In this document: piece by piece, positions 1-64,000 of the stretch | How positions within the stretch are numbered: the first letter of the stretch is position 1 | How the letters are laid out: each line of letters starts with the position of its first letter | Source of the DNA: Echinarachnius parma | Lineage: Eukaryota; Echinodermata; Echinoidea; Clypeasteroida; Echinarachniidae | Assembly (NCBI GenBank): GCA_037951105.1 | Contig: JBAMJV010000856.1 | Coordinates: 1-64,000 of the forward strand | Direction: 5' to 3' | Length of the DNA stretch: 64,000 nt | Translations under genes and position numbers: made by a program | The notes under the pieces: generated by a model | The model's database searches: none | The model's input: the letters and a program-made list of their open reading frames with translations, nothing else | Told to the model about the DNA's origin: nothing

Positions 1-1020
1 AGCAAATATCACATACAACAGTAACGAAATAATGAAAGCAGTAACATTTGTTTGTACGAGCGCTAACTAAAATGAAAACAAAAACACATCAATAACACAC
101 GAAACAAAGAAAATTAAGACGTTATATTAAAACAAAATCTTTAAGTAGAAATTGGCGTACGGAATAAAAAAGAGAACATGCGTAAATATGTGTATTTATA
201 TATTAGGTAAAAACGCAAAACAACAACAAAAAACAACATTCAGGTTAAATCAATGATTGAGTACAAGAAAATGGTGCATTACATCAATGGATTGTAGCTA
301 GCGTGTAAAACAACATAAAAAGGAGCTCAAATGCAAATTAGAGGTAAAGCAAATTACCCCCAAAAGTGAAGAGTGCTTATTTTTGAACAAAATTTAGATA
401 TCATAACAAAATTATATGTTCTTTTCACACGCAAGTGTCAATTTAAAAATACAAATTTGTAAAAAAATGATGATGGGAATATAACAGACAGGATGTAGTA
501 GCAACAAATCATGATGATGTAGCGAGATAGAATTTAGGCCCTTTTAGAAATAAAGAGGAGTAAGAGTTAAGACCTTTTGGTAGTAGATTATAGTTTTGTC
601 CTTTTCACACGATCCATTTAGTTTCTCCACTTTTAGTGTGGTCCCACAACCTTCGTACTTGACCTCTTCATGTGCTAGCAGTGCATGGACACACACTTAA
701 TGGTCTGGACCTTGCTTGTTGTATACATTGGGGATCACTTTATGAAGGAAGAATATTCTAAATCACATTAATAGACTCTTTGGCCTCCACATAATGGGCA
801 AGCGGGCGAAGAAAGATACCTGTTTTCTCTTAGTCTGGTCATTTTTATAAAGAATATAATAACTTTGTTGGACGTCAATCTAGAGTTTTGTTTAGAATTG
901 GGGGTAGACTTTCTGGCTACTGGGTATTAATTATAAGATATTGGTGTGATGAATGACCATTGTTATTATGGAGAAAATATGCTTACTCTTCAAGATAATT
1001 TTGATATTCTTTTTGTATTT
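1..1020. other. AT-rich intergenic sequence
   Basis: No reading frame with recognisable protein features, no RNA gene and no clear repeat pair was seen here. The first 500 bases are rich in A runs. Confidence 0.5.
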
Positions 1021-1021
1021 C

Positions 1022-2075
1022 CTGTAGAGGCGGGACTTTTATATTAAACCACACCCCAAACAAAATGCCTTTGACCAATAGGAATAAGTTGAAGTCATTA
1101 TTTTAGGAAATTAGAGAATGTATCCAATCACAAAGTTACAAGAACCCCTACCCCCTATGATGGACAGGAATGAGCCTCCATAGGGCCATGTAGTTAAGGG
1201 CCCATATAAAAGGGAATGTAATAGGACATTTAGGAGGAGTCACACGAATATCATAGTAAGGTAGCAGTGTCCAAGAGCAGTTAGCTCTCATCCCACCCCT
1301 GTTTCCCGTCACCTACCATCCTCATCGGACTAATTATTAATTTACAAATATCTACAAGTTATAATTTGGACATTTCTTTGGAGCAACTGGAGCTAAATTG
1401 CATGGAGAACTGTGCGCCAAGGGAAATTATATTTAAAAGCTGCCAATTCAAGGAGTCATTGCCGAAGAGCAAACCATTATTGCTCACGGCATCCCTAGCG
1501 CATTTCAGCAACAAACTGGTTGCCACAGTTGTGCCAAGGAGGTCCAGGCCGTTCCGGCGTTTCTCCGTCTCGAAGTCCAGCCCGTAACCAGTCCCGTCCC
1601 GACATCGAGCCGAGCCCGAAGTCGTACCCGTCCCCGAGTGGTCGCACACATCCTTGAGCCGTCGCCCCATCCCAGCTCATCGACACTACAAGCGCGTTGA
1701 AGTCCGCGATCGAAATATATATTAAGCTAAGTGGCCACCATATACTAATTTCATTTCCCGTAACATATCCCTTCCCTTCCCCCTAAGACCTTAGTATAAG
1801 TGTTTGAAAGCTAATTATTAAGTAGGTATTATTTTGATTCTTACCGTCTTGCAATAACATTTATTGCAACTGGTTAATTTAGATTTAAAGTTTGCTAATT
1901 AGATAAGTTTGCTTTAGTTGAAATTAATTGCATGGATGCATGGGATTTGTAATGCATTTTATCGTAAATAAATATTTGCCAAGTGACATTTTAATTTAAA
2001 TCGTGTCCAAGCACTTTATTTCTGGATTTGTTTGTTTGTATTTTATATTTTGATAATATAAAATTAACGGTGGTC
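1022..2075 (+). mobile_element. possible solo LTR or Pol II promoter-bearing repeat
   Basis: The stretch starts TGTAGAGGCGGGAC. It carries a good TATA box (TATAAAAG, 1205-1212) after a GGGCCCA element and an AATAAA signal at 1967-1972. TATA box followed some 760 bases later by a polyadenylation signal, with no long reading frame between, is the layout of a retrotransposon LTR. No second LTR copy, primer-binding site or pol gene was found, so the limits are guesses. An unannotated promoter is the alternative. Confidence 0.25.
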
Positions 2076-2675
2076 TAGTTGAACTAACCCCTCCCCCGAG
2101 TGGAAGTCATTTGAGCTAACGGACCAATACAAAAAAAACCTGATTCCACTCGGAGCTCGAATCTGTTATGTCATTATAATAGACGACGGTGTGGTGTGGG
2201 GGTTAGATAATGTAAAAAAGAAAATTCTCTGAAGATGCTGAACACTATCTAGGTGAGATATAAAGGAGAGAACAAACGGGGAATGTCTGTGAAGAATGAG
2301 ACAACAATTACAAAGAATAACTAAAATAATGATCTGTACTAAAAATGAAAGAGTAAATAATTAGGTATGATTCAAGAACTCCTGGAAACAAAAGTGAACT
2401 CAAAATATGAATTTCGAATGCAAGCACAAAAACAACAACAAATGAAATCGTGTGATGAATGACAAACATGAAATAAATGCAAATCGGACAAAAAGTTTAG
2501 TGCAAGATAACTGTAAAACGTGCAGGATGTTGCGTAACAATCACACAAAGGTACATGTATGATGATTTATCATGCGTACAAATCACACACAATGGGCGTG
2601 AAACATCACCGTACCAGCAAAGCTTTGAAGAAAAGCTTCCACCAGCAAAACCTCGTATCCAAGTCAGGTCTGGAT
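2076..2675. other. 3' flank of the FN3 membrane-protein gene
   Basis: Non-coding sequence downstream of the minus-strand stop codon at 2676-2678. It would hold the 3' UTR, but no convincing minus-strand polyadenylation signal was found. A short inverted pair (CCGAGTGGAA at 2096-2105, TTCCACTCGG at 2144-2153) is the only structure noted. Confidence 0.4.
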
Positions 2676-3379
2676 TCATAAGGTGGAGTGCGCCCTCGAC
2701 GTACTGGGGCTAACAGTCACTTTGGTCAAGGTCGTACCGTCTGCCCCTCCTGACGCCTCGTACGACACGTGGACGGGCACGGCGACGATGGCGGACGCTG
2801 CCGATCCCGCGATCGCGACGCCGGAGGTCTTCTGGGACAGAGGATGCGGCGGTTGGCTCGTCGAAGGGCTCGGTTGGCGTCTTTCACGCTGCGGTCGATG
2901 CTGATAAATGGCGTGTTGCGGCGTCGATTCCGAACTGGATTGCGGGTCGCTGAGGAGTTCGGTGGAGCGTAGCGGCACGCACTCGGGAATGGGCGACGGC
3001 GGCGATGCGCCCCGCCATTTCGATGACGATTGTTCCGCCGCGCTCGATCCGTGGGACTTCGACCCGAAACGAGTCCTTCGCGAGAAGTTCGACGCCCGCG
3101 CGCGAAAGCTCTTCATCGTCGACGATCGATGCCAGGTGCGACTTCCAGCCCGGTACGCCCGCGCACCGGCCCGATGCAGTATGCTCTTCTTGTACGACTT
3201 GTACGCCTCCAGATGCTGGTGCGTCGGAGACGAGTTTCGATTCCGTATCTCCTTGATCACCCGCGTGTTCATCTTCTTGTTCCACGTCGTGAAGAATCGC
3301 AGCATGGCTAACCCCCACAGCGCGAAGATGAGGAAGAGGATGACGAACTCCGTCGCTCCCATGCTACTGCGTGGATATT
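2676..3379 (-). CDS. last exon of an FN3-domain single-pass membrane protein
   Basis: This exon encodes the C-terminal part of a type I membrane protein. It starts after a minus-strand acceptor (pyrimidine-rich tract then CTAG, 3380-3383) and ends at TGA (2676-2678). About five residues in comes one hydrophobic helix (FVILFLIFALWGLAML), then a basic stop-transfer segment (TTWNKKMNTRVIKEIRNR). The remaining ~190 residues are a Ser/Pro/Arg-rich, low-complexity tail that reads as cytoplasmic. The entry phase matches the donor of the FN3 exon at 5181-5516: a single A from that exon completes a Lys codon with the first two bases here. The exon is much more GC-rich than its surroundings, which supports real coding. 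The overall order, FN3 then TM then long tail, occurs in several adhesion and receptor families, and I cannot assign one. Confidence 0.75.
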
Positions 3380-3438
3380 CTAGATGGGGGCAAGTTTTAA
3401 AGCAGCCAATAGAAGCAAAGGAAACATGTTAGTAATAG

Positions 3439-3756
3439 AATCTTAAAGACCAAAGTACCGATAGAGAGTATATGGTTACTGGCAGTTACGGTATAGTTCA
3501 TCGGGATAAAGACCATAGTAATATACCGATAGAGATCTATGATTATCAGGTGGTTGCAGTAGTTGATCGAGTTAAAGACCATAGTACCGATAGAGAAGCA
3601 TGGTTATAAGGTAGTTACAGTAGTTGATCGAGTTAAAGACCATAGTACCGATGGAGAATAATATGATTATCAGGTATTTATAGTAGTTTATCGAGTTAAA
3701 GACCATAATACCGATAGATAAGTACGATTATCAGGTAGTTGCAGTAGTTTATCGAG
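3439..3756. repeat. ~62-66 bp tandem repeat in the intron, five units plus one beyond the MITE
   Basis: The unit core is AAAGACCATAGTACCGATAG followed by a TATGATTATCAGGTAGTTGC-like half and a GTTGATCGAGTT end. Five units run from 3439 to 3756. A sixth, truncated unit lies at 4280-4318, on the far side of a MITE inserted into the array. Units differ by point changes and small indels. Confidence 0.8.
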
Positions 3757-3760
3757 TTAA

Positions 3761-4275
3761 AGGGGTAGTTTAGTTTTGGTAGAGAGGGCGCTGCACATCA
3801 CAATTTTTTTGTGAGGTAATGAAAAACTGAGTGTCGAATTTGAGAGAACATGCAATTTTAATGGCAGAATAAACTTTATTTGGTCAAAATCGACCCAGAA
3901 ACGGCTGAAATATCAATAAATATATCCGATCGTATAATTATTTGGGGCCCAAATAAATTTAAAAATGCTTGCACTTTTTCGAAAAATTTCAAAAGTGTTT
4001 CTTAAATAGTTGTTGATGATCTCTCTATTTAATCATTATATCAATAAAACATCACATGCATAATTTTGTATGAAAAATGGTTGAAACCAATGCCTTTTTA
4101 AAAAGCGCCCTCTTGTGTTTAAATGGCTCTTTTTGAATGATAACGGGCTTTTTACTTAGTCGTTTGTAATTTTGTATACCTTTTGAGCATGGTGGAGTTA
4201 TAACTATTAGTTTATGATGTTACTGTGCAGGTTTTGGTTACTAAAGTCCAGCCTTACCAAAACTAAACTACCCCT
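3761..4275. mobile_element. TTAA-flanked MITE, family 1, copy a
   Basis: This 515 bp non-coding element starts AGGGGTAGTTTAGTTTTGG and ends with the matching inverted repeat. TTAA flanks it on both sides (3757-3760, 4276-4279). Removing the element and one TTAA rejoins the surrounding tandem repeat exactly (GAGTTAAAGACC), so it is a clean insertion. A TTAA duplication is typical of piggyBac and Kolobok elements. Other copies lie at 13780, 14240, 29069, 53044 and 63624. Conserved inner landmarks are GCGCCCTCT near one end and AATAAACTTTATTTG-like sequence in the middle. Confidence 0.85.
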
Positions 4276-4462
4276 TTAAAGACCATAGTACCGATAGAGA
4301 AGTATGATTATCAAGTAGTTAATATTGTGTAAATATTGCAACTATGTCAATAAATTAGAAGCTATCAAAAACAAGAGTTTGCCCAACTCCATCTCAACTT
4401 TAAGGATTAAACATTCTGTCCCCAATGGCTTTTATTAAACATCAATCATTCTGGTCCACCTT

Positions 4463-4688
4463 AAGCCCTCAGGACACAGAGCCGACTATGACCCGATCCG
4501 ATTGGTTTTCAGTTGGTTTAGCTCAGTATACGTTGCCTCAGGATTCATGTTTTGCCGGTCAGGAGCCAGTCGGAGATCATTCGAGGACGATTCAACATGT
4601 TGAATCGGCTACGACTGAACGAAACCGACTCTAGCCTGACTGAAAACCAGTCGGCTCGGATCGAGTCGGCTCTGTGTGCGGAGGGCTT
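4463..4688. mobile_element. palindromic MITE with AAGCCC ends, copy a
   Basis: Terminal inverted repeats begin AAGCCCTC and run through ACAGAGCCGACT into CCGATCCGA. The centre is itself palindromic around CAACATGTTGAA. A second, better-preserved copy is at 18844-19063. The element is non-coding; its superfamily was not determined. Confidence 0.7.
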
Positions 4689-5180
4689 TAGAACTCAGTG
4701 ACGTGACAAAATACGCCATGTTTAAGCCCGAAATGCAGGTGAGTTGGTGGAACTTCTTGTTTCAGAGGGCCCTGTTCCATTTAACACTGATATTGCAACA
4801 GCCCTCTATAGCCCCATAGTAAAGCCATTCACCAAGCTATACTGAGTGAAATAGAGATATTAAATCAGAAGAATCAACAGTTATCTTGTCAGCATAATAT
4901 TCATATTGCATGAAAGAAAATCGTAGTCGGAAAGTTAGTTGGATAGATCGATTATATTCAATTTCAAACTACACAATGTAATATAACCCAAAAAGAGTTG
5001 AATAATTAATATTTTCCATTTATGAACCAAACACTTCCGACCAGACGGGAGAAGAAATTGAAAACCCACTCAATTTGAAGAAAATGAAGCCTGAATGACA
5101 CATTTTGTTTCTCGGTTTGATATGGGATAACAATTAGGGTTGTCGTTGTGTAGTATAGAGACGAGTGAGAATATACCTAC
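4689..5180. other. intron sequence of the FN3 gene
   Basis: AT-rich non-coding sequence between the MITE and the donor site at 5173-5180. Nothing else was recognised. Confidence 0.5.
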
Positions 5181-5516
5181 TTTGCTCTGGCGTGTGGAAC
5201 TGCTGCATATCGCTCACGATGACCGGCGCGTCGGAGTCATTGAACACCGCTTTGACGAAGGCCCTGTACGGCACGTCCGGCTCCAGATTGCGTATCGTTT
5301 CCGAAGTCATCATCGGGTCAACCGTGATCACAGTCTTCCAGTTACTCCCTTCTTCCTGGTACGTTATGGAGTAGCTGGCCACCTCGAGCGGGGAAGGGTC
5401 AAAGGTCAGTGTCCATCGTAAGAGGGCGCTCTTCGAATAGAGTTCCTCTTCCGGTATGTCGAGGAGGAGGTCGAGGTTTGGTGGCGACCATGTCGTGTTG
5501 TAAGGATACGTCGACG
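5181..5516 (-). CDS. fibronectin type III domain exon of the membrane protein
   Basis: This 336-base exon lies between a strong minus-strand acceptor (TTCTTCTTTTTTACAG, just above 5516) and a donor GTAGGTAT (5173-5180). It encodes about 112 residues that fit one FN3 repeat. The landmarks are an N-terminal WSPPN, a LRW strand, SYSITYQ in the C strand, a NWKTV segment, then the diagnostic L-E-P-x-x-x-Y (NLEPDVPYRAFVKAV). The exon starts with two bases that complete a codon from an upstream exon. No such exon was recognised above 5516, so signal peptide and N-terminal domains are missing from this view. A tyrosine-corner FN3 just outside a TM helix suggests a cell-surface receptor or adhesion role. 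That is inference from architecture only. Confidence 0.8.
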
Positions 5517-5581
5517 CTGTAAAAAAGAAGAAGAAATAACAAGTTGTAAATAAAAGTAGCTAGGGCATGTACGAAAACTAG

Positions 5582-5880
5582 GGGTCAAAGGTCAGCGTCA
5601 ATCACAAGAGGGCGCTCTTCGAGAAAAGTCTTCTTCCGTGGTATGTCGATGAGGAACGCGAGGTTGGTGGCGACCACGTGCAGTTGTAAGGATTAGCCGA
5701 AGCTGACTGAAACGAATGAGTAAGTAAGTTTAAAATATTTCATAATGTTGTAAAATGAAGACGCTATAGGAACCATTGCGGCGAGGGTCATATTTTAGCA
5801 TCCAATTATAAAAGGATGCTCTTGTGATCGTGTTACACTTCCGGTATGTCGAAGAGTAGGTCTAGGTTTGGTGGGTATTG
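5582..5880 (-). pseudogene. two decayed tandem copies of part of the FN3 exon
   Basis: Plus-strand 5582-5708 repeats 5396-5517 of the FN3 exon almost base for base (GGGTCAAAGGTCAG, AGAGGGCGCTCTTCGA, GGTGGCGACCA), with indels that break the frame. A third, weaker copy spans about 5776-5880 (ACTTCCGGTATGTCGA, AGGTTTGGTGG). Each copy covers the first part of the exon including the region next to the acceptor. They read as partial exon duplications now degenerating, not as extra FN3 repeats in use. Confidence 0.7.
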
Positions 5881-6141
5881 GTATACATTGCGATAAATAT
5901 TGATGCATTTACATGCCCCACGTGTCCCATTTCCTTTATGTTCTTAAGGGAGGGTGGGAGGAGGTTAGGGAGAGAGTATTGAGTATTATTTTCATCTATT
6001 AAATTTGATAAGCGATAAGTGATAAGTGCATGGCCCCGAAATCTGCTTGATATACCCAATGGCGCGGACTTTATTCGGATCTGTCATCTTCCTCCGACAT
6101 TCTAGAACGCTCCATCGTGTTAATGACAGTGGTGTAGCTTA

Positions 6142-6480
6142 GGGGGGTGGGGGGGGGGGGGGCAAGGGGTAAGGGGTAATACCTCATGCCTATATGAAAT
6201 CAAGCCCAACATCATGTTAAATGAGAGCTGGAGTCAAACATGTCAAATGTTGTGTTTTTGCAAGGATGCCAATAAGGTACTTGCAGAGAGTCTGCATCCT
6301 GATTTGTGTGGAAAATTACTTAAATGAGCATTAAAGTCTCGGTGAACAGGGCATGCATTGCAGACTTTTGCCTGAAAACTGGCATGCTGGGGGGGGGGGG
6401 GGGGGGGGGGGGGGGCGGCAATTTTACACATGCCACTTATTGTTCGAAGAAAAAAGAACCAACCGTAGCGTGGTCGGACT

Positions 6481-6516
<36 letters not shown>

Positions 6517-6810
6517 AGGTTGGGGGGGGGGGGGGGGGGGGGGGACGCTCTATGCATTAAAAAAAAGAATGTCCAATTATGTGTTTGATTGGTTTTTACT
6601 AGGGGCACGTGCCTCCACCCCCTCCCCCCCCCCCCCCCCCCCCCCCCCTCTCCCCGTAGCTATACCATTGAATACATCGCCCCGTCTTTGTCCCCCTCCT
6701 GGGTGTCTTCTTGCAACGCCACATCTATCAAATCTGAAATTAATATGACCTTCATCCTCATGTCAATTCTTCGGATCTATTACACAACCCCCCCCCCCCC
6801 CCCCTCCCTC
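6142..6810. repeat. cluster of five poly-G/poly-C runs and a (TG)n microsatellite
   Basis: G runs of about 17-25 bases occur at 6144-6162, 6390-6415 and 6522-6543. C runs occur at 6624-6648 and 6788-6804. A (TG)n tract spans 6482-6515. Apparent reading frames here only translate the homopolymers. Between 5881 and 6142 nothing was recognised. Confidence 0.85.
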
Positions 6811-6931
6811 CCCTTCCCTCCGGATGAGCTCAACCCATTTAGTTGCCATTGGCGTGAAGCATATGCAACAACACAACGTCATCTAAATTAATTTGGCAAA
6901 TGGAGCCTAAACTTTACAATATATGCCTCAA

Positions 6932-7434
6932 AGGGATATAGTAACATTGCTAAAATCCACAATACTACTGAGAACTCTCTAGCGGTTCTCATGTACCTCG
7001 TTGTATTTGTATTACCAATATAAGTTTTGTACCCGGTTGCGGTTTTCAGAATTTCTCTTTTTGTTAAACATAATATATTTAAGATTGAAGTGTTTGGATT
7101 TGGCAGTCTCCCTGGGAGACTTTCATCTTTGTACATTTTATCAACCCTTCGTCAGATTCGGCAGATTAAACGCCAACATGCACCGCTGGGGACTCAGACC
7201 TTCTCCGGCTTGCACGTGTGGAGCACCCGAGCAGACTGCCTCCCACATCATTGAAGAGTGCCCAATCCTTCGCCCACCTGGCCACCCAAACCCAGATTTA
7301 AACAACTTTGACCCCGACACTGTTAACTGGCTACAACATTTGCGTGATGTTGCGTAGAAGCTGCGCTGCCTCATACGCAAGAAGAAGAACAATTCGTCAG
7401 CTTTTGCACATGTCAACAAAGATACTAGATCCCT
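6932..7434. mobile_element. TTAA MITE, family 2, copy a, split by a LINE fragment
   Basis: The left end AGGGATATAGTAACATTG and right end GTCAACAAAGATACTAGAT match the other family 2 copies (27402, 29584, 32217, 41290, 59124). The right flank is an intact TTAA (7435-7438); the left flank has decayed to TCAA. The middle is interrupted by the insertion at 7156-7392. Confidence 0.8.
7156..7392 (+). pseudogene. 5'-truncated non-LTR retrotransposon (LINE) 3' end
   Basis: The stretch encodes the last ~65 residues of a LINE ORF2, ending at TAG (7355-7357). The landmarks are LNANMHRWGLRPSPAC, then C-x-C-G, QTASHIIEECP and VNWLQHLRD. In related non-LTR elements this C-terminal cysteine/histidine segment follows the reverse transcriptase. 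The tail is short and A/G-rich (ACGCAAGAAGAAGAA). The fragment is flanked by an 8-bp duplication, TTCGTCAG (7148-7155 and 7393-7400), so it inserted into the MITE as a 5'-truncated copy. No reverse transcriptase core remains. Confidence 0.75.
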
Positions 7435-7439
7435 TTAAT

Positions 7440-7655
7440 CATATATAATCATGAACAATACCAAAACATTGACATTGACATAACCAATCAACAATAGTGA
7501 GCGAAGTATCGTTAGAAGGACATTATTTTGTATATATGGCCATAATTTGAATACAATAACAAGTGAAGGGATGATCCAAATATAATTGTTGCTGTGTGTG
7601 TTTATTTGCATTGGTGAATGTGATCGAAATAATGTTCATCCAGTGTTATTCACCT
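7440..7655. other. non-coding spacer
   Basis: AT-rich sequence between two MITEs with nothing recognised. Confidence 0.4.
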
Positions 7656-8422
7656 GGGGTCCCGTTTCATGAAACCGTCTTAACTGTCACGTGACTGTGA
7701 CTGATCTACGGACACTACGGATGGCGTTTGTTCCGATTGTCCGAAGGACAAGGTTGGAAGTATAGTAGCAAAGACGTGTTAAAGTGATCCATGTAAAGTG
7801 TCAGATATTGCACAAAATGACATTTGAGACTTCAATCCTATATCAATATCATTGTAAAATACAATTGAAAGATTTGTGAAAGTTTAAAAGAAAACGACTA
7901 CTGTTTACCTGGTGAAAAAAACGAATATTGAGTTCATATTTTATCACCGAATACTGATGGCCTGCCGTAGATTTGTCGCAGTAATAATCGTCCGTTTGAC
8001 GATATCCGCACCCGTGTATACAGACGGTACAGAATTTGTGCGTGCTCGGCTCAATGCAGTCGGGTACATCGACTCGTAACGGTTGCGCTGCCGAAGGTTT
8101 CGGCTACTCCGCAGGCCAGAGTCCGTGATCAAGTGGCGCGCCACCGGCCGCGGCCGGGCGTGCTCAACTACGGCAATTCTCCTTTTTACCAAAAGCGTTA
8201 GCTAACGCTATTCAGATGATGATTTTCAATGATAATTATCTTCATACTGAAGGGACATTTGAAAAAATCTAACCCTATTTTATTATTCTCTTACCATAAG
8301 CTAAACAACACGGCAGAAGAGAAACGAGGAAGCTCCAAGTAATTTTCGTGGAGTTAGACACTTTACATGGATCACTAACTTTAAGACGATCTTAACTAAG
8401 ACCCTTTCATGAAACGGGCCCC
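7656..8422. mobile_element. MITE with GGGTCCCGTTTCATGAAAC ends, host of a nested element
   Basis: The ends are inverted repeats, CCCGTTTCATGAAAC on the left and GTTTCATGAAACGGG on the right, and the match continues inward (GTCTTAACT on the left, GATCTTAACTAAGA on the right). Most of its length is a second inverted-repeat element at 7783-8376. Superfamily not assigned. Confidence 0.65.
7783..8376. mobile_element. inverted-repeat element with AGTGATCC ends (TTAA family 4, long copy)
   Basis: The left end AGTGATCCATGTAAAGTGTC follows TTAA (7779-7782). The right end GACACTTTACATGGATCACT is followed by a slightly disturbed AACTTTAA. Inside is GACATTTGAGACTTCAATCC, shared with the short copy at 13585-13688. 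A GC-rich core at 7944-8192 has an open minus-strand frame of 82 codons with Arg-rich content. I could not match it to a transposase. Confidence 0.6.
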
Positions 8423-8835
8423 TCATTTGCTTAATACATCATGACAAATATTATTGGCACCATACATGACATTTATTATGTGTCAATACAAATTATGCAC
8501 CAGTTCCGCAAACCAGTGCATCATTCATTATGGCATAATTATATAGGCTACCTATTTTTCGAGTAATACACTGAACTTGAAATAATGATACTAAGGTTTA
8601 TATACATGTACATACGTACTCGATAAATATATTACAAAGCCCTCTAACGGAGAATGATGACATTGTTTTGTTACCATAGTTACTATTAAACCGTCGTCGC
8701 TAAGTGCAAATGGTATCCCAGTGAGATTTAACAAATTACACTGGCCATTATAATATATATGCTGCAATTCATGAATAGGCCATTCTAACACAAATGATGA
8801 TTGCAGCATTTTGCTAATAATTAAGAGAATGCTAT
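8423..8835. other. non-coding spacer
   Basis: AT-rich; nothing recognised beyond the approach to the palindrome that follows. Confidence 0.4.
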
Positions 8836-9240
8836 AGAGTACAGAAGCCATGACGTCATAAAAACACTTTTTTAAAATTTTCAAATTTGGACTTCATTTT
8901 CAGAAAGAGCATAACAAATAATGTCCAAATACCGAATATCAAATGTATAGGTTACGTATTAGCTGAGATATGCCCATCCGAGTGAATTTTACTTCAATGG
9001 GCAATCAGTGTTATAGTGCACTGGTTCATAAATGTATGAACCAGTGCTCTATAACACTGATTGCCCATTGACAAAAAAAATCATTCGGATGGGCATATCT
9101 CAGCTAATACGTAACCTATTCCTTTGATTTTCGGTATTTGGACATTATTTGTTATGCTCTTTCTGAAAATGAAGACCAAATTTAAAAATTCTAAAAGAAA
9201 TGTTTATGACATCATTTATGACATCACACTTCACCACTCT
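8836..9240. repeat. ~400 bp near-perfect palindrome with a 4-base loop
   Basis: The left arm (8836-9030) and right arm (9035-9240) are reverse complements across a four-base loop AATG (9031-9034). The inner ~150 bases of each arm match with only a few differences, for example TAGGTTACGTATTAGCTGAG, GCCCATCCGA and AATGTCCAAATACCG. Identity falls toward the outer ends. No coding content. The shape fits a foldback DNA element or a recent inverted duplication. Confidence 0.85.
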
Positions 9241-9245
9241 ATAAC

Positions 9246-10740
9246 AGTGCGCGCTATAGCGTTTAAGCACTTTTATTTCATAGATTCGCTAGAAATTATC
9301 ATAATCAGTTTTCAATTGGCCGAATGATAAGAAACTGGTTCTGACCGGATTTTTACCAATGGCGAAATTTGTTGTATTAGTCTTTCTTCAACGTGAATGC
9401 TGTAATGCATAATGTCAGATAAACATGGAATTGTTATCCCTGTTTTTAAAGAAAATGTAATGCAATTACAGTATTACGTGTTGCTATATTTCACTTGCTA
9501 TATATTACCCATCGTTTTAAAATGTTTTTGCATCATATATATTTCTGTCTTCATAGAAGTACCGATAAATCGGTCAAACTTGAGTTTCCGTTCGTTTTTA
9601 AGGGGTTTATATGATGTTGTATTATTCAGAAAACGCAGGAATAAAACCCGTTAGGCTATAACAAATACACACACAATCAGTCAAACAAACACACACACAG
9701 ACAAAAAGACACACGACAAACCTCCAGCAGTCGTACTCGTACCCATGATACCAATCAGATTTGATTTTTTTTTGGGGGGGGGGGGGGGGGGCGTGCACTC
9801 GTGCCCCCCCCCCCCCCCCCCGGCGATACTCCACTGCGTGAAATCTAAATAGAATACGGAGTTCAGGAAATTAAGACTTCAAGAGTTCAAGACTATCGTA
9901 TCAAGTTTAGTTATTTGAGACGCATGTTTTGACCCTCGCACCCACTTTAACTCATAACTCACCAGACTAATTAATTCCCCCTTCATGTATATACGGGAAC
10001 CATACTGTGTGTTCGTCTGGTTAAACACTCTGCACCACCGACACGTTCGTTGAAACTTATAAACCTCGGCGATAATGAAGTGGAAACTCAACGCCCCTCG
10101 AATAAACAAACTCTGAAACCTGATTGAAGACGTAGGGGGAGGGTGTCAATATAATCATTATAATGATTAGGGGCATTGGCGTAGTATGGGTGTACTTATT
10201 AGGGGCATACTTGTTGAGCAATCATTTGGGGGGGCACACTATTGATGACATAAGAACAATTATTGGGGGCACACTATTTTTCTTATTTATTTTTCTCTAT
10301 TTAGTATCTTGAAGTTTTTTTTCTCGAATAATCATATTAAACAAAAATAACTATGAAATGTTGCATAACTGTCGTGAAATGATTGGGGGATTGCCACCAT
10401 GCCCCACCCCCCCATGATAACTGATTAAGGAGGATCAGTGGTGAGATATATGAGATAGAGAGAGAGAGAGATGTAAGAAAGGGGAGACGGACATGCGTGA
10501 ATACTCGTGAAAAATGGAAATGCCAATGTTACTAGATGACAGTATCCAATAATAATTCATGTGCGTACATGCATCTATTTATGTTGGGGTTCGATATTGA
10601 GCAAATAAAAATGATGGTGTGTGCAGCGCATCGTAATAGTCATATATCTAATGCATTATCGTCGTGGGACATTCCAGAGAAGAAGGAGGAGAAGGAGAAC
10701 AACAGTAACGAGAAGAACCTCCGTTCAAAGGATAACTATT
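9246..10740. other. gene-free stretch with simple repeats
   Basis: Contains CA-rich sequence (9660-9715), a G run at 9774-9791 facing a C run at 9804-9820, and a short (GA)n tract near 10455-10470. G-rich phrases such as GGGGGCACACTATT repeat twice at 10230-10280. No gene recognised. Confidence 0.5.
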
Positions 10741-10965
10741 ATAGAAGTGAATATAATATTCACACTATAGCACTGTGTGCACCTACGAGGTTGCCTAGCT
10801 GGAATGCTCCCCAGGGAGTGGACAATGTGCACTTTGTGTGCTGGATTGTGTGCAGTGTGTATCCGATGACCGGGGTAATAATAGTGATGCGCCGCGAGCG
10901 TCGAAAGACGAAACGCTATATAAGTAGCCACCATTATTATTATTATTATTATATACATCAATACA
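10741..10965 (+). mobile_element. SINE-like repeat with an (ATT)n tail, copy a
   Basis: The core AGGTTGCCTAGCTGGAATGC, then CCCAGGGAGTGGA, and an ATCCGATGACCGGGGTAATA-type end recur in inverted orientation at 24364-24640. The copy ends in (ATT)n (10930-10950). The shared parts read as a LINE 3'-tail-like or SINE module. The family could not be named. Confidence 0.55.
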
Positions 10966-13580
10966 ATAATGATACACAATTATACATTAATATGTCTTTA
11001 AAAAGAAAACGGCGAAAAGGAAGTCAAAGAGAATGGTAAAGGAATAATAGGGCTTTCATATTAAAAAAACAAAACAAATAAGCGTTATTGGAAGACAACA
11101 ATTTTCGCTTGTAATTCCAGTGTTATCTAATGCTGATGTGGACTTGTTATAAAGTATACTATATGTTTATATGGAATATAATATTGTCGTTTGGTGCCAA
11201 AAGGTCTTACCTATGCGCAAAACATCAATGTCATCAAGACATTATGTTGTGCCTCTATTGTTACACACCCTTAGCCGCCTCTAAAAAATAGAAACATTTG
11301 TTTGCCTAAAAATCAAGTAAAATACAATTTACTTTGTTAGCTTTCCTCGTAAAATAATACAATTTATTGACATACAATTGACGTACAGTTTTACCATCAT
11401 TTTGGTCTTACACACGCACATGAATAAACACACATACGCACACACACATACACAGACGCCTTTTTACCTTACCATGTATATTGTACGCACACAAAACAAA
11501 ACAAATCTAAATACATACTTCTGATTGTGTATGACTCGTTTATATTGTCCACGTATATGGAAAGAAAGCGCGATGCATTTTTTTTTTCATTGCTAGTAAG
11601 TATAACGGATAAATTAGAATGTCCATTGTTGATTCCACCGCCATTATCTGGTCGATATTCCAATTTCCTGTCCATCAACAACCGGAAAGGGTGAATATTT
11701 CAGTAGAATATCGATGTTTGGCAAATATTTATACGCGATGCTAGGTAATCAAGAAACGTGCTCAAGATGACAATATTGCAGTGCGTATAGGTCAATAAAA
11801 ATCGATTTTCCCATTTAGTCAAGTGGTCACATATTATATACATTTGAGGGAAAATAAACGGACTGTGTTTGTATTATTTCTGTCACGCGTGAATTTACAT
11901 ACTGTTTTTATTTGTGGAAGGTGAAGGGTCGCACCACCGATCCATATTCAAATTCAGGATCGATCATTTTGGGGTAATGCAAAGCATCTTCACAATTTGT
12001 TAAGATGTTTTGCATTTCTCTGACATGTTTCCTGCATTAAATTGAACGCCAACATTACCATCCATTCACTTTATTGATTTACGTTTACCCCTCAATTACT
12101 CTGTCGATTTATGTTTACCCCTCAATTATGTATAATTTGAAATGTATTTTGATTTTTCGTACACTTGAGAGAGCATATCGATGAGATTTGTATATTTTGT
12201 AGTACATATGTTTTTTTTTGTGTATTGTATTATAATATTATAAGTTCTAAATCACGCACATTTACACGAGTAAACGACGTAAAATCATGATCAAATAAAC
12301 GTCATGCCTATAACATGTATAATGAATAATTGACAGTTTTAAAAAAATGTACATGTTTAAACTCTTCTCGATAATGATTACCCACTCTAACGAGAGTTGA
12401 ATCCCCATTATGCTATAGTAGTTGAATACAAGACACGTTAAAAGGACTTTGTAATACTAGATCCCTTTAACTCTTTGAAATATTGATTACAGATTATCAA
12501 GTGTTGAATCCCCTTCGTATGCGTAGTACTAGTAGAATAAAAGACACTATAAGTGATTTATTTCTACAGGTTCCGAGAGAATAATATTATGATACTAATG
12601 GCGTACTTTGCTCAGAGGCTTTTCGCAAATCCTACGGAGGGATTCTAGTACGCTAATCTCAGCCCCACGCGTTTTAAGGGTCAGGTGTATACAATAACAT
12701 AAAAAAACATTGTTTCGTTTTTTTTAAAGGTGTCCCTCCGCAAGATGGAAGCTTTCGATAGGCTGCAATATGGATATCGAAGAGACGCTCTTATTAGCTA
12801 GGTTTGAGCTTGGTTGGGCACGAGTATCGACCAGTTGAGCATAGTGCTAAAAAAAAAAAAATCATAGCAGGAATTAATACCTGAACGCACGGCACACGTA
12901 TGGCACTGCACCGTATATGCATGTCGTGATAAGACGACCGTCGTACTTTAAAGTAACTCTTGCGAATGATATTATAGCAGCGTATGTATACAACTTCTCA
13001 TATGAATAGGGAAAATATAAAACAGCGACTGTATGCATTGTATAAGATGAACCTTGATTGATTTTAATATTGAGCTTGCTAGCTCTCGCCCAAAATGCCA
13101 CGTCAGGGTGGCCCCTTCACGTGTATCGCACAACCAGTTAAGTTGACCTTTAATTTGATTTAATAGACGTTGTCACCCTGGCCTACTCCTGCAAAATATA
13201 TGCAAATATGCACAAGTCCGTATGTCCATCAAGACCCCCTTTAACGCCCATCTCGACATCGGAATAAACAGATAAACGCGATGGAAGCTGCCACACTCGT
13301 AGGGTTGTCAATTTAATTACTGCAGAGCTTTAGCGTCATAGTCGACGCGAATCGTGCATATGATACCATTTCCGTGCAAGAATACGCGGCGTAGCTATAT
13401 AGGCAGACATCGGTGGGCATTTGCATCCGTAAGGGTGAAGACTAGAAAAGGTGAAGCCCCTTTAGGGTGCAATTCTGAAAGGCAAAAACGTCTGGTAAGG
13501 GCGACTATCACACGAACGGTCGCCTCTCATCCGGTCTCGGGGATCAAACTCCGCTATATTTTGGAACATGATAAGAAAGT
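10966..13580. other. 2.6 kb gene-free AT-rich sequence
   Basis: No gene or clear transposon recognised. Minor structure: a short tandem pair with CGATTTATGTTTACCCCTC (12070-12128), a weak direct repeat (12361-12470 against 12470-12560, sharing GTTGAATCCCC), and CA-rich sequence near 11405-11455. Confidence 0.5.
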
Positions 13581-13584
13581 TTAA

Positions 13585-13688
13585 AGTGAGGCCTGTAAAG
13601 TGTCTAACTCCACGAAAATTGATTTTGGTACAGGATTGAAGTCTCAAATGTCGTTTTGGGCAATATCCGACACTATACAGGCCTCACA
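13585..13688. mobile_element. TTAA family 4, 104 bp internally deleted copy
   Basis: TTAA flanks both ends (13581-13584, 13689-13692). The ends AGTGAGGCCTGTAAAGTGTC and its inverted partner match the longer element at 7783-8376, as does the inner GAAGTCTCAAATGTCGTTT on the opposite strand. It is a minimal, non-coding derivative. Confidence 0.7.
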
Positions 13689-13779
13689 TTAACATTAATA
13701 TTTTATGTCACATGCACGGTGGCCTCTCAATGACAACTCGTTCGTTCGTGCCTCGTCAGATCAAGATTAAAGTCTTTAA

Positions 13780-14229
13780 AGGGGAAGTACAGTTTTGGTA
13801 AGGCTGGGCTTTAGTAACCTAAACCTGCACAATAACATTACAAACTAATAGTTATAACTCCACCATGCTCGAAAGGTATAGAAAATAATTACAAACGACT
13901 AAGTAAAAAGCCTGTTATCATTCGTTGAAAATAATGATTAGATAGAGAGATCATCAAACAACTATTTTAAAACCTCTTTTGAAATGTTTTGAAAAAGTGA
14001 AGCATTTTACATTTTTAAAACCAAATCATCGAATAAAACTGGGCCCCAGATTTATTACGATCGGATATATTTATCGATATTTCAGCCGTTTCTGAACCGA
14101 TTTGGATCAAATAAAGTTTATTCTGCCATTTAAATTGTATGCTCTTTCAAATTTTACGCTCAGTTTTTCATTATCTCACAACAAAATCATTTCGTGCAGC
14201 GCCCTCTATACCAAATTTGAACTACCCCT
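13780..14229. mobile_element. TTAA MITE, family 1, copy b
   Basis: Starts AGGGGAAGTACAGTTTTGG, ends in the inverted counterpart, and is flanked by TTAA at 13776-13779 and 14230-14233. It is shorter than copy a. Only a few bases separate it from copy c. Confidence 0.85.
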
Positions 14230-14239
14230 TTAAACTTAA

Positions 14240-14799
14240 AGGGATAGTTGAGTTTTGGTAAAGAGAGTTCAGTTTTGGTCAAACTGAATTTTAGTGACCA
14301 AAACCTGCACAATTACATTACAAACTAATAGTTATAACTCCACCACGCTCGAAAGGAATGGAAAATTACAAATAACTAAGTAAAAAGCCTGTTATCATTC
14401 AAAAAGAGCCGTTAAAACTCAAAAGGGCGCTCTCTTAAAACTCAGTGGTTTCAACCATTTAAAATGAATTATTGTGCATGTGATGTTTTGTTGAAATAGT
14501 GATTAGATAGAGAGATACTCAACAACTATTTAAAAACCTGTTTTGTAAATGATTGAAAAGAGGAAGCATTTTTAAAAATTTTTAACGGCTGGTTCAAATT
14601 TATTGAATAATTGTGGGGCCCCACAATTATTATGGTTATGTTTATGGATATTTCAGCCATTTCTGAACCGATTTTGATCAAATAAAGTTTATTCTGTCAT
14701 TAAAATTGTATGCCCTGTCAAATTTTACACTCAGTTTTTCATTATCTCACAAAAAATGATTTTGTGTAGCGCCCTCTATACCAAAACTCAACTATCCCT
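14240..14799. mobile_element. TTAA MITE, family 1, copy c
   Basis: Ends are AGGGATAGTTGAGTTTTGG and its inverse; TTAA flanks lie at 14236-14239 and 14800-14803. It keeps the family inner landmarks (CACCACGCTCGAAAGG, AATAAAGTTTATTCTG). It lies in the same orientation as copy b, with only two bases between the TTAA sites. Confidence 0.85.
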
Positions 14800-14938
14800 T
14801 TAAGTCCTTCCATCGCTCGATTGCTGCGATGGGTGTCTTGTTGACAAGGGCCAGGTCATCATCCGTGCAGCCTACTCCGCCGCACCTGTGTACTTCAAGA
14901 TGTGGTCCATTGTCTGGGTCTCTCAGACCAAGACAACT

Positions 14939-15125
14939 GGGGGTGTATTTTGAAAACGAATTTAAGCGGAAATTTATTTTATCTACGTCACTAAAATATT
15001 GTTAGCCAAATCGGTATTCTAAAACTGTAGTTTAATAAGGAATAGCGATTTGCTAAAATAAACACTGTATTAGTGACGTAGATACAATAAATGTTAACTT
15101 AAAATACTTTTCAAAGTACACCCCC
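14939..15125. mobile_element. 187 bp MITE with GGGGGTGTATTTTGAAAA ends
   Basis: The two halves are inverted repeats: GGGGGTGTATTTTGAAAA and ATCTACGTCACTAA on the left, TTAGTGACGTAGAT and TTTTCAAAGTACACCCCC on the right. Non-coding. The rest of 14804-15570 held nothing recognised. Confidence 0.75.
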
Positions 15126-15570
15126 ATAACTTTAACTGAAGCGTATCGAACACTTATATGACAAATGAAGTGTATTATGAACACTTAATTTCTTGTTATT
15201 AATTTTTTTCAATCTATGATTTGAATACAAACATGAATAAACTAAATGAAACAAATGGACGATGTATATGGTATCGATGATAAATATTGCTATCTAGCCA
15301 GACGTGTCTTACATTTTGACAAATGATATTTAAGAGCTTAAGTCATGCAGTGTAGCACATTTATTTCGAGTTGACACTTCATAAGTTCGGGTTTACTGCC
15401 TAGTAACCAGCATGGAGCAGCCATTCGTCCAAGTACTATTATAGATCATGGAACAACAGTGCCTGCCTAGACCATGCAGACCCCACGCTGTGTTAATATT
15501 TGTAGTGTCGGTTTTCTGTCAAGCGTAACCGATGAGCGAGGGTTCACGATTGAAACTGTTACACAACTTA

Positions 15571-16905
15571 AAGGGACAGGGTCTTTCGTTTTTGGAAGGC
15601 GCCTTTCAAATTGTTAATCACTGGAGGCACCCTTGTGGCGATTCTACTCCGCGGGATCGCCATTTTTAACTAGGCTAGTTTATGCGCAGTACATAACGCT
15701 GATTCAGTGTGTGGTACGCACCGTAAACAAGGTATTCGTAAGATGGCACCGCGCATATGACCTGCGAATCCGAGCAACCTTTACGCGCCTATTGTCTAAT
15801 GAAATATAAACTGAATTGTTAATGCGTCGTTTACGCACTTCCGGTGCTCTTGATGCATTTCCGGATTAAATTGACGACGAGAATCCTTTAATGATAAAAA
15901 TCACCTGTGCGTCAAACTTCAGGTATGTGAAGGAGGATTTAAGTTGTCAAGCGTGGGGATATGCGCAGGGTGATCAGAACCTGCCCGAATATTCCTAAGT
16001 AAGATAATTTGTGCGCAACACAACACTGAGCCAGTGTGTGTTTCGCACCGTGCACAAGGGCGTTCGCAAGATGGCACCGCGCATCTGCTTCTCGTATATG
16101 GGGGTGTTTCACAAAGATCCTAAGTTGATCTTAGCACTAAGATGGTCTTAAATATTATGGAAAGCCATTATTGTCTTGAAACAGTTTTATAAAAGTTGAA
16201 TGTTGAAATGCATAAAATGTTGATTCAAATCATATTCTATCAGATTCATAATCTTCACATAAAATTCATGAAATCTCTTTGATAATTAAAAAAAATATAT
16301 GATTTGAATCAACATTTTATGCATTTCAACATAACTTTTACAAAAATGTTTCAAGACACCAATGGCTTTCCATAATATTTAAGACCATCTTAGTGCTAAG
16401 ATCAACTTAGGATCTTTGTGAAACACCCCCTGGACTTCAATAATTGTATTGCTGCCGCGAGACATGTAGGTATGATAGCAGGGGGTGTTGTTATGCGACC
16501 TCGATTTCTTAGAAACTCTACAACAAATTATTCGGTCAATGTTCCCCATTATAAATGTCATCATTCGGGCATGTGAATGAGGTTTCGCGATAAACATAAT
16601 ACCATTATATAATTATATTATATCACGCGTGCACTAAACTTCTAGAGCATTGCTGAACGTTTAACTATTGCAAAGGCGAAGACCGCTGGTGCAGACTTCC
16701 AAAGAATGGTATCATGAAATGTATTCGGGCAGTTATTATGCCTTGACATTTTAAGTAGCCGTTTGGACATTTGGAAGCTCAAGCTGTGAAAAATTATGTT
16801 GTAACATTTTGCGCGGTACCTGGCACTCATCCTAACGTAACTAATGCTTATGAAGAAACGTGTGAAGCATATTCACTAATATGTATACAGAGTCTACACA
16901 GACAG
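15571..16905. repeat. 1.46 kb tandem duplication, unit 1
   Basis: This stretch and 17034-18370 are direct copies offset by about 1463 bases. Shared landmarks, in order, are GGAGGCxCCCTT, GTAAACAAGGTxTTCGTAAG, TTGTCTAATGAAATATAAAC, GATATGCGCAGGGTGATCAG, the hairpin MITE, and GCATATTCACTxATATGTA. Unit 1 starts right after a TTAA. No gene recognised. Confidence 0.85.
16100..16430. mobile_element. ~330 bp hairpin MITE with GGGGGTGTTTCAC ends, copy a
   Basis: The element is nearly one hairpin. Left GGGGGTGTTTCACAAAGATC, TTGATCTTAGCACTAAGA and ATGCATAAAATGTTGATTC all reappear as reverse complements on the right. The loop lies near 16240-16290. Copies lie at 17562-17890, through the tandem duplication, and 41881-42118. 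Confidence 0.85.
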
Positions 16906-17033
16906 CCCTGTGTCATAGATAACACTGTTTTTATATCATCAGAGAGGTGTGAGGACCTCCTCTCTCTGATAATCATGATAGTTATAGTATGTTGTGCAAA
17001 CAAATAGACATGTACTCAAACAAGCACTCAAAC

Positions 17034-18370
17034 AAGGGACATAATTTTCGTTTTGGAAGTCGCCTTTCAATTTGTTAATAAATGGAGGCGCCCTTTTGGC
17101 GATTATACCCCGTGGTTCGCCATTTTATAACTAGGCTAGTTCATGCGCACTACATAACTTACACTGATTCAGTGTGTGTTACGCACCGTAAACAAGGTGT
17201 TCGTAAGATGGCACCGCGCATACGACCTGCGAATTCGAAATCTTAACGCGCCTATTGTCTAATGAAATATAAACTGAATTGTTAGTGCGTCGTTTACGCA
17301 CTTCCGGTGCTCCTGATGCATTTCCGGATTAAATTGACGACGAGAATCCTTTAATGATAAAAATCACCTGTGCGTCAAACTTAAGGTATGTGAAGGAGGA
17401 TTTAAGTTGTCAAGCGTGGGGATATGCGCAGGGTGATCAGAACCTGCCCGAACATTCCTAAGTAAGATAATTTGTGCGCAACACAACACTGAATCAGTGT
17501 GTGTTTCGCACCGTGCACAAGGCGTTCGCAAGATGGCACCGCGCATCTGCTTCTCGTATATGGGGGGTGTTTCACAAAGATCCTAAGTTGATCTTAGCAC
17601 TAAGATGGTCTTAAATATTATGGAAAGCCATTATTGTCTTGAAACAGTTTTATAAAAGTTGAATGTTGAAATGCATAAAATGTTGATTCAAATCATATTC
17701 TATCAGATTCATAATCTTCATATAAAATTCATGAAATCTCTTTGATAATAAAAAAAAAATGATTTGAATCAACATTTTATGCATTTCAACATAACTTTTA
17801 CAAAAATGTTTCAAGACACCAATGGCTTTCCATAATATTTAAGACCATCTTAGTGCTAAGATCAACTTAGGATCTTTGTGAAACACCCCCTGGACTTCAA
17901 TAATTGTATTGCTGCCGCGAGACATGTAGGTACGATGGCAGGGGGTGTTTTGATGCGACCCCGATTTCTTAGAAACTACAGTATATACAACAAATTATTT
18001 GGTCAATGTTCCCCATTATAAATGTCATCATTCGGGCATGCATGTGAATGAGGTTTCGCGATAAACATAATACCATGAAATAATTATATTATATCACGCG
18101 TGCACTATAAAACTTCTAGAGCATTGCTTAACGTTATTGCGAAGGCAAAGACATGCTGGTGCAGACTTCCAAAGAATGGTATCATGAAATGTATTCGGGC
18201 AGTTATAATGCCTTGACATTTAAGTAGCCGTTTGGACGCTCAAGCTATATATGTACAATCTTGTTAAATACCATGTAACATTTGCGCGGTACCTGGCGTA
18301 CATCCTAACGCAACTAATGTTTATGAAGAGACGTGTGAAGCATATTCACTGATATGTAAACAGCCCTTCT
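17034..18370. repeat. 1.46 kb tandem duplication, unit 2
   Basis: Second copy of 15571-16905 in the same orientation, differing by scattered substitutions and small indels. It carries its own copy of the hairpin MITE. The ~130 bases at 16906-17033 between the units appear unique. Confidence 0.85.
17562..17890. mobile_element. hairpin MITE with GGGGGTGTTTCAC ends, copy b
   Basis: Near-identical to 16100-16430, including the imperfect loop, as expected if it was copied within the 1.46 kb duplication. The remaining difference is mainly in the loop A run. Confidence 0.85.
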
Positions 18371-20275
18371 AATATAACATCGCTGTTGTAATATCATGAT
18401 TATAATGAGATAACATTTTCATAAACAAACTTACAAGACGAGCATCATTTAACATGTTTAATCATTCAAACCCCGACCATTTTTACTGAGATTTTTAATA
18501 AGAAAAATAAATTCATTGTCACTTTAATAGTCATTGTGATATTAGTATTAAAAGTATATACATTACGTAACAATATTTTGTTGCAAACCGGAGTTTCATT
18601 TCTCCATTTCATCAATTTAAAATAATTGCGATAAGAAGTGCTGAAAAACAAAAAACTATATATTATGACATCTGAAAATACCTTGAAAAGATTATACCAT
18701 CATAATTATACTTAGAGCGAAATATAATTTTAAATGACGACCTTATACTGAAGTCAACTGGAATAATGATACATGGTGTGTAAAATGCGTTTATGTATTT
18801 AAAAAATAAATAAATACACCAGTCCATAAATTACAGTGGTGTCTAATGCCCGGCGCAGACAGAGCCGACTAGACCCGATCCGATCCGACTCGACTGAAAG
18901 CCACAGTCGGTCCAATTCAGTCGAGGCCTATTCAACATGTTGAACCGGGCCCGACTGGCTTTCGACTGGCAAAAGCGGAGTCGTGAGGCAATGCACACAG
19001 AGCCGATCCGACTAAAAAAACAGCCGGATCGGGTCGAGGTGGCCCTGTCTGCGCCGGGCTTTAGAAATTAGAATCCATGGACCCATGCATGCACGGACGA
19101 GCGAGTAATATTTATACGTTGGATGGTAAAGGACTTTACCATCGATTAAATATGAAGCACAGTTTTAATCAAAAAAGAAAAAAAAGAAGAGTAGACAAAA
19201 AAGAAAAGAAAATTAAAGAGTTTTAATTGGCAACAATAGTCAAGTTTGACTGATTGCCGTAAAATAACAACAGCAACGACTGGGGCCTATGGGATGTGAG
19301 CGTTATAGCTCAATTAAATGATGACCATCGAGTTAATTGGGATATCGTCGCCTATCACCGCTCTTTCTCGCGATATTAATTTCGGTTTTGTCCCGGAGGT
19401 GACACGCTCTGGTTAAAATTGACCCTTATCCAGGTCCTTGACCACTCATCTGCAATAATACAAGCGTATGGCTATATACCTGGTATAGGCACTGCTTGGT
19501 TGACCAGTATTGTTTTAATACTCTCCGTGTATAGAGGTATACGCTACACAACAGCTTTATATCATCGATATACAAATATTGTTGTGTGCTTTATACATGC
19601 ACTAGGCATAGAACCGTTTAGTATTTCTTTAATAATGGAAAACTATAATAACGATTTAAAGCGCTATGATGATACTACTCACGTGAATAGCGCATGTAAA
19701 TAATAATAAGACAAAAACAAACATTATTATTGTATTGTTGGCATATATATATGTCAGAAGATAACGATAGTAAAATGTCAAGCTGGATTCCTTTTGAAGT
19801 AGGGCACATTATCCAATCAGTTCTGACAATCGTATCCTTTTAGATTGCCGGCAGCAGCAGCGATTGCTAATATTTCTAATACAAGAGCGTTCCCAAAAAG
19901 TATGTTGTTGTTACTGTTGCTGTTGTTATGGTTTAGTGGCAATCAGTCAAAGGTTACTATTGTTGCCGTTTTAATTTTGTTAAATATTTTTTTTTCAAAT
20001 TTTTTTTTTTGGTTTTAAGCCTTCAAATATCGAAATATAAACAAGATTATGTTTCGGAAATAATATCGCTAGTGATATTCGTTTGTCTCGCAATGTATGG
20101 TCAACAAGGAATCTAAAAGATCACGACGTTTCGTGCGCCGCTGCAACACTTCGTCAGGCATGTCAAGTGTGATAGAATATGTTGTAAACAAGCGTGTTTT
20201 ATACTGTACGGTTAAGATTATGTTTATTAGTGAAAGATATCTTGCAAAAAAAAAAATGAATAAACACATTTTGTA
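18371..20275. other. gene-free stretch around a MITE
   Basis: AT-rich, with A-rich sequence near 19170-19215 and poly-T near 19985-20010. Apart from the MITE at 18844-19063 nothing was recognised. Confidence 0.45.
18844..19063. mobile_element. palindromic MITE with GCCCGGCGCAGACAG ends, copy b
   Basis: Left GCCCGGCGCAGACAGAGCC and right CTGTCTGCGCCGGGC are inverted repeats. The centre is CAACATGTTGAA, as in the copy at 4463-4688. The outermost bases TCTAA and TTAGA are also complementary. Confidence 0.75.
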
Positions 20276-20460
20276 CACTGTTGGTCATAATGTTGGAATA
20301 TTTTTTTTTTTAGATCCAACTTTATTATTTTTCCTGATTTTTGCCTCTAATGAATCATTTTAGACTAAAAATAATCATTACATTATGTTTCCAAACTACC
20401 AATGTACAATACATGGTAGCATGAATTTGCATTAATTAATTTATTCTTTTGTTTTGAGCT

Positions 20461-20931
20461 TTGAAAGGCAGGACCTTTGATGATTGGCCCCTTTCCTTCT
20501 CCAAAGCGTATGTCCAACGAGTCATCGTTATGGGTCATTTCTCAAAGTTGGCCGTGAGATTTTCAACCAAAATTGGCACAGAGGCTCTCGAGGCCATACC
20601 CGGTCCAATGTCATTGGCTACGTGCCGAACGATGCTTGTGCTCCACCAGGAAGGGGTGTCAACAAGCAATGTCCACTATTTCGTTGGACCATCGCAGGTT
20701 AAGGTCTGTAAAGTCCTCAGATGTCATCGAGAGAAGGGTCAATTAAAGCCAAGATTATCTCTAGGACGTCTACGATTGACCACCAGGATAGATTATCGCA
20801 AATTGCTTAACCTGTGCCGTAGAAACCGGAAATGCCAAAAAGGAGCCTTCGCCGACTATGAAGAAAACACTATGGAATCAACGCCTTCCGCCAAACTGTG
20901 CATCAGCAATCCCTCTAACATGGTCACATAG
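20461..20931 (+). pseudogene. Tc1-like transposase N-terminal fragment, left arm
   Basis: An open frame contains MLVLHQEGVSTSNVHYFVG, then VKVCKVLRCHREKGQLKPR, LGRLRLTTRID and YRKL. In Tc1 transposases this order is the first helix-turn-helix, the Y-R-E-x-G turn and the GRPR-like hook before the second helix-turn-helix; here GRPR reads GRLR. The frame drifts into unrelated residues before any catalytic domain. This is a remnant, not a working gene. Confidence 0.65.
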
Positions 20932-21409
20932 CAAGACAAACTACCAAGTGTCCACCCAATACCATGTAACCGAGATTTACCGGACGTCCCTGGACTAGGG
21001 AGCCCAGAAGATTTCCGCCTGGACACTAGAGATATGTCATCTTAATGGGTACGAGCCATGACATCCTTGACCAAACAGATGGAAGACAAATGGTTCGCCG
21101 ATTACGTGGCGAGAAGTTCCAAGTTGTCTGCATTCACTAAACGACTTGAGTTTGTGACGTCCCAACAGTGGTATGGCTCGTACCCATTAAGATGACATAT
21201 CTCTAGTGTCCAGGCGGAAATCTTCTGGGCTCCCTAGTCCAGGGACGTCCGGTAAATCTCGGTTACATGGTATTGGGTGGACACTTGGTAGTTTGTCTTG
21301 CTATGTGACCATGTTAGAGGGATTGCTGATGCACAGTTTGGCGGAAGGCGTTGATTCCAAAGTGTTTTCTTCATAGTCGGCGAAGGCTCCTTTTTGGCAT
21401 TTCCGGTTT

Positions 21410-21772
21410 CTACGGCACAGGGTAAGCAATTTTGAGATAATCTATCCTGGTGGTCAATCGTAGACGTCCTAGAGATAATCTTGGCTTTAATTGACCCTTC
21501 TCTCGATAACATCTAAGGACTTTACAGACCTTAACATGCGATGGTCCAACGAAATAGTGGACATTGCTTGTTGACACCCCTTCCTGGTGGAGCACAAGCA
21601 TCGTTCGGCGGGTAGCCAATGGCATTGGACCGGGTATGGCCTCGAGATCCTCTGTGCCAATTTTGGTTGAAAATATCACGACCAACTTTGAGAAATGACT
21701 CATAACGATGACTCGTTGGACATATGCTTTGGAGAAGGAAAGGGGCCAATCATCAAAGGTCCTGCCTTTCAA
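21410..21772 (-). pseudogene. Tc1-like transposase N-terminal fragment, right arm
   Basis: Mirror copy of the fragment in the left arm, read on the opposite strand, with a few substitutions (YREKGQ where the left has HREKGQ). It ends earlier through a frame change. The two fragments converge on the centre of the hairpin. Confidence 0.65.
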
Positions 21773-21959
21773 AGCTCAAAACAAAAGAATAAATTAATTA
21801 ATGCAAATTCATGCTACCATGTATTGTACATTGGTAGTTTAGAAACATAATGTAATGATTATTTTTAGTCTAAAATGATTCATTCGGCGCAAAAAACAGG
21901 AAAAAGAATAAAGTTGGATCTAAAAAAAAAAATATTCCAACATTATGACCAACAGTGTA

Positions 21960-22445
21960 TATTGATATAAACTGTATGATTATACAGTTTTGGGTCTACT
22001 GAATACTCGTTCTCTTTGTACAGTCATATATCCAATGCGAAGATGCTATTTCGTCTAGTATTGCAAGCCGTCATAACAGCACATTGTTTGCGATTTATTT
22101 CAAGGGGAGGCTCAATCTACATTTTTTAATGAATTCTGGCGGCTGCTCTAAATCAAGAATATTATGAATATGACTGCGGTGCAGCTCTAAACATCGTCTG
22201 CGTTCATTCACCCCTTTACATTAGTTCACATAGCATGCTCCCACTCACATCGTGCACTTAATTCTCGCATTTTGTTTGTCTTCTATAAACCCTTGAGACA
22301 AATTTAAGATAAAGGGCGATCTGTTAAAATGCACTCGGTGTTTCATTGTTTTATTGAAGGTGAGCGAGGCTTCTTATATATAACTTTGTATCCTTGAACC
22401 CCGCCACATACCCGTTATAAAGCTACATCACTGTGAATACAACAA
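21960..22445. other. non-coding spacer
   Basis: Nothing recognised between the Tc1-like foldback and the next inverted repeat. Confidence 0.4.
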
Positions 22446-22601
22446 CCTGTTCTCTCGTCTGAAATAACTCTATAGGTCATTGTACCACACCTTCTAAAAA
22501 CACCCATATAATCATTTTAGGTGCACCTGAATATGCTGCCATCTACGTTTGGAAACTGTATAATATCGAACATCGAGTACGAGTTTACGCAAGAGAAACG
22601 A

Positions 22602-22674
22602 CGGCAAGACCGGGTATCGAACTAGGCGTCTTTAGATTATCAGGCTAGCACGCATCCAATTGCGCCACAGCGAG
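22602..22674 (-). pseudogene. decayed tRNA-like sequence or SINE head
   Basis: Read on the minus strand it has a good A box (TGGCGCAATTGG), a CTGATAA anticodon loop (GAT if real) and a B-box-like AGTTCGATACC. The D stem pairs, but the acceptor stem does not, and the anticodon and T stems have mismatches. It is therefore not a working tRNA. Confidence 0.4.
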
Positions 22675-22706
22675 TGGCTTGATTTGCAGCGGGTTTTGGG
22701 GATATA

Positions 22707-22740
22707 TAACCCTAACCTAAACCCTAACCCTAACCCTAAT
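22707..22740. repeat. short interstitial telomere-type repeat
   Basis: About five units of CCCTAA with one irregular unit (AACCCTAACCTAAACCCTAA and on). It is directly followed by a 20 bp direct repeat (GTGGGTATAGGTCAGATTA type, 22760-22780 region). This matches the metazoan telomere motif on the C-rich strand. Confidence 0.7.
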
Positions 22741-23162
22741 TTGGTGGCTATAGGTCAGATTAGTGGGTATAGGTCAGATTAATGGCTATAAGTCGGTATA
22801 TTATACAAGTCGGAAATTTTATGCGCGAGTGATAGTCTCTCTCAAATCGCAGAAAAAATCAAAAGTAGGCTCTGCGACGCATTAACGATCCATACAGTTT
22901 CCAAACGTAGATGGCAGCATATTCAGGTGCACCTAAAATGACTATTATGGGTGTTTTTAGAAGGTGTGGTACAATGACCTATAGAGTCATTTTAGACGAG
23001 AGACCAGGTTGCAACACAACCATGACCATGTTATGTCATCGAACCAAGCTCATACTTTGGGTGACTGATTCCTTTTCAAAGCGATATTGGCACAGGAAAC
23101 TCATAAACATGATAAATGGGATGCACAACAAAACTGTTCATGCGTAAAAAACGATAAAATTT

Positions 23163-23235
23163 CGACCCTGTCAGGACTCGAATCTGGAATCTCCTGATTC
23201 GTAGTCAGATGCCTTATCCATTGGGCTACATGGCC
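23163..23235 (-). tRNA. tRNA-Arg(ACG)-like sequence, probably a pseudogene
   Basis: The 73-base minus-strand sequence has the full cloverleaf layout: acceptor GGCCATG/CAGGGTC, D arm with AATGGATAAGG, anticodon stem TCTGA/TCAGG around CTACGAA (anticodon ACG), and T loop TTCGAGT. The A box and B box are good. Mismatches remain: one in the acceptor stem (A5-G68) and two in the T stem (C49-A65, A53-C61). Those in the T stem fit G-to-A decay. No CCA is encoded, as expected in eukaryotes. The mismatches argue for a pseudogene or a young SINE head. Confidence 0.6.
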
Positions 23236-23380
23236 GCCATGGACATGGATGTAAATTGAGAGTTTAGAAACACGTGACTTGGTGTATTGCGAGTGTCACC
23301 TGCCTCACCAAATCGATTTCAGAAGGATTGCTTTCAAAGGACGTTTGGAGTAAGGCTAAAAAAAAGCTCCATAACCTTAA

Positions 23381-23813
23381 AGGGGACCATGCACCAGGCA
23401 AAGAACAACACAATAATTAGATGCTTTGGTACCGTTTTGTGATATCAAATAGATACCCAACATTTTGAAAAGGGTTGTGTAAATTCATAAAAAAGCAACA
23501 AATTACCACCACTTACGGAACCATTACTATTTCCTGGTTCCGTATGGGCCAAACATTTGCGAATGCGCCAATTCTATTCACGCGTACGTTTGGAGACAAT
23601 AGAATCCCGGACCATTCGTACGTTCTGGACAAAGGTAGTCTTCGTTACATGCAGACCCATGAACGCATGCTTTAGAATGGTGATGCGTTTTCCAATTATA
23701 TATTTTTTTCTGGAAACATACTTATCTGAACTTGTTGGTGGAATGGACTACTAAAGATGTTACATTTCATTATAAGAATATTATTTTTTGGTGGTGGTGC
23801 CCTTTAACGTGTA
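23381..23813. mobile_element. TTAA MITE, family 3, copy a
   Basis: Starts AGGGGACCATGCACCAGGC and ends GTGGTGGTGCCCT; TTAA flanks both sides (23377-23380, 23814-23817). Inner landmarks shared with the other two copies are GGTACCGTTTTGTGATATCA, CCCAACATTTTG and GTGATGCGTTTTCCA. Copies lie at 36087-36575 and 48118-48547. Confidence 0.85.
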
Positions 23814-23817
23814 CATT

Positions 23818-24363
23818 GCCGTATCTTCTTTTATGATAACAATCGGAATGATCATCTTGCAACATTGTGTACGATTTCAAACTCATTGTCTTGTCTAATG
23901 CTCTCAATTTTACTTGATTTATTAAAAAGAACCACACATACATCAGCAGAATTGCAAGAAAGACGCTATTCTTCATTGGGTTCCAAAAATTATCAGTGTG
24001 AAGCATTCTAACTCGACCTTATCATGCCCATAGCCGCCTTTATAAGCATGTAGCGAGCCCAAAAGGGGAGATATAATTCCATACTAGAGTGATGTACCAG
24101 TATTTAGGACGTGTGCATTCCATCACTGGTTCAGTAATCCGTCAACCCAATAAATCCAGCAACGCCACTTAACCCAATTTCGCCCTCTTTAACCCGATTT
24201 GGGGTATAAGTTAACCTAAATTAGAATGGATGTACAATGTCTGCGTTCCTCCCACCTCTCTACTCTAGTCTGATATGCGTATGAGGTATGTCTGACCATC
24301 TTGATTTTTTCAATCCATCCTTTTCACCCGAATTATATACTAAGTATGCTAAACTGGGGCTGG
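23818..24363. other. non-coding spacer
   Basis: Nothing recognised. CCCAATTTCGCCC and CCCGATTTGGGGT near 24175-24200 are the only G/C-rich phrases. Confidence 0.4.
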
Positions 24364-24640
24364 ATAATAATAATTATTCTAATACATGATATAATATTTT
24401 CGATTTATAAAGCGCCTAATATAATTGATAATCATCCCTATAAAGCGCTTACAATGATTGATATTCATCTCTAAGCGCTTTACAATGATATTATTACCCC
24501 AGGCGTCGGATGCATACTGAAAACAATCAAGCACATAACGTGCACGTTTTCCACTCCCTGGGGGAGCACTCCAGCCAGGCAACCTTGTACGTGCACACAA
24601 TGCTAAGGAACTACGTGATATCCTTTTGGGTATACCCATT
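24364..24640 (-). mobile_element. SINE-like repeat, copy b, with LINE-tail-like 3' end
   Basis: On the minus strand it has the core AAGGTTGCCTGGCTGGAGTG, CCCCCAGGGAGTGGAAAA and GCATCCGACGCCTGGGGTAA. It continues into repeated AAGCGCTTTATA-type phrases (TTGTAAAGCGCTTAGAGATG) and an ATT-rich tail. The core matches 10741-10965; the GCGCTTTATA part also matches 63108-63180. The 3' region resembles tails of L2-like LINE/SINE pairs; the assignment is an inference. Confidence 0.6.
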
Positions 24641-24971
24641 TAATATACACCTGGGTCGAGAGCAGCAAATGTGGATAAGTTTTCTTGCTGAAGGAAAAAC
24701 GCGATAGGCATACGCTGGGATTGAACTGGGTTTCAACACGTTCAATGGCGTATGAAGATGTATCGTTATGGAGCTGTTACACAAATTGTTCTTCTTTCAT
24801 GTTAAGTTTAAGAGGCAAACGAAAATCTAATTTTCAAATAGTGAGACAATGCTTCCGACACAAAATAATAAACTAACTAAATATTATTTTGTAGCTAGCA
24901 TGCATCACACATCCATACCCCCCCTTTTTTTTGCATTCAATACGCTACTGCTACTGTGTACAGTTACTAAT

Positions 24972-25198
24972 GGCCCGGTCAGATATCAACGGATAGCGGA
25001 AACGAATGCCCAACGAATAGAAAATTTGCGAAATGAAATTATCCGGTGATAAAAGTCGTCTCCATTGCTTCATGTACAAAACATAGAACAACGTACATCA
25101 CCGGACAAGGAACGGACAATAAACGCATACAAACGGATGGAAAATTTAGCTCTCCGTTTGACATCCGTTTGCGCAATCCGTTGATATGTGACCGGGCT
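24972..25198. mobile_element. MITE with GGCCCGGTCA ends, copy a
   Basis: The ends are inverted: GGCCCGGTCAGATATCAACG on the left, TTGATATGTGACCGGGC on the right. Inside, TCCGGTGA and ATCCGTTTG phrases repeat in both orientations, and GTCTCCATTGCTTCATGTAC is shared with the copies at 28532-28799 and 62621-62849. Confidence 0.8.
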
Positions 25199-27397
25199 AT
25201 AAGTAACTTTGGATCTAGGTTTTTTTTCCGTCTCCTCTTTAATAGCGATGTCTGTTATTAACTTCTCGATTAGTACCCTTGCCCTTACCCTTCGCTCAAC
25301 AACAAACCTTGCCGCTGGCCATGTACTACAGAGTGTCACGTTCAATTGACCGTATGGACCTCAGAATGGATGGTCTCAGGTTCTGTCGTAATAAGTATCC
25401 CCGGAGTGTCACTACACATTGACGTCGTGTACGCATGATAGTTACAAATTTCGCGTAAAAATTAAGGGGTCCATTTTTAGCTTGCGTTCGCGAACATTTC
25501 ATTTTCGCGGAAAATATAAATAGGGCATTTTTTTTCATTGACAATGTTCGCTAAATTTGGAAATTAGGGTATATTTTCTCGAAAGGGTCACAAGACGACG
25601 ATGTTCGCGAAATGTTTGTGTATAGTTGAGTCATGAATGAAACGTTTGTATTTTTACTTGAAATCTTGAAAAGGGGGATGTTTTTGTAAGTGTCTATACT
25701 TGGAATGCAAAAATTAGAGTTATTTTCAAAAGCCATTTTGTACCTGTTTTTGCGTTAAAAGCTAGGGGTGTAGTTTCATTAAAATGTTCCTGAAACGCCG
25801 CAGCATAATAGAGGGGAGGGGGGGGGGGGGGGGTATTTTCAACCTCTTTAACGATCGTGTATATATACGCGTTTGCATATGAAATGACACCACCGGGAGT
25901 ATAGGCCACCAGTGCGTGTATTTCAACGGTATATATCAAGACATTTGCACAGATGGAGGCTTATTGGAGGTGGGGTCGTAATCAGGGGAAAAAAAAAACA
26001 TTTATCTATCAGGGGGCTACTTTTCAAGTTCGCCTGCAAGAAAGTAGCTCTCCAACATCATTATGTTTTCCAATGTGTCTGTATGCAAATTAAAGGCATA
26101 TATGCGTGGGTTATTAGACGCGTGGATCCATCTTGCGCACTTTTACGCACGGTACGTAATACCCATTGGCTCTAGTTATAAGTAGCGATCGCAAACTGTC
26201 CCACTTCCGAATACCAGAGTCCAAAATGCATCAAAAATAGTCGCGTTCGGAATGTTTGTACTAGTCGAATGGAGATCCATCAGATGTTTACGAGCGAAAA
26301 TATCACGTAACACGCTTAACCGCAACCGACTTCAAAGTACCGCCGTTTGATGCCTAGGTGACAGCGTGAGAAATTTGTTTGCTGCATGCAATTTCATAAG
26401 AAGGCCTTTGTTCAGATATTTCGAAGCACCTCTCTTCGATCGATCCAACACATATCGTGAGTTTACCTCGAGAGATTACGGTGGAGTCGAGTTGGAATTT
26501 GCTGACTACCCTTTATAACCCACGCATATATGCCTTTAACATTGGCCCATTTGTGATTTTCAGTAGCTCTAGCTTTTGGCTTTTCGGGTGCTTAATCGCC
26601 CTGAGCACCCGTGTATTTGTTTTAACTGGTTGTAATGTAACTTGGGTTGGGAGAGCTCCGTGTGGTACAGGCTATACTGTCAATATTTACTGATATTTAT
26701 TACTTTTTATACGATTTACTGATTTTTATTCCGAGTCTCCATAGTTTAAAGAAGCGGGGCGGGGGCGTATGTCACCTTCTACCTCATCCCATAATGCTTG
26801 ATGCTCCAGTGTTTGTTTTTATTTCCATTTTTGTCTCATAATTTTATGATGTTTTTTTGAAATGTTATTTTCGCTTGTCATGTAATTATGTATAACGATA
26901 CTGATAATATATTAATTGTCTACACCTTTCTCCTACCCCGTTTTTTCCCAAGAGAAATTAATCATTCATTACGACTCGAAGGTGAACGTGATGCGTGAGA
27001 GGCGTGAGAAGTGGTAGCCTTTTAGCAAGGCTTCGCGTCTCAAGCAATGGCTGTGCTGCATGCAGGATCAGGAACGACTAGACTGAACGCGTGATGGAGA
27101 CTATCCGGCGAGAGGTGAAGTCGCGATCCCCTCAAGAGATTGTGCATGGTAGTCGCGCTCTTCAGTCGTTCCTGCATAATGCATATTATATCCTTCATTA
27201 ATGAAATCCTGTTCAGTGATTGGTCTACATAGCGTCATGTGACCAAACATAGTAATGCCCATGGATAATAATGTGCTATACGTGACGTCATTCATGGTAT
27301 AATAAGTGCTATACCGTGCATTCAACTCAGCTCAGACGAGACAGGCCTTGTCAAAAGGCTAGAGAAGTGGCTGAGCCAGGATTGACGGTATGTGCGT
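25199..27397. other. 2.2 kb gene-free stretch
   Basis: Holds a G run (25817-25833) and one inverted pair: AAAGGCATATATGCGTGGGT at 26092-26111 and its inverse around 26518-26538. The outer neighbours CCAATGTG and AACATTGG also match, so a decayed ~470 bp inverted-repeat element is possible. No gene recognised. Confidence 0.45.
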
Positions 27398-27401
27398 TTA
27401 A

Positions 27402-27789
27402 AGGGATCTATAGTTACGTTTGCGGACATGTGCAAAAAGTGATATATGGTCGCGCATTGTTGTGATCTGATATGTCTATCCACTGAGTAATAATATGTGA
27501 AACAATTTCACCTTAAGTGGATATAATATGGCCAAATAATGAACGAAATGCAAAGTGATATTCGCTAACTCATTGCACTGAATTTATACACAGTAAGTTA
27601 TAACTATCCAGTGGATAATAACAAAATCCAAACACTTCAATCTTGAATATCTTTTTCACAAAAGAAAAAAACAAAACGAAACCTGTTCCATGCTTCTATT
27701 GGCAAAACGAATACAACAAGGTTGTGAGAGAACCGCCAGAGTTCTATTAAGTCAGTTTTTGAGGATTTGGACAAAGTAACTAGATTCCT
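27402..27789. mobile_element. TTAA MITE, family 2, copy b (reverse)
   Basis: TTAA flanks both ends (27398-27401, 27790-27793). The ends are AGGGATCTATAGTTACG and GTAACTAGATTCCT. Orientation is opposite to copy a: the GAGGATTTGGACAAAGTAAC end is on the right. Confidence 0.85.
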
Positions 27790-27857
27790 TTAAAGATCGT
27801 CATGAATGGGGGTGCTGCACCGTCCGCGGGTCGCCGTTTTGAACTTGGCTATAGTTT

Positions 27858-27932
27858 GTGCGCACTGCATAACACTAAGCCAGTGCGTATTTCGCACCGT
27901 GAGCAAGGGATTCGCAAGATGGCACCGCGCAT
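27858..27932. repeat. ~75 bp module shared with the 1.46 kb duplication
   Basis: Reads GTGCGCACTGCATAACAC, CAGTGCGTATTTCGCACCGT, then TTCGCAAGATGGCACCGCGC. Equivalents lie at 15684-15756, 16011-16084, 17142-17220 and 17473-17546. The AAGATGGC and GCGCATGCG words resemble YY1 and NRF1 binding motifs respectively; a regulatory role is not shown. Confidence 0.7.
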
Positions 27933-28075
27933 GCGATTAATAACGAATCAAAACTTCCTTTAATAGACTTGACTAGCTCGAAATATCTTGTTTTAAAACG
28001 TATTTTAGGTGAATGTTTATAAAATATCATACAAATATGGACCCCGTTTTAAAATGCAAATTATGGGCTATACAA

Positions 28076-28275
28076 AATATAGATAGATAGATAAAACAAA
28101 ACGTTACACAAATGTATTTCACTACACCGACGCAGACCAACTTTTTAAACCTTAAGATATATAGATTGATATAATTGTTATTATATTGATATATAGATAT
28201 ATAGGCCTAATATACATACATACATAAATCAATTATGACCTAAATAAATAAACAAATAAATAAACAAATGAATAG
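28076..28275. repeat. microsatellites (ATAG)n, (ATAC)n and (AAAT/AAAC)n
   Basis: Short runs: ATAGATAGATAGATAAAAC near 28080, ATACATACATACATAAATC near 28210, and AAATAAATAAACAAATAAAT near 28240-28270. The flanks out to 28531 are otherwise featureless. Confidence 0.8.
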
Positions 28276-28531
28276 TCATTTACTGACAGGAATAACACAA
28301 TTATGATAAACGTAATAAAGAGAAAGGGTAGATAAAAAAAGAACAAACGGGAGAAAATGCGAGAGGAAAAGCGTGTGAATGGATTGTTTATAATGTTCGT
28401 GTGTTAACCCTATTCTAAATCCAAATCCAAAGGCTCAACTTTCCCTTTTTTGAACCGTGATTATCAGGGGCAGGTGTCAGACCCAGTAAAGACCGACCAT
28501 CGATCGATACACGTTCACTTTCTTTCCTGTA

Positions 28532-28799
28532 GGCCCGATCACATATCACCGGATAGCGTAAACCATGTAAACGGATGCCTAAGAACGGAGAGGAACAATT
28601 TCAACCCTTTCGCCTCCGTTCGTATGCGTTTCTTGTCCGTTCCTTGTCAGGCGATGTACGTAATTGTTCTATCCGGCGGATTGTTTTGTGCATGCATGAA
28701 GCAATGGAGACGACTTTCACCAACGGATAATTTGATTTCGCAAATTGTCTTAAGTCGTCGGGCATCCGTTTACGCTATCCGGTGATATGTGACCGGGCC
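28532..28799. mobile_element. MITE with GGCCCGGTCA ends, copy b
   Basis: Left GGCCCGATCACATATCACCG and right GTGATATGTGACCGGGCC are inverted repeats. The interior shares GCAATGGAGACGACTTTCACC and CGTTTCTTGTCCGTTCCTTG-type phrases with the copies at 24972 and 62621. Confidence 0.8.
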
Positions 28800-29068
28800 T
28801 TTTGGAACGGGAGAACGTCATGAATGTTCCGATTGCGTTTGTTTCTACATGTATTTGCATCTTGGATTGAAGCATGCATCAACCATGTCAACACAAATCG
28901 TCAGGTTTTTTTTTTTTATTATTTCTACGTTTGTTCCGTGGCGTATTTGTATTAAATAGATTTCAATTAAGAAATGGCTTCGAAAGCATTGTTTATTGTG
29001 TGTCAAATAGTTACTGATATTCGGATGGAAAGCAATAATAGACCACCCTTGCAACAGAGCACCCTTAA

Positions 29069-29579
29069 AGGGGTAGTACAGTTTTGGTAAGGCTGAGCTT
29101 TAGTAACCAAAACCTGCACATTTTACAAACTAATAGTTGCAACTCCACCATGCTCGAAAAGTATAGACAATTACAAACGACTAAGTAAAAAGCCTGTTAT
29201 CATTCAAAAAGAGCCATTTAAACATAAAAGGGCGCTTTCTAGAAAAACCTTGGTTTCAACCATTTTTCATACAAAATTATGCATGTGACGTTTTGTTGAA
29301 ATACTGATTAAATAGAGAGATCATCAACAACTATTTAAAAATCTCTTTTGACATTTTTTGTAAAAGTGTAAGCATTTTTTTAATTAAAGAAATAAATCAT
29401 CGAATAAATCTGGCCCCAGATTTATTTATTGATATTTCAGCCGTTTCTGAACCAAATAAAGTTTATTCTGTGATTAAAATTGTATGCTCTTTCAACTTGT
29501 TCACTCAGTTTTTCAGTATCTCACAAAAAATTATTTCGTGAAGCGCCCTCTATACCAAAACTGAATTACCGGTACCCCT
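29069..29579. mobile_element. TTAA MITE, family 1, copy d
   Basis: Starts AGGGGTAGTACAGTTTTGG after TTAA (29065-29068) and ends at a TTAA (29580-29583) that also begins the next element. It carries the family GCGCCCTCTATACC sequence near the right end. Confidence 0.85.
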
Positions 29580-29583
29580 TTAA

Positions 29584-29948
29584 AGGGATAGTAACATTGT
29601 CAAAAGCCTCAAAATTTACTTGGAACTCTAGAGGTTTTCACATACTACCTCATGTCATTCGTATTATATCGACGGAAGAATTGAACTGGTTTCAGTTTTC
29701 AAAATTTGTCTTTCGTTATAAAGATTATGTATGATTGAAATGTTCTGATTTGTAATTATTTACTGGATAGTTATAATTATTTCAAAGTCAGTGCAAATCT
29801 CACTTTGCATTTTCGCTTATTACTTCGTCATGTAACATCCATTCAACTTTAATTTTTCACACATTTCTTTGTTGACAAATCAGATCACAACAATACACAT
29901 TTCATCAAGCATTCTTCTCCTTTTGAACAACAAAGTTACTAGATCCCT
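29584..29948. mobile_element. TTAA MITE, family 2, copy c
   Basis: Compact intact copy: AGGGATAGTAACATTGTC at the left, CAACAAAGTTACTAGATCCC at the right, TTAA on both sides (29580-29583 shared with the preceding element, 29949-29952 on the right). Confidence 0.85.
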
Positions 29949-29952
29949 TTAA

Positions 29953-32212
29953 GATGCTGCACATGTAAATAGAGTTAGTTGATCCCTTTAAAATCAATAG
30001 AAGTTTGTACTAAAGGTTTATGCCTGATACGACACATTCAAAACCGAAACGCCCGACTCAATTCATACACAAATACATATACGTGGGATAGTGTTACAAT
30101 TTAAATTTAATATGCGATTGATACTTCTTAACTGTGGCCAACGTCGACAGATCACAATCAAATTATACAAACTTGCGACCAACTTGGATCGAATTGGGAT
30201 AACTTTGAAGGCCAAATTAAAAAAGACTTGCATATAAAACAAAAACAACAAAATAACGAACATACAAACAAATTCTCGATAGGAACCAATCCCCTAGCAG
30301 CTCTTTAAGAGTCGAAGATGCTATGATAGACATGTGGCCTTTCATTTAACGACGTGGCGTAATTACTCTATATCCTTGGTTCATCCGGGGCTCAATCTCA
30401 GCTGTTCCCACCTATATATAATACACGTAACACCCGACCATATGGCTGTAAATCACATTCGCTATGTTCGACATGTAATGCATGCGATATTCTAGTAGTA
30501 TATTCTAGTATTCTCATTCTAGTAAAATGGCATAGGATGTCAGATAGCTTAGCCTTGATTGGTTGAAACATGTGGTCACGTGATAGCCAATTGACACACG
30601 TGTGTTTTAATACATACCGTGCGACTACATAGTGTACTAGTGTAATTGTATTGCAATTCATTAAAAACATCTTGGATTCGAACCCAGTTTAGTTGCTTTA
30701 TTGTAAAAAAAAAAAAAACATATTTGCTATGCACCTTATCTATCGTTTATCTCTTAAAATGTTATATAATTGTTATCATTAAAATTTATTTAACAAGACA
30801 ACGGCATGTAAATAATCAAAATATACGTGCAAGTAAATAGTACAGATTCACAAACAAAAAACAATCGTGATTGTACAATTGCAAACTGCTACAAGCAATA
30901 TACAACGATGTAAAATTAATTTGACTATAAAGCTGACTCTGTATTCTCGTGTATGGAATAATGACCCTTGCATCTAGGAAGAACTATTGGTTACTCTGCT
31001 CCACAAACAATAATGATTATTCTATCTTACTGAAACTGATCGCTTTGAAAACATTATGTTTTGTGTTTTGTACGTAGTCAAGTAATCAACGTCTTTGCAA
31101 AGTTGTTTTTCGTCATACATGACTAAAATTAAGACGCCATTGACGCGACATGAGTATCACAAGTTCACAACATTAGCCCAGAACTTCTCTTCAATTATGC
31201 GTTTCACGTTTTTTTCTTCCATTCCAAGTCAACCCTTTGCAAATAATATCTATACAATGCCATTAGAGGTACTCGTCTTGAAGAAAAAGTGTTTTTGTTG
31301 GTGTTTATTCGATATCGATGTCGGTGGAAGAAAGTCATTCGACCATGGTTGAAAAGGATCCGCCACACGTTATAGACGCGACAAGATTATTATGATTCTT
31401 GGCAAGAGAATTGACCTTGCCTTATCACTCTTCAATAGACCTTTCGCGATCATTTTCTCTCTTTACACCCTTTTAACCTATTCCCTCCGAGATTCTGGAA
31501 TCCCCTTAGACTTGTTTTTGACATAACCTGCCAGGTTCCCGTAGGCAAGGGGTTAAGTTATACATATATATCTTTTGATACGATTGAACGTATAGGCAGA
31601 CGTCTTGATGGTGATAATATTGTTGATATGATATCGGTGTATATAAAATGAACATTATGAGACAGAAATGCGTTAAGATTTCAACAACCTTGGTAAACAT
31701 TCGACGTTACCTTTAACATACTCCTTCCATAGACATCTTGTGTTCCTCTGTCATTTTAGCACTACTATTTTATTATTTTATTATCGGGCACATTCAATGC
31801 CCTTATAAGCAATCCTCACGATGATAATGTGATTGTGTTATTGCTGCTATGTTATCGATGTCTTCGTATATAGAAGCTGTCAATGTCCCTTAAGATATAC
31901 CACTTTACCCATTTAATTTAAATATATTATGTTTATATTCTGTAGACACTTTAACAAGTCACGTACCTTGCAATATATACATTCATGATCATATACACGT
32001 CGAATGATAAATCGCTCTATCAATTATTAAACTGCGAGGGTGACAATAAACACTCGAAATGACTGAGGATTAAAGAGGAGCCCATCCCGAAGAATACTTG
32101 TAATAGGTGATATAACTTAGAACTAATTCATTTTAGAGAACTCTGTAGAGGGAAAAACAAGCAGAATCTGTCTCGATATAAGACAGTTATGAACATTTGT
32201 ACTTAAAGGGAC
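29953..32212. other. 2.3 kb gene-free AT-rich sequence
   Basis: No gene, RNA or repeat pair recognised. An A run lies near 30706-30718. Confidence 0.45.
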
Positions 32213-32216
32213 TTAA

Positions 32217-33210
32217 GTAACATTGTCCAAATCCTCAAAATAAAATTTTAATTCTAGCGGTTCCATCATACCTTGTTGTATTCGTATTAACAATAAAATC
32301 ATGGGACCGGTTTCGGTTTTTCAAATTTCCCTTTCGTTACAAACATATGTACGATTGAAGTATTCAGATAAGAAAAACTCCCCCGGAGTTTTTCTTACCG
32401 TGTACAAAGTGAGTGTAGTGAGTCAGTGAATATCACTTTGCATTTTCGCTCATTACTTGGACATGCAATGTCCATTTGACTTGAAATTTTCACACAATAC
32501 CCTGTGGACATATGAGATAACAACAATATACATTGCATCAACCCTTCATCACTTGTTGCCAGTGTTGTAGTCGAGTCACCATGGTCCGAGGCCGAGTCCG
32601 AGTCCGAGTCACCATGGTCGAGGCCGAGGACGAGTCCGAGTCACGGCATTACGAGGCCAAGGCCGAGGCCGAGGCCTGGCAAATTAAACAACTTTTTAAA
32701 CAACCAAAAACGCTGTTTAAGCCGGTCCCTCTAACAACGCTGTTTAAAATTTTGAACAACCAAGATCTTCAAATTCTAGGGTGCGCACGCTGTATATCAG
32801 AGCGCTGCAGCGCTGTATGTAGGATCTTTGACTGTACCGTACTATTACATCGAGAGATATCGATGGGTACGGTACGTACGTAGGTCGTAGCTGCGCATGA
32901 ACTTAACTATCAATCGTATGATTTACATTTTTTTTTTTTTTTAATGAAATATTATTGGAAAATACTTCAAAATAGTGAATAGATGTTGAATCTTAAATTC
33001 ACCAGATTCTATGAAATCTTCCGGCCTCGAACCGGCCTCGAGTCATCGAGGCCGAGGCCGCATGCTACGAGGCCGAGGACGAGTCCGAGTCACGGCATTA
33101 CGAGGCCAAGGCCGAGGCCGAGGCCTGGCAAAGTCGGCCTCGAGGCCGAGGCCGGCCTCGAGACCTCCAAGACTGCTTTTTGCACATGTCAACAAAGTTA
33201 CTAGATCCCT
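32217..33210. mobile_element. TTAA MITE, family 2, copy d, split by a hAT-like element
   Basis: Ends AGGGACTTAAGTAACATTG and CAAAGTTACTAGATCCCT with TTAA at 32213-32216 and 33211-33214. The family sequence stops at 32559 and resumes at 33176; the intervening 616 bp is a separate insertion. Confidence 0.85.
32560..33175. mobile_element. hAT-like non-autonomous element with CGAGGCCGAGG repeats
   Basis: The ends CAGTGTTGTAGTCGAG and CTCCAAGACTG are imperfect inverted repeats that open with the CAGTG-type start common in hAT elements. The flanks are an 8-bp duplication with one mismatch (CTTGTTGC at 32552-32559, CTTTTTGC at 33176-33183), again typical of hAT. Both ends are rich in GAGTCCGAGTC and GAGGCCGAGGC words. 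GAGTCACGGCATTACGAGGC occurs twice (near 32636 and 33085). No transposase is present; open frames here only translate the repeats. Confidence 0.7.
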
Positions 33211-33246
33211 TTAAGGATGCAGGATGTGACATTATTTCTTCAAAAT

Positions 33247-34204
33247 ACGTGCCTTCGCAGTTGTTGCGATTGCAAGATCACGTGACAAAATTCTAGTACG
33301 GCCGGATTTCAAAACGACGTAGCAGCCGCCGCTTTGTGTATAATGTCAATGGACCCTTTACTTCCTGGCATGACACCCGAAACTAAATGAAGATATTTAT
33401 TCAAGAATATTAATTTCATGACACTTTCAGTGCTAATTATGCAAAGAGAGCAACATCTGTCTATCATTTCCAACAAATTCGATCTTTTCTGTCACATTAT
33501 AATGCAACAAACTGAATTTTAATGAACATATTTCGAAACTCGAATGCCACTTATAATCACACGGCTGGCGGCGCACTGCATTGCATGCAATCAAGCTACA
33601 TGCAGTTCAAGCACTGTCTGCATTGTGCGTACCTGTACCCGGGCCGCACCCGGGCCGTGCTAGCTATGTTTCGCTCGGGAAACTGCAACAAACACAGTCT
33701 CAAATGAAGGGTAAGAATTGTCTTTGTATAGAAAAGCATTGAAATGTATTTTAGATATTCCATACTAAGGGGAAATCATATCAAGTTTGTCAGAAATGAA
33801 TACTAAGTAGTTGATCGGGTTCTTGATTTCGTTCTGCAGTTATACGAAACACGAAACCATTGGGCCCAATTGCATATGTTTGAGTGCAATGTACGGCGCG
33901 GCAGGAAGAAAGGAGTCATTTTTGTCAATCAAAATCGAGTTGTATCCTTGAATTTTAAACAAACGATCGTATTCCTTGAATTATCTGAAAATGTATATTG
34001 TTCTCGATATATGTTAGGCAATGACAGTGTTATAGAGTTTATATTCATGAATAAATATCTTCATTTAGTTTCGGGTGTCATGCCAGGAAGTAAAGAGTCC
34101 ATTGACATTATACACAAAGCGGCGGCTGCTACGTCGTTTTGAAATCCGGCCGTACTAGAATTTTGTCACGTGATCTTGCAATCGCAACAACTGCGAAGGC
34201 ACGT
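33247..34204. mobile_element. 958 bp inverted-repeat element with ACGTGCCTTCGCAG ends
   Basis: Arms of about 175 bp (33247-33420 and 34030-34204) are near-perfect inverse copies. Landmarks are ACGTGCCTTCGCAGTTGTTG, TCACGTGACAAAATTCTAGT, CGGCCGGATTTCAAAACGAC and CATGACACCCGAAACTAAAT. The inner ~600 bp are non-coding as far as I can see. No clear target duplication; superfamily unknown. Confidence 0.8.
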
Positions 34205-36082
34205 ATTGCCACCAACAGTGACGTAATGTGTCATATGTTTTATACGTGAAATTATATGACTGGCTGCGGTTGAAAGGCATTTCGTGGAGGGACCTCACTT
34301 TATATAACGTATCGAGCAATCAACTGTAATTAAGTCGAATACAAAATCATGAAGAGACAGAGAGAGATAGAGAGGGGTAGGGGGGGGGGGGGTAGGGGGG
34401 GGGGGAGGGGGAGGGAGGGCGAGGGGGGAGTGGAGTAAACCGTGCTCCCCCCATGTACTCGATAAGTCTGTGAGGAATTTAATGACAAACTGCTATTTTT
34501 GTTGCATTGTTTTATTTATTTGTTTTACTATAAGAACCAGTAAGGGGCACTGACTTTGACAGTGGGCATAAGAAGTGGCGTCTAGCTCACGCATGCAACT
34601 TTATACCGAGCGATCATATTACCCTCCTTCACAAAAAGGGACAGCCACCCTACCCCATCCTCGAACCCCCACCCCTCATTTTAGCTACGCCATTCATGAC
34701 GTGAAGTATAGTCAAGAGGCATTAAAGGCGGGGCCTCACTCACGCAACTTATTGAGCGATCAACTATCGCGCGGAATGAATAAGTGGCCATATGGGCCGA
34801 CGAGAGACGTAGATTGATGGCGCACGCGTGCCATGGTGACATTTTAACCCCCTGACTGACGTACCGGTCGGTACCAACGGGACGACTAGCTTTGTTGGCT
34901 TTATCATATGCTTACTGTACGAGCAAATGTGCACCATCGGTATCGTGCAAGCATGGACCTATACAGTTACATGTAGGTTCATGGTAAAGAAATAAACTAG
35001 TACATCAATGGTATTATAATTATGTTTCCCATTGAAGCCAGATATATCGGTGACTGAGATCTATATACAATTAAGAGCAGAGTTAGCAAAAATTGCCAAA
35101 AATGATCGTCGTTATATAGAGGTTTAACGAAATAATACGGTAGCGACTCTTCAATTTACACCTGAGATAGATTGTATACATGAAATTAAAAATATCAACA
35201 TATTTAAATGCCTTTACATTTGAACAGATTAGAAGGAAAACATAATATTTCTGTTAAACTGTATATTAACACAGGCCTTGCCTTAGCGAACCTAGTGGGA
35301 TATGAACCCCGTCTTTAGGGCATGGATTATAGCATGTTGAATGGAACAGATTAATTCGCAGTATTAACCCGTTGCCTATATATGGTAGCCCGGTGGGACT
35401 GTAACGTGTAACTGCATACGTGCCAATTGCTTGCATTACAGCTACTGATTGTATGCCACGTCTATGATTGCACGCAATGGTAATAGAGTACTGTCTTGAC
35501 CATGCCCGTTTTATTGTGCGATGGCATTGTATACGTAAGTGGCACTATTGTTCAGTGCGCACCCTAATCTTCAGGACTGGTGTGAGGCATTTGCTTTTCA
35601 ATAGATTCCTTTCAAATCCCTCAAAAAGCAATTTAGCTGTGGTCTTCCAATTAATGTGGCACTGGGAATGTGCTTCACTGGCACTTTGGGGGTTAACTAT
35701 ATGGGGAATGCAACGTCTAGTAGGAAATAGGTCAAACGACGCTAACAACATGTTCATATCTACAGGAGCGAACCATTATGAAAAATTTAAAAAATTGAAT
35801 TTGGCAATAACGATAGAGATTACAACTCTGTTCATGATTATCTTTCACAATTATTTGTTATTGCGGGCCTCTACCTCGCAGAACTATGTTTAAAGCGTAC
35901 TTTCAAAAAGAAAATAGTACCATATTTGTAAACGGGGGGGGGGGGGGGGGGGGTTGGGATGGTTAATTATGTTTTGCATAATATGTTGTACTTTACACGA
36001 TTGGCCAGTCATTAAGAAGGTACATTTATAAAAAATAAAAACAAACGAAATTCACGTACAAAGCATTATGGCATCATCGCAC
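34205..36082. other. gene-free stretch with G runs
   Basis: Contains a purine-rich block with several G runs (34360-34430) and a 19-20 base G run at 35935-35953. Open frames here show no recognisable domain. Confidence 0.45.
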
Positions 36083-36086
36083 TTAA

Positions 36087-36575
36087 AGGGTACCACCACC
36101 TAAAAATAATATTCTTATAAATGAAAGCTAACATCTTTAGTAGTCCATTCCATCAACAAGTTCAGAAAAATATGTTTCAAGAAAGAAAACAAAAATGGAA
36201 AACGCATCACCATTCGTTCATATGGGTCTGCATGTACGAAGACTACCTTTGTCCAGACCGAACGAATCGTACGGGATTCTACTGTCTCCAAACGTACGCG
36301 TGAACAGAACTGGCGCACTGTTTGGCGCGTACGGAACCATGAAATAATAATGGTGTCAGGGATTCGTGGATGTTTTGTAGTTTCCCAAAAGTACACAAGA
36401 AATAGAGAATATTCTCTCACAAAATGTTAAAATTTGTATTTTCCGTAGGTGGTGGTAATTCATCGCATTGTTTATGAATTACACAACCCTTTGCAAAATG
36501 TTGGGTATATATTTGATATCACAAAACGGTACCAAAACATATAATTATGTGTTGTTCTTTGCCTGGTGGTCCCCT
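36087..36575. mobile_element. TTAA MITE, family 3, copy b (reverse)
   Basis: Flanked by TTAA (36083-36086, 36576-36579); starts AGGGTACCACCACC and ends TTTGCCTGGTGGTCCCCT. Longer than the other two copies by about 55 bp because of an internal insertion near 36340-36450. Confidence 0.85.
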
Positions 36576-36579
36576 TTAA

Positions 36580-37243
36580 ATTCCGCGCCGAAACCAACTT
36601 GAATGTATGACGGGCGATAAATCTTTACCAAGGTGCCCGTGTAATGAGCGAAAATTCAAAATCCTAATTGCCGAGACATCGCCATAGGTTGGTACGCAGT
36701 TAAAATAATTCAAATGTTAAAAAATGTAATCATCAACATCATAATAGATGCGAGAAAAAAAGTACATGTAGATTCATAAAAAGAACAAGACATGAACAAA
36801 CCCACTAGAGTTACAAGTGAGTTCGGTCGAACCAGACAAAGATACTACATTGTACAGCCATGACCTAATTCTTACTGAATCCCATACAGACTAGACGACC
36901 AAGATCTAATTGGTCATGAAAATTGTCATTCGGTGACTGTTTGCCATATTTTGCACACAACAGCTTTATCTCCAAGGATAGGATTTCAAATTTAATCATA
37001 ACATTTATCCACATACCGGTAAAAAAACTGTGACATTTGAAGAACAAATAATGTTTTCTTTTTTTAAAGGTAGACATAACTAAAACAATTCAGCTAAAAG
37101 AGCCTCCTCCACAATCCGATTTATTTGCGCTGATTGAGACGAATATGCTTTTCACATGCAAGCTCATGGGCAAAGGTGTAAGTTCGCGATTATTTGCATA
37201 ATCATAAATAACATTGGAATCGAGACGCGGGCCGATCACTCTG
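36580..37243. other. non-coding spacer
   Basis: Nothing recognised. Confidence 0.4.
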
Positions 37244-37462
37244 GGTGGAATTCACAAAGGAGGTTTGTAGGAGGTTTGTACAAACCATGGTTTTACCATG
37301 GTCTACATCTATGGAATGCTGCTTGTATACAAGTAAATTGTAAATCAACAAGGAGTTTACATTCTTTCTCCATCAGTTTACAAATGGCATTCCATAGATG
37401 TAAACCATGGTCAAACCATGGTTTGTACAAACCTCCTACGAACCTCCTTTGTGAATTCCACC
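37244..37462. mobile_element. 219 bp palindromic MITE with GGTGGAATTCACAAAGG ends
   Basis: Arms of about 80 bp are inverse copies: GGTGGAATTCACAAAGGAGG, GGAGGTTTGTACAAACCATG and ACATCTATGGAATGC on the left, with their inverses on the right. Each arm also contains the local palindromes TTTGTACAAA and ACCATGGT. Confidence 0.85.
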
Positions 37463-38337
37463 TAATGTGTTTACATGTTTCATAACAATTTGAGTTCAAC
37501 GAGTTTATTTTTGTTCAGACATACAAGTAATGCACAGGGAAGACACCATTCAGAACAAAACTTATAATATATAACTGTGTGCGACTTACGTTTGCATTAA
37601 AGGGATGCCGAACATTGTAATTTTTGTGTGTGTAAATGTTACCGATATGACACTAACTCCTGTCAATAATCTAGTACTTTCCTTTTTGGGTATTACTGAT
37701 AATGGACATACTCAATGTGATGTTAGATCGCTATAAACTATTTTCCTGACGTTAACGAACCCGTGTCATAAGTGTTAGAGCACGTTCAGATGACGTGGCA
37801 TGCGGAACCGTTGGGGAAAACGGCAACCTCAAGTGGTCAGTTAAAACAGATTTAAGTGATCTCTAATCATTAGTTGTTTCTACCATTAGTGATAAAAAAG
37901 AGGAAATATACGACACGAAATAACATGCATTGCACTTATCAGTAAACGTGATCGAACATGCCAACGTTTGACTTCCCTTTAACAAAACTTATTATGGAAA
38001 AGTGTAGACATAATACATGTCTTGTTTTATGACATTACGCTAAATATTTACCAACATACTTTTCTTTCGTTAAATACTTATCATAAACAATACTTTTGAA
38101 TATCCGCCTATTAATATGATATGCATACATTAGGCCTAACATAACATTACGTCAATTTATTTATGTGGATCTTAGATATAGTGTAATGTAGCTTGACCTT
38201 ACTTTTTGTTAGACACGCTTGCAGAATTTCCAATAGCTTTAAGTCAACCAGTGAAGTAGCTTTCTGCTTCCCCTCAACCCACCCCTATTACTCCGAGGAT
38301 CTCGCCACCCAAAACTCTAGCTTTGAAAGCTACATTG
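37463..38337. other. upstream region of the fucosyltransferase
   Basis: Non-coding. A good splice-acceptor-like site precedes the coding exon: a pyrimidine-rich tract and CTTGCAG near 38222, and a second tract ending CTCTAG near 38320. The coding exon may therefore be preceded by an untranslated exon and intron. No TATA box or other promoter was identified. Confidence 0.35.
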
Positions 38338-39594
38338 ATGGAGGGGATATCAACAAGCAGAAGACTACCTCGCTACGTGGTCTACTTATTAGCGAACTTG
38401 CTACTGTGTAGTTTCCTACTGCTCTTTATGTACGCTTCTCACGATATAGTCGGTACGGAGTATTCCCAACCGGCATACGGTGACTTCAGGCATGTTGTGC
38501 CATCAATAAGAGATGGAGGTAACGCTTTATTAGCTTACAGCATGGCGCTGACCTTTGACAGCACGCCACCACCGACGTGCTTCAGACAGGTACAGTTCTG
38601 GGATGGTTCAAAAGTTGATGTCAAGCCAAAGGAATACGCGTGTCCTGGTGTGAAGTGCGGCATTCGTTACGTGAGGGACACGAGTATAAAGACGATGCGG
38701 AATAGCCATGCTGTAGTGTGGTATCACCGCTCTTAGTGGCCGGACTGGGCCGTAATGCACAAGAATTGCCCACCCGGACAGAAGTGGCTGTTCTACAGTC
38801 TTGAGAGTCCCATACACACAAACAGGCTCGTAATTCCACCGAGGCCCTACTACAACAATTCGTATGACTACGCGATAGGTTATCGGGACGGCGTCACCTT
38901 CATTGCTTCGTATGGCTACTATGACCCGACAGAACCCGATATTGCGAGCGACGAACCTCGGCGAAACTGGGCGAAAGAGAAGCCCCGCCTTGTGGCCTGG
39001 ATGGCTTCAAACTGCGGCACGACTTCTTGGCCTAGACGCGCATTTGTGGTCGCCCTCTCGAATCACATCGAGGTCGACATGTACGGAGCCTGCGGGAACA
39101 AGAAATGTCCCAGGAAATCGGGGGAATGCACCGCACTCCTGCAGACGTACAAGTTGTACATGGCGGTTGAGAACAGCGAGTGCCGGGACTACATTACAGA
39201 GAAGTTCTGGCGAAACTCGCTGCTAAACGGTATCGTTCCCGTCGTGTACGGTACGACCAAGGAGGACTACGAGCGCGTCGCACCGCCCAATTCGTTCATC
39301 CATCTGCACGACTTCAAGTCTGTGCAGGAGGTCGCCGACTATCTGCATAAGGTTGCGGCGAATGAGACTCTCTACAATTCGTATCTAGAATGGAAACGGC
39401 ACGGCTCCGTGAAGTTCAATAGAGGGACGTATTTACTCGGACCCCAATATCTCTGCCAAGTGGTCGGCAGACTTCTGGAGGATGCAGAGAAGGAAGCGGC
39501 GGGAATCGCAGTGAGCTCAAGCGCTCCCGATCTCAACTCGTGGTGGAGGGATGCTTGCAAGAACGTATGGACAGATTTCCCGAGGAAATTCTAA
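38338..39594 (+). pseudogene. alpha-1,3-fucosyltransferase (GT10), single coding exon with one in-frame TAG
   Basis: GT10 enzymes move fucose from GDP-fucose to GlcNAc on glycoprotein and glycolipid chains in the Golgi lumen. Reading from ATG 38338 gives the expected type II layout: a short basic cytoplasmic start (TSRRLPR), one TM helix (YVVYLLANLLLCSFLLLFMY), a stem, then the catalytic region. Recognisable blocks, in order, are AVVWYHRS, SLESPIH, YRDGVTFIASYGYY, AWMASNC, SNHIEVDMYGACG and the GDP-fucose-binding core YKLYMAVENSECRDYITEKF with FWRNSLLNGIVPVVYG. It ends WWRDACKNVW and stops at TAA (39592-39594). Total length is ~418 codons, usual for the family. One TAG at 38734-38736 falls right after the HRS block; the frame continues unchanged on both sides, so it is a lone nonsense codon. 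Either the gene is a young pseudogene, the stop is polymorphic, or the base is an assembly error. Confidence 0.85.
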
Positions 39595-40230
39595 CGGGCG
39601 GGAATTGCAGTGAACTCGAGCGTTCCCGACCTCAACTCGTGGTGGAGGGATGCTTGCAAGAACGTATGGACAGATTTCCCGAGGAAATTCTAACCGGCGG
39701 GAATTGCAGTGAACTCGAGCGTTCCCGACCTCAACTCGTGGTGGAGGGATGCCTGCAAGAACGTATGGACAGATTCCCCGAGGAAATTCTAACGGGCGGG
39801 AATTGCAGTGAACTCGAGCGTTCCCGACCTCAACTCGTGGTGGAGGGATGCTTGCAAGAACGTATGGACAGATTTCCCGAGGAAATTCTAACCGGCGGGA
39901 ATTGCAGTGAACTCGAGCGTTCCCGACCGCAACTCGTGGTGGAGGGATGCCTGCAAGAACGTATGGACAGATTCCCCGAGGAAATTCTAACCGGCGGGAA
40001 TTGCAGTGAACTCAAGCGTTCCAGATCTCAACTCGTGGTGGAGGAATGCCCGAAAGAACGTATGGACAGATTTCCCGGGGAAGTTCTAACCGGCGGGAAT
40101 TGCAGTGAACTCGAGCGTTCCCGACCTCAACTCGTGGTGGAGGGATGCCTGCAAGAACGTATGGACAGATTTCCCGAGGAAATTCTAAACGGCGGGAATT
40201 GCAGTAAACTCGAGCGTTCCCGATCTCAAC
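39501..40230 (+). repeat. 99 bp minisatellite made from the fucosyltransferase C-terminus, ~7.4 units
   Basis: Units begin with GGGAATTGCAGT (first unit GGGAATCGCAGT) at 39501, 39600, 39699, 39798, 39897, 39996 and 40095, with a partial unit at 40194. The period is exactly 99 bases throughout. The first unit is the genuine end of the gene (last 30 codons, TAA, and two more codons). Later units lie beyond the stop and each repeats the same in-frame TAA. The unit at 39996 is the most diverged. Read two bases on, the array is open for about 250 codons as a 33-residue repeat, but there is no support for that being translated. Confidence 0.95.
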
Positions 40231-41289
40231 TATCAATTCTATGGGGATTGCACAATCTAATAGGGGACAAGTTAACACTGTTAAGTATCACAATACAACG
40301 ATAACTATGCATGTATTACAGTTTCTTGCTTTTTTCATGCCAAATTTTAATTTTTATAGCCGATTGCAAACATTTTTATTTGTATTCGTCATGGTCGTAT
40401 TATGTTTTTTTTAAACGAAAGCATTGCGGTTTTTTAACTTTTACTCCTATCATAAATAAAATTAGAGTTCATATCATTATACGTAATGTCTTCTATTTGT
40501 ATACATGATCATGTGAAAGGGTTACACTGATAGATTAGCATGGTAGTCATGATAAAGAACTACATATTAATGATGATTACTGTATAATAGCATAGCATTA
40601 AAGGGACAGACGAATTAATGTTAAACTTAATTCTGTTGGCTAAATCTGTGCGTACGTATACGTGTGTGTGCGTGTGTGTGTGTGTGTGTCAGGGGGGTGT
40701 CACTGCTGCCAGAGTGCAGCGATTTTTGCTCACCGGAAGAGCCCACAACTGGTTGCATTATGGGCTACTTGGGAACTACAGTTAACCAATCACAGAGTAG
40801 TTCAAACGCGTCGTCACGGGATCGAGGTCAATAAAACAAGTTCATATGCATACGTCACAATGGCTCCCATTGTTCTCATAAGCGTGATGAAATCTAGGAC
40901 AGTGCGCAGGAAAATAGGCGCGATAGTCTACGCACTGCATAGCATGATGATTGGTCAAGTATTTCTAGGTCACTACCCGATGACGTAGAGAAGTGGGCTA
41001 CGGGAGCTTCAAAAATCGGTTCACTCCGCCATGTTGCCCATGTACAAAGTCTATGGGACACGTGACTTGCGCGCGTTAAGTGAGCCTTCTAGTTATAAAC
41101 GGGTTGGTTTGTTTATTCATACTTCTATGGTGTGTGTGGGTGTGTGTGCGCGCGCGCAAGTGTATGTTTGTGCCACATCATTAATTTGTTTACCATTCTG
41201 TTATGGGATAAATTTGCCAATTCTGTTTTTGTTTACGTGCAATGAGGCGTGCATAAAACCTGATGCATGTTTTATAATATGATTTTTAA
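40231..41289. other. 3' flank of the fucosyltransferase
   Basis: AATAAA at 40455-40460 could serve as a polyadenylation signal. A (TG)n tract lies at 40664-40690 and a mixed TG/CG tract at 41133-41160. Sequence at 40720-41060 carries ETS-like (CACCGGAAG) and YY1-like (CGCCATGTT) words, but no transcript start could be argued. Confidence 0.4.
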
Positions 41290-41359
41290 AGGGATCTATA
41301 GTAACATTGTCCAAATCCTCAAAATTATCTGGAACTCTAGCAGTTCTCACATACGTCAT
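41290..41359. mobile_element. TTAA MITE, family 2, truncated copy
   Basis: Only the first 70 bases of the family (AGGGATCTATAGTAACATTG to GTTCTCACATACGTCA) remain, between TTAA at 41286-41289 and another TTAA at 41360-41363. Confidence 0.65.
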
Positions 41360-41363
41360 TTAA

Positions 41364-41880
41364 AGGACTTCTAAATTAGAGGATTTAGAACGCTGTTCCC
41401 ATGTATTATTACCTGTAAATCACGAATCCAGCATTCAATTTTAATAATTTTATCTCACTATGGTAAAAAATAAAGACATTTTGAGACCTCTCCTTGAAAC
41501 GTGCGAGCTGATTGGCTAATTGGGCTGTGACGTGTGAAGAGTAAGTTGCACCGACGTTTGTACACAGAATGACTGGCTTGACACCTCATTTCAACAGCCA
41601 ATTTCATAAAGGAAGACAATGTATAGATATCGTATTCGGAATAAGTATTCTTATCAATAAATTTTCTACATTTGACACAAAATGTCCAGATTTCGTGAGT
41701 TTGCCATGAACGAAGTTCTGATCTTACCTGGGATTGCATCGCGTCCTTTGTCAATGCAAATGACGCATCGCGACGGTACGCTGCTGGTACATAGCTACAC
41801 CCGCACGTAGCATATCCGTGCATTGTGCATGACTGCGGCACTGAATGACTATCGCACGCATTTCCTAGAATAACGCGCCC
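41364..41880. other. non-coding spacer
   Basis: Nothing recognised. Confidence 0.4.
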
Positions 41881-42118
41881 TATGCATAAAATGTTGATTC
41901 AAATCATATATATTTTCTAATTATCAAATAGATTTCATGAATTTTATGTGAAGATTATGAATCTCTTTGATAATTAGAAAATATATATGATTTGAATCAA
42001 CATTTTATGCATTTCAACATAACTTTTATAAAACTGTTTCAAGACACTAATGGCTTTCCATAATATTTCAGACCATCTTAGTGCTAAGATCAACTTAGGA
42101 TCTTTGTGAAACACCCCC
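41881..42118. mobile_element. hairpin MITE with GTGAAACACCCCC end, copy c, left arm truncated
   Basis: The right arm is complete (ATGATTTGAATCAACATTTT to GTGAAACACCCCC). The left arm begins only at ATGCATAAAATGTTGATTC, so the outer ~90 bases are gone. A direct repeat of TTTTCTAATTATCAAA-type sequence sits in the loop. Confidence 0.8.
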
Positions 42119-42908
42119 AGGCTGTTTTGGCATGAATAGTGTCGGTCGCAATACCTGTCAAATTGCCTGTTTCATTTTATTCTATACGCTGTACACTTTC
42201 TTTCAAATGTTCCATACCAAAGTTGACACGTTTTGAAAAACAATATTAGACACAATAACGATTTGTATCTATTAACTAGACAAACTGTGCCGAAAGCTTT
42301 CAACTTCAATGAATTTCCGTTAGCTAAATTAAGTAACCCATTATCTTTTATTGTATTAAAAAAAATATATATAATGCCATGAACCTGAGTAGCTTTAAAA
42401 GTGACTGAAAATTATGTAATATTATTCACTTACGGTATGCGCAACACAAATTAATCAAATATATTGAAGTAAACAAATTGGATAGGAATTGTTCATCATT
42501 AATGGATTATATTATACACAACTCGATTGTGACATTTTTAAAAATCAGTCATCTTAAACATACTTTTTGACATAAATAACAATCATCAGAAGTGCATTGT
42601 GACGTATAAATTAGAATTCAAACACATGATAACAAAAAATAAAATAATAAAAAAATAAAAATCGAAATTTACTTTATACATGAATATACACGTATTAAAG
42701 CAAACCATTTCACTCAATGTATTACTGGCTCGATGGCGCAACATTTCTCTTTAAAGAAATCAAGCACGATGGCATCATCGATCAAATTGTAACGCGATGA
42801 TATGGTCATTAAAGTCTTGGAGCAATTACGATGCCATCAGGGGCAATACGATGCGGATGGTCGCGACAAATACCAACCAACCTGCATATTTCCATCCCAC
42901 TATATGAA
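42119..42908. other. non-coding spacer
   Basis: AT-rich; nothing recognised. Confidence 0.4.
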
Positions 42909-42980
42909 GAGCTTAGTTCAAAAAGGAGCGAAATCCACTTTTCATAAAGACTGAGTTTAATAACGAGATCAGTACATAAT
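42909..42980. mobile_element. left piece of a MITE (AAATCCACTTT family) interrupted by the hAT element
   Basis: GAGCTTAGTTCAAAAAGG and GCGAAATCCACTTTTCATAA match the start of the copies at 55268 and 56211. The family sequence stops at the TACATAAT that flanks the hAT and resumes at 49962. Confidence 0.7.
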
Positions 42981-43214
42981 ATCAGAGATGCCAACCTTCA
43001 GAAACAAAAAAAAGTATTCTGAGTATTCTGAGAGGTAAAAAACAGTATTTTTCACCAAAAAAAAGTATTTTGTAAAAAACGTGCGAAGCGACGTAAAAGA
43101 CGTAAAAAACGTGCGAAGCGACAAAAATAGACAAAACTAAAGCAAAAATCTTACCACAACACATATAAGTAGGCATCGGCAGATGCACAAGGTGGAATAA
43201 TCATATAATGACAG

Positions 43215-44360
43215 TTACTTATTGAAGGTGGCTGCTGCCTTCTTGCAGGACTCGAGAACAGAATCAGGGAACTTGGTTTGGTAACAAAACCCACTCATTG
43301 ATGCTTTTTGAGTTAGGATGTCTGATAGTGTGGCAGTGGACAAGTTCGGTCTGAAATCTGTCGCATTCCGCCGCACCAGGCTGAATAATCTCTCATCTGA
43401 TGCATTGCTGTGGGCGATAGAGAGTACCATGAGCATGACCTTTGGAAGATGCACATACTTCTGATTTTGAGATGCATCCTTGATGTCCGCAATTTGAAGC
43501 CATACTGTGTCTGCTCTTTCCTCTAGTGTGATGGAATCAAGAGGATCTGTCTGGAAGTGCCCGAACTCTAACTCGAGAGCATCTAACTCCTCTTGAAGGT
43601 ACCCAAATCTTCTGACGAAGTAGGCCACGTCGGCAAACCTGGTCTCCACCCTCATCCTTGGGTTTGCCACCCGGGCATGATGAATGACTTCGTCCTTCAG
43701 AGGAAAGGTGGCAAGAACGTAATCACACACAGCTACAAAATACCTTCTGACTGCTGCAAAAAACTCTGTCTTTTCATCTTGAGTCAGCTTCTCTGAGGCA
43801 AGAAGTTCTCTGACTGCATTTCCCACAATCAGTTCTTCATTGCCCTTCTGGTTGAGTTCCGATTTATAGTCCACCAAGCTAATTGTAGGAGCACCAGCTA
43901 TGGCAGCAGGCTTGACAAAGCGAACTAGCAGATCATGTAGAAGGCTTTGGAGTTTGTCATACACCAGATGGATTTTGGGGGCTTCCTCTTGTAGCTCCAA
44001 ATTCAGGCGATTGAACATTGGGATCACATTTTGGAGGAACAAACAGTACATTTTATTCCTGTTCTGAAACATTCTGAAGATGTCCCCAGCCTTGTTTGTG
44101 CTCTGTTGAGACGACCCTTCACTCATGCTTGTTGATGACTCATTACTCTTCTTTGCTTTCACCCCTTCCTTGCTGCTTGGATGAATGCAGGACTTAGAAC
44201 CTGCATGCAATGTTGGAGTGCCCACTGATGTAGCCTTCACTCCCTGAGGCTGACCACTTGATGAAGATGAATCCGAGCTTGGTCCTGGGGTAGCATTGCA
44301 GTCTGCAGATGAACTTGATGAAGGATTCTTGCTTGCACTGGTAGAACTGCTCACTTTTAC
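43215..44360 (-). CDS. hAT transposase exon 4 (C-terminal, dimerisation domain)
   Basis: Last exon of the transposase: acceptor TTTGATTTCAG above 44360, stop TAA at 43215-43217, phase 0 with exon 3. The first ~90 residues are Ser-rich and low-complexity. After that the C-terminal part shows the hAT dimerisation segment, LMVLSIAHSNASDERLFS, then VRRNATDFRPNLSTATLSD. The Glu in ASDERLFS matches the position of the catalytic Glu and the E-R-x-F-S signature in hAT enzymes. The frame is uninterrupted. Confidence 0.8.
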   Translation of the reverse strand, partial: VKVSSSTSASKNPSSSSSADCNATPGPSSDSSSSSGQPQGVKATSVGTPTLHAGSKSCIHPSSKEGVKAKKSNESSTSMSEGSSQQSTNKAGDIFRMFQNRNKMYCLFLQNVIPMFNRLNLELQEEAPKIHLVYDKLQSLLHDLLVRFVKPAAIAGAPTISLVDYKSELNQKGNEELIVGNAVRELLASEKLTQDEKTEFFAAVRRYFVAVCDYVLATFPLKDEVIHHARVANPRMRVETRFADVAYFVRRFGYLQEELDALELEFGHFQTDPLDSITLEERADTVWLQIADIKDASQNQKYVHLPKVMLMVLSIAHSNASDERLFSLVRRNATDFRPNLSTATLSDILTQKASMSGFCYQTKFPDSVLESCKKAAATFNK

Positions 44361-44858
44361 CTGAAATCAAATGGGGAAAATATATGGGAAATTCCATGGT
44401 TAGTTATGTTATATTTCATTTTGTTCAATACCTCTTGACAAAACATTCTTCACACATTTATTCAAAACTATTCCAAACGTCTCAGTGACAACACAAATTC
44501 AATCTTTGGAAAAAGGACATGGGAAAATGAGAGTGTTTGTCCAAAATATTCCCCATAAACAGAAGTCATCTGAAATAGAATGTTATCACTACAGCAGTGA
44601 TATCTTGGCAAGTTTTGAGATGTATAGAATAGTTAAAAGCATTGTGAATCCATAAAAGAGATACTGCCTAGTTTAATTTGAAGTAGTAACATTATCACTG
44701 TCTAAAACTGAATTTTACATTTGCTATTTGTCAAAAATCTAAAGCTAATAAAGATTCATTTTACAATGAACTTCATGACACAGTTTAAGAAGATTTAATG
44801 TAACTGAACTCAAACTGTTGATTTCTGAGGATCATTCAAATGCAAAGAAAATACTTAC

Positions 44859-44981
44859 TGAAGTACGAGGTATCTTGAATGACTTCATGGCACTGCTCAG
44901 ACTGTGTGAAGATGTGGAGGTAGAAGGCTTGCTGCAACTCAGCTTCTTGGTTGCGTTGGCTCTACCGCAGGTGTTCCCCTT
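44859..44981 (-). CDS. hAT transposase exon 3
   Basis: A 123-base, 41-codon exon with no stop, between an acceptor (CATATAAAG) above 44981 and a donor GTAAGTAT (44851-44858). It starts and ends in phase 0, matching exon 2 and exon 4. It encodes a Lys/Ser-rich linker (KKLSCSKPSTSTSSHSLSS). It is called on splice sites and phase, since the residues alone are not diagnostic. Confidence 0.6.
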
Positions 44982-45275
44982 CTTTATATGAAAAAAGGCA
45001 AAGTAAAGTAGAAAAAAGAACCATGGGATTAAAATCTTAAGATTAATAATAATAATAATTTTCCATTTTATATATTTATTATAATTACTATTATTATAAG
45101 CTATTTATTACTCGGAGGATTATCCCCAATCACATATGAGTTGCTTTATCATTAGATTGTTAACAATTGATTGACTGCCTTTATGTCTTGTACCTATATA
45201 CCATGGTCTGAGTTGACATTTTTTAAAATCATATATCTTAAAATAAAGATAAATTAGTATTTTGCCTGAACTTAC

Positions 45276-46426
45276 GAAAGACACAGGTTTCTTGGTTGAA
45301 CATGGGTCAGCACTTGACAAGGTCTTGATGGATGAGCCGACAAATGGCTTGAAAGATGAGCTGGCAGATGACTTCGAAGATGAGCTGGACTTGGAAGACG
45401 AGCTGGCAGATGTCTTGGAAGTTGAGCTGGCAGATGTCTTGAAAGTCGAGCTGGCAGATGTCTTGAAAGTCGAGCTGGCAGATGTCTTGAAAGTCGAGCT
45501 GGCAGATGTCTTGAAAGTCGAGCTGGCAGATGACTTCGAAGATGAGCTGGACTTGGATGACGAGCTGACAGATGTCTTGGAAGACGAGCTGGCAGATGAC
45601 TTCGAAGATGAGCTGGACTTGGATGACGAGCTGACAGATGTCTTGGAAGACGAGCTGGCAGATGACTTCGAAGATGAGCTGGACTTGGATGACGAGCTGA
45701 CAGATGTCTTGGAAGACGAGCTGGCAGAACCATCTTTGGAGAGGTGTGGTCCATCATGGCTGACCTTCTGCTTCTTCTTTTGTTGGGCAGGCGATCCTTT
45801 GAATTTTCTCTTCCCAGTTTCAGCCTCAGACTTGAAGTATAGATTCAGAGGATCCCATTGTTCCAGCAATCTGTTCAGTCCCCTTTCTAGGGAGAGCCAT
45901 CTAGTACACACATGGCGCAAGATTGTATGGGATTCCACACCACACATGCTTTGGTAGATCTTGAAGTCCTTGTGTCGTTTACTGGATTTCTCCAAGTAAT
46001 AGAACACTTGAATCAGCAAGTCCTCCGGAGCAAATGGAAGCTGCTTTGCCCCCTTCTCTGCGGCCAAATGCAGTCTATGGCAGATGCATCCCATTGTGAA
46101 GACGTTTGGATTTTCCTTCTTAATGTACGCTGCTACACCAGATCGGATACCCATCATTACTGCTGCATTGTCTGCAGAGAAGCATAGTACATTGTTCCAT
46201 GAAACACCAATCTCCTTAAGAGATTTGTCCATCATCAGGAAAATGTTCTCGCCAGTGGACCGCTCTTTGGATGTAGCAATTTCAAGCAGAACGCTGACCA
46301 CTTGTCTTGCATCAGAATCGTAGAATCTTACGATGATTGGGTACAGTTGCTCCTCTGCACCTCTATCCGAGCTGCCATCCGTTGAAATTGTAAAACGGGC
46401 CTCTCTGATCTTCTTCACGATGTTCC
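45276..46426 (-). CDS. hAT transposase exon 2 (RNase H-like core, first part)
   Basis: Exon from acceptor TTTTTTTTTTAACAG (above 46426) to donor GTAAGTTC (45268-45275). It opens with the RNase H-like fold: FTISTDGSSDRG carries the first catalytic Asp, and LCFSADNAAVMMG the second. CICHRLHLAAEKGAK is the Cys/His block typical of hAT, and TRWLSLERGLNRLLEQW follows. After about residue 210 it turns into Ser/Lys/Thr repeats that look like a later expansion. Its first two bases complete a Gly codon with the last base of exon 1. Confidence 0.85.
45345..45728. repeat. coding minisatellite in hAT exon 2
   Basis: Two interleaved units: a 24 bp unit (GATGTCTTGAAAGTCGAGCT type) four times at about 45432-45530, and a 66 bp unit with GATGAGCTGGACTTGGATGA three times at about 45531-45725. 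All lengths are multiples of three, so the Ser-Lys-Ser frame stays open. The opposite strand is also open and acidic, an effect of the repeat. Confidence 0.85.
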
Positions 46427-47183
46427 CTGTTAAAAAAAAAAAAGACCTGTGATGAAACTTGATGACATTGATCTAATATACTGTGCTCAGACTATGTTCA
46501 TTTTTTATTATTTCTTTAGCCAAAGAAAACGGCGCTAATGCAGTTTCACACACCTTTAAACAAATTTGGCATAAACAGCTGCAAAATTAGCGCCCCACTT
46601 ATCTGACCCAAGGTTTGGTTATGCTAGTGGTCATGGTGGGGCCTAATAGTACACAAAATATGCCAAAAATTGTTTAAAAGGTATGCGAAACTGTAGTGTA
46701 TTAGCGCCAAGAAAACATTCCAACCAACACTCTTTCCAAACAAAGGCATGTACAATTAACATTATTATGCAAACAATTGTTTGCTTCACCTTGATTAAAA
46801 ATGTTATCATAACTACAATGACTGTTTTGTGTTTGTAGCTGAGTAAATGTTGACAACACAATTATGACAGACCTTTGAGGGATAAATAAACAGTTTGGTG
46901 ATTGATACAAAACATATCTGTTAATCATTTTGCAGTGATTTTTTACTAATTTTAGGATGTGCAGTAACTTTAAGAAACTGTATTATTAATGGTTATATTT
47001 ATTTCGCCTAGTGCCGAATCATTGACAAACATCTAATTAGTAGATTGAAAGCAAACATTGAACATATTTAGTGTTTACTTTAGTTTGTTTTGACATGATA
47101 TAAAACCCATATCTCAGTCATTACAATACATACATGTAACATGAATTTTTATTTTTTTAATTTGATAATATATTTGCTCATAC

Positions 47184-47642
47184 CTTTCGCTACCTGGCCC
47201 AGCGTCCTGGCGACAGCAGTTGATTTCGTTCTCTTGCAAGCAAACGAAGAAGCCACTTTGCTGTCTGGGAACATTTTCTTCACTAACTCAGAGTAGACTA
47301 GTGGTCCATGATCGCAAAAGGAAGGTTGTGTTCTACCAAGAAATTCACCATCAGCGTTTCAGCTCGTATCGTTGAATGATCCGTGGTACGGAAGAATTGT
47401 CCAATGTCTCGCTGATTGTCGCGACTTTCAGCGAGGCTGACGTGTTTTTTTCTTTTGAGATGTGCCGTTATGTCGTTTGCTCCACCGTGACGTGGGCGCG
47501 CGATCCGGAAATCACACGAGCAAATTGTACAGCGCACGGAAAGCTCATCACGTTTTGATCGTATTATGCAAGGCCAGCGTGTAGTGTACTCCGATCGAAA
47601 AGATTGTAACCGCAGATGACTTTTCGATGAAGTTGACGCCAT
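47184..47642 (-). pseudogene. hAT transposase exon 1 with BED-type zinc finger and a frameshift
   Basis: Starts at ATG 47640-47642. A BED-like finger uses Cys38, Cys41, His61 and His67 (CTICSCDFRIARP, then HLKRKKH). After NLPFAIMDH the frame meets TAG (47298-47300). The expected continuation ELVKKMFPDSKVASSF then appears in another frame and runs to donor GTATGAGC (47176-47183) with a phase that fits exon 2. The extra TAGTC around 47296-47300 would account for the shift. The copy therefore looks non-functional as assembled, though all other exons are open. Confidence 0.75.
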
Positions 47643-48117
47643 GATGATCCTGGGCAGTGTACCATAGGTGTTAAATGATCACAATCAAGAACTTTATCCC
47701 AAAATATAAGCTCTTTGCAGCCACATTCTAGCCCCACTTATATGCGAAAAATGACAATCGAGCCAAGTCAAAGACTTTGCTCCGTGTGCGTGATAACACG
47801 TGTGCAGTGTATAATAGGTATGCGGTATGTACATGTATTGTATGAAGGTGTATTGAAACTTCGCGCACGAAAATTTCGAACTTTTTCAAAGTGTCGTAGG
47901 AGCAACAAATTACTGTAATCTCAATGAAACAAGCATTAAAATACTCCCTCTATTCTGAGGATTCGATGTATGTAAAACATTTTCGATTTAAACTCACAAT
48001 TCATGTGTTATTGGCCCGATTCCGTAACCATGTCATATCAACAAGAGATTCTTCACCGAGTACGGTAGTCTTGAAACTTCGCGCTCCATACACTTTGATA
48101 CACTGGCATTGACTTAA

Positions 48118-48547
48118 AGGGTACCACCACCCAAAAATAATATTCTGATTATAGAAAGGTACCATCTTTAGTATTCCATTCCTTCAACAAGTTCACAAAA
48201 ATATGTTTTCAGAAAAAAATATATAATTGGAAAACGCATCACCATTCTCAACCATGCGTTCATGCGGTCTGAATTGCGTAGACTATATGCGTGCAGAGCC
48301 AGAGCGCACTGTGCAGAGCGGATGAATCATCCGGGAATCTATTGACGTACGCGTGAAAGCATTGGCGCACTCGCAAATGCTTGGCCCGTATGGAACCAGG
48401 AAATAGCAGTGGTTCCGTAAGTGGTGGAAATTAATTGCTTTGTTTATGAATTACACAACCCTTTGCAAAATGTTGGGTATCTATTTGATATCACAAAACG
48501 GTACCAAAACATATAATAATGTGTTGTCCTTTGCCTGGTGGTCCCCT
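48118..48547. mobile_element. TTAA MITE, family 3, copy c, nested in the hAT
   Basis: TTAA flanks (48114-48117, 48548-48551), ends AGGGTACCACCACCC and TTTGCCTGGTGGTCCCCT. It is in the same orientation as copy b (36087) and opposite to copy a. It must have inserted after the hAT or come in with it. Confidence 0.85.
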
Positions 48548-49183
48548 TTAACACGCAATCCTGTTAGGGTCAATGGGTGTGTGAAGATGCAAACTTTTGC
48601 GCGTATTATTAGCATCTTGGCACGCGCGCGTTGTCAAGCTTTCTACGGAGATTGCGCGATCCGAAAGTAAATTTGAAATGATGGTCGAATAAAGGAGCAT
48701 TTTACGCAGCATTTCGATAACAACAAGTCTGTTCTACGGGAAGGATTTCGATTTAATTTGATGATTTTCCATTGTCCATAATTTATACACGAAAAAACAC
48801 ACAAAAAGTAAGTTTTTTCTCGAGAAATATCGATCTTTGTTTGCTAATTTTTTGGTTGATTAGTAAATAATGTGTGCTCTTTCATTTGGCGTCAGAAATT
48901 TCCGTCACCGTGTCCGTGTTCTAATGTTTGCGTACCGCTTATATGATGCGCGAAGTTTCAATACGCGCGAAGTTATAATACTTGTCCATACTATGTACCG
49001 CGTACAGGTACACACACGTGCAGCTCAGCTCAGATGAGGCACCACGCACGACCGCGCAGTCTTGGGGGGAAGTCTCTCGCACGCCTCCGGCGGGCCCGGG
49101 GATCGGAGCAAGCACGATCGAGGGGAAGTCTTCGCGCTGCATCGCATCGCATGCGAGCATACAACACATTCGAAATACATGCT

Positions 49184-49619
49184 ATTAGCGTCTTTTCGCT
49201 CGGCGACGGGACTATGGCTACAACGCTAATCTTAGCGGGGGGTCGCACTCAGAGCGAAAATTTCCCCGTAGCGGCCAAACCTAGGACGGTAGTTCGCCGA
49301 ATTAACGTCGGGCGTAGAGCCGCTACGCGGGTACGTGATCAGCCAATCAGAGCGCTTGGACGGCGAGGCTCGCTGCCTCACGTGTTTCATGCACTGATTC
49401 GTACACACGCGCTGCATGCACAGTATGTTGTGATTTGTACTGCCTATGCCGTATGCTTATAGTACAACATGCATGATAAATGGAACGAGTGAAACTCCCG
49501 CGTATTCAGAATTGCGAAACTGCAAATAGATCGCGACGGTAGCCAGAGTACGTTGACGATCAAAGCTAATTTAAATCCCCCGTAGCCGCACTCCCGTCGC
49601 AGAGCGAAAAGACGCTAAT
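49184..49619. mobile_element. 436 bp element with ATTAGCGTCTTTTCGCTC ends
   Basis: Left ATTAGCGTCTTTTCGCTC and CGACGGGA recur inverted on the right (TCCCGTCGC, GAGCGAAAAGACGCTAAT). Inner GTAGCGGCC/GGCTAC words are also partly inverted. Non-coding; superfamily not determined. Confidence 0.65.
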
Positions 49620-49961
49620 AATTGGCACGCTGGTACGGTACCTGTTCAACTTAGTATCGCATCATCACGCTCTGCATGCCCGTGTACAGTACTGTATATA
49701 ATATGAACACTAATCACCCAGTATACTCGCACATTGTACATATTAAGGCCACTACTCAACCATAGCCGGCCGGCCGTATGCACTACTACATACATACACG
49801 TACACACACATTACATATCGATCGCATGTACACAATAAATACACATACATTATCGAAATCTCTAGAAAACGTATTTTATTAGTGGAAAACGTACTGCCGT
49901 ATTTTGAATGAAAAAACGTAACAAATACGGCAAAAACGGAACGGTTGGCATCGCATCTCTG

Positions 49962-50150
49962 TACATTAATAAGCTACGAAGCTATATATTTAGAAATCGA
50001 AATTTTATGACAAATTTCACAATCAAAATCAAAATATGGAACGTTCCATTTGTATATTCCAATATAAATGTGTACAAAGTTGGACAAAGACACCCGTTTT
50101 TCTCCAAAGTTGAACAAATGGATTTAGCACCTTTTGGAATTAAGCTCTTC
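49962..50150. mobile_element. right piece of the MITE (AAATCCACTTT family) interrupted by the hAT
   Basis: Continues the family from the target site: CTACGAAGCTATATATTTAG, ACAATCAAAATCAAAATATG, GTGTACAAAGTTGGACAAAG and GGATTTAGCACCTTTTGG, ending AGCTCTTC. Joined to 42909-42980 it gives one ~250 bp MITE. Confidence 0.75.
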
Positions 50151-50702
50151 ATAAGTACAATTTATTGGCTACTGTACCCCTTACCCCATGACACATACCA
50201 CGTAATCATGGTAATGATGTTAAACATGTATGTATACTCTACATCTCCATGATCGAGTATATATCACACAGATGCATTACAGTGATATTAATATTATACA
50301 CCACCCACTGCATAATTTTTTGGTGATTATTTAGCTTGCACATACATTAATACACTTGATTTAAAGGTATGGTGTCAAGAAAATCAGCTGAAAATGGCAT
50401 TTTAGCCCTTCAGAAAGCCACTTACATGTAGATTTCGAATAAAACAACTGTTTTGCACTTGGAAAATTATTTATAAATGATATGAGGACCTGAAAATTTA
50501 CTTTGAAAGTGCCCCCCAAAAAAATTGAGTTCGGGCGAAGAAAAATGACGTCATAGTTGTGACGTCATCTGCAGGCAATCACAGGATCCCCGATACTCTA
50601 ATTGTCATAGACGTACACGCTGAGCGCATCTAATCACATTGACAGAGAGATATTATTTCGATTTTTTTCAATATCTACATACATTTGTTTGAGTTTATAA
50701 TT

Positions 50703-50855
50703 ATGGAGGATCCACACCCAGATTCATCTGATTCTAACAGTGAGCGTGAATTAGACGAAAGATCTGGATCAGAGTCAGAATCGAGTTTTGAATTGACTGT
50801 TCCTGAAGATAAAATTCAAAATTGTGCGTCGGCAGCCAAAATGGAATGGAAGTGA
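50703..50855 (+). CDS. short acidic Ser/Glu/Asp-rich reading frame, possible transposase N-terminus
   Basis: ATG to TGA, 50 codons: MEDPHPDSSDSNSERELD, then GSESESSFELTVPED. Codon use and strong acidic bias look like the disordered N-terminus that precedes the core in many TTAA-type transposases and related proteins. The frame stops after MEWK, with unstructured sequence downstream, so it is either one exon or a remnant. Function not assigned. Confidence 0.35.
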   Translation: MEDPHPDSSDSNSERELDERSGSESESSFELTVPEDKIQNCASAAKMEWK

Positions 50856-51487
50856 TAGAGGTGCAACCGAACAGATTTGTTGAGCGTGGCTGAGCAAATT
50901 CATGACAATTTCCCCATAATTGCAGACACCATTATTATAACTCTTATTTCATTATTTGTCTCCACAAATACAACAAATATAATTGCCAAATAAAGGCGCA
51001 TACTCACTCTAAAATCGCTTCGAGGAAGTCTCCGATATGATTATAGCAATCGTATACCCAGCCCCCTCGCAGACAGGTATTCCGGCCATCAAGCACGCAC
51101 GAGCGCTGCGGCTAGCCCAGGCCTAGCCTAACCATAATAAGTGGCGGCTTCATCCGATCACGCCTCAAAAAAAGGTGTACAAAAATGCGGTGTTTCGCAC
51201 TCAAATTCATCTTTTTATGCGGCAATAAAATGACAAGCATCATTGCTTTGATGGATCTATTTAACAATATTTACGGAAATATATTTACAGAACATTCAGA
51301 ATTACCTCAGTTTTGAGCAAAATATTACTTTTCCCCGAAATAAACAAATCCAAAACTCAAGTCGTTGGCGAGCGTGCGGGAGGTTGAACATAGTCGATCA
51401 ATTTCTGGGCATCGATATCATACACGTAGTCTACGCCGTTTGCAAATTAACAACAAAACTACAAAAGAGCGCTAAGTTCAGTTCATT

Positions 51488-51541
51488 TATTGTTTTTTTC
51501 TCTGTCGGCATTAGAATGCCGACAGAAAAAAAAAACAATAA
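51488..51541. repeat. tight 24 bp-stem hairpin
   Basis: The arm TCTGTCGGCATT faces AATGCCGACAGA across two bases. The stem extends into T runs facing A runs and ATTG/CAAT outside. It resembles a small hairpin, for example a miRNA-precursor-like fold or a tiny MITE; the short loop argues against a canonical miRNA precursor. Confidence 0.7.
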
Positions 51542-52270
51542 ACATTGTCAAAGATGCCACGAAAGTGATAGATTTGTCCATCTAAGGTAATCGTTCTTGT
51601 ATTTGTTTGAAAAGCCATGCAAGCATGTAAGTAAATTAAGAAATAGTCTAGAATAGGTGCGATGGTAATAATCTTGCATTTTCGTTACTTTTCAGAACTT
51701 GTAATACATAGGTAGTTGGCGCGGCAGCTAGCACGCGAGAGCATAACCTGTCTTGCCGCGCGGCCCCCCGAAACTCTGGCAGACCTGCACACACTCGCTA
51801 GGTCCTTCCTAGTCGGCCCTCGTTAATTTAACCTTTGAGTTCTAAATCCGCCTCATACGTGGATCCTTATGGAAAACGGTGCAGGCTTATACTTTCCTTA
51901 GATGTGTTGCTGCATCTTGCTAAAATTAATTCCTGAGGCAATTTCAGTTAATCCTCAATTTTCAAGCAAATACGAGTTTGTATTACTAGCAAGTCAAAGT
52001 GTTTGCATTGAACCACGTTGTAAACAATGCTCGCTCTTCCGTATTATTGCCTGCAGGTGACGTCATGACTCATGAGCTCATCGCTCCGCTAAAATTACTT
52101 TTTTAGGAGTATGGAACGCCGACGCGAAAAAGAGCCCAAAATGTGCATGAAATTTTCCTTTTTTGCCCAACTTAAGGATAAAAAAAGAAAAAAGAATGTG
52201 GTATATCAATAAAGGCACATATTCAAAGCTATAAAGCTGAATCAAAGCCGGGATTGCGCCCCTCCTTTAA

Positions 52271-53039
52271 GACGTACTGACTGACTAATGTACCTCACGA
52301 GATGTAATGACGCATGTATACATTTCCATGCCCGAGTATCTAACAGATATATATATATTACAGCGTCATTTATATTATATATATACCACCCGCTGTGTGC
52401 ACTTTGTTATTATTATCCTTGAACATAATATCAGCAATGTGAGAACATGATCACGTGATGATATAACATCTCAATCTAGCAAGTTGCTACCTGAGACTTT
52501 GGCCTCATTGTGGTATGTGCGTATTGTATAACCCTGTCGTGAGAATGTTCAAGTTTTAAACAAAGCAATAAAGTTTTCCCCTCCAGATGAACTGATACAT
52601 GACGTATACAATATCATTTATACATCACCCGCTCCGCTGCTTTGTGATTGCTATCCATGTAGATACTTACAATATCAGCTATGCGAGAACATAATATATC
52701 ATTTCAATTTACAGTAGCAAGTTGCTATAGATTTTTGGCCTGTGTGGTATATTTCATAACCTTGTCGTGAGCCTGTTAATGTTTAACCAAACCCAAAACA
52801 GTAACCGTTGAGCTGAATATAAACTGTTCTGGTTGCATCATGCGGGAGCAAATGTTTTCCGTTCATAACTGTATTAACCTAATCCTGATTTACCATGGTG
52901 CTTGGCAAGTGCAGGAATAATGTATGTGCCATTATACAGCTTTTGACACTCGTGGGAGTAGGAGGAGGGGGGGGGGGGGGGGGGGGTCCTTAACCTAAAA
53001 CGCCCCTCTCTGGACGCTCGTTATTAATGACCCCTGTCA
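52271..53039. other. non-coding stretch with a G run
   Basis: Two related blocks (52330-52560 and 52560-52790) share ATATCAGC, GCAAGTTGCTA and CTTGTCGTGAG phrases, so a decayed ~230 bp direct duplication is likely. A G run of about 20 bases lies at 52966-52986. Confidence 0.5.
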
Positions 53040-53043
53040 TTAA

Positions 53044-53613
53044 AGGTAGTGTTGAATATTGGTATTTCCCGAAGTGCCCCCCGATATTTTGTTGTGAGAT
53101 AATTTTGTTGTGAGACTGTCAAATTCGAAAGAACATACAATTTTAATGACAGAATAAACTTTATTTGATCAAAATCGGTTCAGAAACGGCTGAAATATCC
53201 ATAAATATATTTTATTCAAAATGTTCTTCACAGGCAATCACCGGGCGATATTTAGACTTTTTAGAAAAATTTCAAAAATGCTCGAAGACTACTTTGAAAA
53301 AAGATCAGAATAGGTTTTTAAAAAGTCGTTGATGATATCTCTATTGAATCATTATTTTAACAAACATTAAATGCACAATTTTGTATGAAAAAAGGCTAAA
53401 ACCAATGATTTTGTTTAAATAGCGCCCTCTTGAGTTGTAACGGCTCTTTTTGAATGATAACAGGCTTTTTACTTAGTCGTTTGTAATTGTTGTATTCCTT
53501 TTGAGCATGATGGAGTTATAATTATTAGTTTGTAATGTAATGGTGCAGGTTTTGGTTACTAAAATTCAGTTTGACTAAAACTGTAATCTCTCTACCAGAA
53601 CTCAACTATCCCT
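53044..53613. mobile_element. TTAA MITE, family 1, copy e (reverse, diverged left end)
   Basis: TTAA flanks (53040-53043, 53614-53617). The right end CCAGAACTCAACTATCCCT is intact; the left end has decayed (AGGTAGTGTTGAATATTGG). Inner AATAAACTTTATTTGATC and GGTTCAGAAACGGCTGAAAT fix the family. Confidence 0.8.
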
Positions 53614-53617
53614 TTAA

Positions 53618-54130
53618 TGTCAATGATTAACCAAAGTAAAACACTCTAAACCCCGTTATTCACCCTTCTGAACAACCGTCCGTGTTGCAAAGTTTTTCAC
53701 ATAACTCCGTTTCTTTGGCAAGCTTTTTTGTTAAACCAAAACGAACCAGTTGGGTTCCGGACCGGTTTCCCTTCAGAATAAACGGTCCTTATAGCGCACA
53801 AACACAATTTCTCCGTTCCTTTCGAGGAAGGCGGAAGCTATGTTTCACCTAAACCAAACTGCTGGGACCCAGTTATTCATGCTATAAATAAAACGTCCTT
53901 GTCTCATCGTTTTGTTTTTAAACATGCTGTGACTCCGATCCTGTCGGGAACTCATGTTTTACCAAAACGAACCTGATGCGACCTAGCTTTTCTCCAAACT
54001 GCCAAACAAACTGTTTTCGACAGATCGTTTTGCAGAAAACATGTTACTCCGTTCCTTTAATATGGAAACCTGACGTAAGGCGTATTGAATTTTGGGGAAT
54101 TTCAATATATATAGAAAGGAGAGTGTTCAC
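53618..54130. other. non-coding stretch with degenerate repeats
   Basis: Phrases such as ACCAAAACGAACC and CCGTTCCTTT recur at 53730-54060, suggesting a very degenerate repeat of about 100-110 bp. No gene. Confidence 0.4.
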
Positions 54131-54174
54131 ATGGTCAACAAGCACCTTTGATTCGGTCTCTCCATTGCCACTCT

Positions 54175-54300
54175 AAACCGCTTTCCAAGAACAAGCTCTC
54201 GAAATGAAGCCCTAACAGTCACTCACAGGGGGTTGAACCCCGAACACGACACTATCTGATGACCGGACGTCTACTCAATTGAGATCCAGCTAAATTAACC
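54175..54300 (-). mobile_element. possible tRNA-derived SINE head
   Basis: On the minus strand, TAGCTGGATCTCAATTGAGT resembles an A box region and GGGGTTCAACCCCC a B box. The tRNA-like part is too diverged to fold fully. The limits are uncertain. Confidence 0.35.
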
Positions 54301-54385
54301 AATTCACTACTGGAACATGGTATGACATGTATTAAGTCTTTGTAGATAACACTATCTCCTATAAATAGCCAATGGGTTAAAAGGG

Positions 54386-54404
54386 GGAGGGGGGGGGGGG
54401 GGGG
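54386..54404. repeat. poly-G run
   Basis: A G run of about 19 bases, preceded by AGGGGGAGG. Nothing else was recognised from 54301 to 54899. Confidence 0.8.
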
Positions 54405-54899
54405 GTACTGACATGAACGGTTGGGATTCCGCATCGAATCGGCTTTTGGAAATAGCGTGCGAGAAAAAGTATTACTGGTTCCTTTTTACCAATGACATGA
54501 TCTGGCAATTGTGATTATCTGTGATTTGCCTAATTTGTGTAAACGATGTTCGTTAAGTGAATACATTTAATTTCAAATTTCAAATACAATGTACAGTTTT
54601 TGATTGGACTCTGATATAAACTCTCCCTGGCAGAGCGAATCGTACGGTTATATAAGTGCGATTAGTTGATGCCTCTTGCAGATCAGCGGTAGACGTAATG
54701 TGTTTTTTTTATTTTAAAGACAAGGTCCGTAGTTTCGCGTCTATACAGCTCCTTTGAATCCTTATACAGCGGCAACTGAGCTGTGCATATTTGCAGCAAT
54801 ATGACTATTATTATAAGCAACATAATTACGAGTTGTTTAAATTCTTCATAGACGACACAAGAGCAGGGACAGACAGTATCTTACAAGCCATTATTACAG

Positions 54900-55160
54900 T
54901 TGAAAGTTAAAGTCCTTCCCGTGCCAATTTAGGCACACAAGGCGGCGCCTATCTACGATTCATTAGCCCTAGGCCACACGTCTACTAAATGTAGCGAAAG
55001 CTACAGAAGGGAGCCTTTAACTTTCCCTTCTCCATTCTATAAATGCCGAGCGCCTGGCTAGAAGGCCGAAGGTACCATTTTTAAAGTCTTTGGTATGACC
55101 CGGTGTGGTGCCTCCCGTGCATGAGGCGGACACTATAACCGCTAAGCCACCATGCTCGGT
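54900..55160 (-). mobile_element. tRNA-derived SINE
   Basis: Minus strand: a tRNA-like head with A box GTGGCTTAGCGGTTATAGTG and anticodon arm CCGCCTCATGCACGGGAGGC, then a diverged B-box region. The body contains GGTACCTTCGGCCTTCTAGC and GGCGCTCGGCATTTATAGAA. It reads as a full-length SINE with a conserved-looking body. The family name was not recalled with certainty. Confidence 0.55.
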
Positions 55161-55267
55161 TACAAGCCATTGCTACGATTGTTTTAATCATTTTGAAAGT
55201 ATAGTGTACGCGGAATAAATGAAACATTGAATCACCTACACACTGTTATTAATGTATCAACACACGA

Positions 55268-55517
55268 AGAGCGTTCAACCAAAAGGCGCTAAATCCACTT
55301 TTTCAACTTCCTAGGGAAACAGGTTTCTTTGTCCCACGTTGTACACGTGCCTATGGAATATGAAAATTGAACTTTCTATATTTTGATTTTGAGTGAGCTA
55401 TGTGTCGTAAAATGTGGATTCCTAGATAGCTACGTAGATTATACAATGTAGATACATTATATCGTTAACTCAATTTTTTATGGAAAGTGGATTTAGCGCC
55501 TTTTGGAACTGAGCTCT
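55268..55517. mobile_element. MITE (AAATCCACTTT family), intact copy, reverse
   Basis: Ends AGAGCGTTCAACCAAAAGG and CCTTTTGGAACTGAGCTCT, both adjoining GGCGCTAAATCCACTTT in inverted orientation. Interior ATGTGTCGTAAAATGTGG and CTACGTAGATTATACAATG match the copy at 56211 on the other strand. Confidence 0.8.
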
Positions 55518-56210
55518 CTGTCACGTAGATCACGTAGATAATCATTATCATGGTATACAATGAAGGTGGACAATTAATATACTTATAATACCTGCGCTCC
55601 ATTTAACAGAAAAGCCAAGCTAACACGATTTTAATTAGGCCTATATAATTATATTGGCAACCTATTGCATATCTATACATCTAGAATAATTTACTAAGCG
55701 ACGCAATTTTTCATTTACGATTTCATAACAAATTGTAACAAATTTCTCAGGAATCATAAATCACATACGTCTTAGCGCAAATGCATGTTGAAATATTGGT
55801 TGTTAGGTATATAGTAAAACTAGCAAAGTCAACATTAACGATCATACACATACAAGCATGCCAATAATCATTACATTCATTCAAACGTTCGCATAATTTA
55901 TGTGAGTAGATATCCCTGCACAATATGCCAGCCCTCTCGCTGAATACAGTGGACAAAACGGAATGTTAATTCGCCACAGCCTTCACACACATGTTCCAGT
56001 TGTGAAACATGATTTTTTAATGGCGATGGCGTGATAGAAACCGAGCACCCCATTCGAATGAAATCGTTGGTGCATAGTAACTTTATGAAGGGCCATGGGA
56101 ACACCCCCACCCCTCGTGAGACCCCAAACTCCCCCCCCCCCCCCCCCCCCCCCCCCCCACTCCCGCGCGCGGGGAGAAATAAAATGCATAAAATAGATAC
56201 CACCATAATA
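55518..56210. other. spacer with a long poly-C run
   Basis: A C run of about 28 bases (56131-56158) is the main feature. Open frames at 55898-56240 on both strands only translate it. No gene. Confidence 0.5.
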
Positions 56211-56451
56211 GAGCTCACTTCCAAAAGGCGCTAAATCCACTTTCCATAAAAATAGAGTTAACGATATATCTACATGTATAATCTACGTAGCTATCTAGGA
56301 ATCCACATTTTACGACAAATAACTCACTCACAATCAAAATATAGAAAGTTCAATTTTCATATTCCCATAGGCACGTGTACAAAGTGGGACAAAGAAAACT
56401 GTTTTCCTCGGAAGTTGAAAAAGTGGATTTAGCGCCTTTTGGTTGAAAGCT
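56211..56451. mobile_element. MITE (AAATCCACTTT family), intact copy, forward
   Basis: Ends GAGCTCACTTCCAAAAGG and CCTTTTGGTTGAAAGCT. It shows the undisturbed hAT target region (CTACATGTATAATCTACG), which is how the hAT target duplication was recognised. Confidence 0.85.
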
Positions 56452-57299
56452 ATTATTTATTCATTTTGTCCTCCCCCTTTTCCCTACTCGCCCTCACTTC
56501 CCCTTTCTCCCCCCCCCCCCCCCCCCTCTTTCTCATTTTCTATCCCACAATTTCTCTAATAGCTTTATCACCCGGAAGTAGCACGGGCCCCTATCTCCAC
56601 GAGCGGCCCAATTTATCAAATTGTTTTATTTACCGTGAGTCTACTACAACAACACAGCAGCCCGCTGTGTTTCAAAAAGGGAAACATTTTTCTAGGTCAG
56701 AATCGAGTTGATCACACTCCATCTATGCCATCCTTCTCCTGCCGAGAGGAAACTCAAACTAAATAGTGTAGACACGTGACCAATCATGTGTGCGTATATA
56801 TGATTATCAATCGTGTATATAGAAATATTTGCATCCGGAGCCTTGATTTGTTGTTATTTCAAAGAGGAAGTTCGTGTTTTGTTTTTGTTTTAATTGCTCA
56901 AATTCCTTGTTTAATTATAGCTACGGAAATTGCTTGTAATAGTGGTCATATTAGCAGAAATCATTAACAATAACATTTAAATTGTCGACGTCGGCCAACA
57001 CCAAGACAATATCGCACAAAGATCGTTACGTCTGTCCCGCGTATGCATATCTGTGTATGTATTGTGTCGTGCACTTGTTTTTAGGACATGTTATTTTTTT
57101 TTTTACTTTAAAAATGTTTTACTGGCTAGCAACATAATCAAGACTTACTTCATCATGTAGGGCACATAAATTAATGTTCCGACTCCGAAGCTTTTTCTGT
57201 TTCATTTAAATCTTTCAGCAAAGTCTCGACGTTTTAACTTTAACCATGTCAATTTTAAAGCAAAACATGTAACATTTTATGGGTCAACATCAATTCATT
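56452..57299. other. non-coding stretch
   Basis: C run at 56511-56526 and poly-T near 57090-57100. No gene recognised. Confidence 0.4.
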
Positions 57300-58800
57300 C
57301 TGACACACTATTGTTTTCTGACACACCCCTACCCTTCGGTATGTGCTAAACAAGATCAAACAAAAATGTTTACCTCTTCATATTATGATCATACCGCACG
57401 CTCTGTTCGCGTCAAAAGGAAAAAAAACAACACAGAAGACAGGGCAAACTTCCCTTACCCCCATCCTAAGAAGGTTATTTATGGGTCAGTAACAGTTAAG
57501 GATGACACTCAACTCTTTCTCTGCCGGGAAAATAAAGGTGTCGGCACCCTACCCTATATACACATGTGCTTATCAAGATCAAATAAAATGTACACTTCTT
57601 TATATGATCCTTCCTACACACTCCGTTCGCCGTACTAATGTTCAAAAGGGGAAAACAGATTTTCTAGGTCAATATGTTAACTTTGACACGCTACCGATCT
57701 CGAAAAAAAGGTAGAGAGGGTAATCTTCTCTTATCTCATCCTAAGAATGTTATTTATTAAGATGTTGTTAATAAAGGGCAATGAAACTATGGCTTTCGGT
57801 TATTATTATCGTTTAGAGGGTGAACAGACATTTGATTTGATACATAACTTGGCAATTTTGGCCTCCTGGATCCCATGAAATCCTTACGTGAACATACCCA
57901 CATTGTACTAATTCTTACGGCGTCAAAAGATGATGGGAGCGGCCATGTTCTTGTAATTACCCGACATGCTTTGCAAACTCTGACGTATGTGCTTAGGGGC
58001 CGAACAAAAAGCTTTTCACTGATTTCAAAGCATCTACAAGTATTCAGACAATGGTTTGATTTGGTGCTATTGAAAATTTGAAATGCATTAGTGCATATCA
58101 TTGACCGTAGTCCGCACAAACCTAATAATGGCGGCCTCCAGTGTTCGCGTGAGTTTTTCACATATTTCTTCCAAAGCAGAAATCTGAGTCGGAGTAATGT
58201 TACATATAATAAACAGGCATATTACGATGTATAAAGTAGGATAAACTCTATTCTTGAGTTGCATTGCCCTTTAAGATTGAAACTCAACTCTTACCCTTCC
58301 GGAGCCATAAAGGAGCCGACACCCCTACCCTACACGTGCTAACCAAGATAAAAATAAACTGTATACTTTTCTATAATGATCCTACCCACTGCACACTCCG
58401 TTCGCCGTACTAATGTTCAAAAGCGGAAAACACATTTTCTAGGTCAATATAAAAACTTTGACACAATACCAAATCTCGAGAAAAATAAGGAAGAGCGGGC
58501 AAACTTCTCTTACCCCAGTATGGTATTAATGGGTCGGTAACAGTTAAGGTTGACACTCAACTCTTTCTCTGCCGGGAAAATAAAGGTGTCGGCACCCCTA
58601 CCCTACACAAGTGCTAATCAATATCAAATACAAATGTATACCTCTCTATATGATCCTATATACCCACACACTCCGTTCGTCTTACCAATGTTCAAAAGGG
58701 GAAATGCAACATTTCTAGGTCAGTATCAAGTTAAATTTGACACACCATCCGTCATCTCTCCTCCAAATAGAAGAGGAAAGATGAGGAGATACCCTCCGTA
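57300..58800. repeat. degenerate ~190-290 bp tandem repeat, about four units
   Basis: Units recur at about 57300, 57490, 58275 and 58530. Shared phrases are GACACTCAACTCTTTCTCTG, GCCGGGAAAATAAAGGTGTC, CTACACACTCCGTTCGCCGT, TAATGTTCAAAAGGGGAAA and TTCTAGGTCAATAT. The array is split by an insertion at 57775-58270. Apparent reading frames break from unit to unit, so coding is not supported. Confidence 0.75.
57775..58270. mobile_element. 496 bp insertion with AGGGCAATG ends (possible TTAA element)
   Basis: Left AGGGCAATGAAACT and right AGTTGCATTGCCCT are inverted ends. The right flank is TTAA (58271-58274); the left is ATAA (57771-57774), one base off. It interrupts the tandem repeat, which continues on both sides. 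Confidence 0.55.
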
Positions 58801-59119
58801 ACCCAATCCAGGTATATGACTTTTCCGGTGCAGTGTTCGGTTGACGTTATATACACACACAACCATTATTCTTCTGACGAGATTGAACAAAGCGGATACC
58901 TCATTAATGGCAGGACTATGCCTTACCCAGACACCTCTTCCACTTCCCTTATGTTTAAACGAAAGGTATACTGCATTGGGTCAAGATCAAGTTAATTGAA
59001 AAAAATACGATGTCCATCTGATGAGGAAATATATAGAGTGCGTGAATCATTAACGCTAGTCAAATATTTCAGAATTAATGCTCGTATCCTTTGGTCTTCC
59101 CTTTTCTCCTTAGCAATGT
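58801..59119. other. non-coding spacer
   Basis: Nothing recognised. Confidence 0.4.
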
Positions 59120-59123
59120 TTAA

Positions 59124-59509
59124 GGGTCTTAGTAACATTGTCCAAATCCTCAAAACTTACTTGGAACTCTAGTGTTTCTCTCATACCTTGTCATATTCAT
59201 ATTAACAATAAAAGCACGGGACAGGTTTCGTTTTTTTCTTCAAATTTCCATTGCGTTCAAAAGAAATTTACGATTGAAGTGTTCAGATGTGAAACTGTCT
59301 ACGGGATAATTTAAGCCGTGTACAAAGCAAGTGAAATGAGTTTAATAGTGAATATCACTTTGCATTTTTGCTAATTTCTCTGCCAAAAAAAAATCAAATT
59401 AACGTGAAATGTTCACTAATTACTTTTTGGACATATGAGATCACACAAATACACATTTGTATTAATCACTCTTCCTTTTTGCACTTGTCACCAAAATTAC
59501 TAGATCCCT
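59124..59509. mobile_element. TTAA MITE, family 2, copy f
   Basis: Left TTAA (59120-59123) then GGGTCTTAGTAACATTGTCC; right CACCAAAATTACTAGATCCC followed by CTAA, a decayed TTAA. Interior CAAATCCTCAAAACTTACTT and GATTGAAGTGTTCAGATGTG match the other copies. Confidence 0.8.
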
Positions 59510-59530
59510 CTAAATAGGAGATGAAATATT

Positions 59531-60894
59531 GGGCCGTATGCATAAAAACAAGCAATTGCTTATAAGCAAATGCTTTAAGCACAAGCAAGAGCTTGTCAAG
59601 CAAAAGATCAAGTTCAAGCAATTGCTTAAATTCGTATGCACGAGCCTTTGCTTGTGCTGAAACCTTTTGCTTGCACTGCCTAAGCTGCAATTGCTTACGT
59701 GTTGGACAAAGGATCGTTACGGTTGTGCGAACATCGCACTGCAGGGCAACAGCGCTTCGTGCCCGACCTGGCAGCAGTATTTTTTATTACGCAAATAGGG
59801 GGAAAACAGCGCAGAGCATCAGGGGGGTTTCTGTGCAGATCGATGGACAAAAATTCCCGTAAAAAGTCTAAAATAACAGGAATTTGATCACAACATAACC
59901 TCTGGAATATGGAGCTTGAAATCATCCTGAAACGGTACGAAAATTTGATCCTTAAACGCGAATGCACTGAGCAAGCAAGAGCTCAAGCTGGTCTGGATGT
60001 GCTTGAAAAAACGCAAGCAATTGCTTATCAAGACAAGTAAAAGGTTCGTTTTATGCATACGGTTTTAAGCAATTGCTTGTTTGGTAAGCAATTGCTTACG
60101 AGCAGTAAGCAATTGCTTGTGCTTGTAAGCAAATGCTTTTGCTTGCAAGCAATTGCTTGTTTTTATGCATACCGATTCAAGCAAAAGGCTAGCACAAGCA
60201 AAGGGCCGTATGCATAAAAACAAGCAATTGCTTGTGCTAGCCTTTTGCTTGAATCGGTATGCATAAAAACAAGCAATTGCTTGCAAGCAAAAGCATTTGC
60301 TTACAAGCACAAGCAATTGCTTACTGCTCGTAAGCAATTGCTTACCAAACAAGCAATTGCTTAAAACCGTATGCATAAAACGATCCTTTTACTTGTCTTG
60401 ATAAGCAATTGCTTGCGTTTTTTCAAGCACATCCAGACCAGCTTGAGCTCTTGCTTACTCAGGGCATTCGCGTTTAAGGATCAATTTTTCGTACCGTTTC
60501 AGGATGATTTCAAGCTCCATATTCCAGAGGTTATGTTGTGATCAAATTCCTGTTATTTTAGACTTTTTACGGCAATTTTTATTTGCCATCACCACATAAA
60601 CCCCCTCTGGAATGCTCCGCGCTGTTTCCCCCCTATCTGAACGGTAAGAAAAAATACTGCTCCTAAGTCGCACGAACTTGCCCTGCAGTGCGATGTTCGC
60701 ACAACCGTAACGATCATTTGTCCAACACGTAAGCAATTGCTTGGTCAGTTGCAAGCAAAATGTTTGAGCACAAGCAAAGGCTTGTGCATACGAATTTAAG
60801 CAATTGCTTGAACTTGATCTTTTGCTTGACAAGCTCTTGCTTGTGCTTAAAGCATTTGCTTATAAGCAATTGCTTGTTTTTATGCATACGGCCC
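59531..60894. repeat. 1.36 kb palindrome packed with AAGCAATTGCTT
   Basis: Arms of about 670 bp are inverse copies around 60201-60227. The outer ends are GGGCCGTATGCATAAAAAC and its inverse. The same terminal word also occurs at the centre (60203) and, as CCGTATGCATAAAA or ACCG variants, at about 60055, 60170, 60255 and 60369, so the structure looks nested. About 16 copies of the palindromic 12-mer AAGCAATTGCTT and many partial ones (AAGCAAATGC, AAGCACAAGC) fill both arms. A GC-richer ~200 bp block in each arm (59700-59900, 60550-60720) lacks the motif. No coding sequence is supported. Confidence 0.9.
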
Positions 60895-60921
60895 AATTGC
60901 TTGTTTTAATGCATACGGCCC
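60895..60921. repeat. extra terminal fragment next to the palindrome
   Basis: ATTGCTTGTTTTAATGCATA followed by CGGCCC repeats the palindrome's right end once more in direct orientation. Confidence 0.7.
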
Positions 60922-62039
60922 AATGTCTAGTTCAATATCATGTTCATGTTGACACTTCTATAATATGTCACTACGGGGCGGTATAATATAGGATGATGTA
61001 CTGTCGGTTGTGCGATTATAATTCATTGACACGCGCTCGGGAATACGTTTGATCATTCCCGAGTTCCTCCTACTTGGTTTTCCCGCGAGACCTGTCCGTC
61101 TGGTCGTGACGTCACGCAATTTTCAATTTTCGCGAGATTTGATCGCTAATTATTTGTGCATGATATCACACGCTCACTAATGATACATGTACTACAATTT
61201 ATTATAAAGCCCCATTTTCTTTGATAATTTTCATTTATAATATTTTGGTCAATTTCCCTATGTTTTAAATAATTATATTATGTCATAGACTCATAGTTGG
61301 TCCAGTCTTGAACAAGCAGGAGATGTCGATCTGTATTCGATCTCGGCGTGAGATTCTGGTCATGGCGGTGACGATATCGAATTCCATCACGAACGGGTAG
61401 TCACGGTTGCACCCAAGCTATCACCAGTTTGCTGCCTACCTCCAATCAAATTATTTGACCCTATGCGGCGATATAGGTGTGTTTTCAGGGGAAGTGCGGG
61501 GGTGGGGGGGGGGGGGGGGCGGTCGGGAAAGAAGGAGCACTAAGTTGCAGGTAGTAAATTCCTGTGGAAAAAGGGAAACAGTTTATTTGCTTTAGCATTT
61601 TATTAATTTGGGATCCAAAGGGAGTGTCGAGGATGCCCAAATTACGTGTTTTGTTCTTTATTGTTATATTTGTTTGTTGCTGGGTGGGGGGGGGGGGGGG
61701 GGGGGTGCATAGTCCCGCCTAACCTACGCAACTTGCAGGCTAATCATATACATGTAAATTTTTTTTTAAAAAGAAAAAAGAAATGCCATTTATATTGATC
61801 TTTAATCGCCTACACCGGATATAATGTGAACGTAATAATTTCCTTTTGATATGACAAAATCGTTTGCGCAAGATAGACTGAGGGGAGAAAATACATGTTG
61901 CAATGTATGCGTGTGTGATTCATGTGTCTGGAACATTATGTGGCAATCGATTAACATAGAATTGAGCAGTATGTGTGTGGGTTGTGGGTACGTGATGTGT
62001 CAGCCATGTGATGAATTATGTAGTGAATGAGAACAAAAA
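60922..62039. other. gene-free stretch with G runs
   Basis: A small hairpin (CTCGGGAAT facing ATTCCCGAG, 61036-61064) and G runs at 61500-61518 and 61685-61705. No gene recognised. Confidence 0.45.
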
Positions 62040-62619
62040 TAATAATGATGAAAGGGGATCAAGAAAGGGGTCAGAAATACGAAGAAGCGTTGTTAATTTT
62101 TTTCGAGGAACATTGATTTCGTTTTTGCGGCGATGAGGAAAATTAATAATGCAGGGGATTAATAAAGGGGTCAGGATAAGGAGAGGGTTGTTCAGGTTTT
62201 GATGAACATTGTTTTGATTTTCCAGCGAGGAAAAAATCAATAATATTTGAGAGGATTTAAAAGGGGGTCAAGATAGGGAGGGGTCATTTAGGTTTAGAGG
62301 AACATTTGTTTTTGTTTTATAGCAATGAAAATCCAAAACATATTGAAGAGGATTTATAAAGGGGGTCAGAATTAGGGAAGAGTTGTTAAGGTTTTTTAGG
62401 AACATTTTTGTTTTTGTTTTATAGCAATGAAAATCAAATAATATTGAAGGGTATTAACGAAGGGGTGAGGATTAGAGTAGGGTTGTTTAGGTTTTTTGAT
62501 GACATTGCTTTGTTTTGCTTTGTACGAGCTAAGGCAGTATATGAAGGGATCAAGAAAGGGTCAGAAATAACTAATAAGGGAAATAATTGTGTAGGCTTTT
62601 TGAGACCATTTATTTCTTA
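62040..62619. repeat. degenerate ~98 bp tandem repeat, six units
   Basis: Units recur at about 62055, 62155, 62251, 62348, 62449 and 62547, each with a GGGGATTAATAAAGGGGTCA-like start, a GGGTTGTTTAGGTTTT middle and a GAACATTGTTTTT end. Coding is not supported although the minus strand is partly open. Confidence 0.8.
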
Positions 62620-62620
62620 T

Positions 62621-62849
62621 AGCCCGGTCACATATCAACCGATTGCGCAAACGTATGTCAAACGTAGAGCTACATTTTTCATCCGTTCTATGCGTTTCTT
62701 GTCCGTTCCTTGTCCGGTGATGTACGTTGTTCTATGTTTTGTACATGAAGCAATGGAGACGACTTTTATCACCGGATAATTTAATTTCGCAAATTGTTCT
62801 ATTCGTTGGGGCATACGTTTCCCGCTATCCGTATATATCTGACCGGGCC
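62621..62849. mobile_element. MITE with GGCCCGGTCA ends, copy c
   Basis: Left AGCCCGGTCACATATCAACC and right ATATCTGACCGGGCC inverted ends. Interior CGTTTCTTGTCCGTTCCTTG and GAAGCAATGGAGACGACTTT match copies at 24972 and 28532. It sits directly at the end of the tandem repeat. Confidence 0.8.
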
Positions 62850-63107
62850 ATTAGTAACAGGTAAATCAGTATTCGAGTTAATTGGGATACACATATGGAT
62901 CATGAACATCTAGCCACTGTGTTTTGATTAAACAGTGAAATCAGTGGTGACGTTCGAGATGTGAAATGGACAGTGTGGTTTTGTCGTGACGTAAACAGGT
63001 GAATAAGGGGGACGTGTGAAAAGAGAAACAACGCAAATACTTTTGTTTTTGTTTGATTGACTGCAGCTGATAATATTACTTTGCAGATTCATGATAACAA
63101 GTATAAT
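62850..63107. other. non-coding spacer
   Basis: Nothing recognised. Confidence 0.4.
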
Positions 63108-63180
63108 ATGTTTGATTTATACAGCGCCTCGAATGATACAATACTCATCTCTAAGCGCTTTATGTCCCTGTAATTACATT
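63108..63180 (-). mobile_element. fragment of the SINE-like repeat 3' end
   Basis: CATCTCTAAGCGCTTTAT and GATTTATACAGCGCCT match the 3' part of the minus-strand copy at 24364-24640. Confidence 0.5.
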
Positions 63181-63433
63181 ATATTATGAATATATGCGTC
63201 TTGATTACAAACATCACAGGAAGATTTGAGTAGAAGAAGCAACATTCCGACTAACATATTATCGTTAGAAAAAAGTATTTGAATGTCTAACACATCTTAA
63301 TTTGATACAATGAAGACGAAGATGAAAATGAAATCGCTAGTTTGGAAAATTGAAACTATTTGTTCAGGGTACTGAATTGGTAATTTAAAGCCATTATAAC
63401 ACATATAAAATGTATATGGGAAGGCCGAGCAGC

Positions 63434-63471
63434 CCCCCCCCCCCCTCCCCCCCCCCCCCCCCCCCCCCCCA
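63434..63471. repeat. poly-C run
   Basis: About 35 C with a single T interruption. Apparent frames across it translate only the run. Confidence 0.85.
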
Positions 63472-63623
63472 TCAGTACGTTAGTGAATATAATTATAATG
63501 CAATTGCGCGAAGAAAATGGGGGAAGAAACGGACGCAAAAAACACTCTATATGCCTCAGTGCAACAGGTATAATTCTGTGTTTAACATAAATCTATTCCT
63601 AACCCATTCAATACAAGATTTAA

Positions 63624-64000
63624 AGGGGTAGTTTAGTTTTGGTAGAGAGGGCGCTGCACATCGCAATTTTTTTGTGAGGTAATGAAAAACTGAGTGTCGA
63701 ATTTGAGAGAACATGCAATTTTAATGGCAGAATAAACTTTATTTGGTCAAAATCGACCCAGAAACGGCTGAAATATCAATAAATATATCTGATCTTATAA
63801 TTATTTGGGTCCCAAATAATTAGATGATTTTTGAAAAAATAAAAAAATGCTTGCACTTTTTCAAAAATTTTCAAAAGCGATTTTTAAATGGTTGTTGATG
63901 ATCTCGCTATTTAATCATATTATCAACAAACATCACATGCATAATTTTGGTTGAAAAATGGTGAAACCAATGCCTTTTAAAAAAGCGCCCTCTTATGTTT
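63624..64000. mobile_element. TTAA MITE, family 1, copy f, cut by the window edge
   Basis: Starts AGGGGTAGTTTAGTTTTGG after TTAA (63620-63623) and runs off the window. Almost identical to copy a at 3761 over the shared part, including GAGAGGGCGCTGCACATC, so the two are likely recent relatives. Confidence 0.85.

Follow-up and report, generated by a model that had tools for sequence, protein, structure and literature searches.

A long palindrome in Echinarachnius parma is best explained as a nested pair of MITEs from one family with Pangu-like ends

A 12-mer-rich palindrome near the end of a 64,000-nucleotide stretch of the Echinarachnius parma genome (contig JBAMJV010000856.1, positions 1–64,000; the whole stretch analyzed, hereafter the window) is very probably explained by two MITEs of the same family, one nested in the other. 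The family has terminal inverted repeats (TIRs) of ~31 bp and an ANT target, and is most likely moved by the proteins of related 3.1-kb elements. The palindrome is a single nested insertion and not a mobile foldback unit, and the locus itself is ordinary, an accident of transposition.

The palindrome consists of two MITE copies

The 12-mer AAGCAATTGCTT occurs in 16 exact copies between 59531 and 60894. The first occupies 59550–59561, and the others start at 59616, 60015, 60067, 60086, 60107, 60147, 60222, 60271, 60311, 60332, 60351, 60403, 60731, 60798, and 60864. When up to one mismatch was allowed, 20 copies were found in the window, all of them within the element; 100 shuffles gave an expectation of 0.33. 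The inverted arms include segments of 353 nt at 99%, 148 nt at 98%, and 63 nt at 98% identity, pair more poorly at about 59750–59848 and 60581–60677, and agree at 647 of 685 aligned positions (94.5%). A preliminary description of this DNA had reported about 16 copies of the 12-mer in two inverted arms, at a density far above chance, and both statements hold, the arms being mostly 98–99% alike. Its right limit of 60894 had to be moved to 60921, because the outer copy continues for 27 bases past the inner one.

The outer MITE copy, on the plus strand, spans 59531–60921 with an interruption and has the ends GGGCCGTATGCATA and TATGCATACGGCCC. Its own pieces are 59531–60202 and 60895–60921, with one 3-bp target repeat counted twice; the first three of the 27 bases at 60895–60921 are the 3-bp flank of the inner copy. 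The joined pieces amount to 696 bp and are 98.8% identical over 693 columns to L005:2949, the closest relative among 45 sampled copies and the third member of a tandem on contig C19. The inner copy (60203–60894, 692 bp) is inverted, on the minus strand, with both termini present. Its nearest relative among the 45 other sampled copies is L045_532 on contig C94 (95.8% over 683 columns); in its middle (windows 211–350) it reaches only 81–85% identity to the best sampled copy, too little to point to a source for that part.

The inner copy was inserted into the right terminal repeat of the outer copy, within the 12-mer of that repeat. Its left flank, AAA (60200–60202), derives from this 12-mer, AAGC-AAT-TGCTT, and its right flank is AAT (60895–60897), so that the target duplication is imperfect, with unlike third bases. 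The outer copy is flanked by ATT on the left (59528–59530) and AAT on the right (60922–60924), which differ at the middle base.

For each arm, a copy elsewhere matches better than the opposite arm does, and the central junction of the palindrome has one exact match in the whole genome, that in the window. We therefore conclude that two independent insertions took place. An inverted duplication of a single copy, or an erroneous inverted join made during assembly, could also account for the large portions of the arms that are 98–99% identical. Either origin is very unlikely, because the arms resemble two different copies elsewhere (98.8% for the outer and 95.8% for the inner) more than they resemble each other (94.5%), and because the outer copy is completed by 27 bases on the far side of the inner one. 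Judged from the sequence, a false join is unlikely on the same two grounds.

The MITE family in the genome

A search of the genome (1.2 Gb in 14,790 contigs) found AAGCAATTGCTT 12,569 times, against 25 times for the reversed control. The family end GGGCCGTATGCATAAA gave 1,365 forward and 1,318 reverse matches, 2,683 in all (control, 0), so that the family comprises roughly 1,300 elements, provided that most retain two ends. The MITE unit, a short DNA transposon, is ~700 bp long and non-coding, and the terminal inverted repeats of the family measure ~31 bp (GGGCCGTATGCATAAAAACAAGCAATTGCTT). On contig C4, a lone copy measures 705 bp end to end, is flanked by AGT on both sides, and has a TIR of ~31 bp that starts with GGGCC and contains one mismatch. 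Beyond this TIR, the motif arrays give rise to an imperfect inverted likeness (72.7% over 121 bp). Modules of TATGCATAC, described earlier as the element's own terminus recurring at inner points, are indeed present; they also belong to the consensus of 46 family copies, however, and so are not special to this locus.

The sampled loci were the first 100 of the 2,683 end matches, all on contigs with low numbers. Bracket matching of their ends, without a size limit, yielded 51 pairs, 46 of them 507–736 bp long, and the mean number of exact 12-mers per MITE was 7.8. The five longer pairs were the outer copies of the window locus, L057, and L068, together with L044 and L050, which contain other inserts. 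The stricter end rule excluded L055_1412 (flanks AAT/ATT) and L086_1315 (AAT/AGT), both of them further middle-base differences, and also L043 (1217–2607). Seven loci with one recognised end (L042, L046, L047, L049, L067, L075, and L080) and one with two right ends (L062) gave no pair, and a pairing of L084 to an internal near-terminus was not counted among the 51. The check proposed in the preliminary description, whether copies in the genome have the same limits and a target duplication, found many such copies, with a duplication of 3 bp.

These copies also bear on the earlier idea of a composite foldback element grown by nested insertion of its own ends. The nested self-insertion proved correct, but a whole 692-bp MITE was inserted, and growth from repeated ends is rejected because the genome has no second copy of the central junction. 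The mobile unit is not itself a long inverted repeat, as its terminal repeat is ~31 bp and the likeness further in is imperfect. That an element moves or amplifies as one palindromic unit of 1.36 kb is scarcely credible: the long palindrome does have termini inside it, and the motif arrays of single copies resemble each other imperfectly in inverted orientation, but exact matching placed the central junction at the window locus alone, and 46 of the 51 sampled end pairs lie 507–736 bp apart even though pairing was free of any size limit. The unique junction tells against such a unit unless further copies were collapsed or altered during assembly.

Nesting and clustering recur in the family. L068 (contig C231) is another inverted nested pair, with the inner copy within a continuous outer copy, and L057 (C130) has a nested copy inside. 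Outside the window, inner copies were thus found in 2 of 49 sampled pairs, against about 0.04 expected (0.040 for 51) from a family share of the genome of ~0.08%, an estimate made from the end counts. End-to-end neighbours with one common ANT number 35 genome-wide (control, 0). Self-insertion may reflect local hopping or an attraction to the family's own ends. The family consensus is no richer in the sequence CANTG (2.9 versus 4.7 per kb), whereas the 12-mer raises its density of CAATT/AATTG (27 versus 3.5 per kb).

Two further arrangements were observed. At G000:C13035:8233–8916, two end-to-end junctions and a family end overlapping another end fall within 700 bp, which is probably a further nested array. 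Inspection by eye of L044:1800–2850 (C84) revealed two other hairpin-like inserts within a MITE copy, one of them GC-rich and one adjoining the right terminus.

Candidate coding partners share the MITE ends

A pattern for family ends with different inner sequence matched nine places (control, one), and one such end, on contig C6771, lies directly before a match to the transposase domain DDE_Tnp_4. At this place (L087:670), the family end motif adjoins the middle of the transposase gene, as in a truncated relative of the partner. DDE_Tnp_4 gave at least 150 scored matches from 394 candidates. Besides C6771, 20 slices were compared with its transposase, and two showed 86% identity, so that the coding partners counted here are a minimum.

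The two coding elements obtained, L108:2770–5883 (3,114 bp, flanks ATT/ATT) and L109:2738–5847 (3,110 bp, flanks AAT/AAT), are 98.8% identical. They share both ends with the MITE, resemble it over 273 bp (91.9%) at one end and 220 bp (94.5%) at the other, and contain 6 + 4 exact 12-mers. Both match the Harbinger/IS5-type DDE transposase family PF13359, with E values of 5.5e-39 (L109) and 5.9e-38 (L108). On the opposite strand, a second ORF of 161 aa is open in L108; L109 has no frame of at least 100 aa at that place, and in L087 the ORF is split over two frames. The second protein matched MADF with an E value of 0.011, which falls below the Pfam cut-off, and also Itfg2 (E = 0.05); comparison with solved structures returned nothing useful.

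The L108 and L109 elements are likely the coding partners of the MITE. From their sequences we infer that elements of this type mobilize it: their Harbinger/IS5-type transposase would move the MITE, and their small, weakly MADF/Myb-like protein would perhaps also be involved. At L108:2075–6595, a MITE, the coding element, and another MITE are adjacent, joined by ATT on one side and by 15 bases on the other. L049, considered as a possible longer element, was set aside; its longest frame is 95 aa.

Relation to known transposon groups

Harbinger/IS5-type DDE transposases in same-ended elements place the family in the PHIS superfamily (PIF/Harbinger, ISL2EU, Spy, Pangu, and Nuwa). Within it, the family fits the Pangu group by its ANT duplication and end sequence; as characterized in PMC4482050, Pangu elements have an ANT duplication, TIRs of 11–40 bp starting with AG or GG, two ORFs, and a mean length of ~3.5 kb, and their transposase clade lies beside IS5. 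In our sample, the duplicated ANT is identical in 29 of 51 pairs and unlike only at N in 17 more, with clean empty sites, and the ~31-bp TIR starts with GGGCC. Further likenesses to the group as presented there are the Harbinger/IS5-type DDE transposase and the length of the coding element (~3.1 kb here). Two ORFs may be a further likeness, the second being open in L108 only; its match to MADF/Myb-like proteins is weak, and the second ORF of Pangu is described there as lacking a known motif. The main text of PMC4482050 contains no mention of the terms subterminal, palindrom-, nested, or mismatch.

The TWA duplication of PIF/Harbinger proper was not found in the family, which has ANT instead. 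As reported in PMC4561436 and PMC2836001, PIF/Harbinger elements and Tourist MITEs such as mPing resemble the present family in a 3-bp duplication with a free middle base, in the combination of a DDE transposase with a Myb-like protein, and in MITEs that are moved by a coding element, but differ in their TWA target. Foldback elements such as Tetris and Galileo share a palindromic look and tandem copies; the mobile unit here, by contrast, has a ~31-bp terminal repeat, and the long palindrome is a one-off. Zator had been considered for its 3-bp duplication and was replaced by the PHIS assignment; the partner that was found carries PF13359. The ISAzo13-type transposase of Zator (PF07592) had no match, but its control likewise gave a match in 0 of 14 genomes.

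The 12-mer is a predicted binding site

We compared the variation of motif and surrounding columns across 46 copies, leaving out 16 end columns and the middle. Half-site columns varied at 1.37%, against 4.44% outside, and 0 of 406 circular shifts were as extreme; for full 12-mers the values were 1.53% and 3.84%, with 1 of 406 shifts as extreme, and the common descent of the copies limits both results. Gaps were not rarer in motif columns (3.9% versus 3.2% outside). Within the subterminal regions, the motif array changes most slowly, with about threefold less variation than its surroundings.

In zebrafish, a Myb-like protein of Harbinger3_DR is reported to bind a 9-bp subterminal motif (PMC9710019), so that the 12-mer is plausibly bound by a transposition protein as well. 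The likeness lies in a repeated subterminal motif as the likely binding site; the difference lies in its form, here a 12-bp palindrome with a mean of 7.8 exact copies per MITE. We thus regard the 12-mer as the predicted binding site of a transposition protein. A protein of the coding elements would bind the palindromic 12-mers and half-sites and assemble at the ends.

E-boxes, the sites of bHLH factors, follow the pattern CANNTG. The core of the 12-mer, CAATTG, fits it, and a bHLH-binding array had been suggested for that reason. That these are host E-box sites selected for gene regulation is nevertheless highly improbable, since the array belongs to ~1,300 dispersed transposons and is common to the ends of their coding relatives, since it is the slowest-changing subterminal part in the sampled MITE copies, and since the low variation spans the AAGCA/TGCTT half-sites. 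Among the papers searched, AAGCAATTGCTT occurs in one, on lactic acid bacteria.

Other features of the window

A second palindrome of ~1.69 kb, at 20274–21959, matches its reverse complement at 93.8% identity and contains two ORFs in inverted orientation whose protein sequences are almost the same. These ORFs are presumably Tc1-like; the first of them had no Pfam match. At 39497–40231, a 99-bp tandem repeat (7.4 copies at 94%) starts within the end of a fucosyltransferase ORF (Glyco_transf_10, 38737–39594) and repeats its last coding stretch. Transposon pieces with weak DUF659 and zinc-finger matches lie on the minus strand at 43215–47678, presumably from a hAT-type transposon, and an ORF at 45322–45728 has a 24/66-bp serine-rich tandem repeat inside.

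The target site and its unequal flanks

The consensus of the insertion site in the 51 sampled pairs is ACA-N-TGT, with a 3-bp ANT duplication. On the left, its bases were found as A in 30, C in 39, A in 50, and T in 49 pairs, and on the right as A in 50, T in 49, G in 37, and T in 38. Besides the 29 pairs with identical flanks and the 17 unequal at the middle base only, two pairs differed at positions 1 and 2, two at positions 2 and 3, and one at position 3. The central position therefore accounts for 21 of the 26 differing flank bases (P ~1e-6 against one third). Copies with an unequal middle base are no older, their median distance to the nearest sampled copy being 1.04% (14 copies) versus 1.28% (28 copies), so that age does not explain these differences.

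Seven empty sites were compared, and four of them (L007, L071, L078, and L074) were clean, with one target triplet; L059 read GAT, and L048 and L086 had gaps at the junction. For L078 (C287, flanks AAT/ATT), a paralogous empty site with ATT was found in the window at 35449–35662 (~77% alike), and this segment therefore probably belongs to another repeat. For L074 (AAT/AGT), the empty site has AGT (86% alike). Both sites are continuous on either side, and in both the target base is the one kept by the right flank. L007 (C23) and L063 (C185) have their flanks in common, and the joined flanks are repeated at L007:3199–3438 (99.6%), a pattern that points to a segmental duplication in which one copy is empty.

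We tentatively propose that a single-stranded ANT of the old site is carried to the new one and that the mismatch at the middle base is then settled separately at each end, giving unequal duplications. Staggered cuts within a duplication that has a free middle base are supported for mPing (PMC4561436). In the same report, however, a rice mPing element flanked by TCA on both sides had inserted at TTA or TAA 45 times out of 46, a result that weakens carry-over as the cause here. For the unequal flanks only, gene conversion or recombination between copies, instead of the insertion reaction, is possible rather than probable. Copies cluster, with 35 end-to-end junctions genome-wide, tracts ending in the common CANT could swap the middle base, and the mPing insertions speak against carry-over of donor flanks there (PMC4561436). 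On the other hand, the continuous empty sites of L078 and L074 indicate no exchange of flanking DNA, and the inner copy of L068 sits within a continuous outer copy; conversion may have been confined to the end bases alone.

The family is of value as a large MITE family with end-sharing candidate coding partners and a palindromic motif array of low variation. The middle-base oddity is the part worth following, as it can serve to test cutting and joining by Harbinger-type transposases. If carry-over is true, a third of the sampled copies would bear a genomic footprint of staggered cutting inside the duplication, and the transposition reaction would be readable from genomes alone.
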